This document shows positions 1 to 59,164 of a stretch of DNA of 59,164 nucleotides, in pieces (position 1 is the stretch's first letter; every line of letters begins with the position of its first letter). This DNA comes from Cytophagales bacterium. Lineage in GTDB: Bacteria > Bacteroidota > Bacteroidia > Cytophagales > Bernardetiaceae. Both the position numbers and the translations under genes were made by a program. The notes beneath the pieces were generated by a model. That model saw only the letters and a program-made list of their open reading frames with translations. It searched no databases and was not told the origin of the DNA. Where the stretch lies: positions 1-59,164 of the forward strand of contig JAAFJX010000024.1 of the NCBI GenBank assembly GCA_013299045.1, read 5' to 3'.

Positions 1-90
1 GTTAAGCAATATAATTTTGCAAAACTTGGCGTGGCCAGAGCGAAAGACGGCACCTACTATTTTACCTACATAGTCATGCTGTATCGCTAA
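1..90 (+). CDS. C-terminal end of a CAP/SCP-like domain protein (partial)
   Basis: Frame 1 is open from the window edge to a TAA at 88-90 and encodes 29 residues. The segment LGVARAKDGTYYFTYIV resembles the last strand of CAP (SCP/PR-1-like) domains, where a GVGVA...GTYYWTQ pattern is typical. The start lies outside the window, so length, signal peptide and role cannot be judged. A terminator-like hairpin follows 27 bases after the stop, which supports this being a true gene end. The family call rests on a short stretch and is tentative. Confidence 0.45.
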   Translation, partial: VKQYNFAKLGVARAKDGTYYFTYIVMLYR

Positions 91-116
91 ATCATTCTGT
101 TTCAAAGACAAAATAA

Positions 117-166
117 GAACAACCTCGTCAGGCTTTTAGGGCTTTGTGGGGTTGTTTTGTTTTTTG
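117..166 (+). terminator. Rho-independent-like terminator after the CAP-like gene
   Basis: AACAACC (118-124) pairs with GGTTGTT (149-155), and a T-rich run follows at 153-165. It sits just after the stop codon at 90. The loop is long and the stem short, so efficiency is uncertain. Confidence 0.5.
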
Positions 167-297
167 GGGCTTGATACACACGCTGTGAGATGGACAGGTT
201 ATTTTTGTCATCTGAGAGGACGGATATTTGTTCAGGACAGGATTTAGATAAAACTACGTAAGCCAAATCAAAACTTTTAGGAGAGTTACTTTTTTAC

Positions 298-305
298 TAT
301 ATTTG
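298..305 (+). promoter_or_regulatory. Bacteroidota-type -7 element upstream of uvrB
   Basis: TATATTTG fits the TAnnTTTG -7 consensus of Bacteroidota and lies 25 bases before the uvrB ATG, leaving a short leader. The matching -33 element is weak (TTTTA near 275). Confidence 0.45.
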
Positions 306-330
306 CAGACTAAACTTTTGACTTTCCCCC

Positions 331-2367
331 ATGCGTTTTGAATTGGAATCGCCCTTTCAGCCTACTGGCGACCAGCCTCAGGCCATAGAGGCTCTGCTAA
401 ACGGTATCAAGTCTGGCGAAGGCTATCAGACCCTTTTGGGCGTTACTGGCTCAGGAAAAACTTTTACGATAGCCAACGTTATAGCAGAACTGAACCGTCC
501 TACACTCATCATTAGCCACAACAAAACCTTAGCGGCTCAGTTGTATGGTGAATTTAAGCAGTTTTTCCCTAGAAATGCGGTAGAATACTTTATCTCTTAT
601 TACGACTATTATCAGCCCGAAGCCTTTATTCCTTCTACGGGTGTTTATATAGAAAAAGAGCTTTCTATCAACCAAGAAATTGAAAAATTGCGCTTACGGA
701 CTACAGCCTCTTTGCTTTCTGGCCGCCGTGATGTTATCGTAGTGGCTTCTGTTTCTTGTATCTATGGTCTAGGGAATCCGGTTGAGTTTGGCCGCAATGC
801 GATTACTCTTAAATTAGGCGACCGCATTCCGCGGAATCAGTTACTGCTCCAATTTGTTGAAATTCTCTATGAACGAGCAGAAGTGGAATTTAGACGCGGA
901 ACATTCCGTGTGAAAGGCGATACGATAGATGTTTTTCCCGCCTATTCGGATTTAGCTTACAGGCTGTACTTTTGGGGAGAGGAAGTAGAGTCCATTCACC
1001 TCATAGACCCACACACAGGCACAAAACTCAAAGACGAATCGGTCATTTTGCTTTTTCCTGCCAATTTATTCGTTACAGGGCGCGACGTTCTGAATGCTGC
1101 CATGGCCGATATAGAGCGAGATATGCTGAACCAAGTGAAGTTCTTTGAAAAAGAAGGGCGAAGCATGGAAGCCAAGCGTATTGAGGAGCGCACGCGCACA
1201 GACCTTGAAATGATGCGTGAGGTAGGATATTGCAGCGGTATAGAAAATTATTCTCGCTATTTTGACCAAAGAATTTCTGGCGACCGTCCCTATTGTCTTT
1301 TTGATTACCTGCCTGACGATTTTTTACTCGTTATTGATGAGAGCCATGTAACCATACCACAGGTAAGAGGGATGTGGGGCGGCGACCGCTCCCGTAAAAT
1401 TTCTTTGGTGGACTTTGGATTTAGGCTGCCATCGGCCTTAGATAACCGCCCGCTCACTTTCAACGAGTTTGAATCCCTTGTCAATCAGGCTATTTTTGTG
1501 AGCGCTACGCCAGCCGACTACGAGTTGCAAAAAACAGAAGGCGTATTCGTAGAGCAGATTATCAGGCCTACGGGTTTGCTAGACCCTCGTATAGAGGTGC
1601 GGCCTACTATGAATCAAATTGACGATTTGCTCAATGAAATTGAAGAGACTATTGCGGCGGGAGACCGCGTGCTCATAACGACACTTACCAAGCGCATGGC
1701 GGAGGAGCTTTCTAAGTATTTAGAAAATTACCGTATCAAAAATCGCTATTTACACTCCGACATAAAAACATTAGAACGCGTAGAGATTATCAGGCAACTG
1801 CGCTTGGGCGATATTGACGTGCTAGTTGGTGTCAATATGTTGCGCGAAGGCTTAGATATGCCCGAAGTGTCGTTGGTAGCTATCTTAGACGCGGATAAGG
1901 AAGGTTTTTTGAGAAATGAACGTTCTTTGGTGCAAACTATTGGAAGAGCGGCGCGTAATCAAAATGGGCGTGTATTGATGTATGCGGATAAAATTACGCC
2001 ATCTATGCAAAAATCTATTAGCGAAACAAACCGTCGTCGTGCTTTGCAAGAAGCCCATAATACAGCAAACAATATTGTACCACGTACGGTACGTAAGTCC
2101 AGAGAGGCTATTATAGAGCAAACTACTATGGTTGGGCAAGTTAAAACCCAAGAATATTTGTTAGAAGCAGAAGAAATACAGGCTAAATTTGTAAATGACC
2201 CAGTCATTATGAGCATGGACTTAGCACAGTTGCAAAAACAAATAGAACTCACCAAGAAACAAATGGAGAAAGCTGCCAAAGAATTAGACTTTTTGGAAGC
2301 GGCGCGCCTACGCGACGAGTGGTACACGCTGCAAAACTTACGCGAACAAAAGTTTAAAGCAGATTAA
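331..2367 (+). CDS. uvrB: Excinuclease ABC subunit B
   Basis: UvrB is the damage-verifying helicase-like subunit of nucleotide excision repair; it loads with UvrA and recruits UvrC. The 678 residues match the usual family length. Visible landmarks are Walker A GVTGSGKT (37-44), the Tyr-rich beta-hairpin starting YYDYYQPEAF (about 90-100), the helicase motifs DESHVTIPQ and FVSATPADYE, and a C-terminal UVR motif (KELDFLEAARLRDEW) that binds UvrC. The ATG at 331 gives the typical FELESPFQPTGDQP start. A TAnnTTTG promoter element lies just upstream. The gene is monocistronic and convergent with yidC; a family A repeat fills the space between them. Confidence 0.97.
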   Translation: MRFELESPFQPTGDQPQAIEALLNGIKSGEGYQTLLGVTGSGKTFTIANVIAELNRPTLIISHNKTLAAQLYGEFKQFFPRNAVEYFISYYDYYQPEAFIPSTGVYIEKELSINQEIEKLRLRTTASLLSGRRDVIVVASVSCIYGLGNPVEFGRNAITLKLGDRIPRNQLLLQFVEILYERAEVEFRRGTFRVKGDTIDVFPAYSDLAYRLYFWGEEVESIHLIDPHTGTKLKDESVILLFPANLFVTGRDVLNAAMADIERDMLNQVKFFEKEGRSMEAKRIEERTRTDLEMMREVGYCSGIENYSRYFDQRISGDRPYCLFDYLPDDFLLVIDESHVTIPQVRGMWGGDRSRKISLVDFGFRLPSALDNRPLTFNEFESLVNQAIFVSATPADYELQKTEGVFVEQIIRPTGLLDPRIEVRPTMNQIDDLLNEIEETIAAGDRVLITTLTKRMAEELSKYLENYRIKNRYLHSDIKTLERVEIIRQLRLGDIDVLVGVNMLREGLDMPEVSLVAILDADKEGFLRNERSLVQTIGRAARNQNGRVLMYADKITPSMQKSISETNRRRALQEAHNTANNIVPRTVRKSREAIIEQTTMVGQVKTQEYLLEAEEIQAKFVNDPVIMSMDLAQLQKQIELTKKQMEKAAKELDFLEAARLRDEWYTLQNLREQKFKAD

Positions 2368-2375
2368 TGCTATTT

Positions 2376-2812
2376 AGTCTTCCCTTAAAAAGCACATTCA
2401 ATCATGTAAGCTAAATTTTAAGGAGGATTGTTTACCTATTTAGGGAACACCTTGACGGCTTTTGGTAGACTTCTCTTCTCACTTTTTGCCTTGATGCAGA
2501 ACTGAAGCGCGAGCTGAAAGTAGGGCATTGCAAAAAAATCAAGCCTCGCCAAAGACCAATTTAGATAAAAAAAACAGCAAATGGCTTTTTCTTTGATTCA
2601 CTCTCTTGCAAAACATAGTTGCACAGAAAATCTCACCCTCTGACCTCTGAGCCATTCGCTTTTGTCTGATGCGGGGCAGTGCAGGCCGTAAGAAGCCTTG
2701 AAATTTTGCCAGTTGTTTGACAAAATAAGCTAAAATCTAAGATATTCTAAAGACGAAATGCTTATTTAATTTGCTGGTAATAAATGCCTTGTATCTATTT
2801 TAAGGAAAGACT
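2376..2812. repeat. Dispersed family A repeat, copy A1 (437 bp)
   Basis: This element fills most of the 551-bp gap between the convergent uvrB and yidC stops. Its ends are imperfect inverted repeats: AGTCTTCCCTTAAAA at the left and the complement of AAGGAAAGACT at the right. Related sequence recurs near 16.7, 48.3, 51.7, 54.2 and 56.5 kb, with isolated ends at 29.6 and 44.7 kb. No credible ORF is present. A1 carries the interior segment around 2590-2670 that is interrupted by a family B element in the copy near 52 kb, so it serves as the uninterrupted reference copy. Confidence 0.8.
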
Positions 2813-2918
2813 AAGTACATTGATATGCTTTTGGGAGGTAGGCGCGGTAGCATAACAAATGGCGGCACGAAAGTCATAAACTATAAATGCCGCCATTAGC
2901 TAACCCCAAAAAAACACT

Positions 2919-4739
2919 CTAGTTGCGTTTTTTAATGTTTTTACGCTGCTCTTGCTGCATGGCATCTTGCATACGCAGATTTTGTTCCATGAGTTCCTGA
3001 AACTTAGATTTTTTTACATCACCTTTGGCGTGGCGCTCACTATTTGCATCCAACTTTCGTCTAATTTTCTTCTCATCCACCATAAATTTGCGCACCATCA
3101 CCGATTGCAAAATAGAAATAAAATTACTAATGCAGTAATACAAAGCCAATGCAGATGGAAAAGAGTTCAGAATAAACATAAACATCAACGGAAAGCCATA
3201 CATCATTACTTTGGGGTTGATGGGCTGTTGTGCCGACATATTAGGCTGAGTTGTCATCATAGACAGACCAATTTGCGAAGCAGTCATCAAAATAGTCAGC
3301 AAACTGATATGTGCGCCATAAAATGGGATGGTGAATGGCAAATCCAGAATGGAGTCATACGTGGCTAAGTCCGTAACCCAAAGAAAAGACTCGCCACGGA
3401 ACTGTATTGCAGAGGGAAAAAACGAAAACAGTGCAAAGAAAATAGGCATTTGTAAGAGCATAGGAAAGCAACCACTCAATGGATTCACTCCAAATTTACT
3501 GTACAACTGCATTTGTTCTTGTTGTAATTTTGTGGCATCGTCGCCATGTACTTTTTTGAGTGCTTCTAGTTCTGGTGCAAGGGCTTTCATGTAAGCAGCA
3601 GACTCAAACTGCTTGTAGCTCAAAGGAAACATGAGCAAACGCACTATCAAAACAAGTACAATGATTAATAGGCCATAGCTGCTTACAATTTTTTCCAGAA
3701 AATTAAACAAAGGCATGATAACCAACCTATTAATAGGCGCAACAGGTGCCCAACCCAAATAGACATTCTTCTCAAAACCTGCTGTTACAGTTTCGTTGAT
3801 AGCATAATCATTAGGGCCAAAATAAAACTTCAAATTAGCGCCTGCTAAGTCCTCTAATGGTATCTTGACACTAGCAGAGAGCATTTTTATACCATCGCCC
3901 TCGGTTTGAGGGGCAGCCGTAAAATGAGCAGCTTGCATTTTCTTTTCGGTGATAAAAGCCGCATTAAAAAAGCGGTCTTTCATAGCAAACCATTTTACAC
4001 CCAATTCTGGCTTTTCTTCGTCTGGGTCAGAGGTGGGGTCTAGTTGCTCAAATTCTTCCTCTGTGTCATAATAGTTAAGTGCAGAATGCTGGCGGCTTTG
4101 TGCCACGTCAAAATCATTTTTAATCAGTTCGTCTTTCCAAGTAAACTCTGGCGCGTTGATGAGTATATCCTTTAGGCTATTCATATCCAAGTTATAACCC
4201 AATACAAAACCGTTCTCTTTGAGCGTATAACTTTGTTCTATGAACTGGCCATTGCCCAAATCCGCTCTCAAAACCGCTGCGCGCGGTGTAGACGATTTTA
4301 TGGTGAAATAAACTTGGTTTAAATTAATTTTGCCTAGTGTGGTTTTGGTATCCAGTAACCAGTTCATTTGGCTATTCGTTTGGTTGATGAGCGTCAATGC
4401 GCCTCCATCAAAGCGTTTAAAATCTTTAAGTTCCGCATACGCAACCAAACCTCCGCGTGTGTTTAACTTTATCTTTAAGTCTTTGTTTTCTAGTACTAGC
4501 TCTTGTGCAGTTCCTTTCATAACTGCAGCAAACGAACCTGCTTTCTGCAAGGTTGCAGAGTCCAAGACGGGAGCTTGTTCGCCAAGAGTCTGCTTTGTAC
4601 TGGTTTGAGCGGCCTTTATCTCTGTTTTGGCTTTATCTACTTCGGTTTTGGTAGGGTCGCCTTCAGGGGCAAACCAGATGGCATAGGCTCCGAGTATCAA
4701 AAAAATGAGGACTAGGCCAATGATTTGATTTCTATCCAT
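2919..4739 (-). CDS. yidC: Membrane protein insertase YidC
   Basis: YidC (Oxa1/60K family) inserts proteins into the inner membrane, alone or with Sec. The 606-residue protein starts MDRNQIIGLVLIFLILG, the classic N-terminal anchor. A large extracytoplasmic domain follows (about 60-340), then the conserved five-helix C-terminal insertase region beginning near PINRLVIMPLFNFLEKIV. The region contains the cytoplasmic coiled segment with ELEALKKVHGDD and the helix pairs up to about residue 545. The tail is highly basic (KNIKKRN), as in ribosome-binding YidC tails. A CAAA-nn-TA element on this strand at 4803-4810 is a plausible promoter. Confidence 0.97.
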   Translation of the reverse strand: MDRNQIIGLVLIFLILGAYAIWFAPEGDPTKTEVDKAKTEIKAAQTSTKQTLGEQAPVLDSATLQKAGSFAAVMKGTAQELVLENKDLKIKLNTRGGLVAYAELKDFKRFDGGALTLINQTNSQMNWLLDTKTTLGKINLNQVYFTIKSSTPRAAVLRADLGNGQFIEQSYTLKENGFVLGYNLDMNSLKDILINAPEFTWKDELIKNDFDVAQSRQHSALNYYDTEEEFEQLDPTSDPDEEKPELGVKWFAMKDRFFNAAFITEKKMQAAHFTAAPQTEGDGIKMLSASVKIPLEDLAGANLKFYFGPNDYAINETVTAGFEKNVYLGWAPVAPINRLVIMPLFNFLEKIVSSYGLLIIVLVLIVRLLMFPLSYKQFESAAYMKALAPELEALKKVHGDDATKLQQEQMQLYSKFGVNPLSGCFPMLLQMPIFFALFSFFPSAIQFRGESFLWVTDLATYDSILDLPFTIPFYGAHISLLTILMTASQIGLSMMTTQPNMSAQQPINPKVMMYGFPLMFMFILNSFPSALALYYCISNFISILQSVMVRKFMVDEKKIRRKLDANSERHAKGDVKKSKFQELMEQNLRMQDAMQQEQRKNIKKRN

Positions 4740-4802
4740 TTCTTCTCTTATTAAAGTGCTTATTTTTAGTAGATTAACTTATTTTGAGGCACTTTTAAGC
4801 GG

Positions 4803-4838
4803 CAAAGTTAATATAAATTTTAGTATTCTAAAGACAAA
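4803..4838 (-). promoter_or_regulatory. Putative yidC promoter
   Basis: Read on the minus strand, the sequence gives TAACTTTG (complement of CAAAGTTA, 4803-4810), matching TAnnTTTG. A TTTG (complement of CAAA at 4835-4838) lies 24 bases further upstream. That spacing is slightly longer than the usual 17-23. Confidence 0.45.
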
Positions 4839-4885
4839 TAGGAATTGAATTATAGGATTAATGATAAAAATAATTGGTTGTCATA

Positions 4886-4921
4886 CAATCCCGTTCTAAA
4901 TCAATATTGAGGACGGGATTG
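4886..4921 (+). other. Stem-loop in the yidC/ilvE intergenic region
   Basis: CAATCCCGT (4886-4894) is the exact inverted copy of ACGGGATTG (4913-4921). The pairing can extend inwards with a G-U pair, giving a stem near 12 bp with a ~12-base loop. It lies about 160 bases before the ilvE start and 150 bases from the yidC start. Nothing else is recognisable in the 341-bp divergent spacer 4740-5080 apart from the yidC promoter. The hairpin may be a leader structure or a regulator site; the sequence does not decide. Confidence 0.45.
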
Positions 4922-5080
4922 ATTTTGCAATATTCATAAATAATTTAGTGCAAGTGCTTGTATATCCAAATCAAAGCGCTTTTATTTGGGTTCTAAGGCA
5001 TAAAACCTTCCTTTGTATTCGTAAGCATCTGCCTATTAAGAAGTTTTTGTCATATTTTATCGGTTCTAAATCATGCTATT

Positions 5081-6151
5081 ATGAGCGTCCATATAGAAAT
5101 TCAGCGCAGTGCGCAGTCCCGTCTTTCAGAAGTAGATTTCAACGATGTTGGCTTCGGAAAGTACTTTTCTGACCATATGTTTGTGGCAGATTATGTTGAT
5201 GATAGGTGGCAAGATTTACGCGTAGTGCCTTACGAGAACTTGAGCCTTTCACCTGCTTGTGCAGCCTTGCATTACGGTCAAGCACTTTTTGAAGGTATGA
5301 AAGCCTACAAAAGCGCAGAAGGAGAGGTATTGGTATTCAGGCCAGATGAAAACCAACGAAGACTGAATGTATCAGCAGACCGTATGTGTATGCCAGAACT
5401 CCCCGCTGAGTATTTTCATGCGGGCTTAGAGGCGCTCCTGAAGCTAGACCATGCTTGGATACCTACTGCACCCCACTGCTCTTTGTACTTACGCCCATAT
5501 ATGTTTGCTTCTGATGCAGTTTTAGGCGTTAGACCAGCCAAAGAGTACAAGTTTATTATTTTTACGGCTCCTTCTGCACTTTACTATAACAAACCCGTCC
5601 GTGTTAGAGTAGAAGAAAAGTATGTGCGCGCAGCCGAAGGTGGTACTGGTTTTGCCAAATGTGCTGGCAATTATGGTGCATCGCTTTATCCTACACGTGA
5701 AGCCATGAAAGCTGGTTATGACCAGATTCTATGGACAGACGGGCATTTACACCAATACATCGAGGAGTCTGGTACTATGAACGTCCTTTTTGTTCTTAAA
5801 GACAAAAAAATACTGACCTCACCAGTAAGCGGAACCATTCTGGACGGTGTTACGCGGAAAAGCATCTTGCAAATTGGTCGTGAATGGGGTTACCAAGTTA
5901 TTGAGGAGCGCCTTTCAGTAGAAACTATCATTCAGGCTGCTCACGACGGACACTTGCTAGAAGCATTTGGTGCGGGCACTGCCGCCACGGTTTCATCTAT
6001 TTCTGCCATTGGCTATAAAGGAACAGACTTTGAACTGCCGGCAGTAGATAAAAATAGCTTTAGTCGCCTTATTTTAAAAGAGTTAGAAGACCTTAAACGT
6101 GGAGTCATTGCCGATAATAGACATTGGATTAAGCGCATCAAAACAGCTTGA
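5081..6151 (+). CDS. ilvE: Branched-chain amino acid aminotransferase
   Basis: This is a class IV PLP-dependent aminotransferase that interconverts Leu, Ile and Val with their 2-oxo acids. Its 356 residues fit the eukaryote-like BCAT group. Landmarks are LHYGQALFEGMKAYK (64-78), the PLP-lysine segment FAKCAGNYGAS with Lys193, and the C-terminal LEAFGAGTAATVSSI. The ATG at 5081 starts MSVHIEIQRS; no Shine-Dalgarno sequence is evident, as usual in this phylum. The gene stands alone, divergent from yidC and convergent with the membrane-protein gene that follows. Confidence 0.95.
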   Translation: MSVHIEIQRSAQSRLSEVDFNDVGFGKYFSDHMFVADYVDDRWQDLRVVPYENLSLSPACAALHYGQALFEGMKAYKSAEGEVLVFRPDENQRRLNVSADRMCMPELPAEYFHAGLEALLKLDHAWIPTAPHCSLYLRPYMFASDAVLGVRPAKEYKFIIFTAPSALYYNKPVRVRVEEKYVRAAEGGTGFAKCAGNYGASLYPTREAMKAGYDQILWTDGHLHQYIEESGTMNVLFVLKDKKILTSPVSGTILDGVTRKSILQIGREWGYQVIEERLSVETIIQAAHDGHLLEAFGAGTAATVSSISAIGYKGTDFELPAVDKNSFSRLILKELEDLKRGVIADNRHWIKRIKTA

Positions 6152-6191
6152 TTCTTCTTGTTACGTAGAGTGGTTTGTGCACGGTTACTTG

Positions 6192-7742
6192 CTAAGGACG
6201 GAGGTCATAAAGGTACAGAAAAGCACCTTTCTGCTCTAGTTCTTGCTGGCGCTTCCATGCCATGCTGTATGTTTCATTGGTATATTCGCAATGCTCCAAA
6301 AAGAGGATAGGACTTAGTAAATGTGGGCATGGATATTCTAAAATCATAGACTGTTTATGATTCCTTAGCAACGAAAATTTCTTTTTTAGTAAGTGGCAAT
6401 ACGCATCGTCTAACGCAAAATTACAGGCGGTTTGCTGCCAAATGCTATCATTGGTGCAAACTTGTATGCCTTCATGGTCTTCTAGCAGAGGCAGGATATT
6501 TATACTAAAAGTTGTTTTGAGGGTCTTGGCCTGCTGTGCCTGTAGATATTCGGCTACTTGCTGATAAGCAGATACATTCAAGTATCGGAGCAACCTTTGT
6601 TCAAATAAGAACCAACTAAGAAACACAAAACCTAGCACTAAAAACGTACTGAGGCTATAGCCCAAAAGTTTATCTTTTTTGAAAAGTTTTTGCAAAAGCA
6701 CACTCCCCACCTGCCAAAGCAGCGCATAGAGAAAAGGAAAAGCCATGACCAAGGCGCGTGGTGCTTTAGGCGTGAGCAGTGCCACTAATAAAAAAGCCCA
6801 AAGACAATAATGCCATAGTACTGGCCATAACTTGGCGTTACCCAAAAGATAGAAAAGTAATAAACCTACCCATAAAAAAGGCTCAAAGTCAAGGGAATAA
6901 TAGAAAAAAAACAGCCAGTCCAAGTCCAAAAAACTCGCACTCACCGCCTGCCTTAGCACAAAAAGTCCGTATAAGTTGGCGGCATAGCCATACCATTTAG
7001 CTCCCCAACAAAAACCCACAAAAGACCAAAATAGAAAAGCTAATATACCGCAAAGTGCCCAAATGAATAGTGTAACAAGCAGATAGTGGAGTGAGTATAG
7101 TTTTCTCAACGTTTGCCAAGTCATCCAAACGCACAAAGCAAAGCCAACAATTAGAAAACGATAGCCAGCATTGAAGGCTAAGCTCATGCAAAGGCCACTG
7201 AGCCAAGTATATTTATCATTGAAAGGCAACTCATCAGGGAGGTTCGCTTGCCGTCTTTTTTCTTTTTTGAGCAAAAAAACAAAAAGCAAAGCGCCAAAAA
7301 TAACCATCAGATGCTCTACCGCCACACAAAAACTGGCATACAACTGAAAAAAGGTAAGCCCAAACAAGAGACAAAAAAGCCAAGACTGGCGCACCGTCCA
7401 GCACAAAACCTTGCGAAAAACATTTGCCCAAAGCCATAAGCCAAGAACGTTCAAACCCGCATTAAAATAGACCAAAACAGCTACTTTAGTACCCAGAAGA
7501 TGCGTTAGGGCGGCATTAAGCGCATGAAAAAACGGGCTGGCATGATTAAAAAAGTTTTTGCCACTCCCTGCACTTAGCTCGCACGCCACAGCCCAGTTTT
7601 GCGTAGAATCATAATCAAAAAAAATGGTTGTCTGTGCATTCATCAAGCGCACGAAAAACAGAAAAGCGCAAACCAATACACTCTCTAAAACAAAAGCCTT
7701 TTGCTCATTCAGCCAAAATGAACTTGTTTTAGTGGCCACCAC
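6192..7742 (-). CDS. Polytopic membrane protein, possible GT-C-type glycosyltransferase
   Basis: The 516-residue protein has roughly 10-12 hydrophobic segments. An N-terminal loop after the first helix contains FFDYDSTQNWAVA and later NHASPFFHALNAAL, the arrangement of an acidic residue in the first external loop seen in GT-C (ArnT/PMT-like) transferases. A soluble C-terminal region begins near residue 390. That fold assignment is inference; no family-specific motif is certain. The proposed start is a GTG at 7740-7742 overlapping the end of the upstream M23 gene by 14 bp, which suggests translational coupling. No in-frame ATG occurs before the first membrane segment. The stop lies 40 bp from the convergent ilvE stop. 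Confidence 0.7.
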   Translation of the reverse strand: MVATKTSSFWLNEQKAFVLESVLVCAFLFFVRLMNAQTTIFFDYDSTQNWAVACELSAGSGKNFFNHASPFFHALNAALTHLLGTKVAVLVYFNAGLNVLGLWLWANVFRKVLCWTVRQSWLFCLLFGLTFFQLYASFCVAVEHLMVIFGALLFVFLLKKEKRRQANLPDELPFNDKYTWLSGLCMSLAFNAGYRFLIVGFALCVWMTWQTLRKLYSLHYLLVTLFIWALCGILAFLFWSFVGFCWGAKWYGYAANLYGLFVLRQAVSASFLDLDWLFFFYYSLDFEPFLWVGLLLFYLLGNAKLWPVLWHYCLWAFLLVALLTPKAPRALVMAFPFLYALLWQVGSVLLQKLFKKDKLLGYSLSTFLVLGFVFLSWFLFEQRLLRYLNVSAYQQVAEYLQAQQAKTLKTTFSINILPLLEDHEGIQVCTNDSIWQQTACNFALDDAYCHLLKKKFSLLRNHKQSMILEYPCPHLLSPILFLEHCEYTNETYSMAWKRQQELEQKGAFLYLYDLRP

Positions 7743-8709
7743 CCAAGGACTGACGGTCTTGGTTAGAAATCTCCAACATTTGTTGGTATTCCTTGGGGCT
7801 TAAATCCTGATAAAAATAGTTTACAGGATTGACGTACTTGCCATTATGCAACACCTCATAATGCAAATGAGGCGATACCGAAAGTCCCGTACTGCCCACT
7901 TTGCCAATAACTTGGCCGCGCTTAACTTTGTGCCCCACACGGCAGTTCATGGCCGAAAGGTGCGCATAGCGTGTAACGTAGCCATAGCCATGATTCACTT
8001 CAACAGCATTGCCGTAGCCACTGTCCCAGCCGGCCGCAATGACCACCCCGTCTCCTGTTGCATAAACGGGCACACCTTTGGGGGCGGAAAGGTCGCAGCC
8101 TGTGTGCATTTTCCGGATTTTGTAAATTGGGTGAACGCGGTAGCCAAAGCCAGAAGAAAAAGTAGCTTGCTCTTTACGAAGCGGTTGTATGGCGGGAATT
8201 GAGGCCAGCATTTGGGCTTTACTTTTGGCCAGTTGGCTAAGCTCATCGTAAGACTTCGTTTGAATATACATTTTGCGCTTCAGCTGGTCTATTTTAGAAA
8301 GCGCTGTCAGTATCAAAGATTCGTTATCCAAACGTTCATTAATAATATTTTTATATTTTTCTGAGCCACCAGTTCCGCTTTTTCTGACTTCATTCGGGAT
8401 TGGGTCGGCTTCAAAAACTACTCTGTATAGTTTATCATCGCGTTCTTGCAACTTGCCTAGCATTTGGTCTGCTTCGCCTAGCTCTTTGTCCAATAGCTCG
8501 TATTTGAGCATCAACTCGCGGTTTTGGCGTAGTAGCTCAGCCATGCGTTCGGAGGGAAAAAGCCAGTTATAAAGTGTAGCCAAACCTACTGCAATGACGC
8601 AAGCCACTATGAGCAAACCTGCTAGGTTTAGTGCTACGTCCAATAGGCTCACTCTAACACGCTCATATCGGCAGGTTTCGGTGTCGTAATAGTATTTAAT
8701 TTTAGCCAT
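7729..8709 (-). CDS. Membrane-anchored M23 family (LytM) peptidase
   Basis: Peptidoglycan endopeptidase-like protein of 326 residues. The order is a short cytoplasmic start (MAKIKYYYDTETCRYERV), one membrane helix (about 25-47), a coiled-coil region (60-200) and a C-terminal LytM domain. Zinc-ligand motifs are intact: HTGCDLSAPKG (H and D) and HLHYEV. A small hydrophilic tail ends GGGH. The ATG at 8709 was preferred over an in-frame one 22 codons upstream because MAKIKYYYD is the usual beginning of Bacteroidota homologues. Substrate is expected to be peptide cross-links in the periplasm. The gene heads a two-gene unit with the membrane protein it overlaps. Confidence 0.9.
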   Translation of the reverse strand: MAKIKYYYDTETCRYERVRVSLLDVALNLAGLLIVACVIAVGLATLYNWLFPSERMAELLRQNRELMLKYELLDKELGEADQMLGKLQERDDKLYRVVFEADPIPNEVRKSGTGGSEKYKNIINERLDNESLILTALSKIDQLKRKMYIQTKSYDELSQLAKSKAQMLASIPAIQPLRKEQATFSSGFGYRVHPIYKIRKMHTGCDLSAPKGVPVYATGDGVVIAAGWDSGYGNAVEVNHGYGYVTRYAHLSAMNCRVGHKVKRGQVIGKVGSTGLSVSPHLHYEVLHNGKYVNPVNYFYQDLSPKEYQQMLEISNQDRQSLGGGH

Positions 8710-8939
8710 TAAAACTCTAAATCTAATAAAAGCGCTATTGCCACATTTAGTCCCGAAATTTAAAGACAATAGCAATGCCTATTTGTTAATGACTTAGAAT
8801 AATTAAACTAAATCTATCTTTAAGTCAATTAATTATTCAAAAGACAGCAATTTATTAACAAATATTAACAAATGATTATTAGGTATTGAAGTGTCAAACT
8901 TAAGTATTGTCGCCTTAGCTCAATTAAGGAGGAAGCTTT

Positions 8940-9011
8940 ATGGCACTTAGTTGGCCAAAAAAATTGTGCGTCGGTCTAACACTTTGTGTATTTCTAAAAA
9001 CATTTTCATAA
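8940..9011 (+). CDS. Possible 23-residue hydrophobic small ORF with a strong Shine-Dalgarno sequence
   Basis: An ATG at 8940 is preceded by AAGGAGGAAG, an unusually perfect Shine-Dalgarno sequence for this phylum at about 8 bases spacing. It opens MALSWPKKLCVGLTLCVFL and stops at TAA 9009-9011. The product would be a small, Lys-containing, hydrophobic peptide. It lies in the 545-bp divergent spacer between the M23 and subtilase genes (8710-9254), which is otherwise AT-rich with nothing recognisable. It could be a leader peptide or chance; there is no homology evidence. Confidence 0.25.
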   Translation: MALSWPKKLCVGLTLCVFLKTFS

Positions 9012-9254
9012 AAAAGTTGTCTTTCAATAAATTACTCTTTAATTTTAAGCCCAAATGATTGATGAGTAACCATAACATTTATTAGAGTGTCATTCTGATA
9101 GTCCATCTATTCAGTCAAAAAACCAAGTATTTGCATATTCATTCTGCCTTTTATAGCGTTTATGCAACCATTTTATTGTTGTTGCGTATGCCAAAAAGGT
9201 TTGGTTTGCAATCTTTAATCATCGTGTTTCTATAAAATTAATTAGCTTGTATAA

Positions 9255-12200
9255 ATGAAACATAATTACATGACTCGCTTATCTTTATTCTCTTTCTGGT
9301 TATGCTTAGTTTTCGGTTTAGGAAATGCACCAATGGCCTTGTTTGCGCAGGGGTTGCCGTCCGACCATCTCACTGCATTTGATGGTACTCCCACCGCCGT
9401 AAAGCCAGAAAAAGGGCGTTTGATGGTTAAAGTCAAACGTGGTTATTTGCGTTCTGTCAGTGCATTGCGTGGCAACAGTGATTTTTTGAAGATAACAGAC
9501 GAGTTAAAAATAAAAGAGCTAGAACAACCCTTTGCCCCCTTTATAAACCGCCAAAAACTCAGCCCCGAGAAAAAAATTCTGGCCGACTTATTAAATATTG
9601 AGGGCTATGTAGAGCTATCTTATGATGCGGACATAAGCCTTGAAGCGGCTATGAGTAAGTTTAGAAAATTTGAATGGGTAGAAAATGTAGAGCCAATCTA
9701 TCCTCATTTTGCGCTTACGCCACCGCTAATCCCAACAGATACAGACTTGGCCGCGCAGTGGGATTTAGGTCTTATTCAGGCCTATGATGCTTGGGGCTTG
9801 CACACGGGCGACAGCACTGTTGTTGTAGGAGTTGTGGATACGGGCATTAATTATAATCACCCTGATATGAAAAATCAAATGCACTACAATGCCGCCGAGC
9901 GTAGTGGTATTAGTGGTTTTGACGATGATGCCAATGGTTTTGTGGACGATTCATTGGGCTATGATTTTGGGGCAATGGACAACAATCCTATAGATGAACA
10001 TTATCACGGCTCGGCTGTGGCCGGGCGAGTGGCTGCACGCACCAACAATGGACTTGGTATCGCCTCCATAGGTTTTCGTTGCAAAATTATGCCCATTAAG
10101 GTTTTTACAGCTGCTTATGCGGTACGCAGAATGTTTAGTGGTATTCTTTATGCCGCAGAGAATGGGTGCAAGGTCATTAACTTATCTTTGGGCCGCCCTG
10201 ATACTTATTTGCAATGGGAGCAGGACATTATAACTTACGTTAGCACTGTTAAGGACGTTCTGGTGGTAGCAGCGGGCGGAAATGCGAACTATTATTTAGA
10301 CTATTATCCTGCATCTTACAACTATGTTTTATCAGTAGCGCACTCGCGCAGTACGGACGAACGCTGGGTAAACGGCACATGGAGTCATTTTATTGATGTC
10401 ATGGCCCCTGGTGTGGGTGTTTATACCACCTTCAATCCAACTTTTGTTTTAGCGCCCGGCATTAGTTATTATAATGTTACAGGTTCTTCTTTCGCTTCGC
10501 CACAAACAGCTGGTTTAGCTGCTTTGGTACGCTCGGCCTATCCAACACTTACAGGCCAACAAGCTGGTGAGCTAATTCGTGTAACTTCTGATGATAAGTA
10601 TGCGCTGCCTGCTAATGCAGCCTATTTAGAAATGATTGGCAAAGGCAGAATTAATGCTTACAGAGCCTTAACCGAACTGCCTACGTCTAAATCTATTCGT
10701 ATGACTAACTTTGCCCTTGATGGTAAATATGGCAATTTTGGCTTTCCGGGCGACACCGCAACCGTAACCTGCGATTTCACGAACTATTTGCAGGCATTAA
10801 GTTCTGCCCACCGCATCAAATTACGCGCTGTAACGCCTTACGTAACAGTTTTAGATAGCGTTTTTGTGGCAGGAGCTATGCCTACTTTAGGTACAAAATC
10901 TAACCAAGGGCTGCCTTTTAAAATTCGTATAGACCCTTCCGTACCGACTAACTACGAGCTCAAATTTCGTTTAGAATTTAAGGACGGCCCTTATACCGAC
11001 TGGCAATATTTTATTGTGAATGTCAATAAACCATATTTACACGTTGATTTCAATGATATTGACCTCACACTGACCAATATTGGGCGTTTGGCGCACTATA
11101 GCGAGAACGGCTCAGACGGGTTAGGCGGTAATTATTTGGGTGCAAGTGTTTTGAGCGATGGCGGTTTGCTAATTGGGCACAACAACGGCAGCATCAAAGT
11201 TTCTGACTGCATTCTGGATACCATGAGCTTAGGCTCTAAAGCAATGGATTTCAGAGCTTTGGACAACCCTATCTTTGATAGCCTAACTCCTTTTTATACA
11301 GGTGTAGTAACGACCATGACCGACACTATTGCAAACCCAAGTAAAATTGGTTTGAAGGTAAAACAGCGCATTTGGGGCAAGACCAATACGCCTTATAGCA
11401 ATGCGGTTATTGTTGAATATGATGTAACAAATCTTACTGCTACTACTATGGACTCACTCAATGTAGCGCTTTATGCAGATTGGGATTTGGGTGTAGCCAA
11501 TGATAATTTTGCAGACTGGCACGCGGCCAAGCAGTTTGGTTATGCTTTTGAATCAGGAGGCAAATTTGCAGGAATTAAAGCACTAGATGGGGCTAATTCT
11601 TATTTTGCGTTGGATATGACTGATGTGGGCGGTGGCAACATTAATGTAACCGACCAGTTTACGACTGCCGAAAAATTTCAGGCCATAGGCAATGGGATTA
11701 GCCGAACGCAAGCTGGCTACTCGGTAGCGGGCAATGATGTATCGCATTTTGTGGGTACGAAAATAAGTAACCTACTGCCTGGCCAAACGCGAAAAGTTCG
11801 CTTTTTAATGATGGTTGCCAATAATTTAGCGGGTTTGGTCAGCACTGTTGATGCCGTAGAAACTCTCTTAAACCCCGCGTCAGTGGTGAGTCCTAAGCCT
11901 AGCGTAAGCGCGTTTGTTTGCAATACTGCACCACGAACAGTTACTCCAACAGGCGGCACAACTTTCCGTTTCTACAAAGCTCCAAATACAAAAACACCCG
12001 TAGCAACAGGCAGCAGCATGGTTTTGGCTGTAGCAGATACGAGCAGCACCTTTTATGTAACCTGCGTAGACCCTACCGTAGAAGGCGATTATAAAGAAGT
12101 GAAGTTTAAACTACATACACCCACTGCTGCCATAACGGCAATAGACTCCATCAACTTACTTGTAACGTCCACAGTTAACTTCACCGATGCAAGCGCGGGT

Positions 12201-14108
12201 GCTGTAAGCTGGAGTTGGGATTTTGACGATGGTTCGCCAGTGTCTTTGTTGCAAAACCCAAGCCATACTTATTTAGATACAGGGCACTATACAGTGCGTT
12301 TGATTATGACGGATTTCAGAGGGTGTGTAGATACTGCATATCATGCCCTCAAAGCAGTTAATTCGGGCAGTCCAGTGCCTAATTTGCCACCATTTATAGA
12401 AGTTTGCGGCAATGACCCACTTGTTTTAGCCCCTACCAATGGTACATTCTTTAACTTTTACAAAACTTGGCCTTCTACTACACCATTTTTTAGTGGTGTT
12501 TCCTTGAAAGTTACTTCTGATATGATGCTCACAGAAGTTTGGGTAACTAATAATTCTTTGGGAGCAGAAAGTGCGCCAATTCGCGTAAAAATTAAGCGAT
12601 ACGCCATTTATGCCGACTTTGAAACGAACCCGCGCGCTGATACGGTTCTATATTATATGGCACAGTTTTTAAACCGTTCCACTTCCGATTTGGCCATTAC
12701 TAAACATACATGGGACATGGGCGACGGTACTATAAAGGTTATAGAGTCCCCGTTCCACATTTACGCAGCACAAGGCGTTTATAAAGTAAAACTAACCATA
12801 GAAAATATTAAAGGCTGTAAACACACTATTATAAAAGAATTTAGAGTAGGCAAAAAAGCCGCAACGCCTATTCACAAAAACATTAATACTTGTACGGGCG
12901 ACGTAGTTACTATTGCACCCAAAAATGGAAAGATGTTTAGATTCTATGAAGAAAAGCCCTTTGAACTAGGCGTTTTGCCTATTAGAACTGGTAATTCTTA
13001 CAGTTTTGCTGCTTCAAGTAAAAGTCCTAAGATTATCTATATTACAAATATAGATTCCTTGGTAGAAAGTGAATATTTGGCCCTTACTGTAACGGTCAAT
13101 GAACCTCGTATTGACTTTGATTTTGACCGCGAGTTATTTTTGAGTGATAAAAATACCGTTATGTTTCGGGATATGAGTACGCGCCCTAAGTCTTGGCTTT
13201 GGAACTTTGGTGATGGCACCACCTCCACCGAAAAGAACCCTTCACACGTATATTCCGCACAGGGCATTTATCCCATTATCTTAACAATGACCGATTTGAA
13301 TGGCTGTACGGCAACACTCACCAAAACGCTCAAGGTCATTAGTCGTAGCCCTACACCTCTGGTTGCTGATAAGAACATTTGTAGAGGCGATTCTACAACC
13401 ATTATTCCAATGGGTGGCACACGCTTCAGATTCTTTGATTCACGTACAAGCTCTACGCCAATTTTTGAAGGCCGAGCCTACAACACGGGCTTTTTAAAAT
13501 CACCAAAAACTTATTACGTTACCTGCCGCGACTCAATGGTGGAAAGCGAATATGCTGAAGTGCGCATTGGTTTCCGCAAGCCCACTTCTAATTTTACAAT
13601 AAGTGCAGACACCCTCAATATCTACAGTCGTGATACCCTTGTTGTAGATGCCGAAGGGAGTAGCAGTGCTGCTGGTTATCAATGGTTCTTCGGCAACGGT
13701 AAACGTGCTGCTACCAAGCGCGCTAGTGTAATCTTTGACTCAGTTGGCGTATTTACCATCAAACTTGTAACTCAGGATATTGCTGGTTGTACAGACACCT
13801 TGATAAAATCGGTGGTGGTCATCAATGAGCCAACCTTGACGGGTGTAGAGGAAACGGAGGATTACAGCCTTTTAATCTATCCAAACCCTACTTCCGATAT
13901 TGTGGCTATTGACTTCAGGTTAAAGCAGCAAGCTACTGTGGATATCCAGCTATTCAACTCTGCTGGTGTGCGTGTCCATACTGTCCCTAGCGAGGTAGTT
14001 AAGGATAAAAAGTTCAGGTTAAGCCTTTCTGGTTTAGGCAAGGGCTTATATCAACTGCGCATTCGTTATGGCGATAAGATTATACTGCGTAAGGTGGGCT
14101 ATCTATAA
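9255..14108 (+). CDS. Secreted subtilisin-like (S8) peptidase with PKD repeats and T9SS sorting domain
   Basis: A 1617-residue extracellular serine protease. An N-terminal signal peptide (to about residue 33, ending ALFAQG) is followed by a propeptide-like region (50-150) and a subtilase domain. Catalytic residues are visible: Asp195 in VVGVVDTGINYNHPD, His251 in DEHYHGSAVAG, and Ser412 in GSSFASPQTAG, where GSS replaces the usual GTS. After a long beta-rich middle there are four PKD-like domains, near residues 986, 1153, 1313 and 1475 (for example WNFGDGTTSTEKNPSH). A type A T9SS C-terminal domain (about 1538-1617) starts LLIYPNPTSD and ends in RKVGYL. The product is predicted to be secreted or surface-attached through T9SS. 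The gene is monocistronic. Confidence 0.93.
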   Translation: MKHNYMTRLSLFSFWLCLVFGLGNAPMALFAQGLPSDHLTAFDGTPTAVKPEKGRLMVKVKRGYLRSVSALRGNSDFLKITDELKIKELEQPFAPFINRQKLSPEKKILADLLNIEGYVELSYDADISLEAAMSKFRKFEWVENVEPIYPHFALTPPLIPTDTDLAAQWDLGLIQAYDAWGLHTGDSTVVVGVVDTGINYNHPDMKNQMHYNAAERSGISGFDDDANGFVDDSLGYDFGAMDNNPIDEHYHGSAVAGRVAARTNNGLGIASIGFRCKIMPIKVFTAAYAVRRMFSGILYAAENGCKVINLSLGRPDTYLQWEQDIITYVSTVKDVLVVAAGGNANYYLDYYPASYNYVLSVAHSRSTDERWVNGTWSHFIDVMAPGVGVYTTFNPTFVLAPGISYYNVTGSSFASPQTAGLAALVRSAYPTLTGQQAGELIRVTSDDKYALPANAAYLEMIGKGRINAYRALTELPTSKSIRMTNFALDGKYGNFGFPGDTATVTCDFTNYLQALSSAHRIKLRAVTPYVTVLDSVFVAGAMPTLGTKSNQGLPFKIRIDPSVPTNYELKFRLEFKDGPYTDWQYFIVNVNKPYLHVDFNDIDLTLTNIGRLAHYSENGSDGLGGNYLGASVLSDGGLLIGHNNGSIKVSDCILDTMSLGSKAMDFRALDNPIFDSLTPFYTGVVTTMTDTIANPSKIGLKVKQRIWGKTNTPYSNAVIVEYDVTNLTATTMDSLNVALYADWDLGVANDNFADWHAAKQFGYAFESGGKFAGIKALDGANSYFALDMTDVGGGNINVTDQFTTAEKFQAIGNGISRTQAGYSVAGNDVSHFVGTKISNLLPGQTRKVRFLMMVANNLAGLVSTVDAVETLLNPASVVSPKPSVSAFVCNTAPRTVTPTGGTTFRFYKAPNTKTPVATGSSMVLAVADTSSTFYVTCVDPTVEGDYKEVKFKLHTPTAAITAIDSINLLVTSTVNFTDASAGAVSWSWDFDDGSPVSLLQNPSHTYLDTGHYTVRLIMTDFRGCVDTAYHALKAVNSGSPVPNLPPFIEVCGNDPLVLAPTNGTFFNFYKTWPSTTPFFSGVSLKVTSDMMLTEVWVTNNSLGAESAPIRVKIKRYAIYADFETNPRADTVLYYMAQFLNRSTSDLAITKHTWDMGDGTIKVIESPFHIYAAQGVYKVKLTIENIKGCKHTIIKEFRVGKKAATPIHKNINTCTGDVVTIAPKNGKMFRFYEEKPFELGVLPIRTGNSYSFAASSKSPKIIYITNIDSLVESEYLALTVTVNEPRIDFDFDRELFLSDKNTVMFRDMSTRPKSWLWNFGDGTTSTEKNPSHVYSAQGIYPIILTMTDLNGCTATLTKTLKVISRSPTPLVADKNICRGDSTTIIPMGGTRFRFFDSRTSSTPIFEGRAYNTGFLKSPKTYYVTCRDSMVESEYAEVRIGFRKPTSNFTISADTLNIYSRDTLVVDAEGSSSAAGYQWFFGNGKRAATKRASVIFDSVGVFTIKLVTQDIAGCTDTLIKSVVVINEPTLTGVEETEDYSLLIYPNPTSDIVAIDFRLKQQATVDIQLFNSAGVRVHTVPSEVVKDKKFRLSLSGLGKGLYQLRIRYGDKIILRKVGYL

Positions 14109-14324
14109 GTCTTACATCAAGTATTTGTTTCGTTTTGTGTCCTGATTGGTTTGTCGGTTTCTAGTTACTGCCTAATTTTAGTTTATAAAAATCTTCCGCT
14201 ATGCTTAGTGAAAGGTAAATGATTTGTTGCTGAGCGGGTAAAAATGCTCATACTCTCAACAGTTACAAAACCTTCTACACTTTTCTGGTTCATTCAGCTG
14301 CATCTATTGCAATAATCCTTACTT

Positions 14325-15338
14325 TTGTTACTAGTTTCTATTAATTTTCTTATTTTAGTGTTTGCTTACGCTTTGTTTTTAATGTTAATGCTTCCGCTTA
14401 CAGCCCTGATAGGCAGCTATGTAGAGCGTAAAGTAGCCGCGTTTATGCAGAATAGATTAGGCCCAAATCACGTGGGCACGTATGGCGTGCTGCAAGCCAT
14501 AGCAGATATTCTGAAGCTCATTCAGAAGGAAGACATAAAACCGCAATTTTCTGATTGGCAGTGGTTTAAAATAGCACCTGTTTTTATTTTCTTAACGGTT
14601 TGTGGTGCAATGGCACTCATTCCGCTAGGGCCGGTGTGGGCTGGTATAAGTACCGACCTCGGTATTTTTTTTGTTTTGGGCATTCTCGCTTTAGACGTAG
14701 TCGCTATCATTATGGCAGGCTGGGCTTCAGGAAGTAATTTTTCATTGTTTGGGGCTGCAAGGGCTTTAGCTTTGTTGATTTCCTATGAACTACCTCTCAT
14801 TTTGAGCTTGTTATGTGTAGTTATGCTCTTTGGCGAAACAGATTTAAGGCTCATTGTGCAGCAGCAAGCCGAAGCAGGCTTTGGGTCGTGGGCGCTCATC
14901 AAAGCACCCATTCTTTGGCCTGTTTTTATCATTTTTTTCATCACGAGTCTAGCAGAGTCAAACCGCGCTCCTTTTGATATGGCCGAAGCCGAATCAGAGA
15001 TTATTGCAGGCTTTCATACCGAATATACAGGAACACGCTGGGCACTTATCATGCTAGCAGAATATGGCATCATGCTGTTTGTGAGCTTTTTGGGTGTAAG
15101 TCTTTTTTGGGGCGGCTGGGCTGGGCTATTCGCGAACAGCACACCAGACGCATGGCTTGCTCTAGCTTGCTTACTCTTCAAAACACTATTCTGGTTGCTT
15201 ACCCAAATGTTTGTGCGTTGGATTTTTCCAAGATTTCGTTTAGACCAACTCATGCGTTTTTGCTGGCTTTTTCTTACACCCGCTTCTTTTATTTTGCTTT
15301 TACTGGTTGCCTTTTGGCGTTACTTCTTCATTCCATAA
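14325..15338 (+). CDS. nuoH: NADH-quinone oxidoreductase subunit H
   Basis: Membrane-arm subunit of respiratory complex I at the quinone-binding junction. The 337-residue polytopic protein carries the family signatures VERKVAAFMQNRLGPNHVG and FDMAEAESEIIAGFHTEY. A TTG at 14325 is taken as the start. The first in-frame ATG is at residue 20 and would remove most of the first membrane helix. No other nuo genes are in the window, so complex I genes appear scattered in this genome. The dihydroorotase gene begins 16 bp downstream, suggesting co-transcription. The 216-bp spacer upstream shows no clear promoter. Confidence 0.95.
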   Translation: MLLVSINFLILVFAYALFLMLMLPLTALIGSYVERKVAAFMQNRLGPNHVGTYGVLQAIADILKLIQKEDIKPQFSDWQWFKIAPVFIFLTVCGAMALIPLGPVWAGISTDLGIFFVLGILALDVVAIIMAGWASGSNFSLFGAARALALLISYELPLILSLLCVVMLFGETDLRLIVQQQAEAGFGSWALIKAPILWPVFIIFFITSLAESNRAPFDMAEAESEIIAGFHTEYTGTRWALIMLAEYGIMLFVSFLGVSLFWGGWAGLFANSTPDAWLALACLLFKTLFWLLTQMFVRWIFPRFRLDQLMRFCWLFLTPASFILLLLVAFWRYFFIP

Positions 15339-15354
15339 AATCCTTTACTGAACG

Positions 15355-16692
15355 ATGAACTACCTCATTAAAAATGCCTTACTGATTAATGAAAATAATA
15401 TTCAGAGCGCAGACCTTCTCATCAAAAATGGTCGTATTGAAAAGGTAGCACCGTCCATTGGTGCTTCACCACTCAGAGTACAAGAAATTAACGCCGAAGG
15501 GCTTCATTTGATGCCTGGTGTTATTGACGACCAGGTGCATTTCCGCGAACCTGGACTGACCCACAAAGCCTGCATTGCATCGGAGGCCAAAGCGGCTGTG
15601 GCTGGCGGCACAACCAGTTTTATGGAAATGCCAAATACTATCCCTAATACACTCACACAAAGTCTTTTAGAAGACAAGTATAGTATTGCTGGACGCACTT
15701 CCTTGGCGAACTATTCTTTCTTTATGGGTGTATCCAACGACAATACGGAAGAAGTACTTAAAACAAACAAGAAAAATGTTTGCGGTCTGAAAATATTTAT
15801 GGGTTCTTCTACGGGCAATATGCTTGTGGACAATGAGGCTGTTCTTACACGTGTGTTTAGTCAAGCAGATATGCTTATTGCCACACATTGCGAAGATGAG
15901 CCGCGCGTGCAAAGCCGTACAAAGGCATATACAGAGCGCTACGGGCAAAATATCCCGGTGGAAGCCCATCACGAAATTCGCGATGAGGAGGCTTGTTTAC
16001 TCTCTTCGCGTTTTGCGGTAGAGCTAGCCAGCAAGCACAATACCCGTCTGCACGTGTTACACATAAGCACAGCAGATGAATTGGCGCTTTTCAGTAATAC
16101 AATTCCGCTCAAGGAGAAGCGCATCACGGCAGAGGTTTGTGTACATCATCTTTGGTTTAGCGCAGATGATTACGAGATACTTGGTGCGCAAATTAAATGT
16201 AATCCGGCCGTGAAGGCTAAGCACCACAAAGAGCAACTCTTGAAGGCGCTTTTAGACAACCGACTAGACGTAATTGCGACCGACCATGCTCCACACACTT
16301 GGCAAGAAAAGCAAAATTTGTATGCGCAGTGCCCTTCAGGAGTGCCGCTTGTTCAGCATAGTCTCTATGCTATGTTGGACTTTTACAAGCAGGGAAAAAT
16401 CAGTTTAGAGCGTATCGCAGAAAAAATGTGTCATGCAGTAGCAGATTGCTTTCAAATCAAAGAACGCGGCTATATTCGCGAGGGCTATTGGGCTGATTTA
16501 GTGTTATTTGATTTGGCTAAAAAGCACAGCGTTGATAAGCAAAATTTACACTACCAATGCAGATGGTCGCCATTTGAGGGCTATACCTTCGGTGCCGAAG
16601 TACTGCACACATTTGTTTCAGGGCATCTGGCATATAGCCAAGGACTCTTTAACGACGCAGAAAAAGGACATAGGCTTTATTTTGAACGCTAA
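15355..16692 (+). CDS. pyrC: Dihydroorotase
   Basis: The third step of de novo pyrimidine synthesis, interconverting N-carbamoyl-aspartate and dihydroorotate. The 445-residue amidohydrolase has the segments DDQVHFREPG, AGGTTSFMEMPN, LKIFMGSSTGN (the probable carbamylated Lys), IATHCED, LHVLHIST and VIATDHAPHTW. The first His of the usual H-x-H metal motif is Gln here (QVH). To my recollection this is a trait of Bacteroidota enzymes rather than a defect, and the other metal ligands are intact. The ATG at 15355 follows nuoH by 16 bp. The stop lies 3 bp from a family A repeat that spans the whole gap to the convergent phosphatase gene. Confidence 0.92.
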   Translation: MNYLIKNALLINENNIQSADLLIKNGRIEKVAPSIGASPLRVQEINAEGLHLMPGVIDDQVHFREPGLTHKACIASEAKAAVAGGTTSFMEMPNTIPNTLTQSLLEDKYSIAGRTSLANYSFFMGVSNDNTEEVLKTNKKNVCGLKIFMGSSTGNMLVDNEAVLTRVFSQADMLIATHCEDEPRVQSRTKAYTERYGQNIPVEAHHEIRDEEACLLSSRFAVELASKHNTRLHVLHISTADELALFSNTIPLKEKRITAEVCVHHLWFSADDYEILGAQIKCNPAVKAKHHKEQLLKALLDNRLDVIATDHAPHTWQEKQNLYAQCPSGVPLVQHSLYAMLDFYKQGKISLERIAEKMCHAVADCFQIKERGYIREGYWADLVLFDLAKKHSVDKQNLHYQCRWSPFEGYTFGAEVLHTFVSGHLAYSQGLFNDAEKGHRLYFER

Positions 16693-16695
16693 ACA

Positions 16696-16910
16696 ATCGT
16701 CCCTGAAAAAGTATATTCAATAGATGCAAGCTAAATTTTAAGGAGGATAGCTTGCCTATTTGGGGAAACACCTTGATGGCCTTTGATAGACTTCTCTACT
16801 TTTTGCCTTGATGCAGCACTGAAGCGCGAGCTGAAAGTTCCGACCGTAGGGCATAGCAAAAAAATCAAGCCTCGCAAAAGGACAATTTAGATGTATTTTA
16901 AGGGCAGACT
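16696..16910. repeat. Dispersed family A repeat, short copy A2
   Basis: 215 bp between the convergent pyrC and phosphatase genes, starting 3 bp after one stop and ending 1 bp before the other. It shares the left part of copy A1 (CTTGATGCAGCACTGAAGCG and neighbours) and ends AAGGGCAGACT, but lacks A1's central section. Confidence 0.75.
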
Positions 16911-16911
16911 A

Positions 16912-19900
16912 TTAAGCAAGACCAAAATCTAATACAAAACCGCAAATCAACATATCATCAATCTGACGGTGGTTTTCTAACCACTTGTCTATTATTTGAT
17001 TAAGGTTTTCTTTTTGGGTAAGCATATCGTACCGTGCAGTCTCTTGAATATGTTTTTCCAGATTTCTCAGCATGAATTTTTTTGATTCTTGTCCGCCAAA
17101 CTGGTCTTGGATACCATCACTGAACAAATAAATTTGTGTTGGCAAATAGTTGTTTTCTTGGCTCTTAAGTGGAATTTCGTGCAAGACAAAGGTTATATCT
17201 TCATCGTTTTGATAACCACCAATAGCCAGTTTGTCTGCTTTTATCCGCGTCAATTGTTGGTCTTGAACATATATGAGTGGGTTCTGTGCGCCCGCATAAA
17301 AGGCACGTTTGGCCTGCCAGTCTATGGTGCAAATTGATATGTCCATACCGTCCCGATTTTTGTTTTCTTTTTGTTTTAGGGCTTGCTGGATACGGCTGTT
17401 CAACATGGTCAGAATTTCATTTGGCATAAAAACCAAACGGTTATAGACAATTTCACTCAAAATCTCGTTTCCAATCAGGCTCATAAAAGCACCTGGTACA
17501 CCATGCCCTGTGCAGTCTGCCACAGCTACAACAGAAATATGTTCATGGTCGCGCGATACCCTTCTGGCCAGCCAATAAAAGTCGCCCGAAACAATATCAC
17601 GGGGTTTGAACAAAACAAAATAATCTTTAAAAGTATTGGAAAGTTCTTCAGAAGTTGGCAAAATCGCGCTCTGTATGCGTTTAGCGTAGTTGATGCTAGC
17701 CGTTATGTGCTTGTTCTGCTCTTCTAACTTTTCTAGCGCACTTTGTATAGTGTTAGACTTTTCGGTAATGTCAGCATTCACCTCCTTGAGGTTTTCGGCT
17801 TGCACGATGATTTCTTCTTTCTGCTGCTCCAGTTCTACATTCTTTAATTGGATTTCTTGTGTGCGTATCTTGACGATGGCTTCTAGCTCTATTTGTTTTT
17901 GTTTGAGCCGTTTCGTGTTGTAGCGAATAAGCAGCCAAACACTTAGAAATGCGAGAACAATGTAGAGCAGATACGCTAAAAAATGCCTATAAAAGGGTGG
18001 CTGTATCTGAAATGCAAAACTACAGATAGCACTTTCTTGACCTAGCGCATTCCTAGCACGCACCTTGAAGGTATAAGGGCCTTCATAAAGATTGGTGTAC
18101 TCTTTTTTGGCATCATTGCTCCACTCTGACCAATGTTTGTCGTAGCCGTCCAGAAAAAATTGAAACTGAGTTTCAGGCTCAAAAACATAGTACAATGCAG
18201 CAAACTCAATCAGCAACGAATTGTGCTTGTAAGCAAGATTGCGGAGTGAAGGGATATGGCCAGCGCCGCCCCAGAGTAGGCTATCGGTATTTGAAGAGAA
18301 AATTTTACGAATATGTGCAACAAGGGCAGTTTGGGGTGCTCGCAAGTTCTCAAATCGTTTGATGTCCTCCTCTGAGCCAATCCAATATACGCCCGATGCT
18401 TCTTTGATAATACTCAAAATCTTGCCTGGTACGCTACGGAGTGTGGTGCTATCTATGCTGCGCAATGCGCCATCTTGCGGGTCAAAATCAATGATTTGCT
18501 TGGCATTTTTGAGCCAAACTTTACCGATACTTTCTGTCCAAAAGCCGTGTATTGAACGTTTGTATGGTGTTTTGCTCCAATCAAAGTTCCAAAGAGGTGT
18601 GGGCACAAATACCTCTTTTTTAGCGTCGAAAACATAGACCTGGCTCTCTGTAAAAAAGTAGGTTTGCTTGCCAATTCTCTCTACACGACACCCCTTTATC
18701 TCGTTTATTCCGGATACAAAGTGTTTGAATTTCGCTATTTTTGCAGCTTTTTCTATTGGCAGGCTTCTATCAATTTGCAGACGAAAAAAACCGACAAATG
18801 TGGATCCAATCCAAACAGTACCATCTGGCTCCTCCGCAATACTGCGATTAGGATGCTTGAGTGAATCCAAATCGGCCAAAATTTTAAAACTATCAGCCAG
18901 AGGATTATAGTTTGCTATTCTAAAGCCATTATAAAGACCTATGTAAACGAGATTGCTATCCAACTTAGAGCGTTCAATGGCCATAGTAGCCCAGTTGCTG
19001 CCTATCCTCTGCACGATGCGCTCTCCTTTCAGATAGAAAAAGCCGGCATTGCCACCCGCTACAATACAGCTTTGTTTTTGGAAAGGCAGCATTTGCCAAG
19101 TTTGCGTGGTGTTCTTATTGAATGCTTCAAAAAAGCCGTCGTTCTTCAAAAATTTGAGGCCAGTATTTGTTCCAGCATAGATGCTAGTTTGGTTTTCCAG
19201 ATGGCTCATTCCTAAAGACATAGCTCTGGTTTTAATGCCTGAATGTTTTGAAAAGATGGTGTAGGGTAAGTCAAGCGATATTCGTGCTATTCCTTCATCA
19301 GTGGCAGCCCAAAGTGCGCCATCTTTGCCAAGTGTCAGTTCATTGATATTGGTTGAGAGAAGCCCTTCTTCTCTGCCCAATTTATAAAGCATACGGCCCG
19401 AAAGCGTAAAAATGCCTACTCCATTATCTTTTGTTCCTAGTGCAAAAGTACTGTCATTGACTTGACAGGCCGTATAAACCTTACTATGAGCCAGCCATTG
19501 CGCGTTATTTGTCTTTAGTCTGCTTATTGTGCGTAGAGAAGGGTCTATCTTGAAAATTTCGCCTGTTTCATAATCTGTAGAAATCCAATATCTGCCAACA
19601 GCAATACTACAGGTAACATCATATTTTTTTAGCTCATCAAGCCATGCAATAGGCTCAAAGATATGTTCGTCCGTTAAACGCAGCAAATCACCTTTTCCAT
19701 TCTTAACAAGAAGTGTTTGGTCATCAACTTTACAAAAATCATAGATGCCTTCTGAATCACGAATTCTTTTAGTCTCTTGACTATCAGGATTATAAATAAA
19801 TATTTCGTTTTGTGTATTGAAATACAAATGGTCGTTTTTGCTAACTATTGTCCATACGGTCTGCATCAGCTCCCCCTTTTTGAGCAGCTTAGCAGAAAGG

Positions 19901-20238
19901 GATTCATAGATGAGTTGCCCATTTTCATTCGTTACCAAACGTCCAAAATCATTGCTTGTGCCTACGTACATCATGTCTTTATGCTTACAGAGGCTTCTTA
20001 CTACATCTCCCGAGACTGGAATATGCCGCCATCTGCTACCGTCATATTCTAACAAACCGGCGGCGTTACCTATATACATCAAGCCATTTGATGCCTGCTG
20101 AACTGCCCAGTTCATAGGTTCTTGGCGATAGGAGCGTTGGTCATAAAATTGCACGTGCGGAACGCCCAGCTTATTTTGAGAAAAACCCTCAAAAATACTG
20201 AATAACAGAAAAAAACAGACAAAGAGTATCTTCCGCAC
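16912..20238 (-). CDS. Two-component-propeller sensor with SpoIIE-type PP2C phosphatase domain
   Basis: A 1108-residue membrane sensor. The signal peptide (MRKILFVCFFLLFSIFEGF) leads into a periplasmic beta-propeller of two-component-regulator repeats (about 30-640) and a Y_Y_Y domain (about 670-740, with FFLDGYDKHWSEW). One membrane helix follows (752-773), then a coiled coil (780-860) and a C-terminal SpoIIE/RsbU-like Ser/Thr phosphatase domain. Metal-binding motifs SGDFYWL (near 885) and VADCTGHGVPGAFMS (about 903-917) are present. The expected role is converting an external signal into dephosphorylation of an anti-sigma-antagonist-like partner; that partner is not visible here. It lies 98 bp downstream of the FAD oxidoreductase gene on the same strand. 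Confidence 0.9.
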   Translation of the reverse strand: MRKILFVCFFLLFSIFEGFSQNKLGVPHVQFYDQRSYRQEPMNWAVQQASNGLMYIGNAAGLLEYDGSRWRHIPVSGDVVRSLCKHKDMMYVGTSNDFGRLVTNENGQLIYESLSAKLLKKGELMQTVWTIVSKNDHLYFNTQNEIFIYNPDSQETKRIRDSEGIYDFCKVDDQTLLVKNGKGDLLRLTDEHIFEPIAWLDELKKYDVTCSIAVGRYWISTDYETGEIFKIDPSLRTISRLKTNNAQWLAHSKVYTACQVNDSTFALGTKDNGVGIFTLSGRMLYKLGREEGLLSTNINELTLGKDGALWAATDEGIARISLDLPYTIFSKHSGIKTRAMSLGMSHLENQTSIYAGTNTGLKFLKNDGFFEAFNKNTTQTWQMLPFQKQSCIVAGGNAGFFYLKGERIVQRIGSNWATMAIERSKLDSNLVYIGLYNGFRIANYNPLADSFKILADLDSLKHPNRSIAEEPDGTVWIGSTFVGFFRLQIDRSLPIEKAAKIAKFKHFVSGINEIKGCRVERIGKQTYFFTESQVYVFDAKKEVFVPTPLWNFDWSKTPYKRSIHGFWTESIGKVWLKNAKQIIDFDPQDGALRSIDSTTLRSVPGKILSIIKEASGVYWIGSEEDIKRFENLRAPQTALVAHIRKIFSSNTDSLLWGGAGHIPSLRNLAYKHNSLLIEFAALYYVFEPETQFQFFLDGYDKHWSEWSNDAKKEYTNLYEGPYTFKVRARNALGQESAICSFAFQIQPPFYRHFLAYLLYIVLAFLSVWLLIRYNTKRLKQKQIELEAIVKIRTQEIQLKNVELEQQKEEIIVQAENLKEVNADITEKSNTIQSALEKLEEQNKHITASINYAKRIQSAILPTSEELSNTFKDYFVLFKPRDIVSGDFYWLARRVSRDHEHISVVAVADCTGHGVPGAFMSLIGNEILSEIVYNRLVFMPNEILTMLNSRIQQALKQKENKNRDGMDISICTIDWQAKRAFYAGAQNPLIYVQDQQLTRIKADKLAIGGYQNDEDITFVLHEIPLKSQENNYLPTQIYLFSDGIQDQFGGQESKKFMLRNLEKHIQETARYDMLTQKENLNQIIDKWLENHRQIDDMLICGFVLDFGLA

Positions 20239-20336
20239 CGCTATAAGGCTTAGTTAATGATAATTTTGCAAATTACAATAAATATAATACAAAACAGATT
20301 AAATTCCATACAGAAATAGTACCAAATAAAAAAGTA

Positions 20337-21428
20337 TTAACGGTTGTCTGGGTTTAGAAAACGCATTAAATCTACACTTTTGTCAATTTGCTGTTCGTCA
20401 AAAATAGCCTCAAGCAAGTGTGTTGCAAAGAATGGTGCAAGGGAGCTCCCTTTGCTACCTAAGCCGTTAAAGAGCCAAAAATTTGGCTTTTGTGGGTGTA
20501 AACCCAAAAAAGGGCGGCGGTCTTTGGTGGCTGGACGGAGCGCGCATTGGTGTTTTAGAACCTCTACTTTGCCGAGCCATAGTGTGCGTAGTTGCCCGAG
20601 TAGCTTCTCTTGGGCTTCAGGACGAGGTATGCTGCTCAAATCTGTATGCTCGTAGGTAGAACCCAGTTTGTAGCGCTGTTGGCTGTGTTCAAAAAACCAG
20701 CCGTTACGGTTCAATATACCCTCAAAGGCAGAGTTTTCTTGGATTTTTATGTCTAAAATATCGCCTTTAACCACTGAAAAAGGCAGAAAGCTGAAATCCA
20801 AAAAGCGTTCGGCTGCTCCCCTACAAACAATGATATGCTTAGTCTTTATACCCTTCCAATGCCAACAGCCAGATTCAAAAAAGGCTTCTGCGCTGTCAAA
20901 GTTATCTGTTTTTAGCTTTTGCTGTGCTTTCAAGTGCATTTGATAAGCTTCTGTTAGCTTGGGTATGTCCACAAAACCACCGCCACCCAGGAGCAGGCCA
21001 CCAAAATCGTCGCGAACTTGTCTGCCAAATGGTTTTTCGGGTGGCAAGATAACCCTTATCCAATCACTTAGATATTTTTCGGCACTCTGCGCAATCCATT
21101 CATTTTGAGTTTTGAGAGAATCAAAGGGCCTGTAGATGGCTTTAGGATAAAAAAAGCGTGTTTGTAGCTTTTGCTCAAAAGCAGGGTAGAATTGCTTTAG
21201 AAAACTAAAAAGTTCTTTGGCTTTCCAGGTGAGCGCCATACGCCTGCCCGTAACAGGATTCATCAGTCCTGCAGCCACTTCAGAGGCGGTTGGTTCTGCC
21301 GAAACAGCTTGAACAACCACGAGCCGTAAACCTCTCCGCTCTGCACTATGAGCCAACACACAACCCGCTAAGCCTGCACCTATAATGAGGCAATCAAGAA
21401 TATGGGGCGAAGCATGGTCTGTTTGCAT
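20337..21428 (-). CDS. FAD-dependent oxidoreductase (DAO family)
   Basis: The 363-residue protein begins with a Rossmann dinucleotide motif, LIIGAGLAGCVLA (Gly17, Gly19, Gly22). It ends with the DAO-type C-terminal pattern RRPFLG...NFWLFNGLGSKGSSLAP. The family includes glycine oxidase, D-amino-acid oxidase and the MnmC C-terminal oxidase domain; the segment EVAAGLMNPVTGRRM resembles the MnmC/ThiO-like branch. The substrate cannot be fixed. The start codon lies 10 bp after the stop of the 7TMR phosphatase gene, so the two are probably co-transcribed, with the second phosphatase gene following 98 bp later. Confidence 0.85.
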   Translation of the reverse strand: MQTDHASPHILDCLIIGAGLAGCVLAHSAERRGLRLVVVQAVSAEPTASEVAAGLMNPVTGRRMALTWKAKELFSFLKQFYPAFEQKLQTRFFYPKAIYRPFDSLKTQNEWIAQSAEKYLSDWIRVILPPEKPFGRQVRDDFGGLLLGGGGFVDIPKLTEAYQMHLKAQQKLKTDNFDSAEAFFESGCWHWKGIKTKHIIVCRGAAERFLDFSFLPFSVVKGDILDIKIQENSAFEGILNRNGWFFEHSQQRYKLGSTYEHTDLSSIPRPEAQEKLLGQLRTLWLGKVEVLKHQCALRPATKDRRPFLGLHPQKPNFWLFNGLGSKGSSLAPFFATHLLEAIFDEQQIDKSVDLMRFLNPDNR

Positions 21429-21438
21429 GGTTAGTAAG

Positions 21439-23568
21439 TCAGAGCCTGATTCCTAGAATGAGTACATCATCAATTTGTTTGTATTCTCCCTTCCACGACT
21501 CAAAGGCGCTCAATAAAATGTCGTGTTGTTGTATTGAGTTTTCTTTGCGAATGTTATAGAGCAAATTTTTTAGTTTTTTGACCATAAACTTCTTGTTATG
21601 TGCGCCGCCAAACTGGTCTTGGAAACCATCACTGAGTAGATAAATCATGGAGGGGGTGTCGTAACGCATTTTATGCGCTGTGAAGTAGTCAGTTGGTTTG
21701 CTGTGGCCGCCTATACTGATTTTATCCGCTTTTATCTCTATGAACTCCTCTTCTTTTGCCAAAAAGATTGGACTCATAGCACCCGCATACTCCAAACGCA
21801 TCTCCTCTTGATAAATACTGCAAATGGCTATATCCATGCCATCATTGACGGCTTTTCCTTCTTGTTTTAGAACACGATGTACTCCTTTATTCATTTGCTG
21901 TAAAATAAGGTTAGGGTATATAAGTCCATTTTCCAAGACAATGTTATTGAGTAAGTTGTTACCTATCATAGCCATAAGAGCCGCCGGCACACCATGTCCG
22001 GTGCAATCAGCCACAGCCACCACAAGCACCTTATCCTTCCTGACCAGCCAATAGAAGTCGCCGCTCACAATATCCCGAGGAAGATAAAGAATAAAAAAGT
22101 CATCAAAATACTGTTTAAAGGTACTGTCTGATGGTAAAATGGCTTGCTGAATACGTTTGGCGTATTGAATGCTAGCAGTTATGGCCTCATTCCTTTGATG
22201 TAACTGGTTGGTTTTAGCCTCAAGCATATCCATCGTTTGGCTGAGTTCTTCGTTGATCTGGTTAAGTTCCTCGTTGGCGTTTCTAAGCTCATGGGTGCGT
22301 TCAAGCACTTTGCTCTCTAGGTTTTCATTGGCTTCTTTTTGTATTCGCAGTGCCTCTTTTTGAGCATTCTCTCGTTCTACACGCATTCGTTTATAGCGGT
22401 CTGCTAAGGCCAAAGAGAGCAACAGAACCTCTAAAGTTGCGCCTACTTCTATGCCATGATAGGTTACAAAATTGAATGGAAGAACAGACATATTGGCCAT
22501 AGCGCGAGCAAGACCTGCAACCAAGTAAACTATCCATGCCAAGATAAAAAAACGTGCTGATTGGTTTCCGCTCTGCCAGCAGGTAAAACCTACGGCAATC
22601 ATGGTGCATATCTGTACGGATAAAAGCACATTTAATAAGGGGCCGTTGTATAAGTCTGTAGCGAATAAAACGAGCATGAACAGGTCTATGCCCATCAGAG
22701 TAAGAAGGCAAAAATGACCCTTGGGCGCATACTTTTTGCTTTGTAAGAAGGATTGTGTGAAAAGAGCACTGCAAAAACCGAGAAGGCACATTAAAATCCG
22801 AACCATGTAACGGTTTAAAAAAGGATAGTCTGGCCAAAGTAACATGAAGGCATGACCGCTACCAGACCCATAGACGAGCATGGAAACGAACATGAGTAGG
22901 ACATAATACAAATAATTTTTGTCGCGGATAGAGTAATACAAGAATAAGTTGTAAAGGCTCATGATTAAGAAAATCCCATAGAAAATTCCGTAGAGGAACT
23001 CGGATAACAAAACGCTTTCATAAAAATCAGCACTCCTCCGCAGCTTTAGAGGCAGCCATGCAGGATAGCGGCTGTGTGTACGGAAATAGACAATTTGCGT
23101 TCTGCTCTCTGCAAAGTTTAGTTTGAATGCTTGATAAGTAGATTTAAGCATTCTGGCTTCGTGTGTAAAATCATTGCCAGACCTCTGCTGGATAAAACCA
23201 GAAGGTGTTTCCCGATAAAACTCTATGGTATCTAAAAAAGTACTGTAACTATCTAAAAGCCAATCGTTTGGTATGTCATTGGCTGCTTTGATTTCCAGCC
23301 TTAGCCAATAACTATAGTGAGGTGTTATTGGCTCGCTCAAATCACCTTTAGTATAAGGCTGCCAGTTTTTTGCAAATTCTGGTGCTGTAACGTCTTTTAT
23401 ACTCAATCCGCTTGTTTTGTCCAAGTAAAACAACGCATTTGTGCAAAATTGTTCATAAACAGCGCTAGAATCGTTGATATAGACGGCTTGTGCCCTCAAA
23501 CAAACATGAGCTTGCATGAGGTATAACGTAAAAGTAAACAACAAAGATAAAATAGACGATTTGAGCAT
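21439..23568 (-). CDS. 7TMR-DISM sensor with SpoIIE-type PP2C phosphatase domain
   Basis: A 709-residue signalling protein. The signal peptide (to about 26, ending HVCLRAQA) precedes an extracellular 7TMR-DISMED2-like domain (about 45-180). Seven membrane helices follow (about 188-395), starting FLYGIFYGIFLIMSLYN, then a long coiled coil (400-470, rich in Glu/Asn). The C-terminal SpoIIE phosphatase domain has SGDFYWLVRK and VADCTGHGVPAALMA (about 517-531). It shares the cytoplasmic architecture, including the AKRIQ-AILP linker, of the 1108-residue sensor nearby, so the two catalytic halves are paralogous with different input domains. It probably forms an operon with the FAD oxidoreductase. 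Confidence 0.92.
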   Translation of the reverse strand: MLKSSILSLLFTFTLYLMQAHVCLRAQAVYINDSSAVYEQFCTNALFYLDKTSGLSIKDVTAPEFAKNWQPYTKGDLSEPITPHYSYWLRLEIKAANDIPNDWLLDSYSTFLDTIEFYRETPSGFIQQRSGNDFTHEARMLKSTYQAFKLNFAESRTQIVYFRTHSRYPAWLPLKLRRSADFYESVLLSEFLYGIFYGIFLIMSLYNLFLYYSIRDKNYLYYVLLMFVSMLVYGSGSGHAFMLLWPDYPFLNRYMVRILMCLLGFCSALFTQSFLQSKKYAPKGHFCLLTLMGIDLFMLVLFATDLYNGPLLNVLLSVQICTMIAVGFTCWQSGNQSARFFILAWIVYLVAGLARAMANMSVLPFNFVTYHGIEVGATLEVLLLSLALADRYKRMRVERENAQKEALRIQKEANENLESKVLERTHELRNANEELNQINEELSQTMDMLEAKTNQLHQRNEAITASIQYAKRIQQAILPSDSTFKQYFDDFFILYLPRDIVSGDFYWLVRKDKVLVVAVADCTGHGVPAALMAMIGNNLLNNIVLENGLIYPNLILQQMNKGVHRVLKQEGKAVNDGMDIAICSIYQEEMRLEYAGAMSPIFLAKEEEFIEIKADKISIGGHSKPTDYFTAHKMRYDTPSMIYLLSDGFQDQFGGAHNKKFMVKKLKNLLYNIRKENSIQQHDILLSAFESWKGEYKQIDDVLILGIRL

Positions 23569-23630
23569 AGCTAAAAAAACACTTATTCATTTTATTGCCG
23601 AAATATAAAGAATATAACATCATAAAGCAC

Positions 23631-26600
23631 CTATTTCAACTGTATTTGAACAACTTTATGCCATTTGTTATCTCTGATTTTTAGGCTGTAAACGCCCTTA
23701 GCAAAGGCTGAAATATCTAAAACAATTTTATCATCTTGTGCAATAGAAACAGTTTTTTTGAGCAAAGAGCGCCCTAGAATATCACATAACTCAAAGTCTA
23801 GAACACCAGCGTACTGTCCTGAGAAGTGTACATTCAGAATGCCCTCTGTAGGGTTCGGAAAAACTCCTACCAAATCTTTAGCACCGTCCATGCCTAAGAT
23901 ACGCACATCTTTCAACTCAAAAAGCGCCTCACAGCCATTTTTGAACTTTACAAATGCCGCATACTTACCACTACGCTCTGGCCTGATAACGTGCTGACTA
24001 GCCCACAAAAGCTGCTCCTCCTCATTCCAAAACCATTTCACTTGCTCTATTTGAATGCTGTCTGCGCCCCTGAGATGCAAAAATTCGCTCTGCTGTATCA
24101 GTTTTAATTTCGGGTCATTAAGGCGTATGCTAAGCGCACGACTTCGCTTTTTGCAAGAACTAGCCAACACAAGTTCTACTTCATAGATTCCTGCTTCGCG
24201 AACGTCTAATTCATTAAGCTTTGTTTCTGCTATTTTTTTGCTGTTTCTGTACCAGGTATAACTGGCTTCTTTCGCAAAGGAACAACTTAGCAGACCTGTT
24301 TCTCCTTTACACAGTTCTGAACGAGCGGTTTCTAGACGAATAACAGCGGGAAAATTTGAGCAGATTACAAAAGCCGTATCATAAGCGACACAGCCGTACT
24401 GCTCCACGCGAAGCACATAGCTGCCTGACTCTGGCACAGGCAGTTCAATGCCATTAGCCACTAAAAAGCCCGCCTTGTACCAGCTATAAACACCTTCCTT
24501 AACATTTTTAGCAAAAATGCTCTGTCCCTCACAAAGGTACAAGGTATCAGCGGGGTTTTTGCTGCCTAAAATCACGGCCTCTGGTTTGTAGTTCAGATTA
24601 AATACTTTGGAGACAGAAGTAGCTGTGCAGCCATTCAGAACAGTCTTTAGGCTATAAGAGCCGCTTTGGTTGATGCGCAGAACAGGGGAGGTGCTTTCAA
24701 AAACAAAAGCATCATTCCTGAACCAAATGTAAGTAGCGCCATCAACAGGTGCTGCCTCAAGCAATAACTCTGCTGCACAGGTACGGAAAACTGCATCTGT
24801 AAGGATACTGGCTTCAGGCAGGATTTTTACGCGAGCACTAGCCGATACAGCCACACTTTCGTATTTTTTGCCGAGCGCTCTCACAAAAACAAGACTATCT
24901 TTTGTCAGGTTCTCTAACAAAAACAAGCTATCTGGTATGCCGCCCATGCTTAAAGCCATACCCGTATTGGAATACCATTTATAGGCTTTTGTAGAACCTT
25001 GCACACGCAAAAATGCGGTTTGTCCTGAACAGACAGTTTCAATTGGCAGTATTGTGGGTGAGTCTGGGAAAGTAGTTTCGGCTGCCAAATTACTGGTGGC
25101 AGTTTCTGTCGCTTTGTAGGCTTCTACATAGTAAATGTAGGCGCTATTACTGACCAAACTGTTGTCTGTATAGTTACAAGTACCGCTCAATGCGTCTAAA
25201 TCTGCAATTTTAGTAAAAACCAATACCCCCTCAGCCCTCCTAAAAATGCGGTAGCCCTCCTCATCGCTGGCCTTGTCTTGCCATTTCAACATAATACTGC
25301 TTGTAGAGAGCGCTTTTGCCGTCAGATACTCTGGCCGGGGCAGAGGTGGAATACCTACGGCTGGCGGTAAAGGCAAAGCACCTGTTGTGAAATTCCAAGC
25401 AGTTGTTGAAAGCGCGGGCAGAGTGTTCCCGTGTAAATCTGTGATGCAACCCGCATCAAAAAGCAAATAATAACTTGTAAATGGCAGCAGTGTATCGCTG
25501 AGGCTAAAATTGAGCGTTTCTAAACCGCTTATAGATGATACATCAAAGACTTCAACCAAAACACCACCACCAGTATAGAGTTGAAAGCTGCAAGAACCAC
25601 TTGTTTGAATTTTTTCATCAAAACTGATACTAAAGCCTGTAAGTGCTGACACCTCAAGCGCATTATCGGTTGGACTTAAACTCAAAATGGCTGGTGGACT
25701 CGTATCCGGTAGGGTAGAAAAGGTCTGGTTGGCCGTGTAGGAAATTCCGGCTGCATTTCGCGCAAAGCCTCTGAAATGAATCAGAGTAGCCGGTGGTAAG
25801 CCACTGATAAGTGTTGTAAAAATGCCCAATCCTGCCGGCACGACCACAACCTTTGTGCCGCTTGAAACCGTAGGCAAAGTGCTTGTACTCCAAACTATGC
25901 CTTTTTCTAAAATGGGCAAGCCTTTATCTGACAAGACATTCGCACCCAAAACGGCGCTATAGTCTGCTATGGTTGTAAAAGTGGGAAAATCAATGACAGG
26001 AGGTTTGAAGCAGTCCGTCGGCAAGAAAAACACAGCGCTACTATCTTCACAAAATTTATCTTCATGGTATTTATACTGAAAATTGCCTTCTTGGAAATCG
26101 TAAACGCTTCGTACCAAAACTGGTGAGCCAGAATCCAGCCAGGTAAAGCCGCTATTAATAGGCACAAAAGCCCAACTTTCGTGATGGATATGTGGCCAGA
26201 TAGTAGCGTTGCGGCTGGCTGGTGCAGCAAAAAGCGTTGAATTTTCTTTTTGAATGCCCAGAGTGGTTTGAAAGCTGCTGTTGGGTATATTCTCTAAATG
26301 AAATTCTAAAACATTGGTGGACTCATGCAGCACCAAAACTGCTTTGATGCGCTTGCTTAAATCTTCTGCCAAAGGGACATTGTCATACTGTAGCAAAAAC
26401 TGTCTAAAAGGCGCTACACCTTGTACTTCATACGCAATGCTACCCGCGTGTGAGGGTTTTAGGCGGTTCCAGGCCAGTGCTAAAAGCGTGTTTGGCCATA
26501 AACTGGTCGGCAGAGTGCTTGGAGCTGGCAAAAATAAAGGAAGGGGGGCAGTTCCTAAGTTTACTAGGCCGTCTGCACCCACACGTAACTGATTGTAAGT

Positions 26601-29063
26601 CTGACCAAAAACCGAAAAGTTAAAGCCTATTGGCAGAGGGCTAGTCCATTGGCTATCGGGTACGACAAGTAAAGTAGGGCTTGTTAAAGCAAGGTTAGCA
26701 AAGGCAATATTTTTGATATGGTAAGCCGTAGCAGGCAGGTTTACAAACAATTTGGCCGAGTCGCCACAGGCTATGGGCAAGCTCCCTTGCGCTAGAATGG
26801 GCGGTAGAGTTGGTGGGGTGGCCAAATAAACCCAAAAAGTACTGGCCTGCGCTGTCAAAAAATGATTGGAATGCCTTGCACGAAGCGCTAAGCGGCCTTC
26901 GCCACCCACTCCCCATTGTACTACAACGCTATCTGTTCCTTGCCCTGCTATGATGATTCCGTTAGAAACCGTCCAGTCAAAGACCAAGCGCGCATCGGTT
27001 CTTATCGGTTCGCAACCTTCAAGAATAGCCTTATAACTACTTGTTTCAGAGGCGCATAAGCTATCTTTTCCATTGATAGACACGCTTACAGGCGCAAGGT
27101 CTATCCACATATCAGCTCGCGGCAAAGTAGCGCCTGCACTGTTGTCTGTAAGGTCTGCTACGTGTAAGCCAGCGCCTTCGTCTGCACGCCAGAGGCGAAC
27201 CATACCCCAAATGGGTGGCACAAGATGTTCGTGCATGGCAGCCCTTATCTGCGCTTCGGTGCGTATGGCCTTCCAGACGCGAAGTTCGTCTATTAATCCT
27301 TTGAAAAAATGTTTAAAAGAGCCGTCTGCACGCATTTCTGCCCCTATGTGTGCCGTAGTGAGTGCGCCTGTAAGTGTATCTAATAGTGCGCTGTTGTCGG
27401 CCTGTCCGTCGATAAAAATCTGGGCAGTTTTTTCTATTTTAACAACTGCTAGATGCGCCCACTTCCACGTTCTGATGCGTTTGCTGCTGATAACGCTGCG
27501 CCAAAGGCCGCCCGAAAATTCGGCATATTCCACAAAGCCAGATGGTAAAACACGCATGGTGGCTGCTTCAAAGGCTTCGCTGCCCCAAGAGAATACGGTC
27601 TGTGTATCAGTCAGTATTTCAGGATTTACCCATCCCTCAATGCTTATGTTCTTCGTCAGGGAGGAGCTGGATGGGTCCAAAATGACATCAGATGTGCCAT
27701 TGAAACGGCCAGTGTGAGGCTCGGAGGTAGGCACAAAGGCAGGGTCTAGTGCATCTATGCTTTGAATATCAGGGTTGCAAGGTGCAAGCCAGGGTTGTAA
27801 AAAAGACCATGCTTTGCTCAGTTTTCGCATATAGTCGGGCTGACTAGCAACTGTACACGAAGAAGTGCCGCCCTCAAGCCAGCCTCTAATTTTGTTTTCG
27901 CTGTCAATGAAAGGCGCGCCAGAAGATGCACCCTCGGTAATACCTTCGGCCCAGGCGGTACGCCAATGAGACTCTCCGCTATGTGCCTCCCCGCCAAAAA
28001 CAGAAGAGCTAATTTGATTATCTGAAACACTAATTTTTTTGAGGTCGCCCTGCGCATGATGTATGAGGACGGCTTGTGCAGGACGTTTGTCGGTGCGCGT
28101 CCAGCCGCTGTAAACCACCTGAAAAGCACTCGGAATCGTTGTGCTGAGTTCCAACAACATGACATCAGTTGCGGCATTAACTACACGCACGGTTGCCCCA
28201 GTTATCTTGTCAGAGGTGGGGGCATAGGGGTCGGTGGGTGGGGAGGTGCAGCCAAGCGCTTCATAATTAAACAGAAAGAGCCAAGGTACAAAACTGCCTT
28301 CTGTAGCGCCAAAACTACAATGATTGGCAGTCAGAAAAAGTTGCTTTTTGTTTTGTTGGCTGTTGTTGATAAGCGCACCTGTGCAAAAACCTGAACCAGC
28401 TAGGCTGCTTGTCATCATCAGTGCTGTACTCCGCTTAGCAAGGGCATAATCAACACTGTATGGTGCACAGTTCACGTTTTTGTTGCAAGAAGCGGCATCG
28501 CCAAAACCCGCCACACCACGAAGTTCTGCAAAGAGCTTGGGCAAATTTTTAAAGCCTAAATCTACTCTAAATATTTTTAAATCAGTGCTTTCATTATTTT
28601 TTTGAAGTAAGCGCAGCCAAAGCCTTCGGCCTGCTATGGGGAAGGTCATTAACTGACCATTAGCAGCAATATCGTTGGCAGTATAGCGCCAGCACTGAGC
28701 AGAATCTTGCGGATTAAGGACTTCTAGAATAGCGTCTTTTGGCCATTTATTGACTTCAAAGAACAAGTGCAAAGATTCAGCAGAGTCGGCCAGTATTTCT
28801 AGCTGTTTTACAACAAGACCATCTTTGGTATTGTGTTCTAAACAGCCGTGTTCAAAGTTGTAACTCAGGAAAATAGGCTTCGAAAAGGTGTTTGAACACC
28901 TGTCAAGCGTATTGTCATGGGCAATATGACGAGAGTAAATTTTCAAAACACCGCGGTCAGTGGCATTTTGGGCATAAGCTGTTTGAAAAGCAAATGAAAT
29001 GAAGACGAAAAGAATGCTGTTTAAACAACATTTTTCATGCAAAAGCACAAAGGCGCGAAGCAT
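23631..29063 (-). CDS. Giant secreted trypsin-like protease with LamG, Fn3/Ig-like regions and T9SS sorting domain
   Basis: From the ATG at 29063 the product has 1810 residues. A signal peptide (NSILFVFISFAFQTAYAQ) precedes an S1-type (lysyl-endopeptidase-like) domain. The triad is visible: His248 in TANHCSFG, Asp300 in TDVMLLEL and Ser381 in GASSGAPF. A LamG/concanavalin-like region follows (FNGTSDVILD onward, EGWVNPEI), then beta-rich Ig-like and Fn3-like repeats. The C-terminal T9SS domain starts GVFPNPTEGILNVHF. An in-frame ATG 35 codons upstream was rejected because that extension reads a common intergenic sequence and precedes the signal peptide. The predicted product is a surface or secreted protease. 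It is paralogous in design, not in catalytic family, to the S8 protease at 9.3 kb. Confidence 0.92.
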   Translation of the reverse strand: MLRAFVLLHEKCCLNSILFVFISFAFQTAYAQNATDRGVLKIYSRHIAHDNTLDRCSNTFSKPIFLSYNFEHGCLEHNTKDGLVVKQLEILADSAESLHLFFEVNKWPKDAILEVLNPQDSAQCWRYTANDIAANGQLMTFPIAGRRLWLRLLQKNNESTDLKIFRVDLGFKNLPKLFAELRGVAGFGDAASCNKNVNCAPYSVDYALAKRSTALMMTSSLAGSGFCTGALINNSQQNKKQLFLTANHCSFGATEGSFVPWLFLFNYEALGCTSPPTDPYAPTSDKITGATVRVVNAATDVMLLELSTTIPSAFQVVYSGWTRTDKRPAQAVLIHHAQGDLKKISVSDNQISSSVFGGEAHSGESHWRTAWAEGITEGASSGAPFIDSENKIRGWLEGGTSSCTVASQPDYMRKLSKAWSFLQPWLAPCNPDIQSIDALDPAFVPTSEPHTGRFNGTSDVILDPSSSSLTKNISIEGWVNPEILTDTQTVFSWGSEAFEAATMRVLPSGFVEYAEFSGGLWRSVISSKRIRTWKWAHLAVVKIEKTAQIFIDGQADNSALLDTLTGALTTAHIGAEMRADGSFKHFFKGLIDELRVWKAIRTEAQIRAAMHEHLVPPIWGMVRLWRADEGAGLHVADLTDNSAGATLPRADMWIDLAPVSVSINGKDSLCASETSSYKAILEGCEPIRTDARLVFDWTVSNGIIIAGQGTDSVVVQWGVGGEGRLALRARHSNHFLTAQASTFWVYLATPPTLPPILAQGSLPIACGDSAKLFVNLPATAYHIKNIAFANLALTSPTLLVVPDSQWTSPLPIGFNFSVFGQTYNQLRVGADGLVNLGTAPLPLFLPAPSTLPTSLWPNTLLALAWNRLKPSHAGSIAYEVQGVAPFRQFLLQYDNVPLAEDLSKRIKAVLVLHESTNVLEFHLENIPNSSFQTTLGIQKENSTLFAAPASRNATIWPHIHHESWAFVPINSGFTWLDSGSPVLVRSVYDFQEGNFQYKYHEDKFCEDSSAVFFLPTDCFKPPVIDFPTFTTIADYSAVLGANVLSDKGLPILEKGIVWSTSTLPTVSSGTKVVVVPAGLGIFTTLISGLPPATLIHFRGFARNAAGISYTANQTFSTLPDTSPPAILSLSPTDNALEVSALTGFSISFDEKIQTSGSCSFQLYTGGGVLVEVFDVSSISGLETLNFSLSDTLLPFTSYYLLFDAGCITDLHGNTLPALSTTAWNFTTGALPLPPAVGIPPLPRPEYLTAKALSTSSIMLKWQDKASDEEGYRIFRRAEGVLVFTKIADLDALSGTCNYTDNSLVSNSAYIYYVEAYKATETATSNLAAETTFPDSPTILPIETVCSGQTAFLRVQGSTKAYKWYSNTGMALSMGGIPDSLFLLENLTKDSLVFVRALGKKYESVAVSASARVKILPEASILTDAVFRTCAAELLLEAAPVDGATYIWFRNDAFVFESTSPVLRINQSGSYSLKTVLNGCTATSVSKVFNLNYKPEAVILGSKNPADTLYLCEGQSIFAKNVKEGVYSWYKAGFLVANGIELPVPESGSYVLRVEQYGCVAYDTAFVICSNFPAVIRLETARSELCKGETGLLSCSFAKEASYTWYRNSKKIAETKLNELDVREAGIYEVELVLASSCKKRSRALSIRLNDPKLKLIQQSEFLHLRGADSIQIEQVKWFWNEEEQLLWASQHVIRPERSGKYAAFVKFKNGCEALFELKDVRILGMDGAKDLVGVFPNPTEGILNVHFSGQYAGVLDFELCDILGRSLLKKTVSIAQDDKIVLDISAFAKGVYSLKIRDNKWHKVVQIQLK

Positions 29064-29610
29064 TTTTTTATGTGTATAAATTGTCGATTGAGTAAACATT
29101 ATATTCTTGAACCCTTTACATGAAACCATTTGTCCCTTTGCGTCTTTGCGTGAAACTAAACAAAGCAATTTTATAACCTATTGATTAAGCCACCTCTGAA
29201 AACTGCTGTTTGAACAGGTCTTTTTGGGTGAATGTTTGATTCTTTTTATGCCCAGCGGTATGGCTGAGATAGGTCTTATCAATATTGGTTTTAAATATAG
29301 AATATTTTTTTGTTAAGCATTTGACTTTAAGTCTTGTATTTATCCCACAAAGATAAAATTTTACAAGCTATTAGCAAAATTGGCATTTTAAGAGATGAGA
29401 TACTTGATTGATAAAAATGATTCTGCCCATGAGGATAGATATAACTGCCTTGAATGAATTTAAAGAACTAACTGACAAGTTGCAGAATATGCGGTAAAAA
29501 AAGGTCTCTTTTGGGCTCTTATTCCCAAAAACTATTCCTGTTTTACAAAACACTTTTCAAATAGTTGATTCATTTTATGACGTGCTAAAGCGTGTTTTTA
29601 AGGGACGACT
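29064..29610. other. Spacer between the S1 protease and thiolase genes: degenerate repeats
   Basis: The spacer holds a CTTTGCGTCTTTGCGTG stretch near 29139-29155, a sequence type common between Bacteroidota genes. A ~45-bp segment at about 29508-29560 resembles 49188-49240 next to an IS5-type transposase remnant. An isolated family A end, TTTTTAAGGGACGACT, lies at 29595-29610. No intact gene is seen. Confidence 0.5.
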
Positions 29611-29706
29611 AGGTATCCATTGCGAGATAGAGGGTTATGTTTGTCATCTGAGGGGGGGGGCTTATTCAGGGCAGAATTGGGTTTTAGAAAAAAAATAAGA
29701 TTAGTC

Positions 29707-29737
29707 TTGGGTTTTTATCCAAAATTACATAGCTTTG
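29707..29737 (+). promoter_or_regulatory. Thiolase gene promoter
   Basis: TTG (29707-29709) and TAGCTTTG (29730-29737) match the TTG / TAnnTTTG elements of Bacteroidota with a 20-base spacer. The roughly 80-base leader contains an inverted repeat, ATACGGT (29742-29748) against ACCGTAT (29760-29766), overlapping the start of the transcript, a possible operator or mRNA hairpin. Confidence 0.65.
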
Positions 29738-29823
29738 TGGCATACGGTTCTTTAAAACATACCGTATTTATCTATTTGGCTTTATTGAGGCCCATACAAA
29801 TCCAAAGTTCATATTTCCAAACA

Positions 29824-31005
29824 ATGAAAAAAGTCTATATTGTATCCGCAGTAAGAACCCCAATCGGGTCATTTAATGGTTCATTGGCAGCAGTATCGGC
29901 TACGCGCTTGGGTGCAGCTGCTATCAAAGGAGCTTTAGAAAAAATAGGCCTAGACCCAAAACTTGTGAACGAGGTGTTCATGGGAAATGTCATTTCTGCA
30001 AATTTAGGACAAGCTCCTGCACGTCAGGCCGCTCTTTATGCAGGTTTACCCAATGCAGTGCCTTGTACAACCGTTAATAAAGTGTGTGCTTCGGGTATGA
30101 AGGCCACTATGTTTGGGGCACAAAGTATTATGCTCGGCCTGAATGATGTTGTGGTTGTTGGCGGTATGGAGAGCATGACCAATATCCCGTTTTATTTAGA
30201 CAAAGCGCGCTTTGGTGGTTATGGCTATGGACATGGCACGTTTCTGGACGGCTTGGTTCGCGACGGTCTTTCGGACGCATATAACAACAAACCTATGGGT
30301 ATATGTGCTGATGCTACTGCTGAAAAATATGGTATTACGCGCCAAGAGCAAGATGAATTTGCCATACAATCCTATAAACGCTCCGCTGAGTCTACTAGCA
30401 ATGGGCGTTTTAAAGACGAGATTGTGCCAGTTGAAATCACTGACCGCAAAGGCAATAAGACTCTGATTACAGAAGACGAGGAATATAAGCGCGTGGACTT
30501 TAACAAAGTACCTACTCTAAAAGCTGTTTTCACCCCTACAGGCACTGTTACGGCTGCCAATGCTTCTACTATTAATGATGGCGCATCAGCTTTGGTCTTG
30601 ATGAGCGAAGAAAAAGTAAAAGAACTTGGTATCAAGCCATTAGCACGTATCGTTTCATTTGCTGACGCTGCCCATGAACCTGAATGGTTTACCACTGCGC
30701 CTGTTCTTGCTGCACCTATTGCTCTCAAACGTGCAGGCATGACACTTGCCGATGTGGACTTTTACGAAGTAAACGAAGCCTTTGCTGTAGTAACTCTTGC
30801 TTTTGCCAAAGAGTTTAATTTGAGCTTAGACAAGGTAAACATTAATGGTGGGGCTTGTGCTTTAGGCCACCCTATTGGTGCTTCTGGCGCACGTATCCTA
30901 ACGACGCTCAATAGTGTCCTCTCTCAGCAGAACAAATCGGTAGGTTTGGCGGCTATTTGCAATGGTGGCGGTGGTGCAGCAGCCATGATTATAGAAAAAG
31001 CATAA
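29824..31005 (+). CDS. Acetyl-CoA acetyltransferase (thiolase)
   Basis: A 393-residue thiolase that condenses or cleaves acyl-CoA (acetoacetyl-CoA type judged by length and sequence). The catalytic Cys88 sits in NKVCASGMKA. The C-terminal active-site segments VNEAFAVV, GGACALGHPIGASGAR and CNGGGGAA are complete. The ATG at 29824 gives the canonical MKKVYIVSAVRTPIGSF start; an in-frame ATG 204 bp upstream lies before the promoter and spans a G tract, so it is rejected. The gene is monocistronic and ends at a strong bidirectional terminator shared with the convergent SPOR gene. Confidence 0.95.
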   Translation: MKKVYIVSAVRTPIGSFNGSLAAVSATRLGAAAIKGALEKIGLDPKLVNEVFMGNVISANLGQAPARQAALYAGLPNAVPCTTVNKVCASGMKATMFGAQSIMLGLNDVVVVGGMESMTNIPFYLDKARFGGYGYGHGTFLDGLVRDGLSDAYNNKPMGICADATAEKYGITRQEQDEFAIQSYKRSAESTSNGRFKDEIVPVEITDRKGNKTLITEDEEYKRVDFNKVPTLKAVFTPTGTVTAANASTINDGASALVLMSEEKVKELGIKPLARIVSFADAAHEPEWFTTAPVLAAPIALKRAGMTLADVDFYEVNEAFAVVTLAFAKEFNLSLDKVNINGGACALGHPIGASGARILTTLNSVLSQQNKSVGLAAICNGGGGAAAMIIEKA

Positions 31006-31074
31006 AGCCATCTTTAAAATATTTGTGTTAGCGAAAGAGACTGAAGCACGAATGTTTTTTTGAGTTACGGATAT

Positions 31075-31112
31075 AAAAAAGTACGCTTAAAATGATTAAG
31101 CGTACTTTTTTT
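31075..31112. terminator. Bidirectional intrinsic terminator
   Basis: AAAAAAGTACGCTTAA (31075-31090) pairs perfectly with TTAAGCGTACTTTTTT (31096-31111) around a 5-base loop, with A and T runs on either side. It serves the thiolase gene on the plus strand and the SPOR-domain gene on the minus strand. Confidence 0.93.
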
Positions 31113-31140
31113 GTTGGCTAACAAACAGAGTAACAAAAAC

Positions 31141-31890
31141 TTAGTTCATGTTTTTTCCTTTGTCTGTAAGCCGTCCGCAAGGGTTTTCTTTCAAGTGCTT
31201 TTGAATAGCATCAACATCTTCAGCACTAAGCACTTCTTTGATGTCTCCTACGCGTTGCCCGTCCTTATAGGCCACAATGAAAGCGCCCTTCACGCCCATT
31301 TCGCAGAGATAATTTTTGAACAAATCAGCTTCCCAATAATCGCGAAAGACCCCAACGGTATATTTCTTTTTACCGTCGTGCTCTTCAGGCTTAAAGCGCT
31401 GTTGTTCTGCATAGGTTATTAACTCACGCATTTCGTTGCAGTTACAAGGCAAGGCATCGCCAGCATAACTCATAAGGTCTTTGGTAGAAAACGCACCAAT
31501 TTGTACCCTAAAAGCAAGCCCTGATACAAAGTTATCAGCTCCTGCTTTTTTAATGCCATTGTTTTCAGTGCCCGAACCTGAAGTATTCTTTTTGGTTATA
31601 GCACCACCACCAGACGCTTTTTTCGCTTCTACCAGCTTAGAAATAGAATCAATTTCATTTTGCAAAGCCAAATTAGACTTTGTTAGAACGCTAATTTCGC
31701 GTTTTAGGCCACTTGTTTCGCCTTTGAGTACCTCGTACTCGTCCAGAGCCTGCTTGAAGCTCTCAACGGTCATTTCTTTTTGGCGCGCCTTCCACTTTTT
31801 GGCTTCGTCCTTGCTGAGCTGAGCATTAGCCTCTAAGCTACTGATAAACAAGAATATAAAAAGTAGTTTTGAAATATTAGTCAAATTCAT
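31141..31890 (-). CDS. SPOR-domain-like periplasmic protein
   Basis: The 249-residue protein has a signal peptide (MNLTNISKLLFIFLFISSLEANAQ), a coiled-coil segment (35-95), a Gly/Ser/Asn-rich linker (98-120) and a C-terminal SPOR-like domain. The latter starts AFRVQIGAFSTKDLM and contains KKKYTVGVFRDYWEAD and the FIVAYKDGQRV strand. SPOR domains bind denuded peptidoglycan glycans, so a cell-wall or division-site role is plausible. The stop is 29 bp from the shared terminator. Confidence 0.8.
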   Translation of the reverse strand: MNLTNISKLLFIFLFISSLEANAQLSKDEAKKWKARQKEMTVESFKQALDEYEVLKGETSGLKREISVLTKSNLALQNEIDSISKLVEAKKASGGGAITKKNTSGSGTENNGIKKAGADNFVSGLAFRVQIGAFSTKDLMSYAGDALPCNCNEMRELITYAEQQRFKPEEHDGKKKYTVGVFRDYWEADLFKNYLCEMGVKGAFIVAYKDGQRVGDIKEVLSAEDVDAIQKHLKENPCGRLTDKGKNMN

Positions 31891-32021
31891 GTGAATTGGA
31901 GTATTGTTTTTGATACGATAAATAAACGACTCATTTCTTGATAATACAATTTTTTAGCCATTTTTTTAAATTAGCTCTCTTGTTTTATGAATTTTCCAAA
32001 GCATAAAACATAAAAAAGCAC

Positions 32022-32408
32022 TTAGGTACTCATTTCACGTATTTTTTGTTCAATTTGCCCAGCAATAATTGGACAAGCCTTCACAATAAAATTTGTCCAT
32101 TCTGCAATCTGTGCTGGCTCAGCTCGGTTAGGCAGGGCATATTCAATAAGATTTAGAACATGATTGAACTGGCTAAGCCCTACATAAGCAGTACTGGACT
32201 TAAACTTATGGGCGAGTTCAGCCAAGGCCAAAAAATCATGGTTTTGCAAGTCCTGCTTCATTTGTATTGGATAATCCAGCAAATTTTTGTGAAGTATCCG
32301 CAAAAGGTTCAAAATCAGCGGTTCTTGATGGTCTACTATTTCGTAGAACGAAACCAAATCTATTTTTTCAGAGTAGTTATTCGGATAAGAAGTCGTCAAA
32401 GTCTGCAT
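32022..32408 (-). CDS. Hpt (histidine phosphotransfer) domain protein
   Basis: A 128-residue single-domain phosphorelay protein. The phosphoacceptor is His67 in LAHKFKSSTAYVG, the usual H-x-(F/L)-K-(S/G) context, within a four-helix pattern. It would shuttle phosphate between a hybrid histidine kinase and a response regulator; no kinase or regulator is adjacent. The ATG at 32408 was chosen over one 35 codons upstream because it removes a low-complexity extension and lies just after a promoter-like CAAAAGTA (minus-strand TACTTTTG) at 32428-32435. Confidence 0.85.
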   Translation of the reverse strand: MQTLTTSYPNNYSEKIDLVSFYEIVDHQEPLILNLLRILHKNLLDYPIQMKQDLQNHDFLALAELAHKFKSSTAYVGLSQFNHVLNLIEYALPNRAEPAQIAEWTNFIVKACPIIAGQIEQKIREMST

Positions 32409-32427
32409 CGGTTTTTGTCGTTGTGTG

Positions 32428-32435
32428 CAAAAGTA
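32428..32435 (-). promoter_or_regulatory. Putative -7 element for the Hpt gene
   Basis: On the minus strand the sequence is TACTTTTG, matching TAnnTTTG, about 20 bases upstream of the chosen ATG. No clear -33 partner is visible at standard spacing. Confidence 0.4.
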
Positions 32436-32588
32436 ACGAAATAAAACAACTTTTAGTAAAATTTTTAATATTTTGTTTGCAAAAAAAGGAGGCAGCCATT
32501 CTGCTACCATCAAAAATTAATATGGCAACAAGGTCGTCCCAAATATTTTTTAATTTATTAAAATATGGCCTTAGGATTGATTCAGAGT

Positions 32589-33745
32589 AGGTTTTCCGCA
32601 TCAAAAATACTTGTATATTGGGGCTTAACGTTTACCTATGTCTATAAGTTCATATTTTAGTGTCGTCCAAGATTTTCGTGTTCTAGGTCGTTGTAGCCAT
32701 TCACTAAGCGATATTTTGGGTTTAGTTTTACTTGGTATTTTGGCAGATTGTGATGATTTTCTAGAAATATTTGATTACGGGAATCAAAATATAAACTTTC
32801 TCCGCAGCGATTTAGGTTTTACTTTTGCGAATGGTATTCCTAGTAAAGACACCTTAGAAAGAGTCTTTAAACATCTTAAAACAAGCGATTTAGAACAATG
32901 CTATCAATCCTTTTTAGGGGATTTATCCCTAGCCCGTAAGCAGATTTGTATAGACGGCAAAGAACTGAGGAGCACCATTCCTTCAGGGCACAAACACGCC
33001 CTAGTGCGTATGGTAAACGCTTGGGTAGTAGAATCAGGGCTAAGTTTTGGGCAGTATCAAGTAGGTGAAAAGAGCAATGCGATAATGGCCATTCCAAGTT
33101 TGTTAGCAACTTTGGATTACAAAGATGCAGTAGTCAGTATCGATGCGATTGCGTGCCAAAAGCCTATTGTGAGCCAAATTCGTGAGCAAGGTGCAGACTA
33201 TGTGATTAGTTTAAAAGGCAATCAAGGCGAATTACACCAACAAGTGGTCTAAGAGTTTGCCCTAGAAGCGGCTCAGATGCCCTCCTTTACACAGACAGAA
33301 AAACAAGGTGGGCAAACAGAAATTCGTCAAGTAACCGTTTGCTCACAGCCTAAATGGATTGAAAATCAAACCCATTGGAAAGACCTCAATACGGTGGTTA
33401 TGGTAGACAGAACAAGGCAATATATAGGCGAAGAACAAAATAGTAAATTGTTTTATATCAGCAGTTTAGTTAATCCAACACCTTAAAAAATGGCACAATA
33501 TATTAGAAATCATTGGGCTATTGAGAACCAACTTCATTGGCAATTAGACATTACTTTTCGGGAAGATGATGCCAAAATTCGCAACCAAAATGCAATCATT
33601 AATTTGCACCAAGTTAGAAAATGGGCATTGCTAATCTTGAAAAAGATGCCTGAAAAAATAAGTATAAAAAGAAAACGAAAAAAAGCCCACAAAGACAACC
33701 TTTATCTCTTAAAATTATTATCCTAAATTTTGATGCGGAAAACCT
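32589..33745 (+). mobile_element. ISAs1-type insertion sequence, 1157 bp
   Basis: Terminal inverted repeats of 18 perfect bp, AGGTTTTCCGCATCAAAA at 32589-32606 and its complement at 33728-33745, bracket a single transposase reading frame. The bases immediately outside (CAGAGT left, GCTTAT right) do not form a target-site duplication. The insertion is therefore old, rearranged or adjacent to a deletion. It marks the left edge of the accessory island. Confidence 0.9.
32638..33726 (+). pseudogene. ISAs1-family transposase interrupted by two in-frame stops
   Basis: One frame runs 363 codons from ATG 32638 to TAA 33724-33726, with TAA at 33250-33252 and again at 33484-33486. Family features lie on both sides of the stops: ICIDGKELRSTI (first Asp region), VSIDAIACQKPIV (second Asp), and NHWAIENQLHWQLDITFRED (the final Glu region). 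No frameshift is needed to join the three parts, and the full length matches intact members. Two point changes to stop codons are the simplest explanation. Sequencing error is the alternative. Confidence 0.88.
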
Positions 33746-33802
33746 GCTTATTTTTTGGCATTTTTTGCAGAATGAAATTAGTTTTGTATTTTTGAAAAGC
33801 AA

Positions 33803-33906
33803 GTTGTGCAACAAGCACATCGGGTTTGGCGCAAGTGGGGCTAAAGTGCTAAATTGGGCTTTTGTGCTGGTTTGCCCCACCTGCGCCAAGCCTTGTCCGT
33901 TGTGCA
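33803..33906 (+). other. attC-like hairpin site A
   Basis: TTGGCGCAAGTGGGGC (33826-33841) pairs with GCCCCACCTGCGCCAA (33874-33889) at 15 of 16 positions. Outside the stem lie GTTGTGCAAC on the left and CCGTTGTGC on the right. An imperfect palindrome with GTTRRRY-like ends resembles an integron attC site. It lies between the IS and the PH-domain gene. Confidence 0.5.
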
Positions 33907-33954
33907 GTCAGGCCAAAAGACGACACAACCAATAATAAACAAACAGACAAAAAT

Positions 33955-34593
33955 ATGAGTTCAACATTCGACAAAAATTTATTACCCCAATTCGACAGCG
34001 TTAAAGACAATGACGAAGAAATTTTATGGACAGGAAAACCGAAATTCATTCCCTATATTTTTAGCGGACTTGGTGCGGGACTTTTCACATTAGCTTTTGG
34101 AATTGTTTGGGTTTTGGGTAACTATAATATCAAGCCCGACAATGTAGAAAGTGGTTCAGGTTGGAATTACTTTTGGCTTTTTGGACTTATTCCTTTGCTT
34201 CAAGGACTTTATGTTTTTCTCAATAGACTTTTATCATTTTCTAACACTGCATACGGTTACTCAAACAAGCGTGTAATGATGCGGACAGGTTTTATCGGAA
34301 CAGACTTTAAGACAATTGACTATGACAAAATCTCAGACATTGAAGTAACCGTCAATATTATTGAGAGAATGTATAATGTAGGTTCAATTCGATTTTTTAG
34401 CGGACGAACACAAACTGACGAAGGGAATACAACTAAACTTTATGACGTTTGGAGTGCAATTGAAAATCCTTACGAAGTATTTAAAATGGTTAAACAGACT
34501 TCGGTTGACATCAAGACGGACTTTAACTATCCAAACGCATTGCGACCAGAAACAAACCCTGGCTATAAGACAAAGTATGACAGAAAGGATTAG
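33955..34593 (+). CDS. Bacterial PH-domain (bPH/YdbT-like) membrane protein
   Basis: The 212-residue protein has an N-terminal segment ILWTGKPKF, two membrane helices (about 40-60 and 76-98), and a C-terminal PH-like domain. The domain begins YGYSNKRVMMRTGFIGTD and continues TIDYDKISDIEVTVN with a GSIRFFSG strand. This is the bPH2/YdbS-like layout; the function is not established. The ATG at 33955 was chosen because the upstream in-frame ATG lies inside the attC-like hairpin. The gene is bracketed by two hairpin-rich spacers and looks like a one-gene cassette. Confidence 0.75.
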   Translation: MSSTFDKNLLPQFDSVKDNDEEILWTGKPKFIPYIFSGLGAGLFTLAFGIVWVLGNYNIKPDNVESGSGWNYFWLFGLIPLLQGLYVFLNRLLSFSNTAYGYSNKRVMMRTGFIGTDFKTIDYDKISDIEVTVNIIERMYNVGSIRFFSGRTQTDEGNTTKLYDVWSAIENPYEVFKMVKQTSVDIKTDFNYPNALRPETNPGYKTKYDRKD

Positions 34594-34621
34594 CATAAAC
34601 TTAACCGACAAAGAAGCCCGA

Positions 34622-34757
34622 ACCGCTAACAACACCTACAAGAAATTGGTGGGTTCAGTGCTTAAGTGAAGCTTTGTGCTTCTATTTAAGTTCGGTGCTG
34701 GTTGACAGTTTTGTGCTCCGAAATCCGCCACATCGCCAAGCCTTTTCCGTTATGCCC
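34622..34757 (+). other. attC-like hairpin site B
   Basis: The segment starts CCGCTAACAACACC and ends CCAAGCCTTTTCCGTTATGC. Its outer arms are partly complementary (GGTGGGTTC against GAAATCCGCCA). A central stem-loop pairs CTTAAGTGAAGC with GCTTCTATTTAAG. It separates the PH-domain gene from the RM locus. The rest of the 406-bp spacer (to 34999) shows no gene. Confidence 0.45.
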
Positions 34758-34999
34758 AATGCCACGAGACCGCCTACGAACATTGACAGTACAACAAAAA
34801 ACAGACAGAAAAGAAAAGCCAATGCTTCGTAAAATTAAAAGGGCTGCAAGCCAACGCACAAAACCAACGCTTTTGCACCACATTTTATTTTGCCCTACCG
34901 CACCCCAAGCCTACCAATTACCCAACAATTTAACAAAACTATTGCAGACAAGACTTTTAAATTGTAAATTCGCAACTCAAATTATAACTGCATTAATAT

Positions 35000-36595
35000 A
35001 TGAGTGAAGACCAAAAAAAACTATTAAAAGACCAGCTTTGGAATATTGCCAACGACCTTCGTGGCCAAATGAATGCAGACGAATTTCGCGATTATATTTT
35101 AGGATTTATATTCTACAAACATTTGAGTGAGAAAATGGAAATGTTTGCCAACGGAATTTTGAAACAAGACAAAATAAAATTCCGTAACATTAACCCTAAA
35201 CTCGCAAACAGTCAAGAATACCTCAATGCCATACAAGAAGAAGCATTAGAGAAATTGGGTTATTTTCTGAAACCCGAAGAACTGTTTACGGAAGTTTGTA
35301 AAAGAGGTAACGGAAACAATAGCGAAGAGTACAAGTTTGATGTTTCTAAAACAAACTTTATACTTGAAGACCTACAAAAAATACTCACCAACATTCAGTT
35401 GAGTACAATGGGTACAGACAGCGAAGACGATTTTGATAATCTCTTTGAGGATATGGATTTGAATAGTACCAAATTGGGTAAAACGCCCGAACAACGCAAC
35501 GAACTCATAGCCAAAGTGTTGTTTCGTTTAGATAAAATTGATTTTAAACTCGAAAATACTGAACTCGATGTGTTAGGCGATGCCTACGAATATTTGATAG
35601 GACAATTTGCAAGTGGTGCAGGCAAAAAAGCAGGAGAATTTTATACACCTCAAGAAGTAAGTAAAATATTGGCTAAAATTGTAACCACAGGCAAGCAAAA
35701 ATTAAAATCGGTGTACGACCCTACTTGTGGTTCGGGTTCGTTATTGCTACGAGTAGTAAAGGAAGTAAAAGAAGTAAACAACTTTTACGGACAAGAAAGG
35801 AACCGTACTACCTACAACTTGGCTCGTATGAATATGATATTGCACGGGGTGCATTATCGCAAGTTTGACATTAAGCAAGAAGACACTCTTGAACACCCAC
35901 AACACTTGGCTGTTTTGCCTTTTGAAGCCATTGTAGCCAACCCACCTTTTTCGGCACAATGGAGTGCAAACCCTTTGTTTACAAGCGATGACCGTTTTAG
36001 TCAATATGGTAAACTTGCCCCAGAAAGCAAAGCAGACTTTGCTTTTGTTTGCCATATGATACACCACCTTGCCGAAAATGGAACTATGGCAATTGTGTTG
36101 CCACACGGTGCATTATTTCGTGGTGGTGCAGAGCAACACATTCGTAAATATTTAATTGAAAGCCGAAATTATTTAGATGCCGTAATAGGCTTACCTGCCA
36201 ATATTTTTTATGGCACAAGCATACCTACTTGCATTATGGTTTTTAAAAAATGCCGAGAAAACCCTAACGATGTATTGTTTATTGATGCCAGCAATGACTT
36301 TGAAAAAGTAAAAACCCAAAATATATTGCGAGATGAGCATATTGATAAAATAATTACGCATTATCGTAATAGAACCGAAACCGAAAAATATAGCAAAAAA
36401 GCTAGCCTTACCGAAATAGCTACCAACGACTTTAACTTAAACATACCTCGTTATGTAGATACGTTTGAAGCCGAAGAAAGCATAGATATTGATGCCATTG
36501 CCACTGAACTAAAAGCATTGGATAACGATATAAAAAGCACCGATAATGTGATAGCAGGATTTTGTAAAGAATTGGGTATTGAAACCCCATTTTAA
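35000..36595 (+). CDS. hsdM: Type I restriction-modification methyltransferase subunit
   Basis: HsdM methylates adenine in the bipartite target chosen by HsdS. The 531-residue protein has the N-terminal HsdM domain (LWNIANDLRGQMNADEFRDY), the SAM-binding motif YDPTCGSGSLL (from 239), catalytic NPPF (314-317) and a C-terminal helical tail for HsdS contact. The segment GAGKKAGEFYTPQEV is typical. The sequence is AT-richer than the chromosomal neighbours. The stop is followed four bases later by a 43-bp repeat unit. A promoter is not obvious in the spacer upstream. Confidence 0.96.
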   Translation: MSEDQKKLLKDQLWNIANDLRGQMNADEFRDYILGFIFYKHLSEKMEMFANGILKQDKIKFRNINPKLANSQEYLNAIQEEALEKLGYFLKPEELFTEVCKRGNGNNSEEYKFDVSKTNFILEDLQKILTNIQLSTMGTDSEDDFDNLFEDMDLNSTKLGKTPEQRNELIAKVLFRLDKIDFKLENTELDVLGDAYEYLIGQFASGAGKKAGEFYTPQEVSKILAKIVTTGKQKLKSVYDPTCGSGSLLLRVVKEVKEVNNFYGQERNRTTYNLARMNMILHGVHYRKFDIKQEDTLEHPQHLAVLPFEAIVANPPFSAQWSANPLFTSDDRFSQYGKLAPESKADFAFVCHMIHHLAENGTMAIVLPHGALFRGGAEQHIRKYLIESRNYLDAVIGLPANIFYGTSIPTCIMVFKKCRENPNDVLFIDASNDFEKVKTQNILRDEHIDKIITHYRNRTETEKYSKKASLTEIATNDFNLNIPRYVDTFEAEESIDIDAIATELKALDNDIKSTDNVIAGFCKELGIETPF

Positions 36596-36598
36596 AAC

Positions 36599-36641
36599 TG
36601 TCTGAACTATGATTTTTGTTGATTAAATGATTACTATGATT
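36599..36641 (+). repeat. 43-bp RM-locus repeat, unit R1
   Basis: Begins TGTCTGAACTATGATTTTT and ends ACTATGATT. It lies 3 bp after the hsdM stop. Related units, direct or inverted, recur at 37635-37725, 38317-38416, 39014-39280 and 39674-39716. The candidate ATGs of the rhuM remnant lie inside this unit. Confidence 0.85.
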
Positions 36642-36830
36642 AAAATAAACCAACAATTTACTTACACCTCAAAGCAAAACATAGGGCAACACATTGCAAG
36701 CATATTGGAAGACAATGAGTTAGACCAAAATTCAGTTATAAAGAATTACTTTACAACTGCTACCAATGGTAAAGCTAATTATGCCGAATTCGCCACAATT
36801 AAAAAAAATAAAAACTATGGCAAAAAGTAA
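36627..36830 (+). pseudogene. Remnant of a RhuM-like gene
   Basis: A 67-codon frame contains SKQNIGQHIASILEDNELDQ followed by NSVIKNYFTTATNGK. This matches the early helix-turn-helix part of RhuM family proteins, which usually continue with DGKNYxTxxYNLD. Both ends are replaced: the left by repeat R1, the right by sequence leading into the KilA-N gene. It overlaps the KilA-N start by 14 bp. A full rhuM gene of about 330 codons is expected in intact homologues, so this looks like a deletion scar. It may still be translated. Confidence 0.6.
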
Positions 36831-37641
36831 AACTATAAATGTAAAAGGAACTGAAATTGCAATTATTCAAAAAGATAATTCTGACTATATTTCATTAACC
36901 GATATGGTAAAAGGCTTTGGAGATGACACAATGATATATAGTTGGATGCGTAATAGAAATACATTGGAGTTTTTGGGCATTTGGGAAGAAATGAACAATC
37001 CCAATTTTAAAGGTAACGAATTCGTAACCTTTAAAATGCAAGCAGGGTTAAACAATTTTAATCTGACACCAAAAAAATGGATAGATGCCACAAATGCCAT
37101 TGGTATTCAATCTAAAGCAGGCAGATATGGAGGTGGTACATTTGCCCATAAAGATTTAGCTTTTGAATTTGGCTCTTGGTTAAGCCCTGAATTTAAGTTG
37201 TATTTAATCAAAGAATTTCAACGCCTTAAAGATGATGAAAATGATAGGCTGAAACTTACTTGGAACTTACAACGTACCCTTGCCAAAGTAAATTACCGAA
37301 TACATACCGATGCCATAAAAGAAAAGCTACTGCCACAAGCATTGCCCAAAGAAAAAATAAATTTTGTATATGCCGACGAAGCCGACTTGCTAAACGTAGC
37401 CTTATTTGGCATTACAGCCAAACAATGGAGAGAGGCCAACCCCAAAGCCGAAGGCAATATTAGAGACGAGGCTACTATTGAACAATTGGTTGTACTCTCA
37501 AACCTTGAAAGTATAAATGCGGTACTCATACATCAACACCTAAGCCAACCCGAAAGATTACAACAATTGAACAGCATTGCTATTACGCAAATGAAATCTT
37601 TATTGGGTAATCATAATCTTAAAAAACTAAAAAATGTCTAA
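36817..37641 (+). CDS. KilA-N domain protein
   Basis: A 274-residue protein with an N-terminal KilA-N DNA-binding domain: DYISLTDMVKGFGDDTMIYSW, then RNTLEFLGIWEEMNNP, the conserved WIDATNAIGI and GTFAHKDLAFEFGSWLSPEF. The C-terminal half (about 140-274) is helical and ends NHNLKKLKNV. KilA-N proteins are frequent within type I RM loci of this phylum; their role there is not established and could be regulatory. The ATG at 36817 is the natural start. The TAA stop at 37639-37641 lies inside a copy of the 43-bp repeat family. Confidence 0.85.
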   Translation: MAKSKTINVKGTEIAIIQKDNSDYISLTDMVKGFGDDTMIYSWMRNRNTLEFLGIWEEMNNPNFKGNEFVTFKMQAGLNNFNLTPKKWIDATNAIGIQSKAGRYGGGTFAHKDLAFEFGSWLSPEFKLYLIKEFQRLKDDENDRLKLTWNLQRTLAKVNYRIHTDAIKEKLLPQALPKEKINFVYADEADLLNVALFGITAKQWREANPKAEGNIRDEATIEQLVVLSNLESINAVLIHQHLSQPERLQQLNSIAITQMKSLLGNHNLKKLKNV

Positions 37642-37725
37642 ACCTTGATTTACAAGATTATACAATGAAACAACAAATAGAAAATCATAGCCATCAGGCA
37701 AATCACAAAAATCATAGTGCAGACA
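37635..37725 (+). repeat. 43-bp repeat family, inverted pair R2 spanning the hsdS start
   Basis: The left arm begins TGTCTAAACCTTGATTT at 37635 and supplies the stop of the KilA-N gene. The right arm (37681-37725) is the complement of a unit beginning TGTCTGCACTATGATTTTT. The hsdS ATG (37665) lies between the arms, so the right arm is translated as the HsdS N-terminus. Confidence 0.8.
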
Positions 37726-39011
37726 ATGTGCCCACCCTGCGTTTCCCTAAATTTAATGGAGATTGGGAGAAGAAAAAGTTGGGGGAAATGTGTGAGAATA
37801 TTATGTATGGAATGAATTCGGCAGCAATTCCTTTTGATGGAGAAAATAAATATTTAAGAATTACTGATATTGATGAAGATTCAAGAGAATTTATACCTAA
37901 ACCATTGGTTTCTCCTGATGGAGAAATTGAAGAAAAATATAAATTAAAATATGGTGATTTAGTATTTACTAGAACAGGTGCAAGCGTAGGTAAAACGTAT
38001 TTATATAATACAAAAGACGGCAATTTATTATTCGCTGGGTTTTTGATAAAGTTCTCAATTGTTTCTGGAAATCCATATTTTATTTTTTCGCAAACTTTAA
38101 AAGAAAATTACAATAAATGGGTTCTAAAAATGTCAATGCGTTCTGGTCAGCCTGGTTTAAATGCAGAAGAATGTAAAGAATTAGATATCTCTTTCCCCAC
38201 CCTCGCCGAACAAACCAAAATAGCTGAATTTTTCACAGCCATAGATGCCAAAATACAAGCCCTCAAAACCAAAAAACAACTTTTACAGCAATACAAAAAA
38301 GGGGTAATGCAACAACTGTTTTTAAACTATGATTTGAATGATGAAATGAATACTATGATGGACAACAGTAAAAATCATAGTCAATCACAAAATCAAAAAA
38401 ATCATAGTGCAAAACAATTACGCTTTAAAGATGAAAATGGCAAACCCTTTCCTAAATGGGAAAAGAAGAAGTTGGGGGAGGTTTTAATTAAAAATTCTAC
38501 AAAAAATAAAAACCAAAAGTATTCATTAGTTCAAAGTGTTAGTAACAAACACGGATTTATAAATCAAGATGAAATGTTTGAAGATAGAAGAGTTGCAAGT
38601 AAAGACACATCAAATTATTATGTAATTGAAAAAGGTCATTTTGCTTATAATCCTTCTCGTATAGATGTTGGTTCATTAGCATATAAATTTGATGACGAAA
38701 TTTCTACAATTAGCCCATTATACATTTCCTTTAAAGCAAATCAACAATATTTAACGGATGAGTATTTATTAAATTGGTTTTCAATAGAAGAGTTTTTAAT
38801 GCAAATGAATAATTCTTTTGAAGGTAGTGTAAGAAATACATTGAGTTATGAAAGTTTGGTAAGAATGAAAATTTCAATCCCTTCCCTTCCCGAACAAATC
38901 AAAATCGCCCATTTTCTATCTTCCATAGATGAAAAAATAAACCATACTGAAGCCCAAATACAACAAACACAAACTTGGAAAAAAGGCTTGTTGCAGCGTA
39001 TGTTTGTGTAA
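37665..39011 (+). CDS. hsdS: Type I restriction-modification specificity subunit
   Basis: HsdS selects the bipartite DNA target. The 448 residues hold two target-recognition halves. The first starts LRFPKFNGDWEKKKLGEM (about 25) and the second starts LRFKDENGKPFPKWEKKKLG (about 249). Each ends in a coiled-coil segment with TLAEQTKIAEFFTAID and SLPEQIKIAHFLSSID respectively. Just before each half is an Asn-His-Ser-rich stretch (NHSHQANHKNHS and NHSQSQNQKNHS) encoded by copies of the 43-bp repeat. This gives a symmetric, modular protein whose halves could be exchanged by recombination. The gene lies 23 bp after the KilA-N gene. A canonical hsdM-hsdS-hsdR order is kept. Confidence 0.94.
   Translation: MKQQIENHSHQANHKNHSADNVPTLRFPKFNGDWEKKKLGEMCENIMYGMNSAAIPFDGENKYLRITDIDEDSREFIPKPLVSPDGEIEEKYKLKYGDLVFTRTGASVGKTYLYNTKDGNLLFAGFLIKFSIVSGNPYFIFSQTLKENYNKWVLKMSMRSGQPGLNAEECKELDISFPTLAEQTKIAEFFTAIDAKIQALKTKKQLLQQYKKGVMQQLFLNYDLNDEMNTMMDNSKNHSQSQNQKNHSAKQLRFKDENGKPFPKWEKKKLGEVLIKNSTKNKNQKYSLVQSVSNKHGFINQDEMFEDRRVASKDTSNYYVIEKGHFAYNPSRIDVGSLAYKFDDEISTISPLYISFKANQQYLTDEYLLNWFSIEEFLMQMNNSFEGSVRNTLSYESLVRMKISIPSLPEQIKIAHFLSSIDEKINHTEAQIQQTQTWKKGLLQRMFV
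38317..38416 (+). repeat. 43-bp repeat family, inverted pair R3 inside hsdS
   Basis: The left arm, starting TGTTTTTAAACTATGATTTG (38317-38360), is related to unit R1. The right arm (38370-38416) is its inverted counterpart. The pair lies between the two recognition halves and keeps the reading frame, encoding the central linker. Confidence 0.8.
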
Positions 39012-39013
39012 AT

Positions 39014-39280
39014 TGTCTTGAACTATGATTTTTGTATGATTAAATGAAAACTATGATTATAAACAATAAAAATCATGGGTCATCAAATAACCAAAAAAGA
39101 CATAGTTCAAGACAATTATAGTCCATCAAAAAATCAAAAAAAACATAGTTCAAGACAATCATAGTCCATCAAAAAATCAAAAAAAACATAGTTCAAGACA
39201 ATCATAGTCCATCAAAAAATCAAAAAAAACATAGTTCAAGACAATCATAGTCCATCAAAAAATCATTAAAATCAAAGTTT
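39014..39280 (+). repeat. 43-bp repeat family R4: inverted pair plus four-unit tandem array
   Basis: A left-type unit (39014-39060, TGTCTTGAACTATGATTTTT) is followed by an inverted right-type unit (39068-39116). Right-type units are then repeated in tandem, with CATAGTTCAAGACAATCATA starts at 39101 (its TATAGT variant), 39144, 39187 and 39230. The period is exactly 43 bp. The array fills the gap between hsdS and the GxxExxY gene. There are no spacers between units. Confidence 0.92.
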
Positions 39281-39288
39281 AGAAAAGT

Positions 39289-39681
39289 ATGATTAAAAAC
39301 GAATATGCTGACAGCGAATTGACAGGCAAAATAATTGGTTGTGCTATGGAAGTACATAAAATATTGGGCAATGGTTTTCAAGAAGTAATTTATCAAAGAG
39401 CATTGGCTATAGAAATGAACAATGCAGGATTAGAATATAGTAGAGAACACGAAATGGATATTTTTTACAAGGGCGAAAAAATTGGAGGCAGACGAGTCGA
39501 TTTCTTTGTAGAAGGCAAAATAATGGTAGAGTTAAAAGCAGTTATTCAATTAGAAGATGTGCATTTGGCACAAGCCATAAATTATTTAGAAGCGTACAAA
39601 ATGCAGATTGGTTTATTGATAAATTTTGGTTCTCAAAGCTTACAATTTAAAAGAGTAATGAAACCTCAAAGAAAATCATAG
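39289..39681 (+). CDS. GxxExxY protein (PD-(D/E)xK-like)
   Basis: A 130-residue protein with the eponymous motif GFQEVIY (29-35). A probable nuclease-fold core includes RRVDFFVEGKIMVELKA, giving Asp71 and Glu81-x-Lys83. This fits the PDDEXK_3 family; the biochemical activity is unknown. It sits inside the RM operon between hsdS and hsdR. Repeat units of the same orientation lie on both sides, and its TAG stop (39679-39681) is provided by the downstream repeat unit. That suggests the gene entered or moves as a repeat-bounded module. Confidence 0.85.
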   Translation: MIKNEYADSELTGKIIGCAMEVHKILGNGFQEVIYQRALAIEMNNAGLEYSREHEMDIFYKGEKIGGRRVDFFVEGKIMVELKAVIQLEDVHLAQAINYLEAYKMQIGLLINFGSQSLQFKRVMKPQRKS

Positions 39682-39716
39682 TCCATCAAAAAATTATTAA
39701 AAACATAGTTCAGACA
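39674..39716 (+). repeat. 43-bp repeat family, unit R5
   Basis: A right-type unit ending AAACATAGTTCAGACA, lying between the GxxExxY gene and hsdR. It contains the GxxExxY stop codon and ends 2 bp before the hsdR ATG at 39719. Confidence 0.85.
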
Positions 39717-39718
39717 AA

Positions 39719-42592
39719 ATGGCTAAACAATCCGAACAAGTATTAGAAGAACAATTGGTAGCACAACTGCAAAAGTTGGGTTATGGTTTGGCTATAATAA
39801 AAGACGAAAAAGCCCTAATTGCCAACCTCAAAACCCAATTAGAAAAGCACAATGGCGTAGCGTTTACCAAAACCGAGTTTGAACGAGTGCTTAATATTTT
39901 GAGCAAAGGCTCAGTATTTGAAAAAGCCAAAACGCTACGAGAAAAACAGCACATTGTAAGAGACAATGGCGACAACCTGTATTTTGAGTTTATGAACACC
40001 GAGCATTGGTGTCAAAATGAGTACCAAGTTACCCACCAAGTAAGCCAAGAAGGCACTTATAAAAACCGATATGATGTTACACTTTTAATCAACGGTTTAC
40101 CATTGGTACAAATAGAACTCAAACGCAAAGGTTTAGAACTCAAAGAAGCCTTCAATCAAATCAATCGCTATCAGCGTCATTCCTTTGGAGCGAGTGTGGC
40201 ATTGTTTCAGTATGTACAAATTTTCATTATCAGTAATGGAGTAAATACAAAGTATTATGCCAACAACCGAAACCAAAGTTTCAAACAAACATTTTATTGG
40301 ACAGATGTAGAAAACAAACGCCTTACCAATATCCTCAATGGTTTTACCGATGCCTTTTTAGAACCTTGCCACATTAGCAAAATGATATGCAAATACATTG
40401 TGCTAAACGAAGCTTATAAAATACCAATGGTGCTTCGTCCTTATCAATTTTATGCCGTTGAAGCCTTAATTGACAGAGTAAAAAACACGGATAAAAATGG
40501 TTATATATGGCATACCACAGGCAGCGGCAAAACCTTAACAAGTTTTAAAGCCAGCCAAATATTGATGAATTTGCCACAGGTACACAAAGTGGTTTTTGTG
40601 GTAGATAGAAAAGATTTGGATTATCAAACCACCAAAGAATTTAATAGTTTTAGTAAAGGCAGTATTGATGGAACGGACAGCACCAAAGCCTTGGTAAAAC
40701 AATTTACCGATGGCACAAAGCTAATCGTAACCACCATTCAAAAACTAAATACGGCAATCAGCAAATTGAAGTATGAGGCAAAAATGGCTGAACTGAAAGA
40801 TAAACGTATCATATTTATTTTTGACGAGTGCCACCGAAGTCAGTTCGGCGATACGCATAATCGTATCAAGTCGTTTTTTACTAATATTCAAATGTTTGGC
40901 TTTACAGGCACACCCATATTTGCCGAAAATGCTAACAAAAACGAATTAGGCAAAAGAACCACCAAAGATTTGTTTGAAGACTGTTTGCACAAATACGTCA
41001 TTACCGATGCCATAAAAGACGAAAATGTATTAAAGTTTTCGGTAGAATATGTAGGGCGTTACAAACACAAAGATGGCAAAGAAACCAATATTGATATTGA
41101 GGTGGAAGACATTGACACTAAAGAGTTGATGGAAGATGCTACCCGATTGGAGAAAATATCAGATTACATCATTGCACATCACAATCGCAAAACCCAAAGC
41201 AGAACTTTTACAGCGATGTTTTGTATCAATAATGTACAAACGCTAATAAAATATTACGACATACTCAAACGCAAAAAAGAAGAAGGTAAACACAATTTAA
41301 ACATTGCAACCATTTTTAGTTATGCAAGCAACGAAGACGATTTAGATGCCAATGGTTTCTTGCCCGAAGAAGTTTCGGTAGTAGAAGAACCAAGAGCCTT
41401 GTATGGATTACAAGCACACAGTCGTGAAAAGTTAGACGAGTTTATCCAAGACTACAACAAACTGTTTGACACCAAATTTAGCACCCGAGACAGCGAAAGT
41501 TTTTACACCTATTACAACGACATTTCTAAAAAAGTAAAGGAAAGAAAAATAGATATATTGTTGGTAGTCAATATGTTTCTAACAGGTTTTGACAGCCCAA
41601 CACTAAACACCTTGTATGTAGATAAAAACTTAAAATACCACGGACTAATACAAGCATACAGCCGAACCAACCGAATAATAAACGAACAAAAAAGTCAAGG
41701 CAATATTGTTGTTTTTCGTAATCTAAAAGAGAGAACAGACGAAGCCATTACTTTATTTAGCAACAAAGAGGCTATTGAAGTAATTATTATGCAACCTTAT
41801 GAAGACTACACCGCCAAGTTTGATGAAGCCTTTGAAAATTTATTAAATGTTACGCCAACCACAGACAGCGTAAACGATTTAATAAGTGAAGATGACGAAT
41901 TAGAATTTATAAAAGCATTTAGAAACCTAATGCGTATAAAGAATATTCTCACTTCGTTTTCAGACTTCAAATGGGAAGATGTACAAATGACAGAACAGCT
42001 TTTTGAAGATTTTAAAAGCAAGTATTTGGATTTATACGACAAGGTAAAATCCGACCACCAAACCGAAAAAGTATCTATTTTAGAAGATGTAGATTTTGAA
42101 TTAGAGTTAATTCACCGAGACGAAATAAATGTAAACTACATTATTCAATTGTTGATTAAGTTGAAACAAAGTTTACTAAATACTACGTTACCACAAGAAA
42201 AGAAAGAGCAAATTATAAAAGAAATTCAAAACTTATTAGCCACAGAAGTAGAATTACGAAGCAAACGAGAACTCATAGAACGCTTTATACAAGAGAACTT
42301 GCCAGTAATTGTCGACACAGACGAAGTACAAACAGAGTTTGATAAGTTTTGGAGTGAAGAACAACAAAAGGCATTTCAACAAATTGTAATAGAAGAAAAT
42401 CTATCAGCCGAAAAAACAGAAAAGCTAATTGAAAATTATTTATTTGCTGAAAGAGAACCTTTGAGAGATGAAGTATTAGAACTTATTGAAGGAGAAAAAC
42501 CAAGCCTATTGCAACGCAAAAAACTAGGCGACAGAATTTTGAAACGAATAATAGACTTTGTAGAAACATTTATAAACGGAATGACAGGATAA
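39719..42592 (+). CDS. hsdR: Type I restriction-modification endonuclease/translocase subunit
   Basis: HsdR translocates DNA using ATP and cuts distant from the target. The 957-residue protein has an N-terminal PD-(D/E)xK nuclease with YDVTLL (Asp119) and QIELK (Glu133, Lys135). The SF2 motor follows, with Walker A TTGSGKT (266-272), a DECH box (from 369), and FGFTGTPIF. A helical C-terminal domain is rich in Glu/Lys. All catalytic motifs look intact, so the RM system should be functional. The ATG follows repeat unit R5 by two bases. Confidence 0.96.
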   Translation: MAKQSEQVLEEQLVAQLQKLGYGLAIIKDEKALIANLKTQLEKHNGVAFTKTEFERVLNILSKGSVFEKAKTLREKQHIVRDNGDNLYFEFMNTEHWCQNEYQVTHQVSQEGTYKNRYDVTLLINGLPLVQIELKRKGLELKEAFNQINRYQRHSFGASVALFQYVQIFIISNGVNTKYYANNRNQSFKQTFYWTDVENKRLTNILNGFTDAFLEPCHISKMICKYIVLNEAYKIPMVLRPYQFYAVEALIDRVKNTDKNGYIWHTTGSGKTLTSFKASQILMNLPQVHKVVFVVDRKDLDYQTTKEFNSFSKGSIDGTDSTKALVKQFTDGTKLIVTTIQKLNTAISKLKYEAKMAELKDKRIIFIFDECHRSQFGDTHNRIKSFFTNIQMFGFTGTPIFAENANKNELGKRTTKDLFEDCLHKYVITDAIKDENVLKFSVEYVGRYKHKDGKETNIDIEVEDIDTKELMEDATRLEKISDYIIAHHNRKTQSRTFTAMFCINNVQTLIKYYDILKRKKEEGKHNLNIATIFSYASNEDDLDANGFLPEEVSVVEEPRALYGLQAHSREKLDEFIQDYNKLFDTKFSTRDSESFYTYYNDISKKVKERKIDILLVVNMFLTGFDSPTLNTLYVDKNLKYHGLIQAYSRTNRIINEQKSQGNIVVFRNLKERTDEAITLFSNKEAIEVIIMQPYEDYTAKFDEAFENLLNVTPTTDSVNDLISEDDELEFIKAFRNLMRIKNILTSFSDFKWEDVQMTEQLFEDFKSKYLDLYDKVKSDHQTEKVSILEDVDFELELIHRDEINVNYIIQLLIKLKQSLLNTTLPQEKKEQIIKEIQNLLATEVELRSKRELIERFIQENLPVIVDTDEVQTEFDKFWSEEQQKAFQQIVIEENLSAEKTEKLIENYLFAEREPLRDEVLELIEGEKPSLLQRKKLGDRILKRIIDFVETFINGMTG

Positions 42593-42870
42593 GCCAACGC
42601 TTTTAGTAGCACATTTGCATTTTTTTTAACGCATAAACCAATGCTAAAAAATGCAAAAGAGCTACCAAGCCAACGCACAACGATACGACAAAAAAAACGA
42701 AATGTACAGACGAGAGAAGGCACTAGGCATAACAAGGGTTTGAACGCAATGGGGGCAGAAGTAGTAAATTCAACATTTGTACTTCTATTTGGCTTTGGTG
42801 CTAAATTGAACATTTGTACTTCTAAACCCCAACTTCGCCAAGCGCCAAACCGTTAGCGGTCAGTGTAACA
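42586..42870 (+). other. attC-like spacer C: two hairpin modules with direct repeats
   Basis: The 303-bp spacer after hsdR has no gene. First, AAGCCAACGC at 42591-42600 and again at 42667-42676 flanks a hairpin pairing GTAGCACATTTGCATTTTTT with AAAAAATGCAAAAGAGCTAC. Second, GGCATAACAAGGGTTTG (from 42726) and CGCCAAACCGTTAGCGG (to about 42859) form partly complementary arms. These enclose a 22-bp direct repeat, TAAATTCAACATTTGTACTT at 42765 and its one-mismatch copy at 42802. Both resemble integron cassette boundaries. Confidence 0.5.
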
Positions 42871-42895
42871 ACAATAGAAAACTTACAACGAAAAT

Positions 42896-43428
42896 ATGAG
42901 TAGAAAAGTAATTTTATACATCGCAATAAGTTTGGACGGTTACATTGCTAAACCAAATGACGACCTAAGTTTTCTTTCAATCGTAGAACAAAAAGGGCAA
43001 GACTATAGGTTATGCGGACTTCGTAAAAACGGTGGACACTGTTATTGTTGGACGCAAAACTTATGAAAAAGTAATTTCTATGGGTTTTGACTTTCCACAC
43101 GCAGACAAAGACGCATACATCATCACAAGGACACCAAAACAAAACGTAGGTTCAATAAAGTTTTACATAGGCGACCTCAAAATACTCATTGAAAAACTTA
43201 AAGCAGAGAATGGAAAGAATATATTTTGTGATGGTGGAGCAGAAATCGTACACGAACTTTTAAAAGAGAATTTAATTGATGAGTTTATAATTTCGGTTAT
43301 TCCAATCTTAGTTGGCAACGGAACAAAACTATTTAAAGACAGCAGACCCAGAACTAAAATTGAAATTGGTTTCAACGAAACAGTTTGAAAAAGGACTAAC
43401 ACAACTTCATTACAAACGTACAAATTGA
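42896..43428 (+). pseudogene. RibD C-terminal/DHFR-like reductase gene with two frameshifts
   Basis: Reading from ATG 42896 gives SRKVILYIAISLDGYIAKPN, the start of the RibD-C/DHFR-like family. An extra base near 43006 (TATAGGTTAT in place of an expected TATGGTTAT) shifts the frame. The next frame carries TVDTVIVGRKTYEKV through PILVGNGTKLFKDSRP. A second extra base near 43370 shifts again, and the third frame ends VSTKQFEKGLTQLHYKR before TGA 43426-43428. Joined, the parts make a full-length ~177-residue reductase. The gene is therefore inactivated, or the assembly has two single-base errors. Confidence 0.85.
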
Positions 43429-43430
43429 CG

Positions 43431-43991
43431 ATGGAAAAAGCACTTCATATAAAAACAAGAACTGAATGGAGAAATTGGCTCGAACACAATTTTAACATTG
43501 AGAAAGAAATCTGGTTGGTTTATGCAAAAAAATCAACGGGTGAACAACGCATTCAATATAATGATGCAGTTGAAGAAGCCTTATGTTTTGGTTGGATAGA
43601 CAGCACAAATAAAACACTTGACGAAGACCACACAATTCAAAGATTTACACCTCGACAAACCAAAAGCAGTTACTCACAACCCAATAAAGAAAGACTGAAA
43701 TGGTTATTTGAAAATAATCTAATTCATCAATCATTTCTTAAAACAGTTCAGAACATTATTTCAAAAGAATATATTTTCCCAAATGACATTTTAGACGAAA
43801 TAAAAAAGGACGAAACAACTTGGGGAAATTACTTAAATTTTTCAGAGCCATACAAACGAATACGAATTGCATACATTGAAAGTGCAAGAAAACGTCCAGA
43901 AGAATTTACTAAACGACTGAATAACTTTATTCAAAAAACACAGGAAAATAAGCTTATTTCAGGTTTTGGTGGTATTGACAAATATTATTAA
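43431..43991 (+). CDS. YdeI/OmdA-family protein
   Basis: A 186-residue soluble protein with the family pattern WRNWLEHNFNIEKEIWLVYAK, then VEEALCFGWIDS, and a helical C-terminus with YKRIRIAYIESARKRPEE. Members are annotated as YdeI/OmpD-associated or bacteriocin-protection proteins; the mechanism is unclear. The ATG at 43431 lies 2 bp after the end of the frameshifted reductase gene, so the two were probably one transcriptional unit and one cassette. A 67-bp sequence found again at the window's right end begins 42 bp after its stop. Confidence 0.8.
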   Translation: MEKALHIKTRTEWRNWLEHNFNIEKEIWLVYAKKSTGEQRIQYNDAVEEALCFGWIDSTNKTLDEDHTIQRFTPRQTKSSYSQPNKERLKWLFENNLIHQSFLKTVQNIISKEYIFPNDILDEIKKDETTWGNYLNFSEPYKRIRIAYIESARKRPEEFTKRLNNFIQKTQENKLISGFGGIDKYY

Positions 43992-44033
43992 CCTGCATAA
44001 TAAATGACCTTAATGCGACAAAAACAACGAACC

Positions 44034-44100
44034 GCTAACAGCGGTAACCGTTGCACAACTACGACAAAAATTCAAAAACCAAGAATTTCAAAAAATTTCG
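44034..44100 (+). repeat. 67-bp cassette-end repeat, copy 1
   Basis: Starts GCTAACAGCGGTAACCGTTG and is repeated with one mismatch at 59029-59095. Both copies follow the last gene of an accessory block. The sequence GCTAAC...CCGTTGC is reminiscent of an attC core. Confidence 0.9.
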
Positions 44101-44150
44101 AGGGCTTAATATTGCGCTCTTGAGGGCATTAAATTGTTGTTTTGCTGAAA

Positions 44151-44636
44151 AAACAAGCTCTTAATTAACCTCTCTAAGAGATGTAAGTTTTAGGAAGCGA
44201 ATAATTGTACTTTTCTAAGATAGAGGCTTTACTTTTAAAGTACGGCCAACTACGGCTATGATACGGCTATCCTATGGCTAAGGCAAAATAGGACAAAAGC
44301 AATTTTTAGGCATCAAGCGGGTTTGCGACTTTATTCTTTTTTTTGTTATTGAATACGTCTATTGGCCTGTATTTTGCGTTAGAGAGTCGGCGGGTTTAGT
44401 GCGTAGCACCGAAGCGAAGCGAAGCCCAAAGACGAACGACCGCGAAGCGGGAACGCCCAAGAAATTGTACAAAAACAATAATACGTCAAAAAGCCAGATG
44501 TAAGTAATTTGGCAAAAAGTTATTTGAAAACGCGAGAAGATGGCCTCTACAAAGGTGAAAAGAGGGCGTTTGGAACTCAAAAAACTCAAAAAGGGCTTTT
44601 TGACGACTCAAGAGAGGTTAATTTAAGAGCTTGTTT
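44151..44636 (+). repeat. Family B MITE-like element, copy B1
   Basis: About 486 bp, with ends that are inverted copies over ~25 bp: AAACAAGCTCTTAATTAACC and its complement GGTTAATTTAAGAGCTTGTT. It contains no plausible ORF but has a GC-rich core with repeated GAAGCG and TACGGCTATGATACGG motifs. Homologous copies lie at 48368-48852 and, inverted, 51951-52460. The surrounding 819-bp spacer (43992-44810) also holds the 67-bp repeat and a family A end at 44701-44711. Confidence 0.85.
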
Positions 44637-44810
44637 TTATCAGCCTAATCAGTATCATCCGTGTACTAAAAAGTTTTAGATGTAATCAACTATATATTTA
44701 AAGGGAAGACTAAATATCGCCAACTATTCAAATTTAGGTCTGTTTAGAATAAAGACAAAACAAAGTCTTCGCCCATTGCTTTATTTTTCTTTGGCGCTCG
44801 CTTTAGTACT

Positions 44811-45455
44811 TTAGGGTTCGTTAGAAGGCTTTTTTAGGATTAATGCCGTGTGCGTTTCTTCTACTTGCTCAGAGCGGGCATACTGCATGGAATGCTGTTT
44901 GATAAGCCTATAACCGATGTTTTGGGCATATCTTAGTAAAGTTTCTGGCTGATGGTAATAAAAAAAAGCACGAAGCCCATTGCTTCCTGTCTGAAAACCA
45001 GAACGTTCCGTTTCGCTGGGCACAAAACTCACATAAAAAGCGCCACCAGCCTCTAGATTATCAAAACTACTCCTAAACAACAGCTCAACATCATTGCTGG
45101 ATAAGTAGGGCAAGCAAAAACCCGCAATAATACCGTCGTATTTGGCTAGATGTGTATGCAGCGCTCTGACATCAAGTAGGCTAAAGGTAGCACCCGGATT
45201 GTTTTCTTTCGCGATTTGAAGCATCTGTGGTGCTACATCTATGCCATGTATGCGATAACTGGGGCGGCTCAGCAGCAAGTACTTGGTAATGTTACCAGGC
45301 CCACAACCTAGGTCAAGAACTCTTGCATTTTTTGCGGGGAGAGCCTGAACAAAATCTTGATAAGAGGCATCATAAAGGCTTAAATTCATAAATTTTTCTT
45401 CATAAGCCTTTGCTATTTTGTTCCATGTTTGGAATGTTTCGAGGTACTTATCCAT
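44811..45455 (-). CDS. Class I SAM-dependent methyltransferase
   Basis: A 214-residue protein with motif I VLDLGCGPGN (about 46-55), the acidic strand IHGIDVAPQML and a DGIIAGFCLPYL motif IV region. The substrate is unknown. It lies 22 bp downstream of bioA on the same strand. A BioC-like (malonyl-ACP methyltransferase) role is a possibility raised only by this context; the protein is short for BioC and lacks a decisive signature. Confidence 0.8.
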   Translation of the reverse strand: MDKYLETFQTWNKIAKAYEEKFMNLSLYDASYQDFVQALPAKNARVLDLGCGPGNITKYLLLSRPSYRIHGIDVAPQMLQIAKENNPGATFSLLDVRALHTHLAKYDGIIAGFCLPYLSSNDVELLFRSSFDNLEAGGAFYVSFVPSETERSGFQTGSNGLRAFFYYHQPETLLRYAQNIGYRLIKQHSMQYARSEQVEETHTALILKKPSNEP

Positions 45456-45477
45456 GCTGAAGTAATTTAAAAAGGTG

Positions 45478-46746
45478 CTATCTTGAAATGTATGCCTTTA
45501 TTACGTCAAAAACACGCTGAAGTTCATTTTCAGTGATGCAGTAAGGCGGCATGGTGTAAACAACATTGCCGAGTGGGCGAAGCAATACCCCTTTCTGCAA
45601 AAAGTATTGGTACAGGTCTTGGCGCTCTTCGTTAAAATAGGACGTTACCTGCTCATTTTCTAGCTCTATGGCTAAAATTGTGCCCATTGTGCGCACTTCG
45701 CGAACGCGCTTGAGTTGTTTAATTTCTTCCAGAAAACATTTATTCTGCCCTGTAATGCGGTCAATATTGGCCTGTGTAGAGGCCTCCAGCAATAAATCTA
45801 AACTGGTTTTGGCCACCGCACAAGCCAACGGATTGGCCGTAAAGGAATGGCCATGAAAGAAGGTTTTAAGAAATGGTTTGTTTTGAAAATGCTTATAAAC
45901 GGACTCCTGAACCAGGGTTGCGCCTAATGGCATATAGCCTCCTGTTAGCCCCTTTGAAAGGCAAACGAGGTCTGGTTGTACACGCATTTGCTGCGAGGCA
46001 AAAAGCGTTCCTGTTCGTCCAAAACCCGTCATGACCTCATCGGCTATGCAAAGTCCGCCTGCAAGATGCACCATTTGCATCAGTGTTTCCAAATGCTCGG
46101 GCGCATACATACGCATACCCGCTGCACCTTGCACAAGCGGTTCGTAAATAAAAGCGGCTACGTTCTCTTGCGCCAAATGCGCCTGCATAGCGCTGCAAAC
46201 AGCATCAAAGTTAGTATCAGACGGCAAGGGCAAAAATGAAACGTCAAAAAGCAAGTCAAAAAATGGAGCATTGAATGCGTTGCGGTCGCCTACTGCCATG
46301 CTACCAAAGGTATCGCCATGATATGCGCCTTCAAAGGCAATGAGCTTTAAGCGCGGTTTATCTTGATTAAAAAAAGATTGTAACGCAATTTTGATAGCCA
46401 CTTCAACAGCCGTACTGCCATTGTCAGAAAAAAAAACTTTCCCGACATACATCCCGAAATTTTTAAGGAGTTGCTCTGCCAAACAGATGGCGGGTTCATG
46501 CGCAAAACCAGCAAAGATAACGTGCTCTAAACGTTCCGACTGTTCTTGCAGTGCTTTATTGAGAGCCTGATGCGCATGGCCATGCAAATTGACCCACCAA
46601 GACGAGATAGCATCAATGATAGCCTCACCTTCTTGCGTATAAAGCCAAACACCCTTCGCTGACTTAATGATGACGGACTCATAACCAGAGGTTTGTGGTG
46701 TAAAAGGATGCCAAATGTAATTTTGGTCTTTTTGGATAAGCGACAT
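45478..46746 (-). CDS. bioA: Adenosylmethionine-8-amino-7-oxononanoate aminotransferase
   Basis: BioA forms 7,8-diaminopelargonate from KAPA and SAM in biotin synthesis. The 422-residue class III PLP aminotransferase has IWHPFTPQ near the start, SSWWVNLHGHAH, the FEGAYHGDTFGSMAVGD loop, IADEVMTGFGRTG and the PLP-lysine in LSKGLTGGYMPLG. IWHPFTP and SSWWVN favour BioA over other class III enzymes. The ATG at 46746 is preferred to one 18 codons upstream because homologues start shortly before the WHPFT motif. No other bio gene is in view. It lies downstream of the small DUF2256 gene. Confidence 0.92.
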   Translation of the reverse strand: MSLIQKDQNYIWHPFTPQTSGYESVIIKSAKGVWLYTQEGEAIIDAISSWWVNLHGHAHQALNKALQEQSERLEHVIFAGFAHEPAICLAEQLLKNFGMYVGKVFFSDNGSTAVEVAIKIALQSFFNQDKPRLKLIAFEGAYHGDTFGSMAVGDRNAFNAPFFDLLFDVSFLPLPSDTNFDAVCSAMQAHLAQENVAAFIYEPLVQGAAGMRMYAPEHLETLMQMVHLAGGLCIADEVMTGFGRTGTLFASQQMRVQPDLVCLSKGLTGGYMPLGATLVQESVYKHFQNKPFLKTFFHGHSFTANPLACAVAKTSLDLLLEASTQANIDRITGQNKCFLEEIKQLKRVREVRTMGTILAIELENEQVTSYFNEERQDLYQYFLQKGVLLRPLGNVVYTMPPYCITENELQRVFDVIKAYISR

Positions 46747-46805
46747 AGGCACAGTGCATGGTTGTTTTGGGCTGCAAATCTGCTCAAAAAACGCACGCAA
46801 AGTAT

Positions 46806-46961
46806 CTAAATACCTGTTTTTTTATTGCGGCGGCAGCGCTCACTGCAATACTGAACTTGCTCCCATACAGTTTCCCATTTTTTTCGCCAAGCAAAAGATT
46901 TTTGGCAGACTTTGCAGACTTTTTCGGGTAGGGTGCTTTTGGTGTGTCGCTTAGTTTTCAT
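46806..46961 (-). CDS. DUF2256 small zinc-ribbon-like protein
   Basis: A 51-residue protein with the DUF2256 signature: KVCKVCQKSFAWRKKWE followed by VQYCSERCRRNKK. Four Cys (CxxC and CxxxC) presumably bind zinc. Function unknown. The ATG at 46961 is chosen over one 14 codons upstream. It directly precedes bioA on the same strand and may share its transcript. Confidence 0.85.
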   Translation of the reverse strand: MKTKRHTKSTLPEKVCKVCQKSFAWRKKWETVWEQVQYCSERCRRNKKTGI

Positions 46962-47108
46962 TATTTGAATAACAAATTCTGTAGGAGTTTTGTTAGGTGT
47001 CAAAACCGCAATAATTTTTTAATAATTCGTTTATCTGCAAAAAGATATCTAAAGGCTATTTTTTTACTTAATTTGCGAATTGGAATATTAAGTATTTTCT
47101 TATTCGGT

Positions 47109-48176
47109 ATGCTGCCTAAAGTTTTAAGTTCAATTCAGAGTACGTCCAAAATAGCCATAGTGTTTAAATTTGCGCTGTGTCTGTTGTTGTTTGGAGCTGG
47201 TTTATACTTGCTGGCTGGTAGCTTTCAAATTTTCAACGGTTTATTAAATGGCCTTGAAAATGAACCATTTGTGGCATTTTTTGCCTCACTCATGCTGGCG
47301 GCTGTTGTGCAAAGCCATGCTTTGGCTTTTTGTTTTTTGGCTGCCTTAGCCGTTAGCCAAAACTTGAGCTTGGCTGTATTGGTTCCTATGCTGTTTGGCG
47401 CAAATTTGGGCAGTACAATTTCTGGCTCTATGTCTAATTTTGGAACTTTTAGCCGCAAGAAAGATTTTAAGCGCGGCTTGGCGCTTTTGCTGAGCAATCA
47501 TTTTTTTAAATTATTTCTGGTCTTGTTATTTTTTCCTGTAGAGTATTATGGACAGTGGCTGAGCCGCATCTTAGTTTTTTTTGTGCCCACCGAACCTACC
47601 CTAACCTTGATTTTTACGGTACAAAGCCCTTTCTTATTGTTATTCATGTTTTTTGCTGGCGCTATTAGTTTATACTTTTCGTTTTATCTTTATAGGGCTA
47701 CAGCAGGTGGGTACTCCCAAAATGCCCCATTTGATTTGGATAAAACTTTTGCCAATGCACAACAGACTTTTATGAGTGGCCTTAGGTATGCCTTCTTGTT
47801 TCAGTCTAGCGGTGCGGCACGTGCGCAGATTCTTACGCCTACCGCCCAACAAAAAATTTTACTAAAGAATACTTTTCCATATATTTTAGGAAATAATCTA
47901 GGCATTACGGGTGCTGGTTTTATGGCCGCCATTTTCTTTATAAACTATCCACCATTGCTTGGTTTAGCGCTTCTTAATCTGCTTCTAAATGCTCTTTGCG
48001 GTTTGCTTTTTATGAGTGCGAGCTGGCCACGTGAATTTGTTATTGACTTATCCAAAAGCATTAGCGATGCGGTCATTGAGCATAAAATCATAGGCTTTAG
48101 CTACGTCCTGCTTGTGTTTTTCTTGTTGCCTTTTTTGTTTATGTTTGGCTCAATAAAAGGATTTGATGTATTCTGA
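47109..48176 (+). CDS. Na/Pi-cotransporter-like membrane protein
   Basis: A 355-residue polytopic protein with an internally repeated layout. The segments PMLFGANLGSTISGSM and YILGNNLGITGAGFMAA recall the GANIGTT motifs of the Na/Pi cotransporter II family, and the QSH/QSS segments (AAVVQSHALAF, LFQSSGAAR) recall its QSSSA motif. The match is divergent, so the substrate is uncertain. The ATG at 47109 is preferred; an in-frame ATG 55 codons earlier adds a basic low-complexity stretch. A TTAATTTG near 47068 may be part of its promoter. Divergent from the DUF2256-bioA unit. Confidence 0.65.
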   Translation: MLPKVLSSIQSTSKIAIVFKFALCLLLFGAGLYLLAGSFQIFNGLLNGLENEPFVAFFASLMLAAVVQSHALAFCFLAALAVSQNLSLAVLVPMLFGANLGSTISGSMSNFGTFSRKKDFKRGLALLLSNHFFKLFLVLLFFPVEYYGQWLSRILVFFVPTEPTLTLIFTVQSPFLLLFMFFAGAISLYFSFYLYRATAGGYSQNAPFDLDKTFANAQQTFMSGLRYAFLFQSSGAARAQILTPTAQQKILLKNTFPYILGNNLGITGAGFMAAIFFINYPPLLGLALLNLLLNALCGLLFMSASWPREFVIDLSKSISDAVIEHKIIGFSYVLLVFFLLPFLFMFGSIKGFDVF

Positions 48177-48279
48177 ACTTTTGCGGAGTAGCACATTTTA
48201 TAGGCAAATTCAGCTGACAAAATTCTTCTTATTCGCAAATGCTTTTAATGGTAAAAATCAAATCGGTGAAAATTTATGT

Positions 48280-48956
48280 AGTCGTCCTTCAAAAATATAT
48301 AAAGTATTTATTGTCAGCAAATTAAATAAGCATTTCAACTTTAAAATAGCTTAGTTTTTAAAGGTAAAAACAAGCTCTTAATTAACCTCTCTGAGAGATG
48401 TAAATTTTGGAAAGCGAATAATTGTATTTTTCTAAGATAGGGACTTTACTTTTAAAGTACGGCCAACTACGGCTATGATACGGCCGTGCTAGGGCTAAGG
48501 CAAAATAGGACAAAAGCAATTTTTAGGCATCAAGCGGGTTTGCCGCTTTATCTCTTTTTTTTGTTATTGAATACGTCTATTAGCCTGTATCTGCGTTAGA
48601 GAGGCGACGGGTTTAGTGCGTAGCACCGAAGCGAAGCCCAAAGACGAACGACCGCGAAGCGGGAACGCCCCAATAGAATTGTACAAAAACAATCATTAGT
48701 CAAAAAGTTAGATATAAGGAATTTGACAAAAAGTTATTTGAAAACGCGAGAAAATGGCATCTACAAGGGACAAAAGAGGGCAATTAGAACTTAAAAAAAC
48801 TCAAAAAGGGCTTTTTGACGACTCAAGAGAGGTTAATTTAAGAGCTTGCTTTCGTTCAAAAACCCCCACAACTCTGCGGAAAAGACGGTTTTAATAAATA
48901 ACATTGGTTAATTTTACTGATAAAAAACATCTTAGGTATTTTTTTAAGGGGCGACT
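48280..48956. repeat. Composite of family A ends around a family B element (B2)
   Basis: A family A end (GTCGTCCTTCAAAAATATAT, from 48281) leads into a family B element at 48368-48852, and another A end (ATTTTTTTAAGGGGCGACT) closes at 48956. Both A ends are of the same 'right' type and face outward. The segment after B2, CCCCCACAACTCTGCGG, also flanks B3. The 1289-bp gap 48177-49465 holds no intact gene besides this. Confidence 0.8.
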
Positions 48957-49025
48957 ATTTGAAGAAAAGACTGCCATTTTTAGGATACTTGCCTTGTAAT
49001 ACCTTGCAAATAATCGCGATGATTC

Positions 49026-49154
49026 CTAACAAAAAAGCAGAAAATTCGCTTGATGATGGGCTTGCTGGTGCTCAAACAGCTTCGCAATGTGTCCGATGAA
49101 GGTGTGGTAGGACAGTGGGCTGAGAACATTGACTGCCAATGTTTTTATAAATAA
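49026..49154 (+). pseudogene. Fragment of an IS5-type transposase (DUF772 region)
   Basis: The frame reads KKQKIRLMMGLLVLKQLRNV then SDEGVVGQWAENIDCQCF before a stop. This corresponds to the N-terminal DUF772 segment of IS5-type transposases, where IRLMVGLLLLK and NLSDE.VV..W.EN are conserved. Neither the catalytic core nor terminal repeats are found nearby. Confidence 0.7.
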
Positions 49155-49465
49155 TGATGAACAAATGGAAAGCATCATTTTTGGGCGCTTATTCCAAAAA
49201 ATTATTCCCGCCTTATAAAACACAGCAAATTTTTCGTAATACATTTTTCAAAACCTTTTAGAAATGAGATAATAGCAACTTTTCAGAAAGAGATGAGAAC
49301 CACTAAAAGGTCAATTTTGCGAGGCGAAAGCCTTGCATATAACAATACTTTTGCAAATTTTTCAATGGACTTTTTATGCCTTTTCTTTGATTTAAAGGCA
49401 TGATTGCCGTATTTGCAGCCCAATGCGGCCTTATGATTGCAGTGCGCATGGCTTAACAAAACAAA

Positions 49466-50278
49466 ATGAATCAGAAAGTTGTCATTATTACAGGCGGTAC
49501 TTCTGGCATAGGCAAAGCCTTGGCCATAGTCTTTGCACAGGCTGGTGCTAAGGTGGTTATTACTGGCCGCCGCCAAGAGGCGCTAGACGAAGTATTCAGA
49601 GAGATGTTTCATAAGGGCTTCAAACTTCTAGCCCTCAAGGCAGACGTAAGTGTGGAAGCCGACAATGCCTACGTGGTGGAAGAAACGCTCAAGCACTTTG
49701 GACGTATAGATGTGCTTATAAACAATGCTGGTATTTCCATGCGTGCTATTTTTGAAGAGCTAGACCTGAACGTCTTTCGCCGCGTTATGGACATCAACTT
49801 CAATGGCGCGGTATATGCCACCAAGTATGCTCTGCCGCACATTGTTGCCAACAAAGGCAGTATTGTAGGAATTTCCTCTATTGCTGGCTACAGAGGCTTG
49901 CCCGGAAGAACGGCTTATTCGGCTTCTAAATTTGCTTTGCAGGGCTTCCTAGAGGCTTTACGAACCGAATTACTCTACCAAGGCGTACACATCTTGACCG
50001 TAGCCCCTGGTTTTACAGCATCGAATATTCGGCAAACTGCCCTGACAAAAGATGGTTCGGTACAAGCGGAGTCCCCACGCGATGAGGCTTCTATGATGAG
50101 CGCAGAAGAATGCGCCAAACATATACTAAAGGCTGTTATTGCGCGCAAAAAACTCCTAACCCTTACGCGGCAAGGAAAGCTTACAGTGCTCATGAACAAG
50201 CTTTTTCCGAGTTGGATGGATAAAAAAGTCTTTGAAGTTATGCACAAAGAGCCTGACTCACCGCTAAAAACCAAGTAG
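49466..50278 (+). CDS. Short-chain dehydrogenase/reductase
   Basis: A 270-residue SDR with cofactor motif TGGTSGIG (9-16), NNAG, a serine strand GISSIAGYRG and catalytic YSASK (Tyr151, Lys155). The basic residues GRR after the second strand suggest NADP. The substrate is unknown. A TACTTTTG at 49346-49353 resembles a -7 element, and a perfect 8-bp hairpin (ATGCCTTT 49376-49383 with AAAGGCAT 49394-49401) lies in the leader. It heads a compact unit with gmhA and the YigZ-family gene. Confidence 0.9.
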   Translation: MNQKVVIITGGTSGIGKALAIVFAQAGAKVVITGRRQEALDEVFREMFHKGFKLLALKADVSVEADNAYVVEETLKHFGRIDVLINNAGISMRAIFEELDLNVFRRVMDINFNGAVYATKYALPHIVANKGSIVGISSIAGYRGLPGRTAYSASKFALQGFLEALRTELLYQGVHILTVAPGFTASNIRQTALTKDGSVQAESPRDEASMMSAEECAKHILKAVIARKKLLTLTRQGKLTVLMNKLFPSWMDKKVFEVMHKEPDSPLKTK

Positions 50279-50303
50279 TTATACCCAAAACATCTTGCTT
50301 AAA

Positions 50304-50891
50304 ATGAATCATCTTACACGATTTCGTCAAATCATAGAGGCAAGCATAGCCACCAAGCAAGCTATTTTGCAAGACGATGCTATGCTCAAAAACCTTGAGG
50401 CTGTTTCTTTGGAACTTGCTAAAATATTTGCTTCCACGCACGGCAAAGCACTTTTTTGTGGCAATGGTGGAAGTGCAGCAGACGCTCAGCATCTTTCAGC
50501 AGAATTTACTGGGCGTTTCTATAAGAACAGGCCAGCTCTTTTTGCCGAAGCGCTGCACGTCAATACCTCCTACATGACGGCTGTGGCCAATGATTACAGC
50601 TATGACGAAGTTTATGCCAGGGCTGTGCAAGGAATGGGAAGGGCGGGCGATATGCTTTGGGCATTTTCTACCTCTGGCAACTCGCCCAATATTCTGAAGG
50701 CCATACACAAAGCGCGCGAAATTGGCATGACCGTAGTAGGTTTTGGCGGGCAAAATGGCGGTAAGATGAAGGAATTTTGTCATTACTGCTTTTCCGTGCC
50801 GTCCAGCGACACACCGCGCATACAGGAGTCTCATATCATGCTGGGGCATATCATTTGTGAAACAGTAGAAAATTTGGTTTTTGGGCAATAA
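50304..50891 (+). CDS. gmhA: Phosphoheptose isomerase (SIS domain)
   Basis: A 195-residue SIS-fold enzyme converting sedoheptulose 7-phosphate to glycero-manno-heptose 7-phosphate for LPS core or related glycans. Family motifs are FCGNGGSAADAQHLSAEFTGR, FSTSGNSPNI and the C-terminal ESHIMLGHIICETVE, which carries Glu and His residues of the active site. The ATG at 50304 is chosen over an upstream TTG. It lies 25 bp after the SDR gene and 17 bp before the YigZ-family gene. No other heptose genes are nearby. Confidence 0.9.
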   Translation: MNHLTRFRQIIEASIATKQAILQDDAMLKNLEAVSLELAKIFASTHGKALFCGNGGSAADAQHLSAEFTGRFYKNRPALFAEALHVNTSYMTAVANDYSYDEVYARAVQGMGRAGDMLWAFSTSGNSPNILKAIHKAREIGMTVVGFGGQNGGKMKEFCHYCFSVPSSDTPRIQESHIMLGHIICETVENLVFGQ

Positions 50892-50908
50892 AATGCTTTC
50901 GGCGCAAA

Positions 50909-51547
50909 ATGCTAGACTCAGATTTCTATTGGACACTCAAAACGGCCAACGAAGCCCAAATACGCGAAAAGGGCAGCAAATTTTTCGCCTTTGCTATGCC
51001 AGCGAACTCCGAAGAGATGGTGCGTAAGCATTTGGAGCAACTCCGAAAAGTTTATTTTGATGCCACGCACCACTGCTACGCCTATGTGTTGGGGCAAGAT
51101 GGCCTAAAGCAGCGCGCCAACGATGATGGTGAACCTAACCACTCGGCCGGTACGCCCATTCTGAATCAGATTAAGGCCAAGCAACTTTCCGACACGCTGG
51201 TTGTGGTGGTGCGTTATTATGGCGGCACTAAGCTCGGCGTAAGCGGTCTCATTCAGGCTTATAAACAAGCAAGCGCAGAGGCTCTGGCCAATGCCGTCCT
51301 AGAAAAAGTTGTTATTCAAACCGAAGTTAATGTTAGCGCTGGGTTTGAACACATCAATCTGGCACTTAATTTGGCCAAAAAAATGCAGGCAAAAGTCCAC
51401 AAACAGCACTACACCGAAAATGGCATGAAGGTCTGCTTCTTGCTCCCGCGCTCAGAAACGGAAACATTTTATGTACAACTCTCTGATATACACGTTCTAA
51501 AAGTGGCTTTGGGCTGTTCCGAAACACCATGCGGTGAGGAAAGATAA
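50909..51547 (+). CDS. YigZ/IMPACT family protein
   Basis: A 212-residue protein with the UPF0029/IMPACT signature DDGEPNHSAGTPILNQI and VVVRYYGGTKLGVSGLI, followed by the C-terminal alpha-beta domain. Eukaryotic IMPACT regulates GCN2; the role of bacterial YigZ is not settled. It is the last gene of the SDR-gmhA unit. An eight-G tract lies about 30 bp after its stop. Confidence 0.88.
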   Translation: MLDSDFYWTLKTANEAQIREKGSKFFAFAMPANSEEMVRKHLEQLRKVYFDATHHCYAYVLGQDGLKQRANDDGEPNHSAGTPILNQIKAKQLSDTLVVVVRYYGGTKLGVSGLIQAYKQASAEALANAVLEKVVIQTEVNVSAGFEHINLALNLAKKMQAKVHKQHYTENGMKVCFLLPRSETETFYVQLSDIHVLKVALGCSETPCGEER

Positions 51548-51702
51548 CCTATAGGGCGTTGAATTGTCATTCGTTTGGGGGGGGCTGTGTGCATACAAGG
51601 ATATAAAGTGTGTGTTCTAAATGTTCTTTAGACCGCCTTTTCTTCTCTTTGTTGCATAAAATAGCAAAGCTAGAATTGAGTACCACCAACACAAGACTAT
51701 TT

Positions 51703-52510
51703 CGTCGTCCCTTAAAATGTATCTAAGATATTTATTACCAGCAAATTAAACAATCATTTTATCTCTAAAATCTCTTAGTTTTTAGCCTATTTTGTCAAAA
51801 AACTGGCAAAACCTCAACGCTTCTTGCGGCCTGCCATGCCTCGCATTAGACAAAAGCGAATGGCTCAAAGGTCAGAGGGTGAGATTTTTTGTGCAACTCT
51901 GTTGTTTATTAAAACCGTCCTTTCCGCAGAGTTGCGGGGGTTTTTGAACGAAAGCAAGCTCTTAAATTAACCTCTCTTGAGTCGTCAAAAAGCCCTTTTT
52001 GAGTTTCTTGAGTTCCAAACGCCCTCTTTTCACTTTTGTAGAGGCCATTTTCTCGCGTTTTCAAATAACTTTTTGCCAAATGCCTCATATCTAACTTTTT
52101 GACGTATTGTTGTTTTTCTACAATTTATTGGGCGTTCCCGCTTCGCGGTCGTTCGTCTTTGGGCTTCGCTTCGCTTCGGTGCTACGCACTAAACCCGTCG
52201 CCTCTCTAACGCAAATACAGGCCAATAGACGTACTCAATAACAAAAAAAAGAGATAAAGCGGCAAACCCGCTTGATGCCTAAAAATTGCTTTTGTCCTAT
52301 TTTGCCTCAGCCATAGGATAGCCGTATCATAGCCGTATGATAGCCGTATCATAGCCGTAGTTGGCCGTACTTTAAAAGTAAAGCCTCTATCTTAGAAAAG
52401 TACAATTATTCGCTTCCTAAAACTCACATCTCTCAGAGAGGTTAATTTAAGAGCTTGTTTTGTAAGAGAGTGAATCAGAGAAAAAAGCCATTCGCTGTTT
52501 TAGATGAAAA
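51703..52510. repeat. Family A element (inverted, truncated) interrupted by family B copy B3
   Basis: A family A end (CGTCGTCCCTTAAAATG) begins at 51703 and reads as the reverse complement of copy A1 as far as about 51900. Family B occupies 51951-52460 in inverted orientation, with ends AAAGCAAGCTCTTAAATTAA and GAGCTTGTTTT. After it, family A interior sequence resumes (AGAGTGAATCAGAG onward) to about 52510, where the outer end is missing. This fills nearly all of the 1041-bp spacer 51548-52588. Confidence 0.85.
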
Positions 52511-52533
52511 AAGCTGTTTTTTTCATTGGAAAT

Positions 52534-52572
52534 TTTGGGAATTAAAAAATTTAATCGTAATATTGCGATATT
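52534..52572 (+). promoter_or_regulatory. arsR promoter with overlapping ArsR operator
   Basis: TTTG (52534-52537) and TAATATTG (52558-52565) fit the -33/-7 pattern with a 20-base spacer. A near-perfect palindrome, ATCGTAATATTGCGAT (52554-52569), covers the -7 element. Binding of the encoded ArsR there would block transcription. The spacing to the ATG at 52589 is 19 bases. Confidence 0.75.
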
Positions 52573-52588
52573 AAAATAAAACAAAAGC

Positions 52589-52924
52589 ATGGGTGTAACT
52601 AAAACATCGGATTTTACAGAGGCGCAAAACCAAACCACCGCCCTTCTAAAGGCGCTAGCGCATCCGGCGCGTGTGGCTATTTTAGAGCATTTGCTCAGAG
52701 AGCAGCGTTGTATTTGCGGTGATATAGTGAGCGAGTTGCCCTTGGCACAAGCGACTGTTTCGCAGCATTTGAAGGAAATGAAACAGGCTGGTATGATTCT
52801 GGGCACAGTGGAGGGCACTTCCGTTTGTTATTGCTTGAATACCTCTGCTCTAGAATTTTTGCATGGCTATTTTGGCCGTGCTTTGGACACACTCAAGGCG
52901 CAGGGTGCAAACTGCTGTCATTGA
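52589..52924 (+). CDS. arsR: ArsR-family metalloregulator
   Basis: A 111-residue winged-helix repressor with KALAHPARVAILEHLL, a cysteine pair Cys41-x-Cys43 (QRCICGDIV) at the start of the recognition helix region, and LAQATVSQHLKEMKQAGMI. The C-terminus ends NCCH, adding thiols that could bind arsenite or another soft metal. Autoregulation is likely because a palindromic operator overlaps its promoter. It heads a three-gene unit with a DUF6428-like protein and a metallophosphoesterase; no arsC or efflux gene is present. Confidence 0.9.
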   Translation: MGVTKTSDFTEAQNQTTALLKALAHPARVAILEHLLREQRCICGDIVSELPLAQATVSQHLKEMKQAGMILGTVEGTSVCYCLNTSALEFLHGYFGRALDTLKAQGANCCH

Positions 52925-52969
52925 ATTTCTTCTCTTTTAAAAAGTATTAACTCTCAACTAACTAATTTT

Positions 52970-53431
52970 ATGAAACTTTCAGAAGTAAAAAGGCTTTTGC
53001 CTTCTCTAGAAAACGTATCTTTTCGTTTAGAAAATGGTTGCTTTGTACCTGAGCATTTCCACGTAACGGAAGTGGGTGTGGTGGGTAAGCACTTCATAGA
53101 CTGTGGCGGTGTTGTTCGTAGCGAACGTAAAGTGAGTTTTCAACTCTGGGACGCAAATGACTTTGAGCATCGCCTCAAACCGACTAAACTCTTAAACATT
53201 ATCAGACTTTCTGAAGAGAAACTTGGTATAGAAGACCTAGAAGTAGAAGTAGAGTTTCAGGGCGAGACCATTGGCAAATACCATTTAGGTTTTGAAGGCG
53301 GAGATTTTGTGTTGCTCTCCACCACTACCAACTGCTTGGCACAAGATAACTGCGGTGTTCCACAACAAAAACCTAAAATCAAGCTATCAGAATTAAGCCC
53401 TGTGCAATCTTGTTGTGGCGGTGCCTGCTAA
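52970..53431 (+). CDS. DUF6428-like protein of an arsR operon
   Basis: A 153-residue protein starting MKLSEVKRLLPSLENVSFRL with PEHFHVTEVG and a predicted beta-rich body. The C-terminus is Cys-rich (NCLAQDNCG, then SCCGGAC at the very end). It resembles the DUF6428 proteins that accompany ArsR in Bacteroidota, as I recall them; the activity is unknown. The terminal Cys cluster suggests metal or metalloid binding. It follows arsR by 45 bp and precedes the phosphoesterase by 21 bp. Confidence 0.7.
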   Translation: MKLSEVKRLLPSLENVSFRLENGCFVPEHFHVTEVGVVGKHFIDCGGVVRSERKVSFQLWDANDFEHRLKPTKLLNIIRLSEEKLGIEDLEVEVEFQGETIGKYHLGFEGGDFVLLSTTTNCLAQDNCGVPQQKPKIKLSELSPVQSCCGGAC

Positions 53432-53452
53432 ACGTTGTAACTATTTGCATTT

Positions 53453-54214
53453 ATGCGCATTGCTCTTTTTAGCGACGTTCATGCCAATTTGCCAGCATTA
53501 GAGGCAGTTTTGGCTGATATTGATGCACAAAAGCCCGACTCTGTCTATTGTTTAGGGGATTTGGTAGGTTATGCACCCTTCCCAAACGAGGTGATACAGT
53601 GCATAAGAGCGCGCCAAATTCCCTGCATTGCGGGCAACTATGATGAGGGTGTTGGCCAAAACTCCAACGACTGTGGCTGTGCCTACAAAACAGAAATAGA
53701 GCAGGCCAATGGTGCGCTATCCATTTCTTATACGAATGCACGCATTGGTGCGGCCGAGAGGGCCTATCTTAGAATGCTGCCGCGTCAGATAGCCCTTGAG
53801 TTCTGGGTACAAACCGAGCGCATAAGGCTGCTGCTTGTACATGGGAGTCCGCGCCGAATCAATGAATATTTGTTTGAAGACCGCCCCGAAGCTAGTTTGC
53901 TTCGCCTGATGCAAGACGCTCACACAGAGATTATGGCCTTTGGGCATACTCATAAACCGTATCATCGCGTTCTGACAGCAGCTGATGGTACTTACCGCCA
54001 TGCTATCAACACTGGTTCTGTAGGCAAACCCAAAGATGGAGACGCGCGCGCCTGTTATGTATTGCTAGACATAAACCCACAAACTAGCCGATACAACCCT
54101 GCTCTCAACGTGCGTTTTGTGCGTGTTCCTTACGCGATAGAACATACCACAAAGGCTATAGAACAAAGCCCTTTGCCCAATATATTTGCTGATATGCTGA
54201 AAAAAGCCTACTGA
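53453..54214 (+). CDS. Metallophosphoesterase (YfcE/MJ0936-like)
   Basis: A 253-residue calcineurin-like phosphoesterase with all metal motifs: DVHAN (Asp8, His10), GDLVG (Asp36), GNYDEG (Asn62), VHGSP and GHTH. The layout with an insert containing CGC and a C-terminal extension fits the small YfcE-like phosphodiesterase group; the substrate is unknown. It is the third gene of the apparent arsR operon, so its expression may be metal- or metalloid-responsive, which is inference from position. Confidence 0.88.
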   Translation: MRIALFSDVHANLPALEAVLADIDAQKPDSVYCLGDLVGYAPFPNEVIQCIRARQIPCIAGNYDEGVGQNSNDCGCAYKTEIEQANGALSISYTNARIGAAERAYLRMLPRQIALEFWVQTERIRLLLVHGSPRRINEYLFEDRPEASLLRLMQDAHTEIMAFGHTHKPYHRVLTAADGTYRHAINTGSVGKPKDGDARACYVLLDINPQTSRYNPALNVRFVRVPYAIEHTTKAIEQSPLPNIFADMLKKAY

Positions 54215-54230
54215 CCCAAGCGTTTTAAAT

Positions 54231-54493
54231 AGTCGTTCCTTAACAAATACATTCAATAGATGTGGGCTAAATTAAAGAAGGATAGTTTACCTATTTTGGG
54301 AACACATTAACAGCCTTTGATAGACTTCTCTTCTCAACTTTTTGCCTAGATGCAGAACCGAAGCGCGAGAAGAAGCTCTTGAAATTTTACCAGTTATTTG
54401 ACAAAATAGGTTAAAACCTAAGAGATTTTGAAGATGAAGTGCTTGTTTAATTTACTGAAAATAAATGCTTTAGATATATTTTCAGGGAAGACT
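54231..54493. repeat. Family A repeat, copy A3
   Basis: Ends AGTCGTTCCTTAA and CAGGGAAGACT are inverted copies. AAAT occurs directly outside both ends (54227-54230 and 54494-54497), a possible 4-bp target duplication. It lies in the 620-bp convergent spacer 54215-54834, which otherwise shows nothing recognisable. Confidence 0.8.
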
Positions 54494-54834
54494 AAATAGA
54501 CGAAAAAGCATAATTCTCTTGGAATCAAACGCCTTTCTTTTTTGGGGCTATTCGCCATACTTTTCTGTTTCAAAACCAGCCTTAGAACTGCTTTTGATGT
54601 TTGACCTTGCGCTTACTTCATTCATTTAGAACAAGCCCTATAATCTGACTTGTCTCATAATTGTTGTGCTTTGATTGCAATGACAATAATTTTGAATGGC
54701 TTAAAAAAAAGGAATGCCACTGCTATACAAACTGTGTCATGGTGCGCCAAAAGTTTTAGCCAATTTTGGAAATTGTACTCTTAGATGCAATCTATTGCTT
54801 GTTTAGTTTGCTGCTGAGTTGTCGTGCTTAATGC

Positions 54835-55185
54835 TTAAACCTTTTTGTCGCGTGTTGGTTTTTTACGATCACTTGAGCGTATGCCGCCAGCTTTTTCGTA
54901 TTCATTGCTATTAGGGCCATAAACAGCCTTAACAGCAGCCAAAAAACGCAAGTTGAGTTCGCCTAGTGCTTTCTCTGCTTCTTCAAAAATATTTTTTGCT
55001 GCATCTGCATCAGAAAGCAGTTTGTTGTACGCCTGTAACAAGCGCTCTACTTCGCCTATTTTCTTTTCAAAGGTGGCTAAATCTAAGCCATTGCCTAAAT
55101 CTAGTTTCGGATTGATAGATTTGAGACCGCTAATGCGTAGCTGTGCCTTCTGTACTACGGTAGATGTTTTCTTTGCTCTTGCCAT
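54835..55185 (-). CDS. Conserved small helical protein of unknown function
   Basis: A 116-residue protein with basic ends (MARAKKTSTVV and DRKKPTRDKKV), a LDLGNGLDLATFEKKI segment, a coiled-coil middle (about 35-85) and YGPNSNEYEKAGG near the C-terminus. I recall similar sequences in Cyanobacteria and Bacteroidota without an assigned function, so I call it conserved with moderate confidence. It could bind nucleic acid given its basic tails. It is separated from yaaA by a 373-bp spacer (55186-55558) in which I see no gene or clear signal. Confidence 0.7.
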   Translation of the reverse strand: MARAKKTSTVVQKAQLRISGLKSINPKLDLGNGLDLATFEKKIGEVERLLQAYNKLLSDADAAKNIFEEAEKALGELNLRFLAAVKAVYGPNSNEYEKAGGIRSSDRKKPTRDKKV

Positions 55186-55558
55186 CTTGAACTAAGCATT
55201 GAGTGGAATTAAAGAATAGAAATTAATGATAAAAAAGCATCTGTTGGCCATTCAATTAAATTTTTAAAGCAATGAATACGATAAAGTTCATTGAATAAGA
55301 ACAGATGAGTGGGCAAATATGATTTTTAATTTTAGAATATACAAAAAATAACTTAACTTTTTTTAAGATGCCTTCCCTTACTATTTCTAATCGTCTATTG
55401 ATTTGCTTTAAAAGCTATATTTTAAACTTTAATAGCGTGTCAAGAAAGTGAAAGCACAAAATACAAAAAGACATAGCCAATGGCCTTGTTCTTAAAGCGT
55501 ATTAGAAATTCAGAATAACGGAATGCTTCGTTAGTTTACTTGTATGTTTTGTTACAAA

Positions 55559-56338
55559 CTATCGGCTAAAAATCCATTCAGAGCTACTAGAAATATTTGC
55601 ATTGAAGGTATATTTATTTTCATTAAAGAGTTTAATTTTTGATGGATTCATTATTTTGTTTTTAATAATATATTTTGTCATTTCACCTCTAGCTTTCTTT
55701 GCTAAAGTTCCTATAATTTTATATTGATTGTCTTTAAACTCTTTAAACTGAACATGAATAACATTAGCCTGAACTTGATTAAAATTTATTGCTTTTGAAT
55801 ATTCTTCTGAAGCGAGATTAATCAAATAAGGTTTTTTGAATATGCTCAATTCCGTATTCAAAAAATTAGTGAGCTTATCTTGCCAAAATTGATAAAGGTT
55901 GCCTCCTTTATTATTCTTGAGCGGAATCCCCATTTCTAAACGATATGGCTGCATGAGGTCGAGTGGCCTAAGAAAGCCATAAAGCCCTGAAAGAATGCGC
56001 AAGTGTTCTTGGGCGTAGGTTATATCTTTGGCATCAAAACCATTGGCATCAAGCCCCCTATACACCTCACCATTGAATGCAAAAAGAGCGGCTTTGCTAT
56101 TTGCGGCTGTATATTCTGATGAGAACTCGCCATAACGCGCAACGTTTTGTTCTGCAAGTTTTTCGCTGATAGCCATCATTTTTTGCAAATCGGCAGCGTT
56201 TTGCCATTTCATAATGCGCACTAATTCTTGCACTTCGTCTTGAAAATATGGCAAAGAACAGGTTACAATATTCTGTAAATGAACAGGTAGCGGGCTTTTA
56301 AAATCTTGATTCTTGGCTGGCGAAATAAGTATAAGCAT
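55559..56338 (-). CDS. yaaA: Peroxide stress protein YaaA (DUF328/UPF0246)
   Basis: A 259-residue cytoplasmic protein of the YaaA family, which lowers free iron damage during peroxide stress in Escherichia coli. Signatures are LILISPAKNQDF, AFNGEVYRGLDA, LRILSGLYGFLRPLDLMQPYR, and the C-terminal KKARGEMTKYIIKN. The ATG at 56338 gives the canonical MLILISPAK start; an ATG three codons upstream is possible. A well-formed Bacteroidota promoter lies just upstream. Confidence 0.93.
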   Translation of the reverse strand: MLILISPAKNQDFKSPLPVHLQNIVTCSLPYFQDEVQELVRIMKWQNAADLQKMMAISEKLAEQNVARYGEFSSEYTAANSKAALFAFNGEVYRGLDANGFDAKDITYAQEHLRILSGLYGFLRPLDLMQPYRLEMGIPLKNNKGGNLYQFWQDKLTNFLNTELSIFKKPYLINLASEEYSKAINFNQVQANVIHVQFKEFKDNQYKIIGTLAKKARGEMTKYIIKNKIMNPSKIKLFNENKYTFNANISSSSEWIFSR

Positions 56339-56376
56339 AGAAGGCATTTTAGGAGTTATACCATATAAAGACAGCG

Positions 56377-56407
56377 CAAAAGTACAAATTTTTGATATGC
56401 TCTCAAA
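56377..56407 (-). promoter_or_regulatory. yaaA promoter
   Basis: On the minus strand TTTG (56407-56404), 19 bases, then TACTTTTG (56384-56377), a perfect fit to TTTG-N19-TAnnTTTG. It lies about 40 bases upstream of the yaaA start. Confidence 0.75.
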
Positions 56408-56451
56408 GACAAGTCCTGCTGTGCATATTGAATTTGCTCATTGGCCACCTG

Positions 56452-56745
56452 GTTGTCCCTTGATAAAGCGCATTCAATAGATGTAAGCTAAGTTGAAGAG
56501 AGCAGTTTATCTATTTTAGGAATAACTTTCGGTCTTTGTTGCACTTGTCTTCTCTACTTTTTGCCTTGATTCAGCACTGAAGCGCGAGCTGAAAGTTCCG
56601 ACCGTATGGCATAGCAGGCCGCAAGAAGCCTTGAGATTTTGCCAGTTATTTGACAAAATAGGCTAAAAACCCAGAATTTTTAAAGATAAAATTTTTGTTT
56701 AATTTACTGGTAATAAATATCTTAGGTGTATTTCAAAGAAAGACT
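56452..56745. repeat. Family A repeat, copy A4
   Basis: Starts GTTGTCCCTTGATAAAG and ends CAAAGAAAGACT. It shares CTGAAGCGCGAGCTGAAAGT and TTTGCCAGTTATTTGACAAA with copies A1 and A2. It lies between the divergent yaaA and DUF262 genes in the 936-bp gap 56339-57274. Confidence 0.8.
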
Positions 56746-56784
56746 ACGTAACGGGAATTATAGGGGAATAGATTTTGTTTTTAG

Positions 56785-56894
56785 ATACAAAACAATAACT
56801 ATTAGGGAATGCGTATTTTGTATTATCAAAAAATATTTTGAACAAAAAACATCTTAAACAATACACGAAAACGCAATGCGTATTTTGTATTGTT
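56785..56894 (+). other. Two related stem-loops with a shared 17-bp direct repeat
   Basis: AATGCGTATTTTGTATT occurs at 56808-56824 and 56875-56891. Each copy pairs with upstream sequence: ATACAAAA (56785-56792) with the first, and AACAATACACGAAAACGC (56857-56874) with GCGTATTTTGTATTGTT (56878-56894). Two tandem hairpins precede the DUF262 cassette. Confidence 0.6.
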
Positions 56895-56999
56895 ATAGAT
56901 TGATTGACGCAATGTATTTAATTATAAGTTATTTATTTTCAATAGTTTAAGATTTATTTTTAGAGATATTTGGAAAAATAAAAAAGAATTTTTATTTTT

Positions 57000-57232
57000 G
57001 CGGGGAAATAGGCGTGAGTTGCGTCTATTTATGAGTTGCGGCGAAATGCCTTCGCTTCGCTCAGGCACTTCGCCACAACGGAGCGGGGATTACACCCTTG
57101 TTGCACTCGTGCCTACGGCACTTCGCACAACAAGGGATTTGCAAAATTACAAAAAATTTACTCGCTTCGCTCGTATTTTTTGTAACTTCGCAAATCCCCG
57201 CTCCGTTAGCGGCAATGGTAGGACGACCGCAC
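57000..57232 (+). other. Nested multi-hairpin region, attC-like site E
   Basis: Several inverted repeats follow one another or nest: AATAGGCG with CGTCTATT; GTTGCGGCGAA with TTCGCCACAAC; AACGGAGCGGGGATT with AATCCCCGCTCCGTT (perfect, 15 bp). Inside the last are CCCTTGTTG with CAACAAGGG, and TTACAAAAAAT with ATTTTTTGTAA. It ends CCGTTAGCGGC. The structure is a large branched cruciform directly upstream of the DUF262 gene. Confidence 0.8.
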
Positions 57233-57274
57233 CACCGACAAAAGAACGATTAACAAAAAAAAATAAACAGCAAT

Positions 57275-59017
57275 ATGTCAAAACTAAATGTTGACCAGAA
57301 AACAATAATGTTACTTTTCTCAGATAAAAAATCTGACTTTCTTATCCCAGACTATCAAAGACCTTACGCTTGGGAAGAAGGACAATGCCAAACCCTTTGG
57401 GACGACATTTTTACTTTCGCATTTCCAGACAACAACAGCGACAAATTTGACAGCAATGAAGAATACTTTTTGGGTTCAATAGTAACTTTTGAAAATGACA
57501 ACAATAAAAAAGAAGTAATTGACGGACAGCAACGGTTAACCACTTTAATGTTGTTATTACGAGCTTTCTATGCAAAGTTTGGCAATATGCAAGACGAGAA
57601 CTCAAAAAGCACCCGTGAAAGAATTGCACAATGTCTATGGAAAACAAATGAATTTGGACAACCAAATCTAAACATACTCAAAATTGACTCGGAGGTGGCA
57701 ACCGATAATGACAAAGACGAGTTTTTAGAAATACTTAAAACTGGTATTGTTAACAAAGACCAAAAAAGCAACTACGCCAAGAACTATCGCTTTTTTCAAG
57801 AAAAAATAGACAACTTTTTAAGTGAATACCCCTCATATTTTGCATACTTGCCTGCAAGAATTTTAGGTAACTGTATTCTATTACCAATTGACGCAGAGTC
57901 TCAGGACACAGCCTTGAGAATATTTTCAACATTGAATGATAGAGGGCTACCATTGTCTGATGCCGACATTTTTAAAGCACAATTTTACAAGCATTACAGT
58001 ACAAAAAACCAAAAAGACAAATTCATTGAGCAATGGAAAGAACTTGAAGAAATTACGGCTAGAATTTTCAAACCATTGAATGGAACACCAATGGACGAGC
58101 TTTTTACAAGATATATGTATTTTGTCCGTGCAAAACAAGGTATAAAATCAAGCACAACAGAAGCCTTACGCAAGTTTTACGAAAAAGGCAAATACTCTAT
58201 TCTCAAACAAGATGAGACTTTATCAAATCTCAAAATACTTGTTGATTTTTGGAATGACGTTTACAATCAAAATACTGACAGATTTTCGGCTAATATTCTA
58301 AGAAAATTATTTATCCTTAATTCCGCACCAAATGGTATGTGGACGTATTTTTTGTCCGTATATTTTCTACAAAACAAAAACGGTCACGAACAATTAGAGG
58401 AACAAAAATTAGACGAGTTTTTAAATAAAACAGTCGCATTTGTTTGGGCTTATGCATTCACTAATCCTGGTGTTAACGCTTTAAGAACGCCTGTTTATGC
58501 CGAGATGATAAATATTGTAACAGACAAAACAGTCAACTTTGAAGAACATAAATTTGACGAAAACACATTGCGAACAGCAATCAATAATTTTGAGTTTAAA
58601 AATGGAAGACCAATTACAAGGTCAATGTTAACTTGGTGGGCATTTAAAGTTGATAATCAAGAAATCCCAACACTCACTACGAATTTTGACATTGAACATA
58701 TTTTTGCACGAAAAAGACAAGAAAATGACAAGTCGCTTTCCAATACAAAAAACTTAGAAGTTCTTGGTAACAAATCTTTACTAGAAGATAAAATAAACAT
58801 AAGAGCATCTGATTACAGATTTAGTGATAAAACCAAGTATTACAAAGGTTTCACTAACGACAAAGGACAACAAAAAGCAGGTTCAATTATTTCTGAATTA
58901 GTGAATTTGGCAGACACCAAAACAGACTTTAACGAGCAAGACATAATTAACAGAAGTGAAAAAATAGTGAATGAATTTATTGACTTTTTAAAACAGAAAA
59001 ACTTATTAAAACAATAA
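57275..59017 (+). CDS. DUF262/DUF1524 protein (GmrSD-type IV restriction enzyme-like)
   Basis: A 580-residue defence-type protein. The N-terminal DUF262 (GmrS-like, ParB-fold) domain has IPDYQRPYAWE and EVIDGQQRLTTL, the expected nucleotide-binding signature. The C-terminal DUF1524-like HNH region has DIEHIFARKR and NLEVLGNKSLLEDKIN. Fused GmrSD enzymes cleave DNA with modified cytosines; whether this one does is inference. The gene is AT-rich and alone. It is framed by the branched hairpin region upstream and a 67-bp sequence downstream that also ends the first accessory island. Confidence 0.88.
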   Translation: MSKLNVDQKTIMLLFSDKKSDFLIPDYQRPYAWEEGQCQTLWDDIFTFAFPDNNSDKFDSNEEYFLGSIVTFENDNNKKEVIDGQQRLTTLMLLLRAFYAKFGNMQDENSKSTRERIAQCLWKTNEFGQPNLNILKIDSEVATDNDKDEFLEILKTGIVNKDQKSNYAKNYRFFQEKIDNFLSEYPSYFAYLPARILGNCILLPIDAESQDTALRIFSTLNDRGLPLSDADIFKAQFYKHYSTKNQKDKFIEQWKELEEITARIFKPLNGTPMDELFTRYMYFVRAKQGIKSSTTEALRKFYEKGKYSILKQDETLSNLKILVDFWNDVYNQNTDRFSANILRKLFILNSAPNGMWTYFLSVYFLQNKNGHEQLEEQKLDEFLNKTVAFVWAYAFTNPGVNALRTPVYAEMINIVTDKTVNFEEHKFDENTLRTAINNFEFKNGRPITRSMLTWWAFKVDNQEIPTLTTNFDIEHIFARKRQENDKSLSNTKNLEVLGNKSLLEDKINIRASDYRFSDKTKYYKGFTNDKGQQKAGSIISELVNLADTKTDFNEQDIINRSEKIVNEFIDFLKQKNLLKQ

Positions 59018-59028
59018 TAACCACAGCA

Positions 59029-59095
59029 GCTAACAGCGGTAACCGTTGCACAACTACGACAAAAATTCAAAAACCAAGAATTTCAAAAGATTTCG
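59029..59095 (+). repeat. 67-bp cassette-end repeat, copy 2
   Basis: Matches 44034-44100 with one mismatch. It begins 12 bp after the DUF262 stop. After it, the sequence contains a small hairpin (GCGAGGCTAAAATTAGGCTTCGC region, 59118-59140) before AAATTTCGAGG at the window end, which realigns with 44093-44103. Copy 1 therefore lacks an internal ~60-bp segment. Confidence 0.9.
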
Positions 59096-59164
59096 GCTTG
59101 CATAAAACCATTCTGAGCGAGGCTAAAATTAGGCTTCGCTATTTTTTTTGTAAAAATTTCGAGG

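Follow-up and report, generated by a model that had tools for sequence, protein, structure and literature searches.

Organization of the restriction locus

The window, i.e., the whole 59,164-nt stretch of DNA analysed, carries a type I restriction-modification (R-M) locus in which a KilA-N domain gene, a GxxExxY gene and copies of a 43-bp repeat lie between or within the hsd genes (Table 1). Apart from the repeats, the interval from hsdM to hsdR held a rhuM fragment, the KilA-N gene, one hsdS and the GxxExxY gene; no silent hsdS copy was present there, and no site-specific recombinase was found among the genes searched in this interval. The 67-aa ORF showed no Pfam match.

Table 1. Genes and repeat elements of the restriction locus
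Feature	Position	Strand	Evidence
hsdM	35000..36595	+	TIGR00497, 3.3e-133
E1, lone left (L) arm directly 3' of hsdM	36599..36641	+	inverted unit, profile match
67-aa ORF starting inside E1, rhuM fragment	36627..36830	+	83% identity/36 aa to RhuM protein
KilA-N domain gene, stop codon from E2	36817..37641	+	PF04383, 8.5e-22
E2, L-R hairpin, KilA-N/hsdS junction	37635..37725	+	RNA fold z -3.04
hsdS, two target recognition halves	37665..39011	+	PF01420, two stretches
E3, L-R hairpin lying between the HsdS halves and read in frame	38316..38414	+	RNA fold z -4.96
E4, L-R hairpin just 3' of hsdS	39013..39113	+	RNA fold z -5.92
Three extra tandem R arms and a partial one, reaching GxxExxY start	39114..39283	+	43-bp period
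GxxExxY gene, PD-(D/E)XK nuclease fold, stop codon in E5	39289..39681	+	TIGR04256, 1.9e-41; PF13366
E5, lone right (R) arm, ending 2 bp 5' of hsdR	39674..39716	+	profile match
hsdR	39719..42592	+	TIGR00348, 3.1e-144

Three elements form complete L-R hairpins, with E2 at the beginning of hsdS, E3 in its middle and E4 at its end; E1 and E5 are single arms, with 17 of 18 bases complementary at their ends. Both recognition halves of hsdS are thus bounded by repeats (E2, E3, E4), as in domain-movement hsdS genes. The R arm of E2 is read as the N-terminus of HsdS (NHKNHSADN). As the initial annotation had proposed, the repeats supply the stop codons of the KilA-N gene (37639-37641, in E2) and of GxxExxY (39679-39681, in E5), and the last repeat stops just short of the hsdR ATG.

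The 43-bp units

A unit corresponds to an L arm (TGTCTGAACTATGATT...) or an R arm (...AATCATAGTTCAGACA), which together make an imperfect palindrome whose GAT steps are spaced by 8-10 bp. Units were located at 36599-36641 (inverted), 37683-37725, 38373-38415, 39071-39242 (a tandem array of four 43-bp copies and part of a fifth) and 39674-39716. Tandem repeat analysis (TRF) reported the array as 39081-39279 (43 bp × 4.6, 94%). A profile built from eight of the window's own units scored 33.9-56.1 bits at the positions first annotated, 12.7 bits or less elsewhere in the window, and at most 18.6 bits on ten resampled windows with the same dinucleotide frequencies, confirming these positions.

A search of the host genome for the core CATAGTTCAGACA, allowing at most one mismatch, gave 4 matches versus 5 for the reversed control. 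Of these 4 matches, 3 belonged to this locus, among them the two exact ones. A longer, relaxed pattern gave 7 matches, all at this locus, and none in the control. Arms in this wording are therefore ruled out as a genome-wide repeat of the host; a second locus (C65) has arms in a different wording.

E2 to E4 are inverted-repeat palindromes without a gene, as is required of MITEs. Their arm ends are common to gene-less hairpins and GxxExxY units, next to which no transposase was observed. Integron attC-like arrays are a further candidate for comparison. A role of the hairpins at the RNA level is not favoured: fold z-scores were strong, yet mismatches between L and R arms showed no G-U excess (G-U-compatible share 0.387 within units and 0.423 between units) and Rfam gave no match at gathering scores in 34500-43000. 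Stops in all three frames were found in 52 of 66 L arms (54% when shuffled), and R arms had fewer open frames than shuffled ones. Tuning of the arms for translatability was rejected, since only the L half of this idea holds.

The GxxExxY protein

The protein of the window is a clear member of TIGR04256 GxxExxY/PF13366 PDDEXK_3, scoring 141.1 bits against TIGR04256 (cut-off 35). In comparisons made with its predicted structure (pLDDT 92.1), the nearest fold was SSO0001 (Z 9.8, rmsd 4.1, 100 residues aligned); matches under Z 8, including R.SwaI and Hjc, may reflect only a common arrangement. D71 and K83 were invariant in 90 GxxExxY sequences, and E81 was present in 90% or more. By its modelled fold and D...ExK active site, GxxExxY belongs to the PD-(D/E)XK superfamily, and catalysis is predicted. 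The matched stretch was free of stop codons in 78 of 80 loci (the best 80 of 569). The two loci with stop codons, L166 and L221, were left out of sequence set A6, with which a PDB sequence search gave no match.

No match to GxxExxY was found in 50,697 phage records, and only 8 of 72,556 plasmid records matched; phage or plasmid cargo was rejected. One plasmid match exceeded 60% identity (L316) and had one weak arm match (E 0.011). No published account of GxxExxY arms or of their R-M linkage was found in the open-licence PMC literature.

Arms bound one subfamily of GxxExxY genes

GxxExxY loci were fetched by protein pattern. Of the 10 query proteins, 8 came from loci first found through arms, the exceptions being those of the window and L111. 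The best 80 of 569 confirmed loci were analysed. Using a profile iterated on those same flanks, arms were detected at E<=1 upstream of 79, downstream of 72 and on both sides of 71 of these best 80 of 569 loci; on control segments the profile matched 8 of 160. The profile from the window arms alone matched 111 of 160 flanks of the same best 80 of 569 loci, compared with 3 of 160 controls. Inverted similarity between upstream and downstream flanks (z>4) was seen in 40 of 79 loci (from the best 80 of 569, without L152, which has a short flank) and in 1 of 158 control places.

These arms are absent from a second (type-2) GxxExxY subfamily, whose inverted flanks are of another kind. Arms of the window's subfamily (type 1) matched 0 of 60 type-2 flanks, and a type-2 arm profile, seeded from the type-2 flanks themselves, matched 23 of 60 of them versus 0 of 160 type-1 flanks (best 80 of 569 loci).

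Arm pairs for similarity tests were available at E<0.05 from 66 of 80 loci (best 80 of 569). L and R arms were more alike within units than between them (n=66; 0 of 5000 permutations), and the own partner arm ranked first in only 7 of 66 units. Arm similarity correlated weakly with protein similarity (Mantel r 0.13, p 0.0015, n=65). For 59 of 68 co-directional upstream genes the stop codon lay inside the outer L arm or up to 30 bp upstream of it, and in relatives the R arm often ran up to the start of the next gene (33 of 60).

Distribution in other genomes

Of 296 genomes sampled from the phylum, 152 had a GxxExxY match and 62 had this subfamily (E<=1e-40), at 1-4 copies each. In other genomes the arm core gave 80 matches versus 7 for the reversed control, so some free-standing matches are due to chance. 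The subfamily occurred in 17 of 35 core-bearing genomes versus 45 of 261 others (Fisher 9e-5), leaving 18 of 35 core-bearing genomes without it. Genome G248 had 14 core matches and no GxxExxY match at all; G191 likewise had hairpins and no GxxExxY match. The only pair of identical copies, in G243, was rejected as a recent transposition: the 100% identity spans 11.2 kb close to the two ends of a single contig and reflects contig-end redundancy.

The initial annotation tied the units to R-M genes and named, as evidence against this, units at random places unlinked to such genes. Around arm cores in other genomes, a type I hsd gene was present in only 5 of 62 stretches, and 52 of 62 had neither this GxxExxY nor type I hsd, which goes towards that contrary outcome.

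Linkage to restriction-modification genes

Type I hsd genes lay within 1.5 kb of 31 of 80 loci (best 80 of 569) and of 11 of 29 subfamily loci, compared with 0 of 30 type-2 GxxExxY loci and 0 of 30 four-helix-bundle loci. In 45 of the best 80 of 569 loci no type I hsd gene was found within 7 kb by phmmer, and some of these have other R-M genes. Seven kinds of junction in type I operons were used by the subfamily (best 80 of 569 loci). At L298, an L-GxxExxY-R unit occupies the hsdS/hsdR junction; in the related operons L297, L300 and L301, which read hsdM-hsdS-hsdR, this junction is empty and arms are absent. Genome G001, of the same genus as the window, has a hairpin at the position of E2, and carries rhuM between the same boundaries where the window has KilA-N. 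In-frame hairpins were found in L193 and L151 at the place corresponding to E3 in the centre of hsdS, and related hsdR operons differed in downstream gene order, in line with the predicted variation of gene content between units.

Similarity of GxxExxY correlated with that of the neighbouring hsdR (r 0.47, p 0.003, 18 loci), indicating that the gene is often inherited in place. RAYT was absent from the 25 Pfam families listed per side for neighbours and from those genes of the window's locus that were searched.

Duplications flanking the units

The duplication test covered 92 of 118 GxxExxY loci, and 4 of the 92 units had flanking duplications at p<=0.01. A perfect 39-bp duplication abutted both arms in L048/L254 and a 23-bp one both arms in L214; in L298 a 23-bp duplication (17/23 alike), likewise abutting both arms, was located at the hsdR start. 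Among gene-less loci, three hairpins in L144 had abutting duplications of about 30 bp each and a hairpin in L215 had one of 42 bp. Two of the four cases at p<=0.01 differ: the duplication of L168 abutted one side only, and that of L164 was an 11-bp match that did not abut on the upstream side. Abutting direct duplications are thus variable in length (23-42 bp) and accompany a minority of insertions.

Flanking repeats of L063 and L060 were rejected as abutting duplications, as the downstream copies begin 12-13 bp past the hairpin. Genome G266 (L060) has two copies of a segment of approximately 55 bp around the hairpin, and G514, G495 and G529 have one copy and no hairpin. These three were not accepted as an empty site, as the segment itself is repeated in the same genus (L331, L337) and, in G514, an arm-like TTGTCTGAA is found slightly further on.

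Interpretation

The reading we prefer, tentatively and at close to an even chance, takes the arms as the termini of a small and probably mobile unit of approximately 0.5 kb, L (~43 bp)-GxxExxY (~0.39 kb)-R (~43 bp). This unit and its gene-less hairpin derivatives would have become established between genes of R-M operons. Mobility of the L-GxxExxY-R unit is what we infer from sequence comparison. In favour are the near-constant, subfamily-specific arms, the greater likeness of arms within units, the empty junctions, the stop codons at outer L arms, the abutting duplications, the invariant D71 and K83 and the more frequent presence of the subfamily in core-bearing genomes. Against it stand the free-standing arm stretches near neither gene, the core-bearing genomes that lack the subfamily, the low copy number, the scarcity of flanking duplications, the few units whose own partner arm ranked first, the weak correlation of arms with protein, the co-inheritance with hsdR and R arms that are no more open than shuffled ones. 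The GxxExxY nuclease, or a complex containing it, may recognise its inverted GAT arrays and promote insertion via staggered cutting and repair, which would leave variable target duplications. The L-R hairpins would be derivatives of the unit after internal deletion. Because the unit would insert between genes and bring stop and start codons in its arms, the host operon would stay readable, and several copies per operon could serve as portable homology for exchange of modules, such as KilA-N for rhuM or HsdS halves. The small mobile repeat targeting this type of locus that the initial annotation suggested survives in part: the arms track one GxxExxY subfamily and thereby R-M genes, and the repeats are probably unit ends and gene-less derivatives rather than a recombination code standing by itself.

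A bolder version, which we consider possible and rather unlikely, is that L-GxxExxY-R represents an undescribed class of minimal self-propagating elements. A single Cas4-like nuclease of approximately 130 aa would recognise the inverted short-motif arms of its own unit, each GxxExxY subfamily using a different motif code, insert at gene boundaries with target duplications of a few tens of bases, leave gene-less hairpins, colonise R-M operons across several phyla and drive reshuffling of specificity.

The main rival to the mobile-unit reading, itself unlikely although a serious one, is that GxxExxY is a functional R-M accessory, working with restriction systems (e.g., in DNA-end trimming or as a back-up nuclease), with the arms as its binding sites or as control elements coupling translation at operon junctions. 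The subfamily-specific R-M linkage, the conserved active site and nearly always stop-free genes, the likeness of the predicted model to SSO0001, the low copy number per genome and the partial co-inheritance with hsdR all agree with such a function. It fits poorly with the more than half of the best 80 of 569 loci that are away from type I hsd genes, though some are near other R-M genes, and with the seven kinds of junction occupied; moreover, a control function is not evident for the gene-less hairpins within hsdS, and the G-U bias expected under RNA control is absent.

Spread of a passive intergenic repeat (MITE- or REP-like) by another enzyme, with GxxExxY as a frequent passenger or landmark, appears improbable. 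Most free-standing arm stretches lie near neither gene, G248 and G191 have hairpins without a GxxExxY match, and gene-less hairpins have flanking duplications, as this would predict; however, nearly all fetched members of the subfamily are bounded by arms and a second subfamily has its own, which is hard to explain for a passenger. About as improbable, or slightly more so, is the initial proposal of a recombination-based exchange system, in which the repeats would persist by virtue of allowing HsdS halves and accessory genes to be swapped through recombination. The hairpins bounding both HsdS halves in the window and standing centrally in L193 and L151, the KilA-N/rhuM replacement relative to G001 and the differing gene orders of related hsdR operons speak for it. 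Yet the link to GxxExxY accounts for the arms by itself, the searched hsdM-hsdR genes include no recombinase, and arms elsewhere are mostly without hsd genes.

Comparison with known systems

Rickettsia palindromic elements (RPE) are described as palindromes of approximately 150 bp, many in frame within protein genes (PMC10969869). RPE and other MITEs resemble the repeats of the window in being palindromes with in-frame insertions; the window's arms differ in also bounding a nuclease gene and in a form concentrated in R-M operons. In REP/REPIN-RAYT systems, a dedicated DNA-processing gene is flanked by palindromes that also stand alone. Here the gene is a PD-(D/E)XK GxxExxY instead of an HUH Y1 transposase, and the copy number is low.

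Intervening sequences of 23S rRNA have inverted ends. Inverted flanks at z>4 were observed in 7 of 30 four-helix-bundle loci. The 23S rRNA intervening sequence with its S23p/four-helix-bundle ORF is described as a small selfish one-ORF unit (PMC4990558). The window unit is likewise a one-ORF unit; it differs in lying outside rRNA, in a protein operon, and in encoding a different protein.

In Helicobacter pylori, the recognition halves of hsdS are reportedly bounded by repeats at its beginning and in its middle. Domain movement has been described for type I hsdS of this species (PMC3077401). Repeats likewise bound the halves in the window, where they are palindromes and are also present outside hsdS.

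The mobile-unit reading would give a concrete context to a widespread gene family of "unknown" function, matched in about half of the sampled genomes of the phylum, and would explain the puzzling palindromes and "KNHSSD"-like peptides in HsdS. It may also offer a testable account of how parts of restriction operons are acquired, lost and rearranged.

Arms of the hsd operon

The initial annotation had placed related repeat units along the type I hsd operon of the window, and every one of them was found at the locus. Brought into a common orientation, the units formed one family, each approximately 43 bp long and sharing a terminal motif similar to CATAGTTCAGACA, and a profile built from eight of them was clearly separated from the remaining window and from resampled windows. 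The units are left (L) and right (R) arms of an imperfect palindrome. Three of the five copies were complete hairpins, and 0 of 200 shuffles of each folded as well; the ends of the two lone arms, E1 and E5, were complementary at 17 of 18 bases. Within the host genome, the core in the window's wording occurred essentially only at the hsd locus.

Arm copies and the tandem array in the hsd operon of the window
Feature	Position	Structure	Fold z
E1		single left arm	
E2	37635-37725	left arm, short loop, right arm	-3.0
E3	38316-38414	left arm, short loop, right arm	-5.0
E4	39013-39113	left arm, short loop, right arm	-5.9
E5		single right arm	
Tandem array	39071-39283	repeated right arm, 43-bp period	

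By eye, short and mutually similar intergenic repeats (TTTGTACTTCTA-like) were seen beyond both ends of the operon (34640-34720 and 42765-42824), and these may mark the edges of an island. An ORF resembling an ISAs1-type transposase, also read by eye, lies at 32638-33252, upstream of hsdM.

The operon carries, on a single strand, hsdM, a rhuM fragment, KilA-N, hsdS (two recognition halves), GxxExxY, and hsdR; E1 meets rhuM approximately 40 codons into the gene. A single same-genus genome was drawn, G001 (84% complete), and its locus ran hsdM (two overlapping frames), full rhuM, an L-R hairpin, a broken hsdS, and hsdR. Based on this order, E2 looks inherited, and in the window rhuM looks shortened, with KilA-N taking its place. 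In this same-genus genome (L308:4200-4850), the gene that interrupts hsdS has a motif resembling that of a REP-associated tyrosine transposase.

One GxxExxY subfamily is flanked by arms

A first relaxed pattern matched two outside genomes, both having a GxxExxY gene that touched an arm, one gene being truncated. Loci of type 1, the GxxExxY subfamily with window-like arms, were fetched by protein pattern without using the arms, and the best 80 of 569 were analyzed; arms had led to the loci of 8 of the 10 query proteins in the first place, so the set samples the type-1 subfamily. Most source records were MAGs or carried Bacteroidota or Chlorobi names; others were named Nitrospirae, Calditrichota, Cyanobacteria (e.g., Crocosphaera and Anabaena), and Oscillochloris, and one was a Spirochaetaceae MAG. 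The matched stretch was free of stop codons in 78 of 80.

Among these best 80 of 569 loci, a profile iterated on their flanks placed an arm (E ≤ 1) upstream of the gene at 79 loci and downstream at 72, with 71 having both; 8/160 control segments were positive with it. Since this profile is partly circular, the search was repeated using the window's own arms alone, which gave matches in 111/160 flanks versus 3/160 controls. Alignment of upstream flanks to reversed downstream flanks, which needs no arm model, gave z > 4 in 40/79 loci and at 1/158 control places.

Frequent arrangements were L-gene-R, LR-gene-R, and LR-gene-LR, where LR is a complete hairpin. The final arm before the gene ended within 15 bp of the matched start in 45/80 loci (L in 30, R in 15). 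Co-directional upstream genes had their stop codon within the outer L arm in 41/68 cases and no more than 30 bp ahead of it in 18/68. Downstream genes started from -46 to +30 bp relative to the end of the outer R match in 33/60, the commonest offset being +2 (11/60); by the same measure, hsdR of the window starts at +4. The two arms of one type-1 unit (L-GxxExxY-R) were more similar to each other than across units (mean score 18.5 vs 14.8; 0/5000 permutations as high, n = 66), with the own partner being the top match in just 7/66. Correlation between arm and protein similarity was weak (Mantel r 0.13, p 0.0015).

The window's genome has a second type-1 GxxExxY (L111, G000:C65:6690-7061), with neighbors read by eye as hsdS and hsdR and with differently worded arms (GTCTGAATCAGGATT). 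A locus of another genome, L298, resembles it in arm wording and protein and differs in hsdR context. At L221:1172-1729, an L arm and then a complete GxxExxY come after a 5′ fragment of the gene, an arrangement resembling a unit inserted in itself. At L312:4212-6860, GxxExxY is fused in frame via a short linker to a RecQ-like helicase (by eye), and GxxExxY-RecQ-like open frames of 883-896 aa were present in G084, G096, G111, and G217. No description of the arms or of their R-M linkage was found in open-licence PMC papers.

Linkage to restriction-modification genes and possible marks of insertion

A type I hsd gene lay within 1.5 kb (phmmer) at 31/80 type-1 loci (best 80 of 569) and at 11/29 of a phylum sample with one locus per genome and the window's own excluded; the figure was 0/30 for type 2, the other GxxExxY subfamily, and 0/30 for four-helix-bundle loci. 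Beyond 4 kb, 3/54 stretches of the same loci had such a gene, and 7-kb flanks held a type I gene at 35/80 type-1 loci. Direct neighbors (Pfam) included Methylase_S (16/77 upstream, 8/76 downstream) and, downstream, HSDR_N (10/76) and Virulence_RhuM (9/76); Eco57I and MmeI methylases also occurred, and the remainder was mixed, housekeeping genes included. With S, R, and M denoting hsdS, hsdR, and hsdM, the unit occupied the junctions S|R, R|M, R|S, M|S, S|M, S|RhuM, and M|RhuM. Three loci with the same hsdM family (L297, L300, L301) had hsdM-hsdS-hsdR without any arm; at L298 the unit sits at the hsdS/hsdR junction.

Direct duplications abutted both arms in L048/L254 (perfect 39 bp, hsdS end), L214 (23 bp, hsdS end), L215 (42 bp), and L144, where approximately 30 bp from the end of hsdS recurred after each of three hairpins. 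L298 had the initial 23 bases of hsdR on both sides (17/23 alike; at least 16 is reached by 0.00035 of random pairs). Differences were synonymous only between the first L144 repeat and the hsdS end and largely synonymous in L298; a fragment of a related donor gene may therefore have travelled with the unit. Flanking duplications at p ≤ 0.01 were a minority (4/92 GxxExxY units), and in L164 and L168, among these four, the duplication did not abut both sides. Fresh multiplication inside a genome was not seen, the sole candidate being an assembly artefact.

Search starting from the arms

The 17-base core, with at most one mismatch, gave 80 matches in 35/296 genomes versus 7 matches in 7 genomes for the reversed control. 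A type-1 gene was present in 17/35 core-bearing and 45/261 other genomes (Fisher 9e-5). Of 62 stretches fetched around core matches, 52 had neither a type-1 gene nor an hsd gene; a type-1 gene was present in 9, an hsd gene in 5, and both in 4. Seen from the arm side, the association was looser than from the GxxExxY side. The gene is nearly always accompanied by arms, and arms frequently occur without the gene.

One genome, G248, had 14 core matches and zero GxxExxY matches. Arm-like hairpins (L091-L098), repeatedly flanked by GCGGGGTGGATGG, were numerous in it and may owe their number to a different amplifier.

The nuclease protein and related genes

The AlphaFold2 model of GxxExxY (90 aligned sequences) had a mean pLDDT of 92.1. 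The closest solved structure was that of the Cas4 protein SSO0001 (Foldseek 1.9e-5; Z 9.8, rmsd 4.1, 100 residues); several others followed at Z of approximately 7, R.SwaI and archaeal Hjc among them, perhaps, according to the tool's note, by common arrangement only. In the alignment, D71 and K83 were invariant and E81 was at least 90% conserved. GxxExxY may act on the arms or on cruciforms.

The phylum's 30 best GxxExxY matches (L114-L143) were of type 2, with GLLESAYEECL-like sequence in place of GFQEVIYQ, and had window-type arms at 0/30 loci and type-1 arms on 0/60 flanks. Their flanks were inverted at z > 4 in 21/30, many with CACAGAG-like steps, and a profile seeded from these same flanks matched 23/60 of them and 0/160 type-1 flanks. 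Since type-2 loci also have inverted flanks, iterated arms particular to each gene may be a general feature of GxxExxY. Four-helix-bundle (TIGR02436) genes (L224-L253) had inverted flanks at z > 4 in 7/30, e.g., L244 in the window's genome.

Interpretation

The observations are best accounted for by a compact, probably mobile unit made of a nuclease gene between inverted motif arms, which would prefer gene junctions in R-M operons and from which the gene-less hairpins would derive. Arms without the gene are as expected from such derivatives and also from a repeat moved by something else; the numerous gene-less arms thus keep alive a mobiliser other than GxxExxY. Likewise, the unit's low copy number and the partial inheritance of GxxExxY together with its own hsdR (Mantel r 0.47, 18 loci) keep alive a functional accessory of R-M.

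E3 is translated as KNHSQSQNQKNHSA between the HsdS halves; in-frame hairpins occupy the corresponding place in L193 and L151 (hsdS split in two frames in the latter), and in L195 a hairpin lies within the HsdM frame. The ends of the HsdS halves are alike (KKGVMQQLF, KKGLLQRMF), so a single target preference could account for E3 and E4. Exchange of recognition halves is described for H. pylori (PMC3077401), and E3-like copies would likewise permit it.
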